52,805 nt of DNA from Gammaproteobacteria bacterium (GTDB taxonomy: Bacteria; Pseudomonadota; Gammaproteobacteria; GRL18), in NCBI GenBank assembly GCA_016744395.1, contig JADGEK010000027.1, positions 1-52,805 on the forward strand, read 5' to 3'. Shown piece after piece: positions 1-52,805 of the stretch; within the stretch, counting starts at the first letter, position 1; each line of letters starts with the position of its first letter. The position numbers were made by a program, and so were the translations under genes. A model generated the notes under the pieces. It did not search any database. It was not told the DNA's origin and saw nothing but the letters and a program-made list of their open reading frames with translations.

Positions 1-110
1 TTATTGAAACTCTCTAGTTATAGATTATAATCCTTAATTACAACTCATTCTTAATCATGAATTTTTAGACGTTAATATTGGCCCTTCTTGTCCAAAAAAA
101 GAAGAGCAAT

Positions 111-455
111 TTAAGTTTTGGTTTCGGTGACAGATGAAGATACGATTGAAAAGTGATGCATATTTTTTTCTAGCTCTTTAATTCGACCATTAACAATATC
201 AACACCTTCATTTGCCAGCAGTTCTATTTTTTTTTCTGTGCCAAGAGCATATTGCCCAATGGTTCCATCACTACGAACAACCCTGTGACAGGGAGTATGA
301 ATTAAGTCCTCATTTTTTGCCATTGCATTACCAACCGCTCTCCAGGCCTTCGTTCCCATCGCTCTTGCAATTGCACTATAGGTTGTCACTTTGCCTTCTG
401 GTATTTGTTTGAGAAGTTCATAGCATTGCTTGTTAAAGTCCAAATTTTTATCCAT
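111..455 (-). CDS. MGMT-family DNA alkyltransferase, single-domain form
   Basis: This 114-residue protein is the C-terminal DNA-binding and methyl-acceptor domain of O6-alkylguanine-DNA alkyltransferases without the N-terminal domain. The acceptor motif PCHRVV is present with Cys56, and the arginine-finger segment RAVGNA lies at residues 39-44. Alkyltransferase-like (ATL) proteins of similar size usually carry Trp in place of this Cys, so this one may be a true suicide alkyltransferase that repairs O6-alkylguanine. The last 20 or so residues are not part of the fold. It sits upstream of nothing recognisable at the left edge and follows an ABM gene on the same strand. Confidence 0.8.
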   Translation of the reverse strand: MDKNLDFNKQCYELLKQIPEGKVTTYSAIARAMGTKAWRAVGNAMAKNEDLIHTPCHRVVRSDGTIGQYALGTEKKIELLANEGVDIVNGRIKELEKNMHHFSIVSSSVTETKT

Positions 456-478
456 TGGTCTATCTCAATAGTTTCTTT

Positions 479-826
479 TTATTTATGATGAACATTTTTA
501 CTATCGGTTGGTGCTTCATCACGTTCGAGCATTCCATAATCTCTGGAAACATTAGCCACTCTTAAACGATATTGATTGAATACACCCTGACGTCCTTTTT
601 TTTGAGCGAGACGATGTGCCTCAATATTTCGCCACTGCTCAATTGCTTTTTCATCTCGCCAAAATGATAAGGATAAGATTTTTCCTTCCTCGGCCAGGCT
701 CGAAAAACGTTCTATTGATATGAAGCCATCAATATCTTGTAAAAGTAGTTTTAGTTCAGCAGCAATATCCAGATACTCCTGTTTTCTGTCTTTGTCAGGA
801 TAGACTTCAAAGATGACAGCAATCAT
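479..826 (-). CDS. Antibiotic biosynthesis monooxygenase (ABM) domain protein
   Basis: The 115-residue protein has the dimeric alpha-beta barrel pattern of the ABM/heme-degrading monooxygenase-like family: a first strand MIAVIFEVYPD, a helix, then a segment on substrate disclosure (GFISIERFSS) and SLSFWRDEKAIEQWR. Such small proteins act as cofactor-free monooxygenases or have unknown roles. It lies between the MFS exporter and the alkyltransferase gene on the same strand, 47 bases after the exporter, so the three may be co-transcribed. The substrate cannot be inferred. Confidence 0.75.
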   Translation of the reverse strand: MIAVIFEVYPDKDRKQEYLDIAAELKLLLQDIDGFISIERFSSLAEEGKILSLSFWRDEKAIEQWRNIEAHRLAQKKGRQGVFNQYRLRVANVSRDYGMLERDEAPTDSKNVHHK

Positions 827-873
827 TGTGATTCTCCATAAATATATTTCATTTAACGATCCAATTACATTGA

Positions 874-2040
874 TTATTTTTTATCCAGTATTTTCAATAC
901 CCAAAATAAAAAACTACCCAATAACATTATGAAAGCAGCCAGATAAAGACCAGTATTATAATTACCTGCATTATGAGCCAATACGCCAGTAATTGCAGGG
1001 GCAATGATTTGTGCAATACCAAAAGAAATGGTTACTTTTCCCATCATTTTAGCGGGCCGAGTTGGGTAATAACGTCCAGCCATACTGAGTACCAAACTTA
1101 CAATGCCAATGAAAGTCCCACCAAATAAAAAAGCACCAATAAAGATCAGAATGAAATTGGGTTCTATAACTGGTAGTAATATGCCTATGGCCTGTAACAA
1201 GCTGGCACTGATGAGCGCATTAAAATCGCCAACACGACGGGCAACTAAATCCCAGAAAATACAAGCAGGTGTTGCTGCAAGTCCTAATACAATAAAGGTC
1301 CAATTACCTTTACCTGTCAGTTCTGGTATTGACTCAACAATAGCAACTATAAATGTTGCGCTTATAACATAGCCCACACCAGCACAGAAATACGCAACCA
1401 TAAGTGTACGTATAAAAGTCTTTCCAGGTGGGCTGTCAACCAGCTTATGTCCAGTCTGAGTAATGCTTGCAACATCAGGTCGCGGCATCCATGACCATGC
1501 AGGAATTAAAAAAATAAAGCCAAAAATAGAGAGCCAAAACCATTGTTCTCGCCAATTAAAATGCACACTCATTAATTCTATGATAACTGTAGTGAGCACA
1601 ATGCCCAGTCCCATACCACTAAAGTGAATACCTAATTCACTTTTGTGTCCATGACGAATTAACCAGTTCATGATCAAGCCTGAAGCCAGTATCAAACCAG
1701 CAGCCGCACATAAACCAGCAAGAAAACGAAAAATTGCCCAAAGCCAGAAGCTTTCAGTCAATCCCATGCCTGCAGTTGATATGACCGCCAGAATCAAGCC
1801 TATACGATAAAGTCGATCCTTAATCACCATATTGCTGATAAATGATGCAATAAGCGCACCACAGAGATATCCCATATAGTTGATTGAAGCTAACCAGCCG
1901 CCGCCAGAGATGCTCAGGTCAGCCTGTTGCTGCATCAGGGGTAACATTGGTGTATACGAAAATCGTGCGACACCTAGAAGTAGTATCAAGCTGAAAATAC
2001 CAGAACTTAATACTCTGATCCGTTGAGATGGAACATTCAT
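874..2040 (-). CDS. YbfB/YjiJ-type MFS transporter
   Basis: A 388-residue, very hydrophobic protein with about 12 membrane segments. The opening (RVLSSGIFSLILLLGVARFSYTP) is the hallmark of the YbfB/YjiJ group of the major facilitator superfamily, whose substrates are mostly unknown. It is transcribed divergently from a LysR regulator (99 bases apart), an arrangement that usually means the regulator controls the transporter. An ABM protein follows on the same strand. Confidence 0.8.
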   Translation of the reverse strand: MNVPSQRIRVLSSGIFSLILLLGVARFSYTPMLPLMQQQADLSISGGGWLASINYMGYLCGALIASFISNMVIKDRLYRIGLILAVISTAGMGLTESFWLWAIFRFLAGLCAAAGLILASGLIMNWLIRHGHKSELGIHFSGMGLGIVLTTVIIELMSVHFNWREQWFWLSIFGFIFLIPAWSWMPRPDVASITQTGHKLVDSPPGKTFIRTLMVAYFCAGVGYVISATFIVAIVESIPELTGKGNWTFIVLGLAATPACIFWDLVARRVGDFNALISASLLQAIGILLPVIEPNFILIFIGAFLFGGTFIGIVSLVLSMAGRYYPTRPAKMMGKVTISFGIAQIIAPAITGVLAHNAGNYNTGLYLAAFIMLLGSFLFWVLKILDKK

Positions 2041-2059
2041 AAATTGACCTTTTGAAATG

Positions 2060-2080
2060 AGTATACTGATCGTATATACT
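2060..2080. promoter_or_regulatory. Inverted repeat in divergent MFS / LysR promoter region
   Basis: AGTATA and TATACT form a perfect 6-base inverted repeat separated by 9 bases, 20 bases upstream of the MFS start and 60 bases upstream of the LysR start. Position and dyad symmetry suit a LysR-family operator in a shared intergenic region. The assignment rests on position and symmetry only. Confidence 0.35.
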
Positions 2081-2139
2081 TTTTGTTATCTGTGCAAATG
2101 ATTTAAAATGAATATTTTGTTCTCTAATGGAGATACATA

Positions 2140-2988
2140 ATGGAGTTATTGTCACTCAGAACATTTCACATGGTTGTCACAGAAGGTGGCATTCTTTCTG
2201 CTTCTCGTAAGCTCAATACTGTTCAATCGAATGTCACGGGTCGAATTAAACGTCTGGAAGAAGAGCTGGAGACTGAACTTTTCTATCGTAAAGGACGTGG
2301 TTTAGAGCTGGCTCCTTCAGGTCGATTATTATTTAAATATGCTCAACAATTATTGCAATTGGAGTCACAGGCAAATGCCGCTATGAGGCAGATTGGTGAG
2401 CATTCTGGTGAGCTAAGAATAGGGACTATGGAAACCTTTGCAGCAGTCCATTTGCCACATGTTTTAAAATCATTAATCCAGCAACATAGTGGTGTCAAGT
2501 TGCATGTAAAAACAAATACTTCTAATGCATTAATTGAACAAGTGCTTAAATACAAGCTGGATTGTGCATTTGTTGGGGGGAGTATTGAACACCCTGATTT
2601 AATAGCTCAGGAAGTGCTTCAAGTTGAATTAAAACTTGTACGCCCAAAAAATATGATTAATGAGCAATTACCATTGATCGTATTTCGTGAGGGTTGTGCC
2701 TATCGTGCCCAAGCTTTAGCCTGGCAAAAAGAATGCGGGCATTCTATTACTGGACTCATGGAATTGGGGACTCTGGAGGGCATACTTGGATGTGTTGGAG
2801 TCGGCTTAGGCTGTACACTGATGCCACAATGGGTTATAGATAAGAGTTATTATAAGACTGAGCTGGATGTCACCAGTATTGCTTCCCACTTAGCTCATAT
2901 TGCAATTGTGATGATTCAGCATAAAAATACATTACCAATGAAATCACTGGATACATTAGCTAAAGCAGCTGCATCGCTTTCTTCATAA
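2140..2988 (+). CDS. LysR-family transcriptional regulator
   Basis: 282 residues with an N-terminal winged helix-turn-helix (about residues 1-60, including GGILSASRKLNTVQSNVTGRIKRLE) and a periplasmic-binding-like effector domain. The segment VVTEGGILSASRKL...QSNV is typical of the family. It is divergent from the MFS gene and probably regulates it. The closest known subgroup by motif is that of PtrR/CynR-like regulators, but the effector is unknown. Confidence 0.9.
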   Translation: MELLSLRTFHMVVTEGGILSASRKLNTVQSNVTGRIKRLEEELETELFYRKGRGLELAPSGRLLFKYAQQLLQLESQANAAMRQIGEHSGELRIGTMETFAAVHLPHVLKSLIQQHSGVKLHVKTNTSNALIEQVLKYKLDCAFVGGSIEHPDLIAQEVLQVELKLVRPKNMINEQLPLIVFREGCAYRAQALAWQKECGHSITGLMELGTLEGILGCVGVGLGCTLMPQWVIDKSYYKTELDVTSIASHLAHIAIVMIQHKNTLPMKSLDTLAKAAASLSS

Positions 2989-3106
2989 CTTTCCCCAATA
3001 TAACGATAAAATGCACCCAGTTAAAGCTCGCGAACAATGGATATATGCCTCTAGCTGATCTCCAAAGGCAGATAATTTGTAACCATTAGGCCAATGTATG
3101 GGAAAA

Positions 3107-3724
3107 TCAACATGAGCTATCAACACTCAGTAGATAATAAGTTAATTGCCCTGCTTTTTTCTCTTTAATCACAGACCAATTTTCAGGTAATTGAGGAAGT
3201 ATTGTCTGCTTTTCTATTTCAACATAGACCAATGCCTGATCAGATAAACAGTTTGACTGCTCCAGAAGTTCACAAAACACTGAGACCAGTTGTTTATTAA
3301 ATGGCGGATCAAGAAAAACAATATCGAATGTATTTTTTGGGGGTGCTTGTAGAAAAGAAAACAAAAAGTCATTCGCATCCATTTTTATCAGTTGAGCATT
3401 TTCAACCTTGAGTAACTCCAGGTTCTGACGAATCATACGGATGGCATGAGGGTTTTTATCAATCATCACCACTTCAGCAGCATACCGGGAAAGTGCTTCC
3501 AGGCCTAAAGCACCACTGCCCGTAAAGAGATCCAGGCAACGTGCCCCTGCAATATCCGCTTGCAACCAGTTAAACAGAGTTTCACGCACTCTATCCATCG
3601 TAGGGCGCAGGCCTTCACCATCTGCAAAAGCCAGTTTTCGCCCCCGCCACTGGCCGCCAATAATCCTGAGTTGGTTACTGGCCCCTTTCCTGGATGCTTG
3701 AGACTTTATTTTTGTATTCTTCAA
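3107..3724 (-). CDS. rsmD: 16S rRNA (guanine(966)-N2)-methyltransferase RsmD
   Basis: 205 residues, normal length for RsmD, which methylates G966 of 16S rRNA using S-adenosylmethionine. Visible motifs are the N-terminal RIIGGQWRGRKL, the AdoMet site DLFTGSGALGLEALSR and the catalytic DPPF. Its start overlaps the end of the upstream M16 gene by 4 bases, so the two are translationally coupled. This neighbourhood (rsmD, M16 peptidases, ftsEX, rpoH) is common in Gammaproteobacteria. Confidence 0.93.
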   Translation of the reverse strand: MKNTKIKSQASRKGASNQLRIIGGQWRGRKLAFADGEGLRPTMDRVRETLFNWLQADIAGARCLDLFTGSGALGLEALSRYAAEVVMIDKNPHAIRMIRQNLELLKVENAQLIKMDANDFLFSFLQAPPKNTFDIVFLDPPFNKQLVSVFCELLEQSNCLSDQALVYVEIEKQTILPQLPENWSVIKEKKAGQLTYYLLSVDSSC

Positions 3725-5283
3725 GCCGATTTTTTACCTGAAGCACCGTTATCAAACGTAGCATTACGAGCGCTGTTATTGTCAACCTGATGTTGTTCAG
3801 TTTGACTTTCAGGAGTCGATTTTTCGACATCAGGCCCAACAATAATTGTGACCATTTTGTCTGGATGCACGCGTCGTTTAAAAGCTGATTGAATCTGTTC
3901 TAAGGTAATGGCTTCGATATTTGCATTGTATTGATCCAGATAATCGAGTGGTAATTCATAAAAACCAATGACTGCCAAATTTTCCACAATATCTTTATTA
4001 CTGGCCTGACGCAGTGGAAAACTGCCGGTAATATTGAGTTTCGCGTCTTCAAGCTCTTCTTTAGTCGGCCCTTTTGCAATAAATTGCTGCAGATTTTCTT
4101 CCACTAACTTAATGGCTTCATCCGTTGAACTTTGCTTGGTGGTAAAACTGAATTGATAAGGCCCCTGAGCATGCATCGGTATTAAATAGCTGCCAATACT
4201 ATAAGTCAGACCTCTTTTCACTCGGACTTCTTTCATCAAACGAGCACTAAAACCGCTGCCACCCAATATGTGATTACCCACATACAGCGCATATAAATCT
4301 ATATCTCCTCGTTTTAAAACAGGCTGCCCCATTAACACAGTGGTTTGCGTCGATGGATGATTTTCTCTGATCACAATGGCCTCTGGATTTTGACTGGCCG
4401 AGGGTAAGGGGGCGACTTTGTTACCTTCTGGCAACGCACTGGATATTTTTTCAGCATAGGCTTGAGCTTGTGCCTCGGTTAAATCACCAACAATGGCTAA
4501 TACTACATTTTTAGCCACATAGAATTGTTTATAGTAGGCCACCAGATCCTTTTGTTTGATTGACTTAAGACTCTCTCTATTGCCATCGGGTGGTGTTCCA
4601 TAGGGGTGTGCCTTATACAATGATTCATAGAAAAAACGGGAGGCTTTTTTAGAGGGCGTTTGATCGGCATAATCCAATGCCACCAACATTCTGGCGCTTT
4701 CTCGCTGCAATGCTTCTTCAGGAAAAGAAGTGGTTGATAAAATTTTAGTTAAGAGTTCAAGAGCAGTGTCACGTTGCTTCTCGTAACTTAAGGTCCGTAA
4801 ATTAACAATGGCCATATCACGATAACTGCCATTACCATACTCAACCCCCAGAGAAGCAAATTGTTCTGCAATCTGGTTAGCACTCAATTCTGGAGTCCCT
4901 TCAAAAATTAAACCATTGGTTAATTTAGCCAGTCCCGCTAACACTTCACCATTGTCTGATTTGAAACTGCCATCTCTCGCTGCACCTGCATCAAAGATCA
5001 GCCTAAAATCAATCATGGGCAAACTTTCTGCTTGTTGATAAAGCACCTTCATGCCATTACGGGTATACCACTGAGTTATTTTTCCAACCTTAACTCTTTG
5101 CTGAATGCTTTCATGAAGTGCTTTTGCAACACTCTCTTTTGACAGAGACTCGACACTTTTTTCGTTCAGTGTTTCACTCGCATGGCTCAGCGAAAAGGTG
5201 AGCAATGACAGAATGACCAAAATAGGCCGATGAATGCTGGTTCGTTTAATTATTTTTTTCATATGAATTGTTCTATTTGCCAT
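3721..5283 (-). CDS. M16-family peptidase-like protein without zinc motif
   Basis: A 520-residue insulinase/processing-peptidase homologue with a signal-like N-terminus (ILSLLTFSLSHA), so likely periplasmic. The HxxEH zinc motif expected in the first domain is absent; the corresponding stretch reads LAKLTNGLIFEGT. Such inactive M16 subunits usually pair with an active one, here the gene 4 bases upstream, as in mitochondrial processing peptidase alpha/beta. The second M16 domain (MKEVRVKRGLTYSIGSYL) is intact. The C-terminal tail of about 35 residues is polar and low complexity. An alternative start at residue 8 is possible. Confidence 0.87.
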   Translation of the reverse strand: MANRTIHMKKIIKRTSIHRPILVILSLLTFSLSHASETLNEKSVESLSKESVAKALHESIQQRVKVGKITQWYTRNGMKVLYQQAESLPMIDFRLIFDAGAARDGSFKSDNGEVLAGLAKLTNGLIFEGTPELSANQIAEQFASLGVEYGNGSYRDMAIVNLRTLSYEKQRDTALELLTKILSTTSFPEEALQRESARMLVALDYADQTPSKKASRFFYESLYKAHPYGTPPDGNRESLKSIKQKDLVAYYKQFYVAKNVVLAIVGDLTEAQAQAYAEKISSALPEGNKVAPLPSASQNPEAIVIRENHPSTQTTVLMGQPVLKRGDIDLYALYVGNHILGGSGFSARLMKEVRVKRGLTYSIGSYLIPMHAQGPYQFSFTTKQSSTDEAIKLVEENLQQFIAKGPTKEELEDAKLNITGSFPLRQASNKDIVENLAVIGFYELPLDYLDQYNANIEAITLEQIQSAFKRRVHPDKMVTIIVGPDVEKSTPESQTEQHQVDNNSARNATFDNGASGKKSA

Positions 5284-5287
5284 TCTC

Positions 5288-6760
5288 TTAATTTACCTTT
5301 CCCAATTGCTGTTTTATTTCTTTTTTCGACTCACCTTCTGCCTTTATAATCGGGATAAGAGTCGCTACAGTCAAAGTCTGAGGAACAAAATATTTCTGAG
5401 CAACTTTTTGTATTTGCTCTGCTGTCACAGCCTGGATTTTCTCTACATATTGACGGTCTTTTTTCCAGCCAATGCCCACTGTTTCTGCGATGCCTATTTT
5501 CATGCCCTGATAAAACATCGAGTCCTGCTCATAAACTGCAGAAGAAATTACCTGTGCTTTCACTCGATTTAGTTCATCATCTGATATTAAATTGTTTTTG
5601 ATATCATCCAGCTCACCTAACAGTGCGACTTCCAATTGTGCGGTTGTCATACCTGTGACAGGGATACCATCCAATAAAAATAAGGTTTGAACTCTGGCAT
5701 CTAAGGAGTAACCTGCACCTGCTGAAGTGGCAATTTTACTGCCTCGAACCAGATTTTTACTGAAGCGAGAACTGTCCCCACCATCCAGTATTCCAGACAA
5801 TAAATCCAGTGCATAGGGCTCCCACTTCTCCGTTGCCGTGTTGATAACAGGTACTTTATAGCCCATGATCATATAGGGCAGTTTGGCTTCCAATTTCATC
5901 TCAATTCGCTTGCCGCCTTTTTGCTTTCGTTCAACACGAGGCTTCAGATCAGCAATTTTGAAAGGCTTTAATGAACCAAAATAATCTTCTGCTAACTTAA
6001 AAACCGCTTCTGGCTGCACATCACCCACAACTACAACGGTTGCATTATTCGGCGCATAATAGCGTTGGTACCAGACATTTAAATCATCGACAGTCATATT
6101 TTTCAAATCATCCATCCAACCAATTATTGGATTGTGATAACCACTATTATCAAAGGCCGTGGCATAAAATTGCTCATAGGTCAGCGATTGCGGTTTATCA
6201 TCAGTACGCCAGCGGCGCTCTTCCATCACCACCATAATTTCTTTATCAAATTCAGCTTTAGGCAGTAATAAGCCCCTCATCCTATCTGCTTCCAGTTCAA
6301 AACTGACATGCAAACGACTCTTTTCTAATTTTTGGTAATAGGCGGTATAGTCTTTGGAAGTAAAAGCATTATCTTCGCCGCCATTTCGAGAGATAATTTT
6401 ATTGAATTCGCCTGTTGGGTATTTTTTAGTGCCCTTGAACATCATATGCTCAAGAACATGGGACACTCCTGTAGTCCCTCCACTTTCATAGCTGGAGCCC
6501 ACTTTGTACCAGACCTGTGAAATCACAACAGGTGCACGATGGTCTGGCTTAACAATGATTTTTAAGCCATTCTCAAGTGTCATTTCTTTAATATCAGTAT
6601 CAACCTGGGAGGACTCTTCATTGGCAAAAACAGTTTGTCCCATTACCAGTACGACTAAAGCACTGACGATGCGATGACTGATCTTTCCAAAACTCTTATT
6701 TCCAAAAAAATTCATTTTAATCGGTTTAAATGCTTTGTTCCGTACTGTTTTGCCTATCAT
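5288..6760 (-). CDS. Zinc-dependent M16-family peptidase
   Basis: 490 residues. The inverted zinc motif HVLEHMMFKGT (HxxEH) is present, with the downstream glutamate region typical of M16B proteases. A hydrophobic stretch (IVSALVVLVMGQTVFA) near residues 31-46 looks like a signal peptide, placing it in the periplasm. It is the likely active partner of the zinc-less M16 gene 4 bases downstream. The start is supported by AGGAAGAG about 10 bases upstream; a start at Met16 would give a shorter, more conventional signal peptide. Confidence 0.88.
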   Translation of the reverse strand: MIGKTVRNKAFKPIKMNFFGNKSFGKISHRIVSALVVLVMGQTVFANEESSQVDTDIKEMTLENGLKIIVKPDHRAPVVISQVWYKVGSSYESGGTTGVSHVLEHMMFKGTKKYPTGEFNKIISRNGGEDNAFTSKDYTAYYQKLEKSRLHVSFELEADRMRGLLLPKAEFDKEIMVVMEERRWRTDDKPQSLTYEQFYATAFDNSGYHNPIIGWMDDLKNMTVDDLNVWYQRYYAPNNATVVVVGDVQPEAVFKLAEDYFGSLKPFKIADLKPRVERKQKGGKRIEMKLEAKLPYMIMGYKVPVINTATEKWEPYALDLLSGILDGGDSSRFSKNLVRGSKIATSAGAGYSLDARVQTLFLLDGIPVTGMTTAQLEVALLGELDDIKNNLISDDELNRVKAQVISSAVYEQDSMFYQGMKIGIAETVGIGWKKDRQYVEKIQAVTAEQIQKVAQKYFVPQTLTVATLIPIIKAEGESKKEIKQQLGKVN

Positions 6761-7155
6761 TAAGGGTTTCTCTTCCTATTACTTCGTCACTGAAATTAAA
6801 ATTATTGGTATATTTGTATAAAAACTAGGATAATATGAAGCTATTTTACTTTAATGTCCATCATTAAACACAGAACATTGAGTTTAATAAATTATTCCAG
6901 GCCTAAGCCTTTTGAAATCAGCCTTTAGTCACATATTGAGATAAAAAGTATCACCCATACTATAGTTTAGTTTTATAATGCGTAATAAAGAGACCAACGA
7001 GAAGCAAAACAGTTCCACTGATTTGCTTGATTCATCTGAGCAAAAGAATTTATCAGTGAACTCTTAAGTCAGGTTGCAAGCTCTAAGTAAGTAAGCATCC
7101 ATCAATACGTCTAAGAAAATAATTAATTTACAATAATAATAACATTGGTTTTTCT
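6761..7155. other. Divergent intergenic region lacking ftsY
   Basis: This 395-base gap separates the M16 genes (minus) from ftsE (plus). In many Gammaproteobacteria ftsY occupies this place. Only a 29-codon polar ORF (6978-7067, plus) is seen; it has no recognisable homology. A TATAAT hexamer at 6973-6978 could be a -10 element. No RNA gene is evident. Confidence 0.5.
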
Positions 7156-7821
7156 ATGATTTTGTTTGATCAAGTGAGCAAGCGATACAAAGGCGGAAAT
7201 GAAGCACTCAGCCAGGTAAATTTCCATCTCCATCAAGGTGAAATGGCTTTTTTAACAGGGCATTCTGGTGCTGGAAAAAGTACCCTGCTCAAACTTATCG
7301 CTTTGATTGAACGTGCTTCCACGGGCAATGTCATTATTGGTGGAAAAAATCTAAATAAAGTCAGTCGCCACACTCTCCCCTATTTGCGCCGAAATATGGG
7401 CATTATATTTCAGGACTATCAGCTGCTTTATGACAGAACGGTCTTTGATAATGTCGCGTTGCCTCTCATCATTAGTGGCTTTTCATCACGAGAAGTCAAA
7501 AAACGAGTCCACGCCGCATTAGACAAAGTGGGCTTATTACGCTTTGAAAAAAAGTATCCCATCACCTTGTCTGGTGGCGAGCAACAAAGAGTGAGTATTG
7601 CTCGCGCAGTGGTGAATAAACCCGCTCTTTTATTGGCAGATGAACCAACAGGCAATCTGGATCCTGAACTCTCCCGTGAAATTATGAATTTATTTATGGC
7701 CTTTAATCAGGTCGGTGTGACCGTACTCATTGCAACCCATGATATTCCTCTGATCAACCAGCTCAACAAACGTATTATTCAATTGAGCCATGGACAGCTA
7801 TTAGCGGAGGGAGAGTCATAA
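7156..7821 (+). CDS. ftsE: Cell division ATP-binding protein FtsE
   Basis: 221 residues, the usual FtsE length. Walker A is GHSGAGKST (residues 35-43), the ABC signature LSGGEQQR and Walker B ALLLADEPTG follow in order. FtsE is the cytoplasmic ATPase of the FtsEX complex that activates peptidoglycan hydrolases at the division septum. It overlaps ftsX by one base, so the two are co-translated. Confidence 0.96.
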   Translation: MILFDQVSKRYKGGNEALSQVNFHLHQGEMAFLTGHSGAGKSTLLKLIALIERASTGNVIIGGKNLNKVSRHTLPYLRRNMGIIFQDYQLLYDRTVFDNVALPLIISGFSSREVKKRVHAALDKVGLLRFEKKYPITLSGGEQQRVSIARAVVNKPALLLADEPTGNLDPELSREIMNLFMAFNQVGVTVLIATHDIPLINQLNKRIIQLSHGQLLAEGES

Positions 7822-8810
7822 TGGTGAAGAGTAATGCAACTGAAGTCAGCTCTGTGCAATTGCGACAGTTAAAACCCAGCTTTTCTTCCCGCTTTAAAGA
7901 GTTTTTTGTCCGCCATCTGCAAGTTTTTTTCTACTCTCTGGGCTTGTTAAGCCGTACTCCATTTTCAACTCTAATGACCGCTTCTGCATTGGGTATTGCA
8001 TTAGCACTACCGACGGGACTCTATGTTATTTTAGATCATGCCAGTCAATTATCAGGGGATATCAATAGCATTAATCAAATCTCCCTTTTTATGAAAAAAG
8101 GACTCTCTGAAGCTAATATTCAAACAATTAAAAAGAAATTAGAAAGCTACCCTGAAATCACTCAGGTCAAGCACGTCAATCGTGACGCAGCACTTCAGGA
8201 GTTTCAGGATAATTCAGGTTTTGGTGATGCCTTAAAAGCTCTAAAAGATAACCCATTACCTGACTTATTAATTGTTTATCCCAGCATCACTCATAATAAT
8301 CCACAGCAGATTAATGCTTTATTAGGCGAACTTAAGAAAATCAAGCAAGTTGCTCTGGTGCAATTAGACATTCAGTGGTTGCAACGACTCTATGCCATTT
8401 TGCATATCGGCCAAAGGGGGGTCCTTATCATTGGCTTTTTACTCGCCTTGGGGGTATTACTCATAGTCGGAAATACCATACGACTGGCCATTGAGAATCG
8501 CCGCAGCGAAATTGTGGTGATGAAATTGATCGGTGGCACAAACAGCTTTATTCGACGTCCCTTTTTATACACTGGCTTCTGGTATGGATTGCTGGGCAGC
8601 TTTATTGCTATATTGCTGGTCAATATTTCCCTGATTATTATTAATGATCCCCTGGCCCATTTATCATCACTTTATGACAGTAATTTATTTTCTTTAGGGC
8701 TTATGGGTGTGAATATTAGTGCCACTTTGCTGCTATCAGGTTGTTTTCTAGGCCTTCTCGGCGCAAGATTAGCAGTCGGAAAACATCTTAAGGATATTGA
8801 GCCCAAATAA
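7821..8810 (+). CDS. ftsX: Cell division membrane protein FtsX
   Basis: 329 residues with an N-terminal cytoplasmic region, a first membrane segment, a periplasmic loop (about residues 75-185) and three C-terminal membrane segments, the standard FtsX layout. The motif IENRRSEIVVMKLIGGTNSFIRRPFLYTG is diagnostic of the family. It forms the membrane half of FtsEX, transmitting ATP hydrolysis to periplasmic amidase activators. Confidence 0.95.
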   Translation: MVKSNATEVSSVQLRQLKPSFSSRFKEFFVRHLQVFFYSLGLLSRTPFSTLMTASALGIALALPTGLYVILDHASQLSGDINSINQISLFMKKGLSEANIQTIKKKLESYPEITQVKHVNRDAALQEFQDNSGFGDALKALKDNPLPDLLIVYPSITHNNPQQINALLGELKKIKQVALVQLDIQWLQRLYAILHIGQRGVLIIGFLLALGVLLIVGNTIRLAIENRRSEIVVMKLIGGTNSFIRRPFLYTGFWYGLLGSFIAILLVNISLIIINDPLAHLSSLYDSNLFSLGLMGVNISATLLLSGCFLGLLGARLAVGKHLKDIEPK

Positions 8811-8811
8811 T

Positions 8812-8991
8812 TTATTCCTGCTTAGAAGAATTATCTATCACCGTATTGTCTTTTTTTTCCTGACTTCTTGAATACAGATAGACGATCAGATTTTTTGATA
8901 AGAACATCACCGCCATAAAACACAGACCAATTAAAAAACCAAGCCATGGTTTTTCCTGCAGGATAGTGATAAACCATAGTGAATTCCCCAT
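8812..8991 (-). CDS. Small single-span membrane protein (59 residues)
   Basis: An ORF of 59 codons, convergent with ftsX and ending one base after it. The protein starts MGNSLWFITILQEKPWLG, continues into a hydrophobic span (about residues 17-40) and ends in a charged tail SRSQEKKDNTVIDNSSKQE. The layout (short N-terminus, one membrane helix, polar tail) is reminiscent of DUF3149-type small proteins, but the match is by eye and weak. A perfect 9-base hairpin (9020-9041) lies just upstream of its start. Function unknown. Confidence 0.5.
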   Translation of the reverse strand: MGNSLWFITILQEKPWLGFLIGLCFMAVMFLSKNLIVYLYSRSQEKKDNTVIDNSSKQE

Positions 8992-9019
8992 AATATTACC
9001 CCTTAAATTTATTTAGGAC

Positions 9020-9041
9020 TTATGGAAACCCATTTCCATAA
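9020..9041. repeat. Perfect 9-base hairpin upstream of small ORF
   Basis: TTATGGAAA and TTTCCATAA pair perfectly around a 4-base loop. It is 29 bases upstream of the minus-strand small ORF. No T-run follows on either strand, so it is not an obvious terminator. Confidence 0.4.
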
Positions 9042-9303
9042 AGCCGTTGGCTCAGAGCTTGAACTTTTTCCATTTTTCCAAGTGAAGCCATGCCCCTATT
9101 ATTAAAGTGCTTATGATATTCACTTCACTCATTCTATTCCGTAATAAATATCACATAAAGAAGACAACGTTCTTTTTTTAGTCATCAATAGTGATAATCC
9201 ACCCGCTCCAGTATTGATTCACCACAATCATTCCCTAGCATTTTACTTGGTTATATTTTTCTGCTATTCTCGGTGTTCTAAAAAATCATTTATTAATATT
9301 TTA

Positions 9304-9332
9304 CCTTATTCTGATGTATATCCCGAATAAGG
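9304..9332. repeat. Inverted repeat upstream of rpoH
   Basis: CCTTATTC and GAATAAGG pair perfectly across 13 bases, about 40 bases upstream of the CIRCE element. It could be an operator or a transcript hairpin. The rest of 8992-9369 holds no gene that I can support. Confidence 0.35.
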
Positions 9333-9369
9333 GTGAGAAATCATTAAATAAATTGAACTTTATGAAGAA

Positions 9370-9396
9370 TTAGCACTCTATTACAAAGAGTGCTAA
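9370..9396 (+). promoter_or_regulatory. Perfect CIRCE element (HrcA operator) upstream of rpoH
   Basis: The sequence is TTAGCACTC, nine bases, GAGTGCTAA: an exact match to the CIRCE consensus bound by the heat-shock repressor HrcA. It lies 115 bases before the rpoH start. A -35-like TTGAAC at 9353-9358 would put the -10 region inside CIRCE, so HrcA binding would block transcription. HrcA/CIRCE usually controls groESL or dnaK. Confidence 0.88.
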
Positions 9397-9511
9397 AATC
9401 AACATGTATAAAATAGTTTGAATTATGAATGGCTCTCAGTACTCTTTTCTCTACATTCAATGATAAGACAGAGAAAATTGAGCATAAAGTTCGTAAGAAA
9501 GGAAGAATAAA

Positions 9512-10369
9512 ATGAACACAAAATCTTTAGCAATACCATTAGCGGTTCCGACAGGCAGTCTCGATAGCTATATCAGTGCTGTTAACTCAATCCCTATGCT
9601 AACAGCTGAAGAAGAATCCTCTCTGGGGCAGAATGTCAAAGATGACGCTGATCTGGATTCTGCACAACGCATGATTATGTCTCACCTGCGTTTTGTGGTA
9701 CATATTGCTCGCGGATACCGTGGTTACGGCTTACCTCAGGGCGATCTCATTCAGGAAGGTAATATTGGCCTAATGAAGGCGGTTAAGCGCTTTGATCCAG
9801 ACAAAAAAGTACGTTTGGTGTCTTTTGCTGTGCATTGGATTAAAGCTGAAATTCATGAGTACATTCTTCGTAACTGGCGAATTGTTAAAATTGCGACCAC
9901 TAAGGCACAGCGTAAGTTGTTCTTCAATCTACGTCGCAAGAAAAAGCGTCTCGGCTGGTTTTCTGATGCCGAAGTCAACACAGTTGCTGAAGAACTGGGG
10001 GTCACCACTAAAGATGTACTGCAAATGGAAGCACGCCTGACTTATCAGGACAATGCTTTTGATGGCTATGATGAAGAAGATAATGATAATGCGCCTGTTA
10101 TTCCAGCAAACTATCTGGAATCTTCAGAACCAACACCTGAACAAAATTTAGTAACGTCAAATATTAAGCAAATTCAGTCTGAGTCATTGCACTCTGCCAT
10201 GGCAACATTAGATGATCGCAGTCGTGATATTGTATCACAGCGTTGGTTAAGCGATGATAAGCAGACTCTGCAAGAACTTGCTGGAAAATATGATATTTCA
10301 GCTGAGCGTGTCCGCCAGCTTGAAAACAATGCGATGAAAAAGCTTAAGGCTTCAATGGTTGCTGCTTAA
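9512..10369 (+). CDS. rpoH: RNA polymerase heat-shock sigma factor RpoH (sigma-32)
   Basis: 285 residues, normal for sigma-32. Region 2 contains [27 protein letters not shown]-like residues, and the diagnostic RpoH box QRKLFFNLR is at residues 133-141. Region 4 ends in [19 protein letters not shown]. It directs transcription of chaperone and protease genes after protein-folding stress. The start has a strong ribosome site (AAGGAAG). It follows ftsX as in other Gammaproteobacteria but is 0.7 kb away with its own CIRCE-bearing leader. Confidence 0.97.
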
Positions 10370-10374
10370 ATTCA

Positions 10375-10399
10375 GTAGAGGCAAGAGCCTTGCCTCTAC
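10375..10399 (+). repeat. Hairpin directly after rpoH
   Basis: GTAGAGGCAA and TTGCCTCTAC pair perfectly over 10 bases around a 5-base loop, starting 5 bases after the rpoH stop. It lacks a T-run but stands before a strong terminator and may stabilise the 3' end of the mRNA. Confidence 0.5.
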
Positions 10400-10433
10400 G
10401 TGCAACAAGTTCTAGCACGAAATTTCAGAGTAT

Positions 10434-10473
10434 AAAAAAAGGGAGACTTTCTTTAAAAAGTCTCCCTTTTTTT
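10434..10473. terminator. Bidirectional intrinsic terminator
   Basis: A GC-containing stem (GGGAGACTTT paired with AAAGTCTCCC) is flanked by A and T runs on both sides, so it works for rpoH on the plus strand and for the sulfur-globule-like gene on the minus strand. Confidence 0.9.
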
Positions 10474-10499
10474 ATATCTATTGTGAAGCAAATAGAAAT

Positions 10500-11030
10500 T
10501 TACTCAGCAGGTACCTGTCTTACTTCAACTTCAATTGGCATTTCTGGTGCTGCCATTTGCTGGTCTGGATACTGTGGTGCGCCATAAGGATTGCCATAAC
10601 CACCACCATAAGGGTTACCATATCCACCACCTTGATATCGGTTACGGTTATTGTTGTTGCCCCAATTCCAAGGCACATTATTACCACCCCAGTTGTTGCC
10701 ACCCCAGTTATTACCGCCATTCCATGGACCATTGCCCCAGCCATTATTACCACTGTTCCATGGACCATTATTCATAGGGCCTGAATTCCAGGGCGCATTA
10801 TTACCACCCCAGTTATTGCTACCCCAATTGCGGTTTCCACTATTCCAGGGACCATTATTCCAAGGGCTGCTCCAGTTATTGTTACCACCGCCATTACCCC
10901 AGTTCCAGGGAGTGCTATTTCCCCAGCTACCGTTATTACCATTATTACCATTACCAAAGTTCCACGCTGATGCAGAGACTGAAGCGATGAGTAATGAAGA
11001 ACCAAGAATTAATGTTGTCATTTTTTTCAT
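10500..11030 (-). CDS. Secreted Asn/Gly/Trp/Tyr-rich protein, sulfur globule protein-like
   Basis: 176 residues. A clear signal peptide (cleavage about residue 22, ASVSASA) is followed by imperfect repeats built from WNNGPWNSG and NNWGGNN units (about residues 23-130), then GYGNPYGGGYGNPYG and a short acidic tail. This composition, with Gly/Pro/Tyr repeats and a signal peptide, recalls the structural envelope proteins of periplasmic sulfur globules (SgpA/B/C) in sulfur-oxidising Gammaproteobacteria. The match is by composition and motif, not alignment; a cell-surface or metal-binding low-complexity protein is the alternative. It has its own promoter. Confidence 0.55.
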   Translation of the reverse strand: MKKMTTLILGSSLLIASVSASAWNFGNGNNGNNGSWGNSTPWNWGNGGGNNNWSSPWNNGPWNSGNRNWGSNNWGGNNAPWNSGPMNNGPWNSGNNGWGNGPWNGGNNWGGNNWGGNNVPWNWGNNNNRNRYQGGGYGNPYGGGYGNPYGAPQYPDQQMAAPEMPIEVEVRQVPAE

Positions 11031-11097
11031 ATAAGACCCCTTTAAACCCCTTATTTATAAAAAGTTGGTTGTAAAATATTTATGTATACAATGCTAA

Positions 11098-11127
11098 ATA
11101 ATAAAGCTGAGAAATAAAATGGTTCAA
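11098..11127 (-). promoter_or_regulatory. Predicted promoter of the sulfur-globule-like gene
   Basis: On the minus strand TTGAAC and TATTAT (five of six with TATAAT) are separated by 18 bases, ending 68 bases before the start codon at 11030. A GGGG ribosome site precedes the ATG. Confidence 0.4.
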
Positions 11128-11249
11128 CTTTAAATACCATTGCTAATTAAGTTAATCATGATATTCTAATGAGACTTTTTGTCTATAGCCGTTTACCCTA
11201 GGCTTCACATATAAAGATAATATTAACCACTTTCTCTACTTTTGTCAGC

Positions 11250-11576
11250 CTATAGTGAAGAATTTTCTTTATTTTGTACTTCAGAAGTAGAGCCTTCCGC
11301 TGTGTTTGGAGAAGAGCCTTCAGCTGTTTTTAAAGAAGAGCCTTCAGCGTGTTTTAAAGAAGTGCCCTCAGCGTGTTTTAAAGAAGAGCCCTCAGCATCT
11401 CTTAATAAAGAGTCATCCTTTTTCTTTTCAGGTATTAAATCTTCATCCATTAAAATTCTATGCGCATCACCCTCCAAATCATCAAATTGTCCTGATTTTA
11501 TGGCCCAGAACAAAATAATGACCAGAATAATACCAATGATGATCATACTGGGGATTAAACCGTATATTACTTCCAT
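11250..11576 (-). CDS. ccoS: cbb3 oxidase assembly protein CcoS with repeat tail
   Basis: 108 residues. The N-terminal half is a clear CcoS: one membrane helix, then FWAIKSGQFDDLEGDAHRILMDED. CcoS is needed for cofactor insertion into cbb3 oxidase. Standard CcoS ends soon after this motif (about 50-70 residues); here an extra 45 residues follow, made of 8-residue repeats AEGSSLKH and variants. The gene lies 17 bases after ccoI, last in the ccoGHIS group. Confidence 0.88.
   Translation of the reverse strand: MEVIYGLIPSMIIIGIILVIILFWAIKSGQFDDLEGDAHRILMDEDLIPEKKKDDSLLRDAEGSSLKHAEGTSLKHAEGSSLKTAEGSSPNTAEGSTSEVQNKENSSL
11292..11411. repeat. Five tandem 24-base repeats inside ccoS
   Basis: Five units of 24 bases begin at 11292, 11316, 11340, 11364 and 11388, each starting GCCTTCAGC or close. 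They encode the AEGSSLKH-type repeat of the CcoS tail in frame, so copy-number change would not shift the reading frame. Confidence 0.85.
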
Positions 11577-11593
11577 TTTACAGACTCCAAGCT

Positions 11594-14134
11594 CTACTTA
11601 TTCTTAAAGCGCCAACGTAAGCGTGCGGCATTACCAATCACCAATAACGAACTCAGAGGCATTGATATGGCAGCCACCAAAGGCGTAATCATGGCTGCCA
11701 TAGCCAGAGGTACCATAATGATATTATACAAAATTGAAATCATAATATTTTGCTTAATAGTCCTTAGTGTTGCTCGTGACAACTCAGCTGCAAGAGGAAT
11801 TTTTTCCAAATCACCATTGACCAAAATAATATCAGCGCTATCAATAGAAACATCGGTTCCCGAACCCATGGCAATACCAACGTCTGCTCTAACCAATGCA
11901 GGTGCATCATTGATACCGTCACCAATCATGGTAATCAAATGGCCTTGCTGTTGTTTCTGTTGAATGACTTTGTCTTTTTCATCTGGCATCACCTCAGCAA
12001 TGACTTCCTTAATGCCTAATTTATCAGCCATATAGTCTGCGACTTCTTGCTTATCACCACTGAGCAAAGTCAACTGAAAATCTTGAGCATGCATCTGATT
12101 GACAATATCAACGGCATTTTCACGTAATTTATCTTCAATTACAAAGGCACAAATGGATTCATTTTCTAGCCAGGCATAAACAACACTGCTACCTGATAAA
12201 TGATAATCTTGTATTCTTTTTTCAAGCGCGGCCCAATCTTCTATTCCTGCTAACTGACGAATCCATGATAATGAGCCAATAGCGAACCTTTGCTCTTTAT
12301 AAAGTGCTTGAATGCCCGAGCCTGAAACCACTTTAATATTGTTCAGTTCTATCACATCACTCATATCATAACTGTAACCAAAATTGACAATGGCTTTAGC
12401 GATCATATGTTCAGAGTAGCCTTCTAAAGTACAGGCAAGATTTAGAATTTTATTTTCCTGGGTGTCTATGCGTTCAATAGAGTCATCACCTGGAATGATC
12501 TCTTTTATATCATCCTCATATATTTCTTTGTTGTCAATTGACACGTAAAACAAGGTACTGACCAGCATTTTTCCCTGAGTCAAAGTGCCCGTTTTATCAA
12601 AAACAAAATGACGAATTTTGGATAATATTTCAAGTACAGCACCATGTTTTACCAGTACTCCCATTCTCGCCCCAACGCCTGTTGCCACAGCAATGGCCAT
12701 GGGTGTGGCTAAACCAAAGGCACATGGACAGGTAATAATTAATACTGATGTGGCAGCCATTAAAGCCAGTTCCAAATCATCACCCATCCAAAAAAGGAAT
12801 GTCATCGTTGCCAGCAGTAAAGTAATTGAAACAAACCAGGGAATAATTCTGTCCGCAGTACACTGAATAGGAGCCTTAGTTGACTGAGCCTCATCCACTA
12901 AATGGATGATCTTGCCCAGTGCTGTGTCTTTCAGCGTCTGGCTTACCTGAATCGTTAAAACGCCGTCTTTGTTCGTTGTCCCTGCTGACACACTATCACC
13001 AACGAATTTTGCTACAGGGACAAATTCTCCCGTCAACATGGATTCATCGACAACACTTTCACCTTTACTAATAAGGCCATCAACAGGGATTTTTTCACCC
13101 GCCTTAACCAGCACAAGATCGTTTTTCTGAAGTGCTCTAATGGGCACTATTTTTGTTTCATCCCCAGTGATCAAAGTTGAGATCTTAGGCTGTAAATCCA
13201 GCAAGCGTTGAGTTGACTGAACAGCCAACCTTTTTGACATGGCTTCCAGATAACGTCCAGTTAAAATAACAAAGATAAAATTGACCACAGTATCAAAATA
13301 GACATGACCGATTTCTGAACCACTGATCACCACATAACAGGAATAAAGATACGTAATGATGGCACCAATAGCAACAGGGAGGTCCATCGTCAGATGACGA
13401 TTCATCAGCCCTGTAAACGCACCTCGATAAAAAGGATAACCAGAATAGAGCAATGTTGGTGTGGCCAGCCCAAGACTGATCCAATAAAATAAATCTTTAA
13501 ATTTACCTTCATCAGCCCCCGTATAAAGTGCAATTGAAATCCACATAAGATTCATTGCAGCAAATCCGGCAAATGACAGTCGGAACAGGAGTGCACGATT
13601 TTGTTTTTTTATTTGTCCTTCAGCAGCTTCAGGATCATAAGGGACTGCGGCATAGCCTATCTGGCCAAGAACTTGTAAAATTTTAGATAGCTTAGTGTCA
13701 CGATTATCCCATTTTAGATGCAGCTTTTTGGCACTGAGATTCACGTTGCTCTGTAGAACACCTGTTTCAGTCTCCAGTCTTCGCTCAATTAACCAGACAC
13801 AGGCAGCACAATGAATTCCCTCCACCAGGAGATGAATTTCTCGAGTATCACCAAGCTCACTGACAAACTCTTGCTGGACATCATCTAAGTCATAGATTTC
13901 CAGATCGGAATCAATTTCAGGAGGAGGCTGTAATGTATCACCCTCTATGGTTCTTCGGTAAAAGCCATCCATTCCTGCACCATAAATGGACTCACAGACT
14001 GTTTTACAGCCATAGCAACAGAAATACATTTTTTTATCATTAATAATGGACGTGATCGCTTCCTCTGGGGGAAGCGGTAAATGACAATGGTCACACTCGT
14101 TATGAGTTGAGGCAGCTTGACTGGAATTGTTCAC
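11594..14134 (-). CDS. ccoI: Copper-transporting P-type ATPase CcoI (FixI)
   Basis: 846 residues. In order: an N-terminal Cys-rich segment ([14 protein letters not shown]), a heavy-metal domain with [11 protein letters not shown], membrane helices, the TGES-type actuator ([14 protein letters not shown]), the metal site CPC ([12 protein letters not shown]) and the phosphorylation site DKTGTLTQG. The extra N-terminal zinc-finger-like segment marks the CcoI/FixI type, which delivers copper for the binuclear centre of cbb3 oxidase. It sits in a ccoG-H-I-S order. Confidence 0.95.
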
Positions 14135-14172
14135 AAGTGGTCGTTATTTTAGACAATATTTAGTGGTATGCA

Positions 14173-14715
14173 TTAATCTTTAACAAAAATATTATTAGCA
14201 TAGTTCACTTCAACGCCATCGATATTAATACTGGCGAGCAGATCCCATTTACCTTTCGCTTCAAAAGTGACTGTTGCCTGATAGACAGGTTTACCATTGA
14301 AAAGTGTGTCAGTAGATAAAGTCATAGGGACATTGAAATCTATTTTAGAATTTGAAGGGCGATAAACAAAAAGGGTTACTTTTTCTGGATTGGCCGAAGC
14401 TCCAGCCTTATCACTCACAGTAATCATAATGACAGTTGGTTTATTGAGATAAATATCCTCAATTTTGAATTCAGTGACCCACCTCTCATTGTTTGCAAAC
14501 TTCTTATGAATGTTTTCTTCATAGTCCTGGCCACGTTCATAAAAATCATCAACGACCAAACCAGGAAAACCGCTATTGGCCTGTATCACCATAAAAATAG
14601 TACCTGCCATTGCAGCCAGAACAAGAAAGAGCCAACCTAATAGTAAGGGACTTTTATACCATGACTGGTGGCTTGAATTGGGCTTATTATTTAGATTAAG
14701 ATTCGCTTCTGACAC
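14173..14715 (-). CDS. ccoH: cbb3 oxidase assembly protein CcoH (FixH)
   Basis: 180 residues with one N-terminal membrane segment (LLLGWLFLVLAAMAGTIFMVIQA) and a periplasmic domain including DDFYERGQDYEENIHK, which identifies FixH. It interacts with the oxidase during assembly. It lies between ccoG and ccoI on the same strand. Confidence 0.9.
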   Translation of the reverse strand: MSEANLNLNNKPNSSHQSWYKSPLLLGWLFLVLAAMAGTIFMVIQANSGFPGLVVDDFYERGQDYEENIHKKFANNERWVTEFKIEDIYLNKPTVIMITVSDKAGASANPEKVTLFVYRPSNSKIDFNVPMTLSTDTLFNGKPVYQATVTFEAKGKWDLLASINIDGVEVNYANNIFVKD

Positions 14716-14826
14716 AAGTTTACCTATGAGAAATTATATCGGTGACATTATATACGATTTTGATGCAAAGAATAATGATTGCTTAGTAAGCATAAAGAAA
14801 TAATGCTCACCAAACAATTAAGGCCT

Positions 14827-16257
14827 TTAACGTTTAGGCCCAATAAAGACACTTTCACGATCACTTTTATAAACATTACCTTCTTTGTCTTTACCTTCAA
14901 TGCTAAAGACGATAGGTTGTGATGTGACTGTCAAATTCCGTCTTGGTACTTTTATGAAAATAGTGACTGGTGTTACCGTGCCATGAGTTGCAACCAGTTC
15001 TTTCTCCACCCCAATCATAGTCAAGCCTTTAAACTCACTATCATCGACAGTAATCTTAACTTTCATATCCTCATTCTGTTTATTCAGGACTTTCAGTGTA
15101 TAACGGTTTTGAATATTACCGTCACTTTGTAATACAAAAAGTGGTTGCCTGGCATGAAGCACTTTAAGTTCCAGAGATTCCATACCACTCAGACCAATGA
15201 CAACTCCCATTACTGAAACAAGTAAAATAGCACTATATACCCAGACTCTTGGCCGTTTCAGCAGAGGTAGCTCTTCCTTGCCCATAATGCCATCCCAGGA
15301 TGCAAATTTGATCAGCCCTTTTGGCTTATCAATTTTTTCCATCACCGCATCACAGGCATCAATACATAAGCCACACATAATGCATCCTTCCTGTTGACCA
15401 CCTCGAATATCAACCCCTGTTGGGCATACAGCGACACATTGATTACAGTCAACGCAATCACCCTGGCCTTCCACTGCAGGCTTATTTTTCATAATGCGGC
15501 CACGAGTTTCACCTCTTTTTACATCGTAGCTGGGCACAATGGAAGTATCATCAATCATTACGGCCTGAATACGAGCATATGGGCATAACCAAAAACACGT
15601 TTGTTCACGTAGAATACCTGCAAGGAAAACAGTACCAACGACAAACATACCAACAGTAATATAAGCTGTTGAAGAGGCATTCAGAGTGAAAAAATCAACC
15701 CATAAGTCATAGGCATCTGTAAACCATGCAACAAAGCTCATGCCTGTAAAAAAGGCAATTAGAAACCATAGTGAATATTTTTTGCCTCGAACAATGACTT
15801 TCGATAGATCCCATTTGGCTTTTTCCAGTTTACGACGTTTAGCTGGGCCACCTTCAAGTTTATCTTCAATCCAGGTAAAGACATCGGTCCAGACAGTTTG
15901 AAAACAAAAGAATCCACACCAAATTCGCCCCGCCAAAGCGGTAACAACAGCTAATAAAATAGCAAAGAATAATAGTACAAAAGACAACATCCACAGATCT
16001 TGCGGCAATAACGTTAAATTAAAAATGTGAAATTGTCGATTGGGAATATCCAACAGAATGGCTTGACGATCGCCAAGTCGCATATAAGGACCAATGAAAA
16101 AAACGATCCAGACTAAATTGGAAAGCCATTTTAAATTTCTAAATTTACCGCCCATGCGCTTGGCATGAATTTTAACATCACCGACATTAATGGTATGTTC
16201 TTGTGCTTCTGCATAAAGTTCTTCAATCGTTTGCTCGTGGATTTGCTTTTCAGACAT
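14827..16257 (-). CDS. ccoG: cbb3 assembly protein CcoG (FixG/RdxA), polyferredoxin
   Basis: 476 residues. Several membrane helices in the first two-thirds, two 4Fe-4S sites (CVDCNQCVAVCPTGVD and CIMCGLCIDACDAVM), and a C-terminal Ig-like periplasmic domain. CcoG is a Cu(II) reductase/assembly factor for cbb3 oxidase. It starts a second transcription unit (ccoG-H-I-S), separated from ccoNOQP by a terminator. Confidence 0.95.
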   Translation of the reverse strand: MSEKQIHEQTIEELYAEAQEHTINVGDVKIHAKRMGGKFRNLKWLSNLVWIVFFIGPYMRLGDRQAILLDIPNRQFHIFNLTLLPQDLWMLSFVLLFFAILLAVVTALAGRIWCGFFCFQTVWTDVFTWIEDKLEGGPAKRRKLEKAKWDLSKVIVRGKKYSLWFLIAFFTGMSFVAWFTDAYDLWVDFFTLNASSTAYITVGMFVVGTVFLAGILREQTCFWLCPYARIQAVMIDDTSIVPSYDVKRGETRGRIMKNKPAVEGQGDCVDCNQCVAVCPTGVDIRGGQQEGCIMCGLCIDACDAVMEKIDKPKGLIKFASWDGIMGKEELPLLKRPRVWVYSAILLVSVMGVVIGLSGMESLELKVLHARQPLFVLQSDGNIQNRYTLKVLNKQNEDMKVKITVDDSEFKGLTMIGVEKELVATHGTVTPVTIFIKVPRRNLTVTSQPIVFSIEGKDKEGNVYKSDRESVFIGPKR

Positions 16258-16369
16258 GATGATTTCTTCACTGGTTGGTTTTGGTTTTGCCTGTGCACTT
16301 CATAACAAATCCATTGTCATGAGCCACATTTTACTTCAAACTATTATAAATTAAATAAGTAAATTATAA

Positions 16370-16383
16370 GTAACTTATGTTAC
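16370..16383. promoter_or_regulatory. Palindrome upstream of ccoG
   Basis: GTAAC and GTTAC flank TTAT in the 5-4-5 layout of FNR-family half sites, although the half-site is not TTGAT. It lies 113 bases before the ccoG start in a 283-base gap with no gene. Confidence 0.3.
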
Positions 16384-16491
16384 ACAAATTTCAATCTATA
16401 AAGTAATCTGTAGAGACAAGGCATATTCATTTTTGCTTATTTTTTATCTCTTTTGTTCTTTTGGTTAACGAATAAAAAATAAAAAATAAGC

Positions 16492-16525
16492 AAAAAAAAA
16501 GAGAGGTAAAACCTCTCTCTTTTTC
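16492..16525 (-). terminator. Intrinsic terminator between cco units
   Basis: A stem AGAGAGG/CCTCTCT with a 5-base loop is flanked by A and T runs. It terminates the ccoNOQP unit after the 38-residue ORF and before ccoG. Confidence 0.8.
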
Positions 16526-16540
16526 TAACTCTAAAAGTCT

Positions 16541-16657
16541 TTAATCTTCACTGTGATCGGTATTAATTTTTTTGATGCCCATAATCGCAAGATACACAAA
16601 AATAATTATACAAACACCAACCGAAGCAATAGAACCCCATAATACAGCATCATTCAT
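16541..16657 (-). CDS. 38-residue single-helix membrane protein in cbb3 operon, CcoM-like candidate
   Basis: The ORF encodes 38 residues: MNDAVLWG, a hydrophobic helix (residues 5-28, including ASVGVCIIIFVYLAIMG) and a polar tail KKINTDHSED. Start preceded by GGGGTG. Position and size fit a small accessory subunit such as CcoM of Pseudomonas cbb3 oxidase, a single helix of about 36 residues. The residues themselves do not prove this. It lies 139 bases downstream of ccoP and just before the unit's terminator. Confidence 0.55.
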   Translation of the reverse strand: MNDAVLWGSIASVGVCIIIFVYLAIMGIKKINTDHSED

Positions 16658-16796
16658 TTTGAACACCCCTATAGAAGGTAAACTTTATTTTAGCTTTATT
16701 GCTACAATATCTGCTTGAGTCATATCATCGACTAATAACATAATAATCAATTAGATACTGTAACAAAATGTGTGTAATGTCATTCAAACGAATGAA

Positions 16797-17654
16797 TTAC
16801 TTACCGCCACCAAACTTATAAACATAAACAGCCATTTTCTTAATATCAGCTTCTGACAGTTTATCTTTAAATGCTGGCATTTCAGCATTTCTGGTTTCTG
16901 CATCACCCGCGGCATTCACACCATGAGCAATCGTTTGCTTAGCACTTGCCAATAGATCAGTGCTTTCAAAACGCCAGATACCATCCGTCAAGTTAGCAGA
17001 ACCGAGAGCAGCCATACCTTTTGCATCCATTCCATGACATGCAAAACATGCCTTGGATTGGAACAAAGCTTTACCTTTCTCTTCCGTTTTGCCTTCACTC
17101 AAACCAACAACATAAGCGGCCAGAGTGTCGATTTCAGCTTCAGACAAAGTCGCTGCGTGTGCAGTCATCATGCCTTTACGACCATTAGTAATTGTGGTCT
17201 GAATTTGCTCAATTGTGCCACCATACAACCAGTCATCATCGGCTATCACTGGGTAACCTACGTTACCTGCACCACCCGTACCATGACAAGCTGCACAGTT
17301 ATCACCAAAAAGAACCTTACCAGAAGCTTCTACATAAGCAGAAAGTTCATCATCAGCAAGAATTTCTTTGGCTGATTTAGCCGCAATTTTATCTTCATAA
17401 GGCTTACGAACCGCTTCAACTTCAGCAATTGCAGCATTATATTCTCCAATTGCAGTCCACCCTGTGACGCCTTTCGTGTAACTCGTGGCCAGAGGGATTG
17501 CTGGATAGATAACAACATAACCGATAACAAAGATGATGCTGGCCCAAAAAGCCATCATCCACCAATTAGGTGGTGGGTTTGCAAGTTCGCGAATATTGTC
17601 GTCCCAAATATGTCCGGTATTACCTTCATCTGGAAATGGATTATTTTCCGACAT
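16797..17654 (-). CDS. ccoP: cbb3 oxidase diheme cytochrome c subunit CcoP
   Basis: 285 residues. An N-terminal domain with NPFPDEGNTGHIWDDNIRELANPPP and one membrane helix (about residues 33-52), then two c-type heme domains with CAACH (residues 120-124) and CFACH (203-207). It passes electrons from cytochrome c to CcoO. Its start overlaps the ccoQ stop by one base. Confidence 0.96.
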   Translation of the reverse strand: MSENNPFPDEGNTGHIWDDNIRELANPPPNWWMMAFWASIIFVIGYVVIYPAIPLATSYTKGVTGWTAIGEYNAAIAEVEAVRKPYEDKIAAKSAKEILADDELSAYVEASGKVLFGDNCAACHGTGGAGNVGYPVIADDDWLYGGTIEQIQTTITNGRKGMMTAHAATLSEAEIDTLAAYVVGLSEGKTEEKGKALFQSKACFACHGMDAKGMAALGSANLTDGIWRFESTDLLASAKQTIAHGVNAAGDAETRNAEMPAFKDKLSEADIKKMAVYVYKFGGGK

Positions 17655-17881
17655 TACTTTTTCTCCGTATTTGTGGGTTCATCGTCCATCAACATAAATT
17701 TTTGCGCTTCTAATTTATCTTTATTTTTTGGACGAAAAACGTAGAAGTAAGCAACAACCATGAGAACCAGAGTAACCACCGTAATGATCATTCCAGCCCA
17801 GTCATGAGAGGTCATTGCACTCCAGTCAGTATAGAAATACCCTTGTGCCTGCTCTGTCTTTTCAGAAGAGCTATTACTCAC
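17654..17881 (-). CDS. ccoQ: cbb3 oxidase small subunit CcoQ
   Basis: 75 residues, one membrane helix with the family signature [13 protein letters not shown]. It stabilises the core complex. It overlaps ccoO by 8 bases and ccoP by one. Confidence 0.9.
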
Positions 17882-18587
17882 GGTATGTCACTCCTTCCTG
17901 GAATTTAATCATTGTTCCTAGTACTTGCAGATAAGCGACCATCGCTTCCATTTCAGTTTTACCTGTAATTTCGCTAGCCGTTTCAATATCTGCATCTGTA
18001 TAGGGAACTCCTACAATTCTTAAACCACGCATATGTGACTTAATCTCTTCGCCATCAACCGTATTTGCCATCAGCCATGGGTAGTTCGGCATAACAGACT
18101 CAGGAACCATAGAACGAGGAGCAATTAAATGAGCAATGTGCCATTCATCTGAGTACTTACCGCCTAAACGAGCAATGTCAGGTCCGGTACGTTTTGAGCC
18201 CCACTGAAAGGGATGATCATACATTGACTCAGAAGCCAGTGAATAGTGACCATAACGCTCTTTCTCATCACGGAAAGGACGAATCATTTGTGAATGACAC
18301 AAATAACAGCCTTCACGCTGATAGATATCACGGCCAGCTAACTCTAATGGTTTCAAAGGACGAACACCGTCGCCTTCTTTCCAGTCAACAAGTGCTTTAT
18401 CGCCGCGATCCCAAACCACACCAGGAATGTTTTTAGCAGGCATTGCACTATCGAGATAGAACAAAGGCACAATTTCAACGATACCTGCAACAGAAACCGT
18501 TAAGAAGGTTAAAAATGCGAAGAGCCAGACATTGCGTTCCGCTTTGTCCTGCAAACCAGTTGGTTGCGATGTATTAGTTTCCGACAT
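17874..18587 (-). CDS. ccoO: cbb3 oxidase monoheme cytochrome c subunit CcoO
   Basis: 237 residues with an N-terminal membrane anchor and a CxxCH heme site CYLCH at residues 94-98, within [18 protein letters not shown] typical of CcoO. It hands electrons to CcoN. It lies 11 bases downstream of ccoN. Confidence 0.96.
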
Positions 18588-18598
18588 AATAATCCTCC

Positions 18599-20047
18599 CT
18601 ACGCCGCTACAGCAGCAGTTTGTGCCGCTTTAACTGAGCCTTCATTCTTTGCTTTCAGGACAGTCATAATGATGTTGTATAGCATAATTACAGCACCCAG
18701 CAGGAATATGCCACCGCCGATTGCACGCATTGCGTAGTACGGATGCATTGCTTCCACACTTTCTGCAAAAGTATACGCCAATGTTCCGTAGTCGTCATAA
18801 GCACGCCACATCAAACCCTGCATGATGCCTGAGACCCACATTGCAACAACGTAGATTACTGTACCAATAGTCGCAGTCCAGAAATGCATGTTGATCAGTT
18901 TGTTAGAATACATAGAGGTGTGGAAGATTTTTGGAATCATGTGATATAAAGCACCAATACCAACCATAGCAACCCAACCTAAAGCACCTGAGTGTACGTG
19001 ACCAATTGTCCAGTCTGTGTAATGAGAAAGTGCATTCACTGTCTTAATAGACATAATTGGACCTTCAAAAGTGGACATTGCGTAGAATGCTAAAGACATA
19101 ATTAAGAAACGTAAAACATAGTCATTACGCAGCTTGTCCCATGCACCTGATAGAGTCATCATACCGTTAACCGCACCACCCCATGAAGGAATGATCATTG
19201 CGATTGATACTGCAGCACCAAGCGAACCAGTCCAATCTGGAAGCGCTGTATACTGAAGGTGGTGAGCACCTAACCATACATAACCAAACATCAAAGCCCA
19301 GAAGTGGATTACAGATAAACGATAAGAGAAGACAGGACGATTTGCCTGTTTAGGAACGAAGTAATACATGATACCCAGGAAGCCAGCAGTCAGATAGAAA
19401 CCCACCGCGTTGTGTCCCCACCACCACTGAATCATGGCATCTTGAACACCAGAGTAAGCAGAGTAAGATTTGAACATGCCAACAGGGATTGCAGCACTGT
19501 TTACAACATGCAGTATAGTGATCATTATCATCATACCCATGAAGAACCAGTTTGACACATAAATATGTGAAGATTTACGAGTAGCAAGTGTCATCATGAA
19601 GTTGAACATAAAAGACAACCAGACCACAGCAATAGCCAAATCAATTGGCCACTCAAGCTCAGCATACTCTTTAGACTGAGTGATACCTAGAGGAAGAGTA
19701 ATAACTGCAGAGACAATAATAAGGTTCCAACCAATGAAGGTGAACCATGCCATTTTGTCGCTCCAAAGTCTCACACCACTAGTACGCTGTACGGTATAGA
19801 AGGCTGTCGCCATTAAGATACAACCACCGTATGCGAAAATAACCGCATTCGTATGTAAGGGTCGTAAGCGACCAAACGATAAATAAGGACTGTCAAAGTT
19901 AAGCACTGGCCATGCCAATTCTGAGGCGATATACACCCCAACTAACGCACCAACTACCAAGTAGACGGCGGTCATTACGGCAAACCAGCGAACAACGTCG
20001 AAGCTATACTTCTGCTCCGCTGCGGCTTCTTCCATAGTGTTCTCCAC
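18599..20047 (-). CDS. ccoN: cbb3 oxidase catalytic subunit I CcoN
   Basis: 482 residues, about 12 membrane helices. The copper- and heme-ligand segments are visible: [20 protein letters not shown] and [14 protein letters not shown]. It reduces oxygen to water at high affinity and pumps protons. First gene of the ccoNOQP unit. The first start (Met1) is followed closely by Met5; either could be used. Confidence 0.97.
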
Positions 20048-20296
20048 AATTATTTAAAAAATTTATCTTCACATCAGCCATCAACCCATGCACGAGAGAC
20101 AGCTTTATAAAGATTACCCAAAAAATGTACAGACGGCTCCTTGTTAATATCTTAAAAAAAGAGTGACCTCTTGAAAAAAAGACTTTCAGCACCAAGGGAA
20201 CTTCTGTGGTGCTATTTTGCCTCTTTTAAGGTTAAGTATCAATTATTTCTAATATAATTTAGTGTCAAATGCCACAAAAACTGAGTGTTTACCCTA

Positions 20297-20341
20297 AATA
20301 CAACAAATAACCCTATCTTTTTAAAGGTAATTTGTTGTATT
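20297..20341. repeat. Long inverted repeat upstream of ccoN
   Basis: AATACAACAAAT and ATTTGTTGTATT are perfect 12-base arms separated by 21 bases. No T-run follows. It may be an operator, a leader hairpin or part of the end of the fnr transcript. Confidence 0.45.
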
Positions 20342-20380
20342 CAACACAGTTCAAATTTTTGCTGTTTTTTTTAAAAATTG

Positions 20381-20396
20381 TGTGAAATGGCTCACA
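20381..20396. promoter_or_regulatory. Perfect CRP-type palindrome TGTGA-N6-TCACA
   Basis: TGTGA, AATGGC, TCACA is a full match to the CRP-type consensus. It lies 44 bases downstream of the fnr stop and 334 bases upstream of ccoN. The adjacent FNR-type regulator has a Lys at the position that in CRP contacts the G of TGTGA, so it may itself bind here. Confidence 0.55.
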
Positions 20397-20439
20397 GTTT
20401 GTAGATAGAGCCTCGAATAGAAGATCTGACGTAAAAAGT

Positions 20440-21204
20440 TTAAATTAACTCAATGCCAACAAATTTTTGTAGCTCATCAATATTTGGAATACTGAGCTTT
20501 TTTCCATTAATTTTGAGCAAATTATTATGTTGAAGCTTTTTGAATAGACGAATAACGGTTTCTTTGGACAAGCCGAGATAGTCGGCAATATCAGTTCGAG
20601 TCATATTTAATTTAAATTCAGTACAGGAATAGCCACTATTAAGGTAACGCCAAGCCAAATTCAGTATAAATGCAGCTATTTTTTCTTCTGAACCCACATT
20701 ACCGTGGAGCAGCATGGATGATTTTTGAATATTAGTGAGTTCCTGACTGACGACTTTCATGAGACGTCCCTGCACTTCAGGAATTTGTGAGGCGATATCA
20801 TTCAGGGTTTCTTTACCTATTTCACAAAGATAGATGTCTTCCAAAGCCTGGGCGCTATAAGAATAAATACCTTCATTTAAGGAACAAATATCCACCAACT
20901 CACCTGGAATACGAAAATCAATGACTCGTTCAGAGCCTTTGACATCAGCGATTAACTTCAATGAACCTGCTGAAATGGCATAAATCAAAGTGGCCTGTCC
21001 ACCCTGCTGAAAAATAAGCTCACCTTTTTTAAAATAATGTCTTCGATTGACCATTTTTCCAGTGAAATCATAAGTATGCCCACCCACATTAACGGGTGAG
21101 CAAATCGGAGATAATCGACAGACATCACAAGCAACGTATTTAGGCTCTGTCTTTTTTGTGGCAGAATTTAAGGCAGGATCATCTTTGGAGTGAGAGCCAG
21201 CCAC
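20440..21204 (-). CDS. FNR-type oxygen-responsive regulator (Crp/Fnr family)
   Basis: 254 residues. The N-terminal cysteines C26, C29 and C35 have the Cx2Cx5C spacing of the E. coli FNR 4Fe-4S cluster, with a further Cys in DIYLCEIG at the position of FNR Cys122, so it likely senses oxygen. A cyclic-nucleotide-type beta roll and a C-terminal winged helix follow. The recognition helix reads LSKETVIRLF, whereas FNR/Anr have VETxSR. It probably regulates the adjacent ccoNOQP genes and moaA. Fnr/Anr equivalent; symbol withheld because of the unusual helix. Confidence 0.88.
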   Translation of the reverse strand: MAGSHSKDDPALNSATKKTEPKYVACDVCRLSPICSPVNVGGHTYDFTGKMVNRRHYFKKGELIFQQGGQATLIYAISAGSLKLIADVKGSERVIDFRIPGELVDICSLNEGIYSYSAQALEDIYLCEIGKETLNDIASQIPEVQGRLMKVVSQELTNIQKSSMLLHGNVGSEEKIAAFILNLAWRYLNSGYSCTEFKLNMTRTDIADYLGLSKETVIRLFKKLQHNNLLKINGKKLSIPNIDELQKFVGIELI

Positions 21205-21207
21205 GCT

Positions 21208-21906
21208 TTAATCGGCCGATTTTATTGGTTTTGCATGGGCCACAGTCGCCATGATGCTTTGCTTTAATCGTTCAAAATTCCCAACAGGAATATATTGAAA
21301 AACTTCTTTGCCGCTTATACTGTATGAAATCACTAAGCCTTTTTCAGGATACATCCAGAATTCGGTATTGCTATCAACCGTCAGAATTTCCTGCGGCAGT
21401 CCAAACAATTTTTTCAACAAGTCTGCTTCGATATTTGAGATTGGAAGATAGGTTAAGGATTGAATCACCCGATGATTAAGTTCTTGTGCTAAATCATCCA
21501 ATGGATATTTTATAGTACGTGATCCCTGAATTTCTGGCTTGCCTGAATTCTTTATCAAATAATCCTTATCCAGACCCGTAGCATCCAGCTCCAACAACAC
21601 TTTTGCTCTAAGCCCTGACATACTGACACGAATAAAATAAGCTTCAAGACTGATACTGTCATCCTGATTTTCAAACCAGGCCAAATTATATTCACTCTTG
21701 AGAGTCTTCACAGCATCTGCCAGTGTTGCTTTACCGATATCAAGCTCCAGCACATGCAAAGTTTGTTCATCAAGCACAGTAATTTGCCAGGGCAGATTCG
21801 TTACCCGAACTGTACTGCCTTCTTCTGGCGTCAGCATACGATTATAAAACCAGTACCCCGAAGCAGAAAGAGTAATAATAATGAATAACGTGATTGGCTT
21901 AAACAC
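21208..21906 (-). CDS. Conserved-looking membrane-anchored protein, unknown function
   Basis: 232 residues with an N-terminal membrane anchor or signal (FKPITLFIIITLSASGYWFYN) and a soluble region with regular alternation of strands. No family recognised. The rest is probably periplasmic. It lies 3 bases upstream of the FNR-type gene and 79 bases after bioD, all on the minus strand. Confidence 0.6.
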   Translation of the reverse strand: MFKPITLFIIITLSASGYWFYNRMLTPEEGSTVRVTNLPWQITVLDEQTLHVLELDIGKATLADAVKTLKSEYNLAWFENQDDSISLEAYFIRVSMSGLRAKVLLELDATGLDKDYLIKNSGKPEIQGSRTIKYPLDDLAQELNHRVIQSLTYLPISNIEADLLKKLFGLPQEILTVDSNTEFWMYPEKGLVISYSISGKEVFQYIPVGNFERLKQSIMATVAHAKPIKSAD

Positions 21907-21985
21907 ACAAACTCCAGATAATGACTGGCGCCACCCAAATGAAAAAAATCGGCAAAAACGGAGTTTAGTATAGATAAATTAGAGA

Positions 21986-22714
21986 CTAAATGCACTTTTC
22001 CATATTCAAAAAATCAGTAAGCTGGTTTTTTGAGTGCATCGAAGAAGACGAGACAGCCTCTGTATCATTTGCAGATAAATAAGGAACGACACCTAATAGT
22101 GGTGCTGTAAACCGAGATTGAATGCTTTGAATATTTTCCTCAAAGTACGCACTGTTATCTTCTTCCTCTGAATTAACATTACCTGCGCTGTTTGCAATCC
22201 AGCCTGCAATGGTCAGGCCTCTTTGTTCAATAGCCTGCACCGTTAATAATGCATGATTGATGCACCCCAGACGAATGTTAACCACTAAAATGATTGGAAA
22301 ATCGAGCATACAGGCTAAGTCAGCCACACTTTGCCGCTCATTCAAAGGCACTAGCCAGCCGCCAACCCCTTCAACCAAAACGCGCTCAGCCTTCTTCTGG
22401 TATTGAAAGATATCACTGACGATGGTCTCTAAATCAATCGTCATTCCTGCTTGTACTGCCGCAAGATGAGGTGCAATTGCAGGCTCAAATGAATAAGGAT
22501 TTATGATGTCATATCCAAGGGACACACTGGCTGCAGCCATTAATGCCAAAGCATCATCATTTCTCAAGCCCTCAGGAGTTGGCTGGCAACCACTGGCAAC
22601 GGGCTTAAAGCCCAGAGTTGTATAGCCCTCATTTGACCAGTATTTTAGTAAGCCTGATGAGATAAATGTTTTTCCTGCATCGGTATCAGTGGCGGTAATA
22701 AAATAAGATTTCAT
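21986..22714 (-). CDS. bioD: Dethiobiotin synthase BioD
   Basis: 242 residues. The ATP-binding motif TDTDAGKT is at residues 9-16, and VEGVGGWLVPLN is the conserved substrate region. It closes the ureido ring of dethiobiotin from DAPA, CO2 and ATP. Last gene of bioB-F-H-C-D on the minus strand. Confidence 0.94.
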   Translation of the reverse strand: MKSYFITATDTDAGKTFISSGLLKYWSNEGYTTLGFKPVASGCQPTPEGLRNDDALALMAAASVSLGYDIINPYSFEPAIAPHLAAVQAGMTIDLETIVSDIFQYQKKAERVLVEGVGGWLVPLNERQSVADLACMLDFPIILVVNIRLGCINHALLTVQAIEQRGLTIAGWIANSAGNVNSEEEDNSAYFEENIQSIQSRFTAPLLGVVPYLSANDTEAVSSSSMHSKNQLTDFLNMEKCI

Positions 22715-22730
22715 GATAGTGGATACATTT

Positions 22731-23690
22731 TTATGAGTTCAATGAACTTTTCAGCTGAGACAACGAAATGGATGTTTGCTTATTGCCATCTGTTGAACAG
22801 GTGTTTTGCATCGGCGTTTTCGGATTCCAGGCATGCCCATAAAGGACTTCATAAGTCACGGGAAAACCATCTTCTGTACGAAATTGTTCATAAGCCTGAT
22901 ACATTGACTGTAAACGTTTTTTGCCTGTTAGTGCTTTTTCTCGCCCTCTGTTTTGATTATGAGCACCAATGCCCTTAAGTTCGACCAAAATCTGTTTGAC
23001 TGACTGGTAATTGATGACAATTGTCTCACTATCCATCACTGGATTTTCAACCTGAGAATGATACAGTGCATCACCTATTTTATGCATGTCCGTAAATTCA
23101 TTGACATGAGTTTTACCACTCACCTCTGCCCAACTGGATCTTAATTCATGCAGTGTCTCAGTTCCTAAGGTGGTGAACATTAACAACCCGCCAGGTTTAA
23201 GCACCCGCCGGAACTCATTAAAAAGAGTGGGCAAATCAAGACACCATTGGATGGTCAAGCTGGAAAAGATTAAATCCATACTGGCATCAGCAAAGGGTAA
23301 TTCTTCGGCATCCGCACACACAAATTGATGGCGTTGCTCAGATGAAAATAAGCCTTTCACTTTATCTAAAAAGCCTGAATTTTTTGATATTTTTTCACGG
23401 CTCTTACTGAGCATTTGTTCTGCTATATCCAGTGCAATAATGCAAGCCTCTGGATATTGCTCTGCCAGTCCAAGCATCCCTTGACCAGTACCCGCTCCCA
23501 GATCCAGAATCATTTTAGGCTCAAGCTTAATGTAATCCAGTCTTTCAAGCAGACGCCCACAAACCTCCTGCTGTAAAACAGCAATACCGTCATAAGTCTC
23601 TGCCGCTTTATTAAAAGAATCTTTTACCTGTTCTTTTGTAAAGGGAGTGGTAATAGGCGTTAAAGGTTCAGTCAAAAAATAATCTTCCAA
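22731..23690 (-). CDS. bioC: Malonyl-ACP O-methyltransferase BioC
   Basis: 319 residues. The AdoMet site DLGAGTGQG and the post-motif CADAEELPFADASMDLIFSSLTIQW are typical of BioC, which methylates malonyl-ACP to start pimelate synthesis. It is slightly longer than usual, with extra residues in the C-terminal half. Gap of 132 bases to bioH. Confidence 0.92.
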   Translation of the reverse strand: MEDYFLTEPLTPITTPFTKEQVKDSFNKAAETYDGIAVLQQEVCGRLLERLDYIKLEPKMILDLGAGTGQGMLGLAEQYPEACIIALDIAEQMLSKSREKISKNSGFLDKVKGLFSSEQRHQFVCADAEELPFADASMDLIFSSLTIQWCLDLPTLFNEFRRVLKPGGLLMFTTLGTETLHELRSSWAEVSGKTHVNEFTDMHKIGDALYHSQVENPVMDSETIVINYQSVKQILVELKGIGAHNQNRGREKALTGKKRLQSMYQAYEQFRTEDGFPVTYEVLYGHAWNPKTPMQNTCSTDGNKQTSISLSQLKSSLNS

Positions 23691-23822
23691 GGGTTGTTTA
23701 TTGATGAGTATTATATAACGTTTTCGATTAATTAACCCTCGTTAATTCTCATGATTGACAAACCGCTTGAACCTCCTACAGTGAGTAGAAATGACTTTAT
23801 CTTTTAAAAGTTATGGCTCCTC

Positions 23823-24626
23823 TTAGCAATCGATAATATTTTTTAATATTTGTTTAAACTCTTCAGGGTGCGAAATAAAAGGTGCATGCCCTGCACCAGA
23901 CAGAGTATACAGTGACACATTATCACATAAGCTCAGCTCTTTTTGCCCTTGATATTTCGCCAGAGTATCTTGTTTACCAGCAATCAGACTAATTGGCACA
24001 TCGGTCACCGTCTTCAGTTGCTGACGCTTATCTTCTTTGAGTAACATTGTCAGCCCCATTTGCAATGCCCTTTCATCGGGTTCTCCACGAAGAAACAATT
24101 GGGTCTGCAGAATCTTAGTATCAGCCCTTACTGTGCGACTTCCCATCGTCTGAATCGCCAGAAAACGCCTTAGTGTTGCCCGATGATCGTTCACCAAACT
24201 CTGACTGAATTCTTCAAATATCCGAGCCTCCACTGCATGTTGCCAATCATCACTTTGCACAAACTTGGGAGTTGAACTGACCATGAGCAACTTTGAAACA
24301 TTAACTTTTTTTTGTGCCAATAATTCAATTGCCACCAACCCGCCCAACGACCATGCAATGATAGTCGTTTGCTTCCCTTCAAACAAAGGCTCAAGACTTT
24401 GGGCTAAGGTTCTGGAATTATAGTCACCACCCAGTTCATTTTGACCATATCCCGAACTATGGCCATAGCCTGGCAGATCAACTGAACGGATTAATTGTTC
24501 AGGGTGCAATTGCTCTAAATATTGCCCAATATCAACCCAGACACTACTATTCATTCCCCAGCCATGAATCAAGAGAATTTGTTGTCGTGAGTCCGTATTA
24601 CCCCACTCTTGATAACTGACCTTCAT
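23823..24626 (-). CDS. bioH: Pimeloyl-ACP methyl ester esterase BioH
   Basis: 267 residues, alpha/beta hydrolase fold. Nucleophile Ser93 in AWSLGG, oxyanion region [10 protein letters not shown], and the histidine in [12 protein letters not shown]. It removes the methyl group from pimeloyl-ACP methyl ester. Its start overlaps the bioF end by 4 bases. Confidence 0.92.
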
Positions 24627-25813
24627 ACCATTGCCAATCTATGCACTTTTTCCAGTGCAGACAATAATCGTTCCACATCTTTTTCCTCATGCTCCGCACA
24701 AAGAGTCACTCTTAAACGTGCTGTATTTTTGGGTACCGTTGGTGGTCGAATAGCTGTCACTAGAACCCCCTGCTCTTCTAGCATTTGACTCATTTTCAGA
24801 GCCGTTTCATTATCACCCACTAAAATGGGTTGGATAGCAGTCTGGGAATCCATCAGTGACAAACCCAGTTGTTCAGCCCCTATCCGAAATTGTTTAATCA
24901 GTTGCTTGAGCTTTTCTCTGCGCCAGGTTTCTGATTGTGAAATCTTTAAACTCATCAAAGTGGCCTGAGCTAATGCGGGTGGCATTGCTGTGGTATAGAT
25001 ATAAGCACGTGATTTTTGAATCAATGTTTCAATCAGAGCATCACTGCCCGCCACAAAGGCGCCAAAAACCCCCATTGCCTTACCCAAAGTAGCCATGTAG
25101 ATTGGCAATTGTTCCTGAGCCAGAGAATATTTTTCAGCAATGCCAGCTCCCGTCTCACCCAGAACCCCAAAACCATGGGCATCATCCAGCATAAGCCAGG
25201 CCTCATGCTGTGAGCAAAGCTCACTCAGCTGATTCACAGGAGCTAAATCACCATCCATACTAAAAACGGCATCGGACATGATCAGCTTTCTTGAAGATGA
25301 AGTGCTTTTAGTCAATTGTTTTGCTAAAAAATTCAGATCATTATGAGAATATCGTTTGAGCTGGCTACCCGAGAGAGAGGAGGATAATAAGGCAGCATCA
25401 ATAAGGGAGGCATGGTTCAATTTGTCCTGAAAAACAGTATCACCTTTGCCCATCAGAGCATTCACAATGCCCAGATTAGCCATATACCCCGTAGAAAATA
25501 ATACAGCTCGGTTTCGACCTGTGTATTCTGCCAATGCTTCTTCTAATTCATGATGCGCACGACTATGACCACTGACTAAATGGGCAGAGCCACTGCCTAC
25601 CCCATAAGTATCAATACCCTGTTTGAGTGCTTTGGCGATTTCAGGGTGATTAGCCAAGCCCAAATAGTCATTACTGCAAAAGCTCAGAACTTTTCTGCCA
25701 TTGCTCTGTAAATGAACCTGTTGAGGACCATCGGTTATTTTTCTTTGTCGGTAGAGAGACTGTTTTTTTAGTCGATGCAGATCTTTTTTTAATATGTCGT
25801 CTAAATGGTTCAT
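24623..25813 (-). CDS. bioF: 8-amino-7-oxononanoate synthase BioF
   Basis: 396 residues from the internal Met ([18 protein letters not shown]), the normal BioF start. Extending the frame would run 56 codons into a structured repeat and gives no conserved sequence. PLP-binding lysine is in ATLGKAMG; the substrate motif SNDYLGLA and the [11 protein letters not shown] region are present. It condenses pimeloyl-ACP with alanine. Confidence 0.94.
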
Positions 25814-25892
25814 GGTAGTATATCTTATTTTTCTTAAGGGGTTGTTTTCTAACGTTGTAGCAGCTTGGGTTAAAGAAATATCAAGAGAATAT

Positions 25893-26045
25893 AAAGAAGG
25901 GGCCTCGCTCGGATAAGTGCTAGTGAAAACGATTGGGAGAAGGATGGAGTTGCTTGATTGGGGACGCTGCGAGCCATCCATGGGCGCTTAAGTTCTGGCA
26001 TCCATGCCTCCACAAACCCCATCCAAGCAACTCCATCCTTCTCCC
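25893..26045 (+). repeat. Structured repeat, copy 1 (43-base flank plus long hairpin)
   Basis: A flank (25893-25935) precedes a 22-base perfect inverted repeat (arms 25935-25956 and 26024-26045), extended inward after three unpaired bases by GGGG/CCCC. The loop contains a small hairpin GGCATCCATGCC and CCATCCATGG, so it can fold into a three-way junction. Copy 2 repeats flank and loop but not the stem sequence. It lies upstream of bioF. Confidence 0.85.
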
Positions 26046-26208
26046 ACTCTTCAAGCGCAGTTATCCTCGCTCGTGTTGTCCAAAAGCAAAATCAAGAGAT
26101 AAGAAAAAGCGAAGAATAGAGTATAAACTTGAGTTTAAGTGCCCTTGCTCTGGCTGTTGCTTTTGATTTTCCCCACAAAAAACGAGAATAAATGCGGTTT
26201 GAGAGTGT

Positions 26209-26359
26209 ACGGAGGAGAGGCTTAGCTGTTTGGGGTTTGTGAAAACAGGATGTTTTCACTAAGCGGGCCATGGATGGCCGAAAAGCGTCCCCAAACAGCT
26301 AAGCCTCTCCTCCGTGCAATCGGTTTCAATAGCACTTATACGAGTGAAACACCTTCTTT
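26209..26359 (-). repeat. Structured repeat, copy 2, inverted
   Basis: On the minus strand the flank (26359 down to 26316) matches copy 1 in 36 of 43 bases. The perfect 27-base inverted repeat (arms 26209-26235 and 26289-26315) has a stem different from copy 1. Loop hairpins: GGCCAT-GG-ATGGCC and a 9-base stem GTGAAAACA/TGTTTTCAC. The 163 bases between copies (26046-26208) show no gene. Confidence 0.85.
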
Positions 26360-26394
26360 TGATTTTATTAAACCAAAAATACGACTCTTACATC

Positions 26395-27438
26395 TCATAG
26401 TGACGCAGACTGAGCAGCACTCTGCTCCACATCACTGGGCTGATGTTTATTCTTATCACCACAACCTTTCTTTTTTTCCAAGCTCGTTTTCATACCCAAA
26501 CTTGCAAAAAGCTTCTGATCATTCGAGGCACTAGCACCTTCAGTGGTTAGGAGACGTTCGCCATAAAAGACTGAATTAGCCCCGGCAAAAAAGCACATTG
26601 CCTGCATTTCATCAGACATTTCCTCACGACCTGCAGACAATCTGACAACAGAGCGTGGCATCATAATTCTTGCCACAGCAACACTGCGAACAAATTCCAG
26701 AGGTTCAATTTCATCTTGACCAAATAAAGGAGTGCCTTCTACCTGGACCAGCATATTAATCGGCACACTATCGGGATGCTTTGTCATATTAGCTAATTGC
26801 ACAAGCAAGCTACTGCGGTCTTTGCGTTCTTCGCCCATACCAAGAATCCCGCCACTACAGACATTAATGCCCGCTTCCTGAACATTGTTCAAGGTATCCA
26901 GTCTATCTTGAAAGGTTCGAGTTGAAATGACATTACCGTAAAATTCGGGGGAAGTGTCCAGGTTGTGGTTATAGTAGTCCAGACCTGCTTCCTTTAACTG
27001 TTCAGTTTGTTCACCATCCAGCATGCCCAAAGTAACACAGCTTTCCATATCAAGGGATTTGACTGCCTTAATCATTTCCAGAACTTTGGGGAAATCTCGT
27101 TTATTAGGCCGTGACCAGGCAGCGCCCATACAAAAGCGATCAGCACCTTCAGATTTGGCTTTTTTAGCGGCACTCACTACTTCATCAATTGAAATCAAAG
27201 CTTCGGATTCAAGCTCTGTATTATGGTGCGCACTTTGAGAGCAGTAGCCACAATCTTCTGAGCATCTACCTGTTTTTATACTTAATAAGGTACTGATTTG
27301 AACACTATTAGGATCAAAGTTCGCGCGGTGAATGCTATGAGCCTGGAACAACAGGTCATTTAAAGGCAACTCAAAAAGTGCTTGTACCTCTGGGATATCC
27401 CAGTCATGCCTTAATTCATCAGCAGCTTGAGTTGTCAT
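26395..27438 (-). CDS. bioB: Biotin synthase BioB
   Basis: 347 residues, a radical-SAM enzyme inserting sulfur into dethiobiotin. The AdoMet cluster cysteines are C59, C63 and C66 in CSEDCGYC, and the second Fe-S arginine region is present ([10 protein letters not shown]). The C-terminal tail [14 protein letters not shown] is polar. First gene of the biotin run, 581 bases upstream of bioF with the structured repeats in between. Confidence 0.96.
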
Positions 27439-27727
27439 ATATGTTCCCCTTCTCTAAATAGAATCGCTAAAAACGGCTAATATAACATATTTGAAAAGCA
27501 ATTATGAATATTAAATTAACCTCAAACTCAAAGGGTTTTATAAGCGGATTGAACACTTATATTCACAAGATATGTACGAAATAAATTCACTGACGATTCA
27601 AGCCCGGAGTCTAAAATAAATTTAAAAAAACAGTAACAAACTGCTTTTGCTAAGCACATTATTCTATTCTAAGATTAGTTGTATTTTTTAACTTTGTCTA
27701 TGGCTTAAAAGCGAATCACTCCTTCCT

Positions 27728-30145
27728 TTACTGAAGTGATTTTAACTCCAGTGTCCACTTTGTTTTGCCTGGTAAAAAGGCACTGGCTTTACCATCGACC
27801 CAATCCTGATGTCCCTTGGAGTAATAAGCCGATAATGGATGACTGCTTTGCCCTGCTGGCATGTGCATAATACCATTTTGTTCTTGCCCTGGAGAAACCA
27901 CCATTCTCATTGATGCCCCAAAATCACTGCCTAGAACTTTGGGCATATTATCATCTCCCGTCAGTGGTGAATCAGGCATGTCCAATAACAAGCCTAAGCC
28001 TGGAATCGCAGCACTCAGCGGATGTCGGATATCAACCTTATACTTATTCCCCCATGTTTGCTGAACAAAATTAATTTGACCATTTTGGGTCATTTCATCA
28101 TACACTTTTTGAGCTGAAGCCAATATAAAACTATTCCAATTATCATGGCCTTCAGGGAGCAAATGTTCTGGTTTTTTACTTATGATTTCCCAGGCAGGGT
28201 ATTCAATTAATTTATCAACCGATGAACGTTTAAACAAGTCTGGATATTTATATTTATAGGCATCAAATATCCAGCCAACTGTCTGATTAACCACCTCCTT
28301 TCTAAAGGCTCTGACAAATCCATAGGCCACTGAATCCGGGGATGCTCTTAAATCAGTTTCACTCTTGAGTGCATCAATCATGAGTAACTGACTGGCTGAT
28401 TTGGGAGACTCCACCACCTGGGCATCTGCCGACTCCAGAGTTGTGAGCAATAATCGTTGCCAACGCTGTAAAAACACAGAACGATTATCTAATTGAATGG
28501 CCAATAAATCCATTTCATTAAATTGATCTTTGGCCAGTAAACCATTACGTACCTGCTGCGCTCTAGCACCTAAATCACCACCCTCAAAACCAATCTTCAA
28601 GAGTTTTTTTCCTGACACCAATCGATTATTAGCTGTCCAGATACGGTGTTTTTCAGGATTACTAATAGTAGGATAATCACTTGCCAACTGAACCCCCTGC
28701 CATTGGTCATGTTCACCTCTTTTAGGCATAGGCCCGGCAATCGTCCAGCCAATATGCCCCTCACTATCTGCAATCACAATATTTTGAGGAGGTAGACCCA
28801 TGGTTGGCGCAACGATCAAAGCTTCAGCCAAAGACTGACTTTTTTCCAATTCCAGTATGTTCAAATTGACGGCCTGATCACCATAAGCAAGCCATTGATG
28901 AGCCATAAACTCACCCTTATGATTTTTTCCAATTACTGGCCCAAAATCCGTTTCTAGAGTGATGTGTTCCTTGCTTGGCCCCGTACTGCTGGCGACCAGA
29001 TGATCAAACAGTTCAAAATTTTTCCAGCCATCCACTGTCTTATACTGAGTATTATCCTCATTCATTTTCAGAACGATTACATCCCCCCAGTCACCATAGC
29101 TATTAGTATAACCCCAGGCAATATTTTCATTACTCCCAGCCACCATTGCAGGTACTCCAGGTAAGGTAACCCCCGTGACCCGTCGGCCATCATCCAGATA
29201 CCAGCTGGCACGATACCAAATGTTAGGCACCCGTAGAGTCAAATGCATATCATTGGCCAACATAGCAGCGGAAGATGGCGTTAATGAGGCGTCAATTGCC
29301 CAACTGTTAGAACCAGCTAAGAAATTAGAGTTAGGACCAAACAAGAAATCAGACTTAGCTTGCGCTTGATGGGACCCATTTTGAGCCTGAGTTGTTTGTA
29401 TCTTGGCCGAAAACAACGCCAATAAATCATCGGGGAGTTTTGTATCAGGTATTTTCAGTGGCACCTTAGTTGATGCTTCACCATCCATTGGTGCATCCCA
29501 TACGCCGCCTTTTGGCGTCAGAAAATCAAACCATTCCTGAGGTAACTCATCTTTTAAGATAGCCAGCGATACTTCTCTATCACCCAGCTCATCATTCAAA
29601 TCAAAATACATGGCATAAATGCATAAAAGACTGTCTTCCGTTTCCCAGGGTTCAGGTAATTGTCCTAATAAAAGGTATTGATAAGGGTCATTGGTTAAGG
29701 CTTCAATCCCTGTATTGACACCATTGGCATAGGACATCAGCGCAGCATAATGTGCCTTGGGTAATTTACGCAGCGCCTGCTGAGCCCGTTGCTTAAAACG
29801 ATGAAGTTTTACCTTTAAATCACTTTCAATGGCACCGTCACCAAGCAGCTCGGCCAATTTCCCAGATGCACTCCTGCGCAGTAAGTCCATTTGAAAAAAT
29901 CGCTCCTGAGCATGAAGATAACCCAGTGCAAAGGCCGTATCCTGGCGATGTTTTGCATGAATAGTTGGTATCCCCTGAGCATCCCGTTCAATTTTCACGG
30001 ACTGGTTGAGCAGAGTTATATTTATTGTGCCATCCAAATCAGGCAAACTGGCATGTAAAATGAAGTAAGCAATCAAGGATAAAAAAAAGAGAAACAGAAC
30101 ACTCCATTTCACTAATAAAAAAATCTTAAGGAAAAAATTATGCAT
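27728..30145 (-). CDS. Penicillin-acylase-family Ntn hydrolase
   Basis: 805 residues. An N-terminal membrane segment or signal (about residues 10-31) is followed by an alpha-chain region, a spacer, and the autocatalytic site AGSNSWA: the new N-terminal Ser of the beta chain is probably Ser279. Family members cleave amide-linked acyl chains such as penicillins, N-acyl-homoserine lactones or glutaryl groups; the substrate here is unknown. A quorum-signal acylase or periplasmic scavenging role is possible. It stands between bioB and comF. Confidence 0.88.
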   Translation of the reverse strand: MHNFFLKIFLLVKWSVLFLFFLSLIAYFILHASLPDLDGTINITLLNQSVKIERDAQGIPTIHAKHRQDTAFALGYLHAQERFFQMDLLRRSASGKLAELLGDGAIESDLKVKLHRFKQRAQQALRKLPKAHYAALMSYANGVNTGIEALTNDPYQYLLLGQLPEPWETEDSLLCIYAMYFDLNDELGDREVSLAILKDELPQEWFDFLTPKGGVWDAPMDGEASTKVPLKIPDTKLPDDLLALFSAKIQTTQAQNGSHQAQAKSDFLFGPNSNFLAGSNSWAIDASLTPSSAAMLANDMHLTLRVPNIWYRASWYLDDGRRVTGVTLPGVPAMVAGSNENIAWGYTNSYGDWGDVIVLKMNEDNTQYKTVDGWKNFELFDHLVASSTGPSKEHITLETDFGPVIGKNHKGEFMAHQWLAYGDQAVNLNILELEKSQSLAEALIVAPTMGLPPQNIVIADSEGHIGWTIAGPMPKRGEHDQWQGVQLASDYPTISNPEKHRIWTANNRLVSGKKLLKIGFEGGDLGARAQQVRNGLLAKDQFNEMDLLAIQLDNRSVFLQRWQRLLLTTLESADAQVVESPKSASQLLMIDALKSETDLRASPDSVAYGFVRAFRKEVVNQTVGWIFDAYKYKYPDLFKRSSVDKLIEYPAWEIISKKPEHLLPEGHDNWNSFILASAQKVYDEMTQNGQINFVQQTWGNKYKVDIRHPLSAAIPGLGLLLDMPDSPLTGDDNMPKVLGSDFGASMRMVVSPGQEQNGIMHMPAGQSSHPLSAYYSKGHQDWVDGKASAFLPGKTKWTLELKSLQ

Positions 30146-30369
30146 TATTGGTGGTTCATCAATCTAAACAACATTATGAAATATAGGTAGGATAATCATA
30201 GTATTATTGATTCCCATCTTCAAGTAATGTATTTTGGCAACTCTGTAATTTAAGCTCTAGTCGATACCAATAAAATGACCCTGGAGACAAAGCATGCCGT
30301 GTCTCTAGCAGGAATAACATTATCTTCAAATCATTCTGTCAAAACCGCATTCTGTCCTTTTTTGAAAAA

Positions 30370-31077
30370 ATGAGCAGTATAGTGCCCAGGCATTGTCTTT
30401 TTTGTCTGGAAAAAACCCATACTCACACAGATCTGTGCCATCACTGTATTAATAAACTGAATTTAAACCAGCCCTGTTGTCAAAGGTGTGCATCCCCTCT
30501 GGAACAAGCTGCTATTACATCAACGAAGCAAGAGGTTATGTTGTGTGGTAATTGTTTAAGTCATCATTTTCATTATGATCGAGTTTATAGCCCATTTACC
30601 TATTCAGAGGAAATGCGATATCTCATCAAAAAAATGAAATATCAAAAAAAAATTCATTTTGCTCATACACTGGCCACTCTTTTTGTGCAAAAAAATCATA
30701 TTATCAAAGACTTTCAACTCCCTCAGGCCATTATTCCTATGCCCATGCACAGCAAACGCCTTAGGCAACGCGGCTTTAATCAGGCACTGGAATTAAGTCG
30801 TTTTTTTGCATCTCACTATACGCTGCCGTTAGACTATACTTCCCTCATCCGCAGCAGGCATACTGACTTACAAGCAGGTATGACGGCCATAGAACGACAA
30901 AAAAATGTACAAAAAGCTTTTAAAATGGCTGCACCTTTAAAATATGATCATATTGCTCTGATTGATGATGTCATGACAACAGGCAGTACCGTCAATGAAG
31001 CGGCCAAAATACTTAAAAAAATCGGTATAAAAAAAGTTGATATCTGGATTATTGCCAGAGCAGGACTTGAGAATTAA
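30370..31077 (+). CDS. comF: ComF-family phosphoribosyltransferase-like protein
   Basis: 235 residues. N-terminal cysteine pairs (CLFCLEK, CHHCI, CCQRC, CGNC) form zinc-ribbon-like sites; the C-terminal half has the PRPP-binding motif ALIDDVMTTGSTVNEA. ComF/GntX proteins function in DNA uptake or are near bio genes in Proteobacteria. It is 4 bases from the next gene, in the same direction. Confidence 0.88.
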   Translation: MSSIVPRHCLFCLEKTHTHTDLCHHCINKLNLNQPCCQRCASPLEQAAITSTKQEVMLCGNCLSHHFHYDRVYSPFTYSEEMRYLIKKMKYQKKIHFAHTLATLFVQKNHIIKDFQLPQAIIPMPMHSKRLRQRGFNQALELSRFFASHYTLPLDYTSLIRSRHTDLQAGMTAIERQKNVQKAFKMAAPLKYDHIALIDDVMTTGSTVNEAAKILKKIGIKKVDIWIIARAGLEN

Positions 31078-31080
31078 AAA

Positions 31081-31983
31081 ATGAATGAAAAAACAGAACA
31101 ACGTATTAGTATCATTGGTTGTGGTTATCTTGGACAAAAACTATTAAACGAATTACTCTCAAGAGATTTAGCCTCCCCAAAAAATATCACCGCTCTGGTT
31201 AAAACACAACCCAGCCAGGAACAATGCGCCCGTTCAGGTGCCAACAGCATCGCTTTTGATATGGATGCTCCAGACAGTCGTTTACCTGATGAATTGCTGT
31301 TGAAGCAGTCCCTCATGTACTATTTTGCACCTCCTCCTGCCCAGGGGGTAAAAGACAAGCGAGCGGAGACCTTTCTCAAGTTACTCACTCAAACAGCACT
31401 TCATAATCAGCCAAAGAAAATAGTGCTCATTAGCACAACAGGAGTTTATGGCAATTGTCATGGGCAATGGGTGAATGAGAACACACCATTAAATCCAGGC
31501 GTTGATCGAGCAAGACGTCGTTATGATGCCGAACAACAGTTTCAAAACTATTGCCTGAAATTGAATATTCCACTGGTTATATTAAGGGTTTCAGGCATTT
31601 ATGGCCCAGGGAAATTACCACTCAAACGCCTTAAGGCACAAACCCCAATTGTCAGGGAAGAAGATTCCCCCTTTAGTAATCGCATTCATGCAGATGATCT
31701 GCTTGAAATTTGTTTAACTGCTGGCTTATCCAGTAAGATTAGTGGTATTTTTAATTGTGCTGATGGTCACCCGACCACCATGTGCGATTATTTTATGAAA
31801 GTAGCAAGAGCCAACCACCTTCCCAAACCACCCACCATTTCACTGGAACAGGCAAAAACACAATTATCTGCAGGTATGCTTTCTTACATGGAGGAATCAC
31901 GGCGCATTGACAATCAAAAGCTTCTGTCAACATTTAAAATCTCATTAAAATACCCTGACCTGGATAGAGGACTTGCACCATAA
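31081..31983 (+). CDS. NAD(P)-dependent epimerase/reductase (YeeZ-like, extended SDR)
   Basis: 300 residues. Nucleotide-binding motif IIGCGYLGQKL near the N-terminus, and a Rossmann fold with an atypical SDR catalytic segment. The segment RRRYDAEQQFQNYCLKL supplies a candidate YxxxxQ/K-like region. Its start is 3 bases after comF, so both are co-transcribed. The substrate is not evident. Confidence 0.8.
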   Translation: MNEKTEQRISIIGCGYLGQKLLNELLSRDLASPKNITALVKTQPSQEQCARSGANSIAFDMDAPDSRLPDELLLKQSLMYYFAPPPAQGVKDKRAETFLKLLTQTALHNQPKKIVLISTTGVYGNCHGQWVNENTPLNPGVDRARRRYDAEQQFQNYCLKLNIPLVILRVSGIYGPGKLPLKRLKAQTPIVREEDSPFSNRIHADDLLEICLTAGLSSKISGIFNCADGHPTTMCDYFMKVARANHLPKPPTISLEQAKTQLSAGMLSYMEESRRIDNQKLLSTFKISLKYPDLDRGLAP

Positions 31984-31995
31984 AATACACCACCC

Positions 31996-32009
31996 TTGAT
32001 ATAGATCGA
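31996..32009 (+). promoter_or_regulatory. FNR-like box upstream of moaA
   Basis: TTGAT-ATAG-ATCGA differs by one base from the FNR consensus TTGAT-N4-ATCAA and is 82 bases before the moaA start. E. coli moaA is anaerobically induced through FNR. It fits the oxygen theme of the locus. Confidence 0.4.
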
Positions 32010-32091
32010 TCATTTTTATAAAAACACTATCTATTTGTGACAATAATAGTATTATCGAATATATCTTATTTAAATAAATGATAGGCTATCT

Positions 32092-33069
32092 ATGAGTTTA
32101 GTTGATCAATATAACCGAGAAATTAAGTACTTGCGGCTTTCTGTCACTGATCGCTGTGATCTTCGTTGTTTTTATTGCATGCCCAAGGGCTTCAAAGGCT
32201 ATGAAGAGCCGACGGATTGGTTAAGTTTTGATGAAATTGAACGTGTCGTTGCCTCATTTACCCGACTGGGTGTGACATCAGTGCGTCTGACGGGAGGCGA
32301 ACCACTGGTGCGCAAAGATTTACCCCTGCTGGCAAAACAACTGGCAGCACTGCCTGGGTTGGACGATCTGTCTTTAAGCACAAACGCGACACGACTTGCC
32401 AAACACGCTAAAGAGTTACGTGACTCTGGCATTTCCAGAATTAATGTCAGTCTGGATACAGTTGACCCTGTTAAATTTAACAATATCACTAAAGGCAAGT
32501 TAGATAAAGTCATTGATGGCCTCTTAAAAGCAAAAGCTGTCGGCCTGGATCCCATTAAAATCAATATGGTCATTATGAAAGGCATTAATGACGACGACGT
32601 TGAACAAATGGTTAATTTCTGTCTGGAGAATGAATTTACTCTACGTTTTATTGAAACCATGCCTATTGGTGATACAGGGCGCGATGCGGCTGATTATTAT
32701 ATTGATCTGCATAAAGTTGAGGCTCGTCTGGCAAAAAAATATGAGCTCATTCCTGCGGTGATGGCTGGAGCAGGTCCCGCTCGCTATGTACAAGTGGCTG
32801 GAACAGCTCTAAAAATAGGCTTTATCACTCCCATATCACAACATTTCTGTGACACCTGTAACCGAGTTCGACTCTCTGCCACGGGCACTTTATATATGTG
32901 TCTTGGCGATGAGCACAAATACGAACTGCGCCCTTTGCTAAGAAAAGGCATCAGCGATGATGATTTGGATAATGTCATCAGAGATGCCATTAACTTAAAA
33001 CCGTTCAAGCATGAGTTTAATGAAAAACCTGAAAAAGTGATTCGTTTCATGTCAATGACTGGTGGCTGA
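32092..33069 (+). CDS. moaA: GTP 3',8-cyclase MoaA
   Basis: 325 residues. Radical-SAM cluster C22, C26, C29 in CDLRCFYC, the second cluster cysteines in FCDTCNRVRL and the distant Cys in LYMC, and the C-terminal GG pair essential to MoaA. It makes the first step of molybdenum cofactor synthesis from GTP. No other moa gene is adjacent. Confidence 0.96.
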   Translation: MSLVDQYNREIKYLRLSVTDRCDLRCFYCMPKGFKGYEEPTDWLSFDEIERVVASFTRLGVTSVRLTGGEPLVRKDLPLLAKQLAALPGLDDLSLSTNATRLAKHAKELRDSGISRINVSLDTVDPVKFNNITKGKLDKVIDGLLKAKAVGLDPIKINMVIMKGINDDDVEQMVNFCLENEFTLRFIETMPIGDTGRDAADYYIDLHKVEARLAKKYELIPAVMAGAGPARYVQVAGTALKIGFITPISQHFCDTCNRVRLSATGTLYMCLGDEHKYELRPLLRKGISDDDLDNVIRDAINLKPFKHEFNEKPEKVIRFMSMTGG

Positions 33070-33506
33070 ATTTAAATTTGTAGGGGATTTCCCTACAAAT
33101 CCGCTTACACCTTTAACTATTTCACTCAATTCTGATTTTTATCATTCTTTTACTCTTCAAAACCACTTACATAGAGCGTTATAATAGGGTAAACAGCTTA
33201 CACATGCTTTAATCTAGAATGTTCAGTTGAACCTATTGTGAATGCCCAATGCACTGAATCTTCCAGACTTTACAATATATTTTAACTTCACTCGTAAGAT
33301 AACTACGAATAAAGCTAAAACAACTTGTAAATTCTAGAATCTCCAGCACCTCCCCTCGTGGGGCTACTTTGGGTGATCATTCTCATAACGATTCAACTAA
33401 TCATTCCAGGCTTAATAGATTCAAGGACAGATTCGGCAAACATCAAAATAACATAATAATTCGTTGCCGATTAAATCAAAGAATAAATAGTTGAGGTAGT
33501 TGTAAA
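33070..33506. other. Gap after moaA: hairpin, no gene seen
   Basis: A hairpin (33076-33100, ATTTGTAGGG/CCCTACAAAT) follows the moaA stop by 6 bases and likely ends its transcript, although no T-run follows. The other 400 bases show no supportable gene; the last part must hold the promoter of the next gene. Confidence 0.45.
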
Positions 33507-33980
33507 ATGGGTGTATCAGAAAATAATGCTCACTATGGGCATCGTCTAAGAGTTTATCGAAAAATTGGTGATGTAATCTACGATGAAGTTTATTATTTAA
33601 CCGAGAACGGTAAATCAGTCACAAAAAGACGTGAAAAAGAAATACGTGCACAGGCAAAAGCTCGCGATCTAGAGCTTTTAGAATTTCAAGCAGAGTACCA
33701 ACAAGAACAGGATGCTGCAAATCCAGTCAAGTTCCATAGCGATGGTCGTATTATCGGGCTGACTCGCCAACAGCAGCAAAGTAAAGAGCGAACGATAGAC
33801 ATATTCAAGTTACGCCTTCGCCTGCCCGATGGCAGTATTTCCTGGGGAAGTATCAGTATTGATCTACATGGCTTTGACAATGCCTTTTCACAAGCACTAG
33901 AACGAATTGTCGAAGACTTAAATATCAATAAACGAACTAAAATTTATCGCCAAATGAAAAGTGCTCAAGCTGCTTATTAA
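33507..33980 (+). CDS. Conserved-looking protein, unknown function (157 residues)
   Basis: 157 residues, charged, no membrane segment, with an N-terminal region (HRLRVYRKIGDVIYDEVYYLTENG), a coiled helical middle rich in Gln/Glu (about residues 38-75) and a C-terminal part with RLPDGSISWGSISIDLHGF. No family recognised. Normal codon use suggests a real gene; it is convergent with the cytochrome b gene. Confidence 0.65.
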   Translation: MGVSENNAHYGHRLRVYRKIGDVIYDEVYYLTENGKSVTKRREKEIRAQAKARDLELLEFQAEYQQEQDAANPVKFHSDGRIIGLTRQQQQSKERTIDIFKLRLRLPDGSISWGSISIDLHGFDNAFSQALERIVEDLNINKRTKIYRQMKSAQAAY

Positions 33981-33995
33981 CAAACAGATAAGTCA

Positions 33996-34056
33996 GTAGT
34001 CAGTAGTCAAAAACAATCATTCAGCAATTTCATGCTCTGTTTTGACTATAGACTAC
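33996..34056. terminator. Imperfect hairpin between convergent genes
   Basis: Arms 33996-34012 and 34040-34056 pair in 15 of 17 positions. The left arm contains a tandem repeat of AGTAGTC. It lies between the ends of the plus-strand unknown gene and the minus-strand cytochrome b gene, so it may terminate both, though no T-run follows. Confidence 0.45.
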
Positions 34057-34060
34057 AGAG

Positions 34061-34720
34061 CTATTTTAATAATCCAGGCTCATCCGCTTTAATATAAGCC
34101 AATTCCTCATCTGTTAGCTCCACATCATCATAGCCAGTAATCATCGGCTTCACATGCTCTGTAAAGGAATGACCTGTGGTAAGTAAATAGACATGAGCGA
34201 TCACAAACACGGTAATAGCAATTGCAGCAGCCGTATGAACCAGAGCAATATTTCCCAGACCCAAGTCATTTAAAAAACCACCAATGCCAAAACTGATCAG
34301 CAAATAAGGAATTCCTGACAGCCAGATAGCTGGAAAGATTACAGTCTTAACTAATAGATAGGTCATCGCTTGCAGTGGATTGTGTTTGCGTCGGTAAGTT
34401 TTTCGATAAGGATGATCTTCCCCTTTAAAAATACCATAAGCATAGAACCGAGCCACTTCTATAAAGTTTTTCGTGGTGGGCAGGTAATGCCTCCATTGAC
34501 CCGTAGTGAAAAGCCAAAAAGTAGCAAATAACCAAATCACTATCAATATCATGGCAGCCCAGGTATGCAAGGTCACTGCATCCGCAAATCCCATCAATGG
34601 ATTCACCCCATAAATTGCAGAACCACTAAACAATAAAGTAAAAATAAGAGCCATTTGGCTCCAATGCCATAGGCGTTCAAAACGTTTGAAAACGACAAGT
34701 TTGATTGTATTCATCGACAT
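34061..34720 (-). CDS. Cytochrome b (b561/thiosulfate-reductase gamma-like membrane subunit)
   Basis: 219 residues, four membrane helices. Histidines expected to bind two b hemes are seen in FERLWHWSQM, VTLHTWAAM, IALVHTAAAI and IAHVYLLTTGHS, as in formate dehydrogenase or Ni-hydrogenase cytochrome b subunits. Its start overlaps the end of the octaheme cytochrome gene by one base, so the two form a quinone-linked electron transfer module. Confidence 0.85.
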   Translation of the reverse strand: MSMNTIKLVVFKRFERLWHWSQMALIFTLLFSGSAIYGVNPLMGFADAVTLHTWAAMILIVIWLFATFWLFTTGQWRHYLPTTKNFIEVARFYAYGIFKGEDHPYRKTYRRKHNPLQAMTYLLVKTVIFPAIWLSGIPYLLISFGIGGFLNDLGLGNIALVHTAAAIAITVFVIAHVYLLTTGHSFTEHVKPMITGYDDVELTDEELAYIKADEPGLLK

Positions 34721-36447
34721 TATTTTTTCCTCATACGAGTAACAACAATACGTAGAGCACCATGACCGAGTACACCAGCCAAAGTACCCAAAATAGCCAA
34801 TAAACCGATAATATTGAGTATTTCATTTTTCTGTGTACCTGGAATATAAACGCTGCCATCATCCAGATGATCGAGTCTGCCCCCTTTAGCGTGACACTCT
34901 GAACATTCCATGGCACCTTCTTTGGGTGCAACCATGTGGTTAACAGGCCAGTAAGAAAGTGTCTCTACATAGTCCCACTCCCCACTATAAGGAATACCAT
35001 TTTTCTTCATACCCGCAGCAATGGATTTACCAAAGTCATAGTTACCCCAAAGTGCAGAATCATCATTTCCCCAGAGTGACATATAAACCAAAGTATTATT
35101 GCCTTTGTCATAGGGCTGAGTGGTATGCATTTTTTTAAAAGGATAAATTCGAGAAGCAGAATCATTGGCTGAGCCTGAAAAGCTATTAATATCAATTGGG
35201 CCTTTAGAGGGATCAAATTTGGTATCAATGGTTGTGTAGTTCATCGTGCCGTCAAACCAGGCATACATAGGTTGCAAATTTTCTGCGTAAGTAAAACTTC
35301 CCTTAATGGATTTATAAGTTGCCCGATGATGTCCGTCACCCTGAGTATATTCCTTAAGCTTAAAGCCTTCACCATTTTTGAGCTTGCCCATGGTTCGCCA
35401 GTCCCAGTCCACTTCAGTCGCGACCCCACCTCTGGCAATTTCAGGAATATGGCAGGTTTCACAAGCGACTTTACTCGTATGAGTATTAAGCTTAATTCCC
35501 TCCACCGTATTAATCGGATGAGGTGATGCGCTATGACAACTTTCACAAGAAGCCGTTTCACGAGGCATTCCAGGCTTGCCTGTGCCCACTTCATCATTGA
35601 CAGTCATTTCATAACGGCTGCCTGCCCATTCATGTGCTTCACCCACATGACAAGTCACACAAGTAAAATCTTCACCCTCTTTACTCATATGAACATCAAC
35701 TTTTTTCGGGGGATCAAATAGCACCGATGACAAATCACCATGTTTGACATTGTCACCACCACCGCCATAGAAATGACATTTACCACAATTATTTCGAGTT
35801 GGCATTTGCACACTTTGAGCAATTTTCTCCCACTCAATAGCAGGCTTGCCTTCAAACATTACGGAACAGGCTTTATTACCCGCCGAAGTGGGCGTTTTAT
35901 AATAAGTACCCGTCGACTCATGACAAATCAAACAGTCCATATTATCCTGATTAGTAAAATCAAAATCTGAATCGGTCATGTTATAACCCGCATGACACTG
36001 AGCACACATTCCTTCATTTCCACGAGCATTGGTACAAAAATTATTGATCAGCACACTTTTACCCAGATGCTGGCCTGTTTTAGGGTGTTTATAATCCCAG
36101 GTCCAATGTTTATTTTTCATAAACTGATGGCCTGCAGTATTATGGCATTCTAAACAAGCTTTGGTCACTTCCGGGCCACTGAAAAAAGGCCCTTTAAGGG
36201 CTTTAAGCTGGGAATGATCGGTGGTTGATTTACTTTCTTTTTGAACAGCACTCTGATTGATTTTAGAGGCATGTTCCTGATCAGTTTTAGAGTATTCAGA
36301 AATCCCCATTTCAATTTTAGATTCGAGAGGTGGTGCTGATGCATAAGCACCAGAAAGGCAACTGCACATTATGAATAGTAACAACAAGTGCATTAAATAA
36401 CGGTAAAAATTATTTGCAAAATGAGAATATGACATAGATCTATCCAT
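34720..36447 (-). CDS. Octaheme tetrathionate-reductase-type cytochrome c (Otr family)
   Basis: 575 residues. Signal peptide (LLLLFIMCSCLSGAYASA), then eight CxxCH heme sites: CLECH, CAQCH, CLICH, CGKCH, CVTCH, CESCH, CETCH, CSECH. A C-terminal membrane helix (about residues 545-567) anchors it. The layout fits Otr of Shewanella, which can reduce tetrathionate, nitrite and hydroxylamine in vitro; the in vivo substrate is not certain. Coupled to the cytochrome b gene below. Confidence 0.88.
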   Translation of the reverse strand: MDRSMSYSHFANNFYRYLMHLLLLFIMCSCLSGAYASAPPLESKIEMGISEYSKTDQEHASKINQSAVQKESKSTTDHSQLKALKGPFFSGPEVTKACLECHNTAGHQFMKNKHWTWDYKHPKTGQHLGKSVLINNFCTNARGNEGMCAQCHAGYNMTDSDFDFTNQDNMDCLICHESTGTYYKTPTSAGNKACSVMFEGKPAIEWEKIAQSVQMPTRNNCGKCHFYGGGGDNVKHGDLSSVLFDPPKKVDVHMSKEGEDFTCVTCHVGEAHEWAGSRYEMTVNDEVGTGKPGMPRETASCESCHSASPHPINTVEGIKLNTHTSKVACETCHIPEIARGGVATEVDWDWRTMGKLKNGEGFKLKEYTQGDGHHRATYKSIKGSFTYAENLQPMYAWFDGTMNYTTIDTKFDPSKGPIDINSFSGSANDSASRIYPFKKMHTTQPYDKGNNTLVYMSLWGNDDSALWGNYDFGKSIAAGMKKNGIPYSGEWDYVETLSYWPVNHMVAPKEGAMECSECHAKGGRLDHLDDGSVYIPGTQKNEILNIIGLLAILGTLAGVLGHGALRIVVTRMRKK

Positions 36448-36884
36448 ACTGTTTTATTAAAAAGTAAACCCTCTAAATAAAAGTATCGATATTGCATACC
36501 AAGTTATAATTTTGATATGTGTAGGCTAGTGTGTGTTGGTATCGTTTTATTATTATGAGTCTTTGGGAAAGACTCCATTACTATAACAGACTTTAATATT
36601 ATAGCAACTCTCCAAAAAAAAGCTGAGTGACTGAACCATCAACTGAATCAGTGTAATGAAACACCTTACATTGATAAAAGATAAAAAGAGTTCTTCATAT
36701 TATTGCCTAAAATATTGTCAATAAAAGTAATCATTTTCTTGTAGTTCCACACCTACAGATACTGATGGTTGTATATGATTTCATCAATCAGCCTATTGTA
36801 TTGTTGCATTGATTGCGTCATCATAAAAAAATTAAAATGTTTCCTCTATATATTATCGTAACAATCAATTTGAGTATTCAGATT
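36448..36884. other. Gap upstream of octaheme cytochrome and Wzz-like genes
   Basis: Divergent 437-base gap. It holds a small perfect hairpin (36557-36575, GAGTCTTT/AAAGACTC). If the upstream TTG at 36813 were used, the next gene would begin there, but no ribosome site supports it. No other gene seen. Confidence 0.4.
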
Positions 36885-38942
36885 ATGGATAATTCTCTTC
36901 CACAAGTTGAACTTTTACCAAATCAGGGACAGATACCTCATTCGGATCAACCTCCAAAAGCCTGGTATAAATCACAGCGGTTAATTATTTTTTGTATTGT
37001 TTTTTTATTATGCAGCCTGGTCACTCTAACCTATCTCTACAGTCGCCCAGCACTTTATAAAAGCTATGCAACACTATTGACAGTGGCACAAACTGCAGTT
37101 GATCAACAAAGCAGCGAAGCCGACATACAACATGTTGCCATACAAAGGCAACTTCTTACAGGCCAGGCACTATTAGATAAAACGCTGAACCGTTTGAATT
37201 TAAGTCAGTCTCAGAATACGCCAGACGATCTTGCTTTTGCTGCAAATTTAACCGCATCATCCATACGCAATATGCTCAGTGTACAAGCAGTACCAGAAAC
37301 TAATCTTGTGGAACTGGCAGCGACAGGCTACCACCCAAGAATTTTAACCACTTTTATAAACACCTGGATTGATGTCTATTTAGAGAGTCGTGCTGAAGAA
37401 ATCAAGCAGACCACAGGTCTCACTTTAGGGGTATTGAAAGAAGAGCTGTCAGGGCTTGAACATAAAATACTCATAAAGCGCAGTGAGCTGGAACAGTTTA
37501 GAGCCGACAATGATATTACCTCTCTTGGTCGAGAAAATATATTTGAGAACCAATCCTTAGCTCGATTTAAAAGTTTAAACCAATCACTGAACACAACTAA
37601 TGAGGAGGTGATCAAAAGCAAAGCTCAACTTGATGCTATCAATAAAGCAATCACCGAAGGCAAGATGCTTGTGCCAAGCGAAGACAAACGAGGCATGCAG
37701 GTTCTTGAGTTACGCTTGCAAGAGTTGAGGGAACAGTTGGCCGAATTTGATCGAAAATACACACGTCAATACTTAGCATTACACCCTAATTTAAATTTAC
37801 TGCCTGGAAAAATAAAAGCACTGGAAAGAGAAATCTATAAGAAGCAATCTTATGGCCAAAGCATTGTCCTTACTGAGGCTGAGCAAAACTATGAAGCAGC
37901 ACAACAATCATTTATTGAAATCAGTAAGCAACTTGAAGAGCACAAGCAAAAAGCAACAGAATTTAGCTCAAAATTTACTGAACATGAATCCTTATTAAAT
38001 GATCTTGAAGGTCTGGAATTACTTCAGCGCAAGACGCAGGAAAGAATGGTACAAATTGAAGCAAAACAGGCTGAAAAATTCCCTCAAGTAAAAATCATTG
38101 AAAATGCTTTCCTGCCTTTTGAACCCATAAGCCCTGATTACACCAGAGATGCAATCATTGCTATCATTGGCTCATTTTTGTTTGCCTTAATTGTGATCAT
38201 CCTGTTTGAGTTTTTAACAAAAAAAGATAATTCTAGGGCTTCTGTCTCTATTTCCAGTGTTAACATGTATAACGATACTCCTCCTGGCTTAATGAACAAT
38301 TTGCATCAAACCATTGCACCCATCGCACAAACAGTTTCTCAGTCCTTAGCACAGAATGAAATTCACAGTCTTGAGAGCAATAATCTTGAAAGCAATAGCC
38401 CTGAGAGTAACAGTCTTAAAGAACTCAGTGTTGAAGCTATAAATGCTTTATTTGAAGTGTCTGATACCAAGGCTGAACAACTTATCGCTTTACTACTCAG
38501 TGGTTTGAGCCTTGGAGAAGTGAGCACTGTCAATAAGGAATCTTTTGATTTCACTCAAAATACTTTGAGTATTGCTGGAAGTAAGCAACGCATCATTCCA
38601 CTGAACTCCGCTCTTAAAACCTTGTTTGAAAATACTGAGCCATGCCCAATCTGGAAACAATCAAAAACTGTTTCTGAAGAGACACTCAATGCCATTCTAA
38701 ATTATGTTTCTGCTGATGCAGGTTTTAATCATTCACAACAAATCAGTGCGGAATTAATATCTAATTCTTATATTCTGTATCTTGTGAAACAAGGCTTACG
38801 TCTTTCAGAATTAGAACAGATAGTGGGCTATATTGAACCCACTGATTTGTCCAAATTCACTCCTTATTCACCCGATCAAAAAGGTCTGAAGATTGCAGAT
38901 ATAAACCGAGTACACCCCTCACTCACTGCAAATATTGAGTGA
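36885..38942 (+). CDS. Wzz/GumC-like chain-length protein with recombinase-like C-terminal domain
   Basis: 685 residues from ATG (TTG at 36813 and ATG at 36837 are possible longer starts). Domains: cytoplasmic N-terminus, membrane helix (about 33-52), a Wzz-type periplasmic region with long coiled coils (about 170-380), second membrane helix (RDAIIAIIGSFLFALIVIILF region, near residue 430), Ser/Asn/Glu-rich linker, then a domain from about residue 511. Its segments LLLSGLSLGEVSTVN, IIPLNSALKTLFEN and LYLVKQGLRLSELEQIVGY echo tyrosine recombinase motifs, but the catalytic Arg, His and Tyr are replaced. Polysaccharide length control is the likely role of the first part. Confidence 0.7.
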   Translation: MDNSLPQVELLPNQGQIPHSDQPPKAWYKSQRLIIFCIVFLLCSLVTLTYLYSRPALYKSYATLLTVAQTAVDQQSSEADIQHVAIQRQLLTGQALLDKTLNRLNLSQSQNTPDDLAFAANLTASSIRNMLSVQAVPETNLVELAATGYHPRILTTFINTWIDVYLESRAEEIKQTTGLTLGVLKEELSGLEHKILIKRSELEQFRADNDITSLGRENIFENQSLARFKSLNQSLNTTNEEVIKSKAQLDAINKAITEGKMLVPSEDKRGMQVLELRLQELREQLAEFDRKYTRQYLALHPNLNLLPGKIKALEREIYKKQSYGQSIVLTEAEQNYEAAQQSFIEISKQLEEHKQKATEFSSKFTEHESLLNDLEGLELLQRKTQERMVQIEAKQAEKFPQVKIIENAFLPFEPISPDYTRDAIIAIIGSFLFALIVIILFEFLTKKDNSRASVSISSVNMYNDTPPGLMNNLHQTIAPIAQTVSQSLAQNEIHSLESNNLESNSPESNSLKELSVEAINALFEVSDTKAEQLIALLLSGLSLGEVSTVNKESFDFTQNTLSIAGSKQRIIPLNSALKTLFENTEPCPIWKQSKTVSEETLNAILNYVSADAGFNHSQQISAELISNSYILYLVKQGLRLSELEQIVGYIEPTDLSKFTPYSPDQKGLKIADINRVHPSLTANIE

Positions 38943-38975
38943 ACAAATTCGATACGGCAAAGCATCAATTTAATT

Positions 38976-40172
38976 TCACTTTAATGTCTCTATTGTATTG
39001 AGTGTTGCAAGAGTAGACGCATCTGGATAACCATCAGCAATGAGGCCAGAATAGACTTGAAAAGCCTGAATGGCCTGTTGCGTCATTGAGCCCATAATAC
39101 CATCAGGTTTCCCTGCATTGAAGCCTGCATTATTGAGATTTGTTTGTAAGGCTAATACCATTTGCTTACTTAATGCCTTTTGATTATTTGCTGTTTTGCT
39201 TAACGGTCCCTGGCCTGAAATTCGATCAGCCAGCAATCCAACAGCAAGCGCATAGGATTTGCTTTGATTCCAGCGCATAATGATATCAAAATTTTGGTAG
39301 ACTAAAAATACTGGGCCTGAATGACCCGAAGGAACTAAGATAGCAGATTTAATATCCAGTGCTGGTACAGGAGTCGCATTAATTGTAGTGACACCTGATA
39401 CAGTCCAGCTTTTTAATGCTTGCCAATTTTTCAATCCTGTTTTTTCATAAGCAAAACCACTGGGTAATTTAATCTCACGTCCCCAGCGCTCACCTGATTT
39501 CCAGCCCATATGATTAAGATAATTTGCACCACTGGCCAATGCATCTTTTTCGCTCAGCCAAAGGTTAATTTTACCATCACCATCACCGTCAACAGCGTAT
39601 TTGAAATACGTCGACGGCATAAATTGTGTGTGTCCCATTGCTCCTGCCCATGAGCCATGCATTGTTTTAGGAGTCAGTGATTCTCGCTCCATTAACCTTA
39701 AAGCCAGTAGCAGTTCACTGCTAAAAAACTCTGAGCGACGCTCATCACAAGCCAATGTCGCCAAAGAATTTAACGTTGACATTTTTCCCATATAAGAACC
39801 AAAATTGGTTTCAAGCCCCCAAAATGCCACCAGATATCGCCCTGGGACACCATATTGATGATAGAGTGCTTGAAGAAAATTTTGATGTTTTTTTAATAAT
39901 TTTTTGCCTTTCAAAATGCGAGTATGAGTCACACGCTTATTGAGATAAGAAGCAAAAGTCTGAGTAAACTCAGGCTGTGAGCGATCATACTCTATCACTT
40001 TAGGTAGATATTTAAGCTTAGGAATCACTTCATTGACTATGGATGGTGACAAGTCAGCGGTTTTAGCCTGAGCTTGCAGTGCTTGAATGCATTGAGAAGG
40101 TAACTCTTCTTCCTGAGACAACACAATCGAAGGAACCGTAAGTAGAATTAGAAAAATAATTTGTTTTTTCAT
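38976..40172 (-). CDS. Lytic murein transglycosylase (MltB type) with peptidoglycan-binding domain
   Basis: 398 residues. Signal peptide (IIFLILLTVPSIVLS), catalytic domain with the glutamate in FWGLETNFGSYMG, then GAMGHTQFMPSTYFKYAVDGDGDG and a C-terminal peptidoglycan-binding domain (about residues 335-395, ALQTNLNNAGFNAGKPDG). It cleaves the glycan strand to 1,6-anhydro products. MltB family B is supported by the motif order. Confidence 0.9.
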   Translation of the reverse strand: MKKQIIFLILLTVPSIVLSQEEELPSQCIQALQAQAKTADLSPSIVNEVIPKLKYLPKVIEYDRSQPEFTQTFASYLNKRVTHTRILKGKKLLKKHQNFLQALYHQYGVPGRYLVAFWGLETNFGSYMGKMSTLNSLATLACDERRSEFFSSELLLALRLMERESLTPKTMHGSWAGAMGHTQFMPSTYFKYAVDGDGDGKINLWLSEKDALASGANYLNHMGWKSGERWGREIKLPSGFAYEKTGLKNWQALKSWTVSGVTTINATPVPALDIKSAILVPSGHSGPVFLVYQNFDIIMRWNQSKSYALAVGLLADRISGQGPLSKTANNQKALSKQMVLALQTNLNNAGFNAGKPDGIMGSMTQQAIQAFQVYSGLIADGYPDASTLATLNTIETLK

Positions 40173-40287
40173 ATAAGGGCGTATTATATTTAGGGGTTAT
40201 TTAATTTCTTAGCATTGTATTATAATTATCTCAATATCAATAGTACTGCTTGCTATTGATCTATTTTCCATAGGCCAGCCGTATTTT

Positions 40288-40656
40288 ATGTCTGTAAAAA
40301 CACTCTTTTTTGTATTTGAATCTGGATTCAATCTTGACTTTACAACACTCTGTGAAGATAAAGGCATTCAGCCGACACATTTTACCAGCAATCGAAAACT
40401 CATTTCTCAGCTCAAAAAAAAAGAGCCTGATTATATTATCGCAGAATTTATCTACTCTCCTTCTCTAGGAACACAGATTAGTAATTTAGACGGCTTACTA
40501 GGAAGTGTTGAACGATACTGTAAAAAAACACAACTGATTATTTTTACACAAAGCCGTTATAGGGATAAACTTGACACCGTTAGAGATAAATTTAACATTG
40601 ATCATGTACTTGAATACCCTATTCAAAAATCCAGCATTTGCCCTATAATTCAATAG
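40288..40656 (+). CDS. Small receiver-like protein, unknown function
   Basis: 122 residues. The alternation of strand and helix (LFFVFESG, PDYIIAEFIY, TQLIIFTQSR, DHVLEYPI) resembles a receiver-like fold, but there is no clear phospho-acceptor Asp followed by the conserved Lys. It is not recognised. Divergent from the transglycosylase gene and 114 bases before the FNR gene. Confidence 0.5.
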   Translation: MSVKTLFFVFESGFNLDFTTLCEDKGIQPTHFTSNRKLISQLKKKEPDYIIAEFIYSPSLGTQISNLDGLLGSVERYCKKTQLIIFTQSRYRDKLDTVRDKFNIDHVLEYPIQKSSICPIIQ

Positions 40657-40770
40657 AGCTTCCAGTCATTTTGTTCTCGATTGAAGTGGCATTGAGCTAG
40701 CAACTCTATACGTAATATTCAGCCTTTATGGTAGGATCTTCATGTCAGAAAAACCTGTGCCCGTGAAATA

Positions 40771-41664
40771 ATGAAAATTAAAAAATACAGCATCCCAGAA
40801 TCCACTGTAATCTATAAACCCAAGTCCCCTTTTATCGCCAGGGTAATATCAACCACTGCACTCACTGAAGCCGAAAGCAGCGATGAAGTGCGCAATATCA
40901 TTTTGGATGTCAGTGGTAGTGGCATCCATTATATAGAAGGCCAATCAATTGGGATTATCCCTCCTGGCGAAAGAGAAACTGGAAAATCACACAAAGCACG
41001 CCTTTACTCTATAGCCTCTGCACGAACAGGCGATGATGGAAGTTCAACCACTGCAACCATCTGTGTAAAACGAGTTTACAATGAAGATAATATGGCAGAA
41101 GCCAAAGTCCCGGGCATCGCATCAAACTATCTATGTGATCTCAAACCTGGCGATTCTGTCGCTCTCATTGGCCCCAATGGCCGTCGATTTTTACTGCCTG
41201 ATGATGATTCCACCGATTTAATTTTAATCGCGGTAGGCACGGGCATTGCACCCTTTCGCGCTTTTATACGGCATATCTTTTTAGAAAAAGGTTTTTGGAA
41301 TGGTCGCATCCGGCTATTCTATGGTATAAAAAATGCCATGGAAGCATTATTTCTCAATGACCAAAATGATGATATTGGTCAATACATGACGCAAGAGACC
41401 TTTGAAGCTTTCCGCGCCCTGTCCCGAGTCCACAACGAAGATGAAGAAAAAGGTTATGTGCAACATAAACTTGCCGAGCATAAACAAGAGGTTTGGGAAA
41501 TGATCTGCAGAGGCAATTTTGCTGTTTATATTTGCGGATTAAAAGGTATGGAAGAAGGTGTCGATGAAGTTTTTACAACTCTGGCCAAGCAACAAGGTTT
41601 GGATTGGCCTACCATGAAAGCAAAATTTATCAAGAAGGGTCAGTGGAATACTGAAGTCTATTAA
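40771..41664 (+). CDS. Plant-type ferredoxin-NADP(+) reductase
   Basis: 297 residues. FAD site RLYSIASA, NADP site GTGIAPFRAF, the segment SNYLCDLKPGDSVALIGPNG, and a C-terminus ending in NTEVY like plastidic FNR, whose last aromatic residue stacks on the flavin. It moves electrons between ferredoxin or flavodoxin and NADP(H). It has no ferredoxin domain. Most Gammaproteobacteria use the shorter Fpr type, so this is a less common kind. Confidence 0.85.
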   Translation: MKIKKYSIPESTVIYKPKSPFIARVISTTALTEAESSDEVRNIILDVSGSGIHYIEGQSIGIIPPGERETGKSHKARLYSIASARTGDDGSSTTATICVKRVYNEDNMAEAKVPGIASNYLCDLKPGDSVALIGPNGRRFLLPDDDSTDLILIAVGTGIAPFRAFIRHIFLEKGFWNGRIRLFYGIKNAMEALFLNDQNDDIGQYMTQETFEAFRALSRVHNEDEEKGYVQHKLAEHKQEVWEMICRGNFAVYICGLKGMEEGVDEVFTTLAKQQGLDWPTMKAKFIKKGQWNTEVY

Positions 41665-41721
41665 ATCAGAAAACTAAACGGTAAAAAAATATAATAATCC
41701 AGTCATTGCCTACTGAGATCA

Positions 41722-42126
41722 TTATTCATTGATGTACTCCTGCCATGACAGCAGAACTAATTTAAAATCAAGCAAACCACACTCAGCGTATGACTCTTTA
41801 TCATAAAGTTCCCCATATTCAAACGGCTCATCACTCTCACAACTATTATCATTAAAGTCTGGATAATCAGCATCCAGGCTTAAAGCTTTTATTTCTACTC
41901 CTGTGTGACTCATACTTAATTGAAATTCTGAGCCAATTATTTCTTTAAATCCAATACGGCCTTGTTCTAATTTCTCTATCAGAATCAATATTTCTGAGAT
42001 CTTAGGTTGATTTTCATAGATTTCATCATTTAACCAACGACCAATGACTTCATGTTCCATGGAGAATGTTGCCGTTGACTGGCCATAAATATTTTTTTTA
42101 AATTTATAATCCATTCTTCTGTTCAT
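41722..42126 (-). CDS. YacL-family (UPF0231) protein
   Basis: 134 residues. MDYKFKKNIYGQSTATFSMEHEVIGRWLNDEI aligns by eye with the start of E. coli YacL (MDYEF..., SMGHEVVGHWFNEE). The conserved start suggests Met5 (position 42114) as the true first residue. Acidic C-terminal half. Function unknown. Confidence 0.7.
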   Translation of the reverse strand: MNRRMDYKFKKNIYGQSTATFSMEHEVIGRWLNDEIYENQPKISEILILIEKLEQGRIGFKEIIGSEFQLSMSHTGVEIKALSLDADYPDFNDNSCESDEPFEYGELYDKESYAECGLLDFKLVLLSWQEYINE

Positions 42127-42184
42127 TTATTAGGAGCAATAAATATTTAAATACAGTACTCATATTAATAATAACTTAAATCGA

Positions 42185-42640
42185 TTATTCATCTGATTCA
42201 ATCAGGCTATCAGTATCATCATCGTAATCAAAGGCACCAACTAAAGTGACATACTCATCACTTTCAATACCAGAAACTTTAGCACTGTATTCGTATTCAA
42301 ATAATAGAATAACCCATGTGATTTCTTTGATTTTTTTCTTTTTCGCTTTACTCTTTAATACATCAATAAACGACGATGAAAATGAACATTCGCCGACTGC
42401 CTGCTGGATGTCAATAGTCCCTTCATGAGCTCCATTTGTTTCCATTTTAGACGGTGAAAAATAACGTATTTTAAAATTATCAGACCAGGTATTGCTTGCT
42501 CGAGTATTATTTTTGCTAAATGTTTCTTCAAAATACTCATCAGGAATATCAGCGTATGGGTGCGTTGAAGCCCAAACAGACACTTTATTTTTTTTTGAAA
42601 AAAGAAAACCCTTACTAATTTTACCTTTTTTACTTTTCAT
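42185..42640 (-). CDS. Immunity protein 22-like protein
   Basis: 151 residues. An N-terminal basic stretch, then KVSVWASTHPYADIPDEYFEE, WSDNFKIRYFSPSKMETNG, and WVILLFEYEYSA, which resemble Imm22 immunity proteins from polymorphic toxin systems (acidic, with the VSVW and ILLFEYEY motifs). No toxin is adjacent; an IS3 element is 0.4 kb to the right. The match is by eye, so it may be another DUF4284-like protein. Confidence 0.45.
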   Translation of the reverse strand: MKSKKGKISKGFLFSKKNKVSVWASTHPYADIPDEYFEETFSKNNTRASNTWSDNFKIRYFSPSKMETNGAHEGTIDIQQAVGECSFSSSFIDVLKSKAKKKKIKEITWVILLFEYEYSAKVSGIESDEYVTLVGAFDYDDDTDSLIESDE

Positions 42641-42952
42641 TGAAATCTCATATTATTGAACGACTATAAATATCAATTATAAACGTTTGCTTGCTTACAT
42701 GATATTTTATTCTTTGATAACGACAATCACATTCACTTTTTTATGGCCTGTATCAATATATGGCAGATGTATGGGAATCACTGAGGGATAAAACCGCGGC
42801 TTATGTACACAGAATGACTATGAGGATTAACTCTTTCTTTTGTCTGACAAGCCCAGAGGTATTTCACTTTTCCAGTTAATCTGGATTCTATTTTGCTGAA
42901 AAAATATTCAAATTCATGTGAGCGAGAACAGTATTAACAGACCACCAACAGT
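42641..42952. other. Gap before the IS3 element, no gene seen
   Basis: No coding region, tRNA or hairpin that I can support. It contains at 42925-42940 a near-copy of the sequence found right after the IS element (44182-44196). Confidence 0.4.
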
Positions 42953-43019
42953 TGTTCTGGTCTAATAGAACTGGACACTTTAATAAGAGATAATAACTAT
43001 CAATTATTGAGGTGTCAAA

Positions 43020-43310
43020 ATGGGACAGAAACGAACATACAAACAGTATTCTAAAGAATATAAAGAAGAAGCGGTAGCCCTGGTCAAAGAACAGGGTTAT
43101 TCAGTACCAGAAGCCGCTAAATCACTGGGTATAGCAAGTAACATGCTGTATCGCTGGAAAGAGCAAATAGAATCACAGCTTGAGGGCAAATCATTGTCTG
43201 TAGATGAGCGTGAAGAATTGAAACGGTTGCGTAAAGAAGTTAAGACTTTACGGATGGAGAAAGAGATTTTAAAAAAGGCCAGTGCCTTCTTCGCGAAAGA
43301 AATGAAGTAA
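43020..43310 (+). CDS. IS3-family transposase OrfA
   Basis: 96 residues with a helix-turn-helix (VPEAAKSLGIASNMLYRWKEQ) and a leucine-zipper-like C-terminal part (EELKRLRKEVKTLRMEKEILKKA). It binds the inverted repeats. The slippery sequence A-AAA-AAG at 43271-43277 allows -1 slippage into orfB, making OrfAB. Confidence 0.9.
   Translation: MGQKRTYKQYSKEYKEEAVALVKEQGYSVPEAAKSLGIASNMLYRWKEQIESQLEGKSLSVDEREELKRLRKEVKTLRMEKEILKKASAFFAKEMK
43271..43277 (+). other. Programmed -1 frameshift site of the IS3 element
   Basis: A-AAA-AAG overlaps the codons TTA AAA AAG of orfA. After slippage, the frame stays open and reads into the QCLLRERNEVKFDFIRDN segment leading to orfB, as in other IS3 elements. 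The frame of orfB is -1 relative to orfA. Confidence 0.75.
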
Positions 43311-43366
43311 AATTTGACTTCATCAGAGACAATTCAGAGCGATTTTCAGTCACCACTTTATGTCGA

Positions 43367-44179
43367 GTGATACAGGTAAGCACTTCTGGTTACTATAATT
43401 GGAAGAAGCGTCCAGGACAGCTGATTAGTGCAGAAACTCTGAATCTTCATCGTCGAATGAAAACGTTATTTAAGCAGAGTCGTAACAGCTTGGGGAGTCG
43501 TGAACTGATGAAGAAATTATGCAAAGAAGGCTTTCAAATTGGTCGTTATAGAGTACGCAGTTTAATGAAAAAATTGAACTTAAAAGTCACACAACGCATT
43601 GCATACAAGGTAACAACAAAAAGAAATCACAAGAATGATGTGGCAAATAATTTATTAAATCAGAATTTCAATCCTGTTGCACCTAATCAGATCTGGGCTG
43701 GTGACATTACGTATTTGAAGACAGGTGAAGGTTGGGTGTATTTAGCAATTGTAATGGATCTCTACTCACGTCGTATAGTTGGCTGGTGCATTAATAAACG
43801 CATGACGACTGACTTGATAAGCAAAGCAATGATCATGGCTTACAACTTGAGACAGCCGCCTTTTGGCCTGGTATTCCATAGTGATCGCGGCTCCCAATAC
43901 ACCAGTAAGCACTATCAAAGTTTATTGAATGAGTATGGCATACGAGTAAGCATGGGTGATGTTGGAGCTTGTTGGGACAATGCAGTGGTTGAACGCTTTT
44001 TTGGAAGCCTCAAGCACGATTGGATATTTAAAGTTGCTCAACCAACTCGTGAGTATATGAAAAAAGATGTAGCGGCATATATGAGGTATTACAACCTTGA
44101 GAGGCTGCATACTGCGAATGGTGATCAATCACCAATTAACTATGAAAATTCTTTAAAAAAAGTGTCCAGTTGGACTTGA
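43367..44179 (+). CDS. IS3-family transposase OrfB (integrase core, DDE)
   Basis: 270 residues from the first possible start (GTG), though the true product is the OrfAB fusion. Contains IQVSTSGYYNW, IWAGDITYLKTGEGWVYLAIVMDLYSRRIVGW, the second Asp in FHSDRGSQYTS and the Glu in DNAVVERFFGSLKHD: the DDE triad. Confidence 0.92.
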   Translation: MIQVSTSGYYNWKKRPGQLISAETLNLHRRMKTLFKQSRNSLGSRELMKKLCKEGFQIGRYRVRSLMKKLNLKVTQRIAYKVTTKRNHKNDVANNLLNQNFNPVAPNQIWAGDITYLKTGEGWVYLAIVMDLYSRRIVGWCINKRMTTDLISKAMIMAYNLRQPPFGLVFHSDRGSQYTSKHYQSLLNEYGIRVSMGDVGACWDNAVVERFFGSLKHDWIFKVAQPTREYMKKDVAAYMRYYNLERLHTANGDQSPINYENSLKKVSSWT

Positions 44180-44478
44180 CCAGAACAGTATTACAGCGGA
44201 CATATAAAATTGCAGATAAAGAATAAGTATTGAAATTATCTAAGTCTCTATCTTCATCATATAAGTCAATCGGGATAATCATCACCTGTAAGTAAAGCTT
44301 GAGGTACAAAGTGACTCAGCTTTAAACAATAGCAAAAGGCAAATAAATGCTTTTAATAACTTCTTAGAGGTTTATTAATATTAATTAATTATCAACATTC
44401 AATCATAAATGATTGATAAACGATAAATGTTAATATAAAATACTTTTTTATTGAGTTCTTTATCGGAGATAATATGAC

Positions 44479-45021
44479 ATGAAAAATATATTGAAAGTAA
44501 AATTATTAAGTAATTGGATACATAACTTTCTATCAATGGGCATCGTAATTGCTCCTGTTTACTACGGGTTCTATTGGTTACTAATCAACGATATTATGTA
44601 CCCATTAGTGACAGTTAATACAAGTTCTACACCAATAGTGTCATACCAACTTCCAATTGAAATGCAGACCATCGGCTTCATTTCAAGTTTGCTTCCACTT
44701 ACGGTATTGGTATACATTCTTTTAAATTTAAGAAAGCTATTTTACTTTTATAAAGATGGTATTATTTTTTCATTTGAACATGTCATTCTACTCAAAAAAA
44801 TTGCAAAACTACTCTCTATATGGGTTATTTTATCTATAGTTTATGAATCAGCTAAAAGTGTTCTTTTTTCATTTGGTAATCCAGTTGGAGAAAGAGTTGT
44901 GAGCGTTGGGTTTGGCTCCGAGGAGTTAACTGTGATTATTGTCTCTGCTTTTGTCTACATTATCGCATGGATTATGGATGAAGGCCGAGTTTTGGCTGAA
45001 GAAAACCAAATGACGATTTAA
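44479..45021 (+). CDS. DUF2975-family membrane protein
   Basis: 180 residues, four membrane helices (about 18-38, 65-85, 110-130, 148-168). The arrangement with an adjoining small XRE regulator (next gene, 11 bases downstream) matches the DUF2975/YozG pair found in bacteria. Role unknown. Confidence 0.7.
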   Translation: MKNILKVKLLSNWIHNFLSMGIVIAPVYYGFYWLLINDIMYPLVTVNTSSTPIVSYQLPIEMQTIGFISSLLPLTVLVYILLNLRKLFYFYKDGIIFSFEHVILLKKIAKLLSIWVILSIVYESAKSVLFSFGNPVGERVVSVGFGSEELTVIIVSAFVYIIAWIMDEGRVLAEENQMTI

Positions 45022-45032
45022 CTGGACTCTTT

Positions 45033-45242
45033 ATGGCAATTAAAATTAACCTTGACCTTATGTTGGTTAAAAGGCAAATGAAATCAAATGAATTGGCTAA
45101 ATTAGTCGGCATTACTGAACAAAATTTTTCGATACTAAAAAGAGGAAAAGCAAAGGCAATTAGGTTTACAACACTAGATTCAATCTGTCTCCATTTAAAG
45201 TGCCAACCAGGTGATATTCTAGAATATGATAGCAGTGAGTGA
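45033..45242 (+). CDS. XRE-family helix-turn-helix regulator (YozG-like)
   Basis: 69 residues. MAIKINLDLMLVKRQMKSNELAKLVGITEQNFSILKRGKAKAI is a Cro/CI-type helix-turn-helix, followed by IRFTTLDSICLHLKCQPGDILEY. It probably represses the DUF2975 gene just upstream. Confidence 0.82.
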   Translation: MAIKINLDLMLVKRQMKSNELAKLVGITEQNFSILKRGKAKAIRFTTLDSICLHLKCQPGDILEYDSSE

Positions 45243-45308
45243 GACTATATACTTAGGTAAAAAAAATCATATTTCCAGACCAAATAGGATAATCATAAAA
45301 CAAATCAA

Positions 45309-46223
45309 TTGTTTGTTATTGTCTTATCCTTAACTCATACAGTATTAGTTATAGCCGAAGATGACGATATTTCAAAAACAGATTGGGCTAATCGCATAGA
45401 AAAACAACCTGGTTGGTATGTTTTGTTACAGGAGTTAGAAACAATAAAAAAATTTTTATACACAATCCATTCAAATAAATGTATACGATGGATATTCATC
45501 TTTTGTTTATCAATATTGTTTCATTTTTTAGTATTGATATTACTAAGTAATATCAAATTGTATGATATAAAATCATCAATTAATATTCCAAAAAACAAAT
45601 TAAATATTAAAATTGTCAATTCAAAGATTAAATATAAAAAAACATTAAAAAAAGTTTACGATGATTTTATGCCAGACAAGTTAAATTCTAAGAAAAAACT
45701 TGACAGTGTCTCTATCACAAAAAAAACACTTATAAGTAAGAAGAGAATTAATAAGTCTTTAATAGGGCATAAAAAAAAACAAAAGCTAAGAACTGACAAT
45801 ATAGTTGCTAATTTAAACAACAAAAACTCACAAAATATCCAATTTGAAAAGACACCTTTTTTTCGAAAAAAAACACCTCTATCTTCTTTAAAAGCAATTG
45901 ACCTTGATTCATTATCAATAACTACCACAAAAGTGATAGAAGAACTTGATAAGGATGATTATATTAAAAGAAAAGAGGTTTTTTTTGATCCGCGTTTTCG
46001 AAAAAAAATTGAATTATCTAGAAAGGAACAAAAAAGATTATTAAATGTTAGAAGTATTTATAGAACTAAAAGCAAGATAGAGGTATTAAGCCGTAAAGAA
46101 ACTGAAATGACTATACGAGTTGGAAACACTTGTTTTGAGGTACCTTTGGATAATAGTTTTTACCCAAAAGATCTTCGCATAATGACTTTTAAACTTAATT
46201 GCCCTAAATCTGAAAAAAATTGA
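45309..46223 (+). CDS. Orphan membrane-anchored basic protein
   Basis: 304 residues from TTG; no ATG start lies in frame upstream before the TAG at 45285. A possible signal or first helix is followed by a clear membrane helix (about residues 62-82, WIFIFCLSILFHFLVLILLS) and a Lys-rich stretch of some 150 residues. The layout of one helix plus a long basic linker and a small C-terminal domain with cysteines recalls TonB-like proteins, but no such match is solid. The sequence is strongly AT-rich compared with the core genes. Function unknown. Confidence 0.5.
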   Translation: MFVIVLSLTHTVLVIAEDDDISKTDWANRIEKQPGWYVLLQELETIKKFLYTIHSNKCIRWIFIFCLSILFHFLVLILLSNIKLYDIKSSINIPKNKLNIKIVNSKIKYKKTLKKVYDDFMPDKLNSKKKLDSVSITKKTLISKKRINKSLIGHKKKQKLRTDNIVANLNNKNSQNIQFEKTPFFRKKTPLSSLKAIDLDSLSITTTKVIEELDKDDYIKRKEVFFDPRFRKKIELSRKEQKRLLNVRSIYRTKSKIEVLSRKETEMTIRVGNTCFEVPLDNSFYPKDLRIMTFKLNCPKSEKN

Positions 46224-46750
46224 ACTTATTTTGATTGCATATTTTTCCATGGGAACCTTAAGGTCTCTGGTAGGATAACGGATACAAACCTTTTTCCTAC
46301 TAAATTTCTTTATGGACTTAAGTGCTTACTATATTAGAATGGAACTCTATTTTATTTAGTTGACACTTTAATGTTAAGTTGTAAAATCGGGCATTTATAA
46401 CGCCTGCAGAAGAGGGTGTGAAGCGAGGAACGAGTGTGTATTTGTTAGCCATTATTTACGATCTACCATAGCAGCTAAGACTCCAGCTCCAACCAATGCC
46501 GCACCACCAGTATAGTTAAACGAATATTAACATCATATTAACAGGCCACCCACAAAATGAAGATTATAAAATATTAAACTTTCTGGATAAACTCCACAAA
46601 TACCAGTTGAAAAAATGAGCTTACCTAAAAACAAGGGTAACTTGAGAAATAGAGGGTTCAATGTATTCAGAGGGAGATAAAACCGAGAACATCAAACAGG
46701 AGAGAGTCTACAATACTTTGCAAAACAGTTAAAAGAGTAAACGATTAATT
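46224..46750. other. Gap with gene remnant and possible attC-like sequence
   Basis: On the minus strand an open segment (46452-46526) encodes 24 codons ending in LVGAGVLAAMVDRK and a stop, then after 1 base comes GGCTAAC and, 55 bases on, GTTATAA (46395-46450). The latter layout recalls integron cassette ends, but the core sites match the attC consensus poorly. No other gene is supported in this 527-base gap. Confidence 0.25.
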
Positions 46751-47767
46751 TTAAGTCGTGATGGGAATAGGAAGGTTGGTTTTAAATAGCTTCCTGCAAG
46801 CATTGATCCCTCTCACCCAATATCTTTTTTGTTTCTGACAGAGTAATTTCAATTGTTCTTCTGGTCCAACAAAAGAGTGAAAGCCTTTTGAAAATCCCTG
46901 AATGGTTTCCAACCAGATTTGTTCATCAAGTTGCAGTTTCTGTAGGATATTGGGTGTGTTGGGGTCAATAAAACCACGTTTATCCCCTCGGACAATACGA
47001 CCCGTCCAGTCAGCCAGTTCCAGGTAATCCTTGAGGTCAAAGGCAACCCCATTCTCTTTGAGTGAGCTGCCAATAAATGATGATAGCTTGATTGTATTGT
47101 TATTCGTGCGCTTGGCTGTTTTTGTTTGAGTGATTTGCTCAATACGCTGTTTAATGGAGGTGTGCTCAGAAGTTTCCAGCGTCTTACAAATATCTGCTCT
47201 TATGGGATTTAAGTCAACATAGACCATGCAACTGAGAATGGCCTGCTCATCGAGTAATGCCTGACTTTTAAATCGTCCTTCCCAGAATCGACCAGTGCAA
47301 TGGTCTTCGGCATTGGCTTTGCGGGCAATGTACTCATTTAAACAACGCATAAACCAGCTGATATCCATGAGACGATGTCTAAAGACATTAATGATTTCTC
47401 GTGCCTTGTCTTGCTCAGCCTCAGAATGGCATTCGCCATTAAAATAGCGTTCAACCAGTACAGGAATTGAAAAAAGCTGTTCCCAGCGCTGTATGACTTG
47501 TTCATCACTCCAACCCAGGGCATGGTGCTCATTGATTTTCAGGACGGTATGGGTATGGTTTGACATAATGGCATAGGCACAAACTTCAATGGCAAAAGTG
47601 CTTGAGAGCAAGGCGAGTCGTTCGATGAACCATTGTTTGCGATGACTATAGTCTTTGTTGGTTGCCCTATCAAAGCCGCAAAGAAATGTGCGACGAACAC
47701 AGCGAGAAATACAGTGATAAAACGGGGTATCAAAAAGGCTGATTTGTTATTTTCTTGAAATGGGCAT
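46751..47767 (-). pseudogene. REP-type Y1 (IS200-like) transposase gene with early stop codon
   Basis: The frame is homologous throughout from ATG at 47767 (MPISRK, then QISLFDTPFYHC ISRCVRRTFLC) but codon 7 is TAA (47747-47749). The rest is open to 46751. HUH motif SNHTHTV and the Tyr in RCLNEYIA are present, so the enzyme part is intact. The longest ORF starts at TTG 47611. Either the gene is inactive, or an internal start or suppression is used. Confidence 0.75.
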
Positions 47768-48021
47768 TGATTAACTCCATTTAATCATAATGAAAACAGA
47801 GTATATTCTTTATTTGTACAATAATCAAATCATTAGTGTAAAGGGTAATTTGTTTTAGATTTTTGTCTGCTCTATACTGGAATGAAATTATGGCTGTCCT
47901 ATAACATTTATTTGCTTACCCTCCACTGTTTGTTTCTCTTGTTAATTATAGTCTTGCATCAAAATCAGATTTAAAAGGTAGAAATATCTTCACAATTAAT
48001 CTAGAATAAAGTTATCATTAG

Positions 48022-48411
48022 ATGATAACAACAGTGAGTAATAATTTGCCTGATTCCAATACAACTGATCCAGGTTTAGAAGTCTTGTTACAACTGGATA
48101 ATGAGATTTTTCCAATGGAAAATGGTTTTTGGACTAAGTTTGAAGCAAAGCAAGTTGTAGTAAATGAACATATTCCTCATGGAATAAAATATTCTCTTAC
48201 TCTTCATAATCCATCTAATTCCAGAATTTTGGGTTATGATAATGCACATGGTATAAAGCCTAAGAAGAAAAAATATGGTGCAAAGAGAGTCATTTGGGAT
48301 CATCGACATGAGAAAAAAATAGTAGAGCCATATGAATTTGAAAATGCAGGTCAACTCATGGAAGATTTTTGGGCTGATGTTGAAAGAATTATTTCTGAGT
48401 TACATAGGTAA
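48022..48411 (+). CDS. TumE-like toxin (DUF6516 family)
   Basis: 129 residues. FWTKFEAKQV, IPHGIKYSLTLHNPSNSRILGYDNAHGI, VIWDHRHEKK and YEFENAGQLMEDFWADVERI match the DUF6516/TumE toxin layout. It is followed 5 bases later by a helix-turn-helix gene, the usual toxin-first order of the pair. Growth-inhibitory role is known for some family members, not shown here. Confidence 0.75.
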   Translation: MITTVSNNLPDSNTTDPGLEVLLQLDNEIFPMENGFWTKFEAKQVVVNEHIPHGIKYSLTLHNPSNSRILGYDNAHGIKPKKKKYGAKRVIWDHRHEKKIVEPYEFENAGQLMEDFWADVERIISELHR

Positions 48412-48416
48412 ACCTG

Positions 48417-48788
48417 ATGAAAATTATGAATGTAGGGATTATGTCCCGTGAAGATTATAAAAACAGAACAATTGCAATTGCTAAGGGTGAGTACAATCCT
48501 AAATCCAATGATCCAAAAATATGGTTTGAATCAGTCAAATCACTTTCACAAGTGTTAAGTAATGAAAATCAAGAGTTGCTTAAGTTTATCATCCAATATA
48601 AACCTCAGTCTCTTACTGAGTTGGAGAAAATCAGTCATAGAAAAAAATCTAATTTATCCAGAACTTTAAAGAAGCTGGAAAGCTATGGGATCGTCTCATT
48701 AATTAAAGAAAATGGCAAAGTAGTTCCCAAAGTTAAAGCAACAGATTTTAGAGTTGAGTTTGGTCTTAACTCAGCAAATTTTCAATAA
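48417..48788 (+). CDS. TumA-like antitoxin (winged helix-turn-helix)
   Basis: 123 residues. MarR-like winged helix: SLTELEKISHRKKSNLSRTLKKLESYGIVSLIKENGK. It is partner to the upstream DUF6516 gene and probably represses the pair. An internal start at Met9 (MSREDYKN) is also possible. Confidence 0.75.
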   Translation: MKIMNVGIMSREDYKNRTIAIAKGEYNPKSNDPKIWFESVKSLSQVLSNENQELLKFIIQYKPQSLTELEKISHRKKSNLSRTLKKLESYGIVSLIKENGKVVPKVKATDFRVEFGLNSANFQ

Positions 48789-49072
48789 AATCACTCATTA
48801 TATAATTTCTAATTTTTTACTTCTAACGTTAGCCTGAGAATCATATGAAATTGGCGCTAAGTATAAAGAGCCGTAATTTCAGATTACCTTTTTGGATGTT
48901 TGGTATGACACTTAATTACTCGGCCATAATTCACTGTAATTCGTAAAATAATAGAGTCGTAATCTCTATTCTCCTGCATCAGAATAAACAGCATCCTCAC
49001 CAGAACTAGATGATAAAAAATGGGTGTAGTTCCTTTGCTTCGATGAGATTGGTCACCCAAAATTGTTATTTT

Positions 49073-50107
49073 TTAAAAAAAATAATGTCTTTTCTTTGAC
49101 ATCTTTTTATAAAATATCCAGTAACCCTTAAAGTCACCACTGGATTTGAGTGAGCGTAATTTCAATATTGCTTCTGCTCCCTGTAAACTCCAACGGACTC
49201 CTGTAATACCAAGCCTATCATTAATAAGGTGACGACATGCACCTTCGATAACACCACTCGCAATAGGAAAACCTGATTTTAAGGCTATGCCGTACTGTAA
49301 TATTTCTTTATTATTCAGCAGGTAATCAGCACATTTATCAATATTTATCCTGTCCGTTATTTTTCTTTTGGAGGCACTGATCCGTAAACCTTTTGCCACC
49401 TGAGAACAATGGCCATTAAGAATATTGACAGATTTTTCTGCAACCCATTCTTCAACGGCTTCATCACCCTTATCAAAGAAACGCCAGGCCGCTTTCCAGA
49501 GATATTCCAGAACATGGATAAAATCCATGACGATGGTTGCTTTGACACTCAACCGCTTCATTACTTTTTTGACTAGTTTAATCTGGTGTGGCAACCCATA
49601 GGACGCATCACTATTCCTTTGCCATCAAAGGTTAATACCAGCAAATCAGAGGTGTCTTCTGGCTTGATGAAACGAGTTTTTTTGTAAAAATCTTCAAAAT
49701 CCTGAGCAACATCTTTTACTATGTTAAGGCTCTGCTTCTTTGGAATGTGACCACCAGTTGTTGATGAAACTGTTTCAACAACATCATCAAAAGAGCCTCT
49801 GATGGCCTCATTGCATACCCTGTAATAAATACCGTCACAGTAACTTTACCAAACAAACTTTCAAGAGCTCAAGTCGTAGCAACTCGAACATGATTTAATG
49901 GTTCGCCTGATTCAGAAGTCACTCTATCTTTCTTTTCCTCTTTGTCTGCTTTTAAATCCAGCCTTCCTTGTGGATGAAATTTTCTATATCACCATGTTCA
50001 CTCTCTGCCCGATGTTCAAACTTGAGTTGTTCTATTAACATATCGAGCTGTTCTTGTGCCTCAGAAAAGAATGAAAAATCATTTAAATTTAGGTATGCTA
50101 GGTTCAT
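49073..50107 (-). pseudogene. Decayed ISKra4-type transposase
   Basis: The C-terminal part (49073-49594) reads VMDFIHVLEYLWKAAWRFF ... GVIEGACRHLINDRLGITG, the ISKra4 signature. Upstream, other frames carry DFYKKTRFIKPEDTSDLLVLTFDGKGIVMRP and, in a further frame, the N-terminal segment MNLAYLNLNDFSFFSEAQEQ, separated by stops and shifts. So the gene is broken into at least three frames and inactive. Ends of the element are not clear. Confidence 0.8.
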
Positions 50108-50264
50108 GAGAGGGAGCTTTTTGTTGAGTTATGAATGTCAGATACTTATAAACCAGTAGTTTGATCCCTCTTTCTTTTTTCTTCAAGTCTTAATTGTTGA
50201 ATTTATTCTATAATTTCGTCGTTTTAAAAAATCTATACCCAATAAATATCGAAGCAATAATTTA

Positions 50265-51146
50265 ATGATAAATAGCTATAAAAATCAACATATCTATATT
50301 CAGGTTGTAAAGCACAATAGCATTACCAAAGCGGCTGATATTCTAGCCATGTCAAAATCCTCTATTAGCAGAGTTCTAAGTCAAATAGAAAATGAATGGG
50401 GGGTTCAGCTACTAATTCGATCCACACGAAAAATCACAGTAACCGATGCAGGGGAAGCCGTATATTCACATTTTATAAAAACTATTGAAGATGAAAAACA
50501 AACAAAAAAGATAGTCGAGTCTTCAATTGAAAGAGTTTCAGGTGAAATACGACTGACATCACCTGAAACATTTGCCTGTCAATTTTTAGCCCCTGTAATG
50601 ACTGAATTTTCAAATAAGTATCCTGATGTAAGAATTGTACTTATAATATCTAGTGATTATGAACACCTTATTGAGCAAGGGTTTGATTTAGCTTTTCGCG
50701 TTGGTGAGCTGGAAGACTCCACTTTAAAAGCTAAACAATTATGCAAAACTAAATTAGGCTTGTTTGCAAGCAGTGACTACCTAAAAAGGAAACTAAATAC
50801 AAATGAATCAGATAATTTAATAAACCATAACTGTCTTATCTACAGTGGTATGCCCTTCCATAATCAGTGGTTACGGGCACTAGAGGAAAATGACTATTCT
50901 AGTGTAGATGGTAATATAACTTCTAACAGCGAAAGCTTTCTAATAGAGATGGCTAAGAAAGGACAGGGAGTTTTATTATTCCCAGAGTTCCTGCTACAAA
51001 AGCAGCTGATAAATGGTGAGCTAGAACAAATCATGAAAGATCATTCTAGCCCAATTAACATTAATGCAATTTACCCCTACCATACTAAACAGCTATCAAA
51101 CAAACTAAGGCTGTTTTTAGACTTTGTAGTTGAAAAAATTGAATAA
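50265..51146 (+). CDS. LysR-family transcriptional regulator
   Basis: 293 residues: N-terminal winged helix (VKHNSITKAADILAMSKSSISRVLSQIENEWGVQLLIRSTRKITVTDAGE) and a ligand-binding domain with SGEIRLTSPETF and DLAFRVGELEDSTL typical of the family. It is convergent with an ABM gene and a SnoaL-like gene on the other strand, whose regulation it may control. Confidence 0.9.
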   Translation: MINSYKNQHIYIQVVKHNSITKAADILAMSKSSISRVLSQIENEWGVQLLIRSTRKITVTDAGEAVYSHFIKTIEDEKQTKKIVESSIERVSGEIRLTSPETFACQFLAPVMTEFSNKYPDVRIVLIISSDYEHLIEQGFDLAFRVGELEDSTLKAKQLCKTKLGLFASSDYLKRKLNTNESDNLINHNCLIYSGMPFHNQWLRALEENDYSSVDGNITSNSESFLIEMAKKGQGVLLFPEFLLQKQLINGELEQIMKDHSSPININAIYPYHTKQLSNKLRLFLDFVVEKIE

Positions 51147-51440
51147 TTAAATATCAACCCTGCTGTAGTAAGTTATTTCTGGAGATTTCATTAACATAGA
51201 ACCTATTTTATCCATAACACCCTGTTTTGTCCTGTATTCTAGGTAAGTTTCATATGCATTTACACTTTCCCAGTTCTCATAAAAAATAAAGATCCCTTTT
51301 TTACCCCTGTCTTCATATATATCTATGTTGATACATCCATTATACGAGCGTGTTTCGGGGAGGCATTTTGCAATATAAGTTTTAAAATTTTCAATTTCAT
51401 CTGGCTTTGCTTGAGACTGTAATATTATTGTTAGTGGCAT
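51147..51440 (-). CDS. ABM-domain monooxygenase-like protein
   Basis: 97 residues with the ABM pattern: MPLTIILQSQAKPDEIENF, RSYNGCINIDIYED and IFIFYENWESVNAYETYLEYR. Its stop abuts the LysR stop. It begins 1 base after the SnoaL-like gene ends, so the two form an operon. Confidence 0.75.
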   Translation of the reverse strand: MPLTIILQSQAKPDEIENFKTYIAKCLPETRSYNGCINIDIYEDRGKKGIFIFYENWESVNAYETYLEYRTKQGVMDKIGSMLMKSPEITYYSRVDI

Positions 51441-51441
51441 T

Positions 51442-51927
51442 TTATACTCCTAATTGTTTCTCAAATGATTTAAGGTCATAAAAATCTTTCTGGAAAATAA
51501 TCTTCCCATCATCATTAAAAGTTGTAGTGCTAATGCCTTTAACAGAAAAAGATTTTTTATTAATTTTCATTCCCCACCAGTCACCCGTGTAAGTACCAGA
51601 GTATATCCATTCATAGGCTACGGTATTTCCGCTAATTAGTGTTGAACTGGTTCTAATCCAAACCATATCAGGTGCAGAAGCTAACCATGCTTCTTGCTCA
51701 AACTTTAAAACGGCTTCTTTGCCTTTTGTAATAGAATCAGTAGGTAAATCATATACAGATATATTTTTAGCGTAGAGTTTGCCTATTTCTGTTATATCGC
51801 GTGTCTTCCAAGCATCTAAATAGCTGTTTAGTAACTCATTTACTTTGCTTTCGTCCAATGGCGCAGCAAAAGAAGCATTTAGGCTAAGTAAGAACAAGAA
51901 GATCAAAGTTGTTGCTTTTTGTAACAT
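51442..51927 (-). CDS. Secreted SnoaL/NTF2-like protein
   Basis: 161 residues. Signal peptide (ATTLIFLFLLSLNASFAAPL, cleavage about residue 21), then an NTF2-like domain: ELLNSYLDAWKTRDITEIGKLYA, NISVYDLPTDSITKGKEAV, and AYEWIYSGTYTGDWWGMKI. SnoaL-like proteins act as polyketide cyclases or have unknown roles. First gene of the pair with the ABM gene. Confidence 0.75.
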   Translation of the reverse strand: MLQKATTLIFLFLLSLNASFAAPLDESKVNELLNSYLDAWKTRDITEIGKLYAKNISVYDLPTDSITKGKEAVLKFEQEAWLASAPDMVWIRTSSTLISGNTVAYEWIYSGTYTGDWWGMKINKKSFSVKGISTTTFNDDGKIIFQKDFYDLKSFEKQLGV

Positions 51928-52546
51928 GGGTGTACCTCTTTGTTATTTAAAGAGGTAAAATTTAGCAAGGAAAGAGTCACAGAAAAACAGTAAATTAAGA
52001 AACACTCTGTTGCAATTGTTGGTAGAATGTGCAAAAAATGCTCTAACGAGAGCATCCACTGGATTCGCATTATAAGTGAATTGAAAATATTTTTTGTTGT
52101 GCCAAAGTTAAAGTGTATTCTTTATTGTCAGAAGTCACCGCAAGTTTTATACAAAAACTGACCATTGGTCAGAAAGTTTATGGAGCATCATAATCCACAT
52201 TGGTCATGTGCTTTGTGGGGCAGGAAACAGATATTTCACTGCATGACATAAGGTTGTAAGTTTAACCTTACGTATTCATACAAATATCATCATTGGTGAG
52301 TTTTTCATCAAAGTCCCATCGTGCTATGCTCAAGGTCCCTTGTTTTTAATTAAAGTACGCTCTTTATCTGATTCTAATTGCGTGCAAACAAAAACACATT
52401 TTATAATCTGGTACTACAAAGTATCACAGGAACGTAGCGATTATCATAATTTTGGAAAGCAACAAAAGGCTTTCCTTTTTAAAGGTGTTCACTGGAAGCC
52501 CCTGTGAACTTTGAGCACAACGTTATATTGCAATGGAACGTATTCT
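51928..52546. other. Gap before the truncated gene, no gene seen
   Basis: A 619-base stretch with no supported gene. It holds the palindrome 52158-52172 and a short hairpin (TAAGGTT/AACCTTA) near 52250-52275. Confidence 0.4.
52158..52172. promoter_or_regulatory. TetR-operator-like palindrome
   Basis: CTGACCA-T-TGGTCAG is a perfect 7-base palindrome with one central base. TetR-family operators often look like this. No TetR gene is seen in the window. Confidence 0.35.
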
Positions 52547-52805
52547 ATGAAAAAAATATTCATATTTATTTTTATTGTAATTTGTATTAGTTTATATTTT
52601 TACCCTACCTATGATGAACCATGGCATAATCCTGATAATTGGGAAGTAGGAAGAAATGGAGAACCACCCAAAGTACATAAAGAAAACTATAAAAAGCAAT
52701 TCACTGTATTGTATTCAGATTATTTTTCAGCACTTAATCTTTTCTTTAACTTCATCAATGAAGAAGGCTTTCATATTATCCAATTTGGTGATTGTTTTAA
52801 TAATG
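52547..52805 (+). CDS. Small membrane-anchored or secreted protein, truncated at window edge
   Basis: An open frame of 86 codons from ATG to the window end. It starts MKKIFIFIFIVICISLYFY, a signal or membrane anchor, then PTYDEPWHNPDNWEVGRNGE and a polar region. No family recognised. The gene continues beyond the window. Confidence 0.55.
   Translation, partial: MKKIFIFIFIVICISLYFYPTYDEPWHNPDNWEVGRNGEPPKVHKENYKKQFTVLYSDYFSALNLFFNFINEEGFHIIQFGDCFNN

Follow-up and report, generated by a model that had tools for sequence, protein, structure and literature searches.

The window, 52,805 nucleotides in length, carries a run of biotin genes on the minus strand in the order bioB-bioF-bioH-bioC-bioD. 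The upstream gene bioB (biotin synthase; 26395–27438; TIGR00433, 413 bits) and the downstream gene bioF (8-amino-7-oxononanoate synthase; 24623–25813; TIGR00858, 489 bits) are separated by a gap holding two copies of a structured repeat in inverted orientation, copy 1 at 25893–26045 and copy 2 at 26209–26359. A preliminary description of the locus reported a conserved outer flank, and comparison of 25893–25935 (plus strand) with the reverse complement of 26317–26359 (minus-strand flank of copy 2) does give 36 of 43 identical positions. This flank recurs in other copies in the genome and belongs to the carrier element. Next to it lies a long stem that is uninterrupted in both copies, with 27 bp in copy 2 as originally counted and 23 bp, rather than 22, in copy 1. 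The stem sequence differs between the copies with pairing intact in each, and the loop motifs they were said to have in common were found at 25960–26019 and 26236–26292.

On the strand that we assign below to the RNA (minus for copy 1, plus for copy 2), the variable stem of copy 1 is formed by a 5′ arm at 26024–26044 pairing with a 3′ arm at 25936–25956. Between them, at 25960–26019, is a predicted three-way junction with two CA-N-GGA-UG hairpins, whose GGA triplets are at 26003–26001 and 25979–25977. The inner hairpins A (25997–26008) and B (25973–25983) each have a putative ANGGAY loop, assigned from the sequence and from conservation in distant copies. In the lowest-energy fold of copy 1 the two hairpins pair together and the GGA loops are not both formed. 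In copy 2 the arms of the variable stem are at 26210–26235 and 26289–26314, the perfect run pairing with 26289 onwards, and they enclose hairpin A (26239–26259; GTGAAAACAGGATGTTTTCAC, GGA at 26248–26250) and hairpin B (26267–26278; GCCATGGATGGC, GGA at 26272–26274). The loop around the first GGA of copy 2 is one base shorter than AYGGAY. For the module as a whole, the three-way junction proposed in the preliminary description was upheld.

Perfect inverted repeats of at least 14 bp with a spacer of 40–90 nt were found at 24 seed positions in the window and at none in each of 50 first-order resamplings; thus at this threshold stems of such perfection are absent from resampled sequence. The window also contains tandem repeats of 24 bp in four to five units (11285–11404) and, at 42953–44187, 38-nt inverted repeats (79%) lying 1159 nt apart (TGTTCTGGTCTAATAGAACTGGACACTTT...) that resemble an insertion-sequence copy.

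In the host genome (4.87 Mb in 212 contigs) the module occurs as more than 30 distinct units, 24 of which went into a covariance model. In this model 91.7% of cells are paired and both sides have changed in 27 of 34 pairs, with a covariation score of 0.577 compared with 0.177 for shuffled and at most 0.150 for slid alignments, so that the claim of pairing kept while sequence changes is borne out. The same model finds the module in 22 of 40 relatives and, in a sample of the class, in 47 of 369 genomes and 40 of 271 genera, where it is often multi-copy. The preliminary description had expected such dispersal, and it had named a lack of further copies, or unpaired stems in related ones, as outcomes that would tell against it; neither was found. 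Close pairs of covariance-model matches within the genus are arranged plus then minus on the strand used in that description and are usually 250–330 bp apart; in one distant genome (G309) the pairs have the opposite arrangement. There was no exact match to the module in viral contigs, no core-like sequence was found in plasmids or phages, and a sequence search of the literature returned no description of the repeat. A study of Acinetobacter baumannii DS002 used primers PS2 and PS3 between lutD and lutE (PMC11869524), and the primers for this gap hold both module hairpin sequences, CCGTACTTCCTTGTACGG and GGCGGCATCCATGCCGCC, on which the paper does not comment.

Across many different outer stems in the host genome the 5′ arm is strongly G/T-rich and the 3′ arm A/C-rich (pair counts GC 167, TA 163, AT 65, CG 51), a bias that may limit misfolding. 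One module copy (L005; G000:C134, ~1351–1500) is interrupted, apparently by the 3′ end of a group II intron, GTGAGAGCTTCACGTACGGTTCTGTGAGAGCC...GGGCGACTCGAC being joined straight to the TTCAAGCCATCCATGG loop.

The preliminary description assigned the repeat to no known family. On the opposite strand, however, it matches the Rfam family TwoAYGGAY (RF01731, clan CL00106), described in 2010 (Weinberg; PMC2864571). With 44.4 bits, copy 2 (26200–26324, plus strand) exceeds the gathering score of 43, which places the RNA on the complement of the strand first read; the CATCCATG loops noted there are CATGGATG on the RNA strand. Copy 1 (25924–26056, minus strand) scores 25.8 bits, under the cut-off. 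The match appeared with permissive Rfam filters on a short stretch, a default scan of the whole window giving none. A genome-wide search with RF01731, a model independent of ours, gave hits above the cut-off in three genomes of the genus (G001, 53.2 bits; G005, 50.5 bits; G009, 44.6 bits) and in 0 of 14 control genomes, and most distant copies score under it. The topology also agrees, with a multi-branch junction bearing two hairpins and CA-N-GGA-(Y)-G fixed in 31 distant copies. We classify the module as a member of TwoAYGGAY and its divergent copies as relatives of that family.

One distant copy (L407; G260:C1:11300-13300, at 984–1132), with a 49-bp stem without mismatch round the junction, gave our best match to the Yersinia sRNA Ysr224 (RF02770; 47 bits with the full model, E = 6.5e-8). 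Matches to mir-3202 and other miRNA families, all under their cut-offs, were set aside as chance fits to a long hairpin.

A helix under selection as RNA tolerates G·U and not A·C, whereas in a DNA hairpin, or where arms are simply homogenized, the two are expected about equally often. Over 174 distinct copies, G·U accounts for 148 outer-stem mismatches on the TwoAYGGAY strand and A·C for 37 (p = 6e-17), equivalent to 37 G·T and 148 A·C on the strand of the preliminary description. Copies inside one genome are related to each other, and the excess holds when counted by genome (18 to 3, p = 0.0015), when each position in a genome contributes a single event (86 to 35, p = 4e-6) and, in this deduplicated form, with four of the top-contributing genomes set aside (36 to 15, p = 0.0046). 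G·U is thus tolerated over A·C on the strand assigned to the RNA, a strand-specific sign of RNA-level selection that falls short of proof of function. Transcription-linked C-to-T mutation on the RNA strand could add to the excess, an explanation that would itself imply transcription. An early, smaller count (25 A·C, 15 G·T) had seemed to speak against RNA, but had used the wrong strand; the larger count, taken on the right one, reversed that conclusion.

The suggestion of selection on folding therefore stands, and of the two forms offered for it, single-stranded DNA or RNA, the strand asymmetry of the mismatches points to RNA. Were the module instead a single-stranded DNA or cruciform element of the kind seen in REP/RAYT, attC or IS200/IS605 ends, pairing would be kept because a transposase or recombinase recognizes the DNA fold. 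The very long, near-perfect stems (28–49 bp without mismatch in one distant genome) and the paired inverted arrangement would suit such an element, but folding as DNA brings no preference for G·U on one strand, and the 4:1 asymmetry weakens an account that, together with the evidence on mobility given below, we consider improbable. Another possibility is that the units are ordinary MITE palindromes under no functional selection, their arms remaining identical through templated correction (template switching at quasi-palindromes). Compensated single changes among near-identical copies (G090), some related stems that differ at several positions with neither mismatched (G260) and the MITE context all agree with this. 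It leaves unexplained the strand-specific G·U excess, the GGA loops that are invariant across many genera and the occurrence of one core in three unrelated carriers, and we give it very little weight.

The loops give the RNA a candidate partner. Both hairpins of the 31 distant copies have CA-N-GGA-(T)-G without variation at its C, A, G, G, A and G, whilst the GGGG/CCCC junction ends, nearly fixed in the training set, are kept in ∼60–75%; these copies were gathered by a model that contains the loops, which biases them toward conserved loops. At least two GGA triplets are present in 171 of the 174 copies, mostly spaced by 23–24 nt, and 10 copies contain the exact 12-mer RUACARGGAUGU. This is the CsrA site obtained by SELEX, whose bound form is an ANGGAN hexaloop, and one CsrA dimer bridges sites 10–63 nt apart (PMC7652899). 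The module thus presents hairpin-loop GGA motifs close to this site at a spacing within that range. That C is tolerated as the final loop base fits a hexaloop and not a closing A-U pair. Gardner and Eldai had already matched TwoAYGGAY to the CsrA motif and proposed CsrA binding (PMC4333381), and the host genome has one csrA gene. Judged by the loop sequences and their spacing, docking of CsrA on the module is likely. TwoAYGGAY and its link to CsrA are thus already known as predictions; the abundance of the module, its mobility and the strand-resolved RNA selection appear to be new.

At the biotin locus, the RNA strand of copy 1 is on the bio transcript and that of copy 2 on the other strand, so a transcript of either direction would carry one module in the sense orientation. 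The gap between bioB and bioF is only ∼100 bp in three species (G002, G003 and G014), and two others (G004 and G005), and probably a third (G015), have a module pair there with stems that are unrelated in sequence to those of the window and still paired. The pair is either one old insertion with turnover of the stems or the product of repeated insertion at one spot. The outer flanks in the window form inverted repeats (73% over 86 nt), and the putative carrier element here looks old. An effect of the module on bioB-bioF expression, as raised in the preliminary description, is possible.

Placement elsewhere was examined for 142 units, of which 34 lie in convergent, 57 in tandem and 5 in divergent gene gaps, 35 overlap an ORF predicted with a crude finder, and the remaining 11 are at contig edges. 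Some take up all the space from one stop codon to another (L322, at 3 and 6 bp from them). These positions might suggest that the module acts at gene ends as a terminator of transcription in both directions, or as an insulator, by which the carriers limit insertion damage. The stem is not followed by a U tract (1.9 T among the next 10 nt), and the 142 units show no orientation preference relative to flanking genes, so a simple terminator is not supported; moreover, GGA loops are not needed for termination, and avoidance of promoters is expected of any tolerated insertion. We therefore regard this role as very unlikely. Around distant single copies no consistent promoter or terminator was seen. 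The placement fits tolerated insertions in transcribed 3′ regions.

The means of spread is clearest in relatives. In one genome (G009) the module core lies within three unrelated short elements. The first has ends CATAGGTAGGTACTTAAG and a 10-bp target duplication (flank identity 141/170, 64 expected), the second ends AACCTGAGTTCTGGATAA and a 4-bp duplication (37/44, 23 expected) and the third GTAACTRTTCAG ends and an 8-bp duplication (68/104, 42 expected; G009 pooled with G013 and a sister genus), with p ≤ 5e-4 for the duplications of all three. Each carrier has terminal inverted repeats and no transposase was found inside these elements, the hallmarks, with the duplications, of MITEs. Since the three carriers are unrelated and the core is one, several MITE-like families have this module in common, and its mobility as MITE cargo is established in relatives. 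In other genera, such as that of G260, no common flank is left round the module.

When the outer repeat was used to look for a full-length mover, neither of the two solo matches examined had a transposase next to it. The ends of the third carrier resemble IS66-type ends, and one element of the host genome (L283; G000:C1, ~755–2475) has an IS66-type transposase flanked by similar inverted ends, GTAAYNATTCAGC, and by ATAAAATG as a perfect 8-bp duplication; it is a possible mover of the 8-bp carrier. The abundant IS66 copies of G013 have ends that differ from GTAAYNATTCAGC, and IS66 as the mover of the module finds only partial support. G013, a near-complete relative, contains 141 IS66-family (PF03050) matches, many of them broken, indicating massive IS66 expansion.

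Y1 transposase genes, which would favour recognition of a DNA fold, occur in most of the genus. Their presence does not follow that of the module (G004 has no Y1 and 25 copies, G014 two Y1 and no copies), and none adjoins a module copy among the matches listed, so Y1/RAYT was rejected as the mover. The target duplications of the carriers (4, 8 or 10 bp) are of the kind that DDE transposons make, which is a further point against a single-stranded DNA element; REP and attC are not known to make them. No attC R′/R″ boxes were noticed by eye in the module, and the module behaves unlike REP/RAYT, being the cargo of MITE-like elements in relatives.

We consider it probable that the repeat, of which two copies stand head to head in the bioB-bioF gap, is a portable RNA module with two binding sites for CsrA that MITEs have spread. 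Each copy would be a TwoAYGGAY-type RNA made from the strand complementary to that first described, in which a long helix, where pairing alone would matter, presents the three-way junction. The two short hairpins, each with an ANGGAY loop closed by C-G, would be spaced for one CsrA (RsmA) dimer, and the module would have spread through genomes as the cargo of short, non-autonomous transposon-like elements. We infer that such binding would either titrate CsrA or serve as a mark on the host transcript. With the copies head to head, transcripts running in either direction through the bioB-bioF gap would display one pair of sites, and through them the biotin genes might be affected. A bolder proposal is that unrelated selfish elements each took up the same two-site RNA, giving tens to more than 100 mobile docking sites per gamma-proteobacterial genome that would jointly titrate or rewire CsrA and place operons such as bio under its control; this we hold to be possible and, on balance, rather unlikely.

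Since its description in 2010 TwoAYGGAY has stayed an orphan among candidate RNAs; the present data supply a test for RNA function that tells the strands apart, natural variants by the hundred and a route of spread. Should CsrA bind, a global regulator of metabolism and lifestyle has target sites on mobile elements, and the carriers could connect new genes to CsrA or soak it up. The rewiring of the CsrA regulon, a vague question, would then become testable at named insertions such as that in bioB-bioF.

Several known systems invite comparison. REP/BIME sequences, REPINs and RAYTs are likewise dispersed, structured, intergenic and found in inverted pairs; the module differs in its core, in the lack of tracking with Y1 and in its RNA-type mismatches. 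Ysr224 is approached by L407 with a score that lies below the Ysr224 gathering score of 70. CsrB/CsrC and RsmX/Y/Z share repeated GGA-loop hairpins that fit the CsrA site (PMC7652899); however, each unit of the module has two predicted sites, where those RNAs have many, and the units are numerous, dispersed and without a recognized promoter. TwoAYGGAY itself has the same long stem with two short AYGGAY-loop hairpins, on the same strand, and its curated score is reached by copy 2, but the units here are highly multi-copy and inside MITE-like elements, and their loops are often AGGGAY. The 2010 table places the family in human gut, gamma-Proteobacteria and Clostridiales and does not record mobility (PMC2864571). 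Bacterial MITEs such as Correia/nemis, ERIC and QMITE are also short and intergenic, with terminal inverted repeats, target duplications and stable hairpin transcripts, and the text of a review of them does not mention CsrA (PMC10969869). What sets the present elements apart from these is the cargo, a conserved RNA core resembling a protein-binding site that is common to unrelated MITE families.
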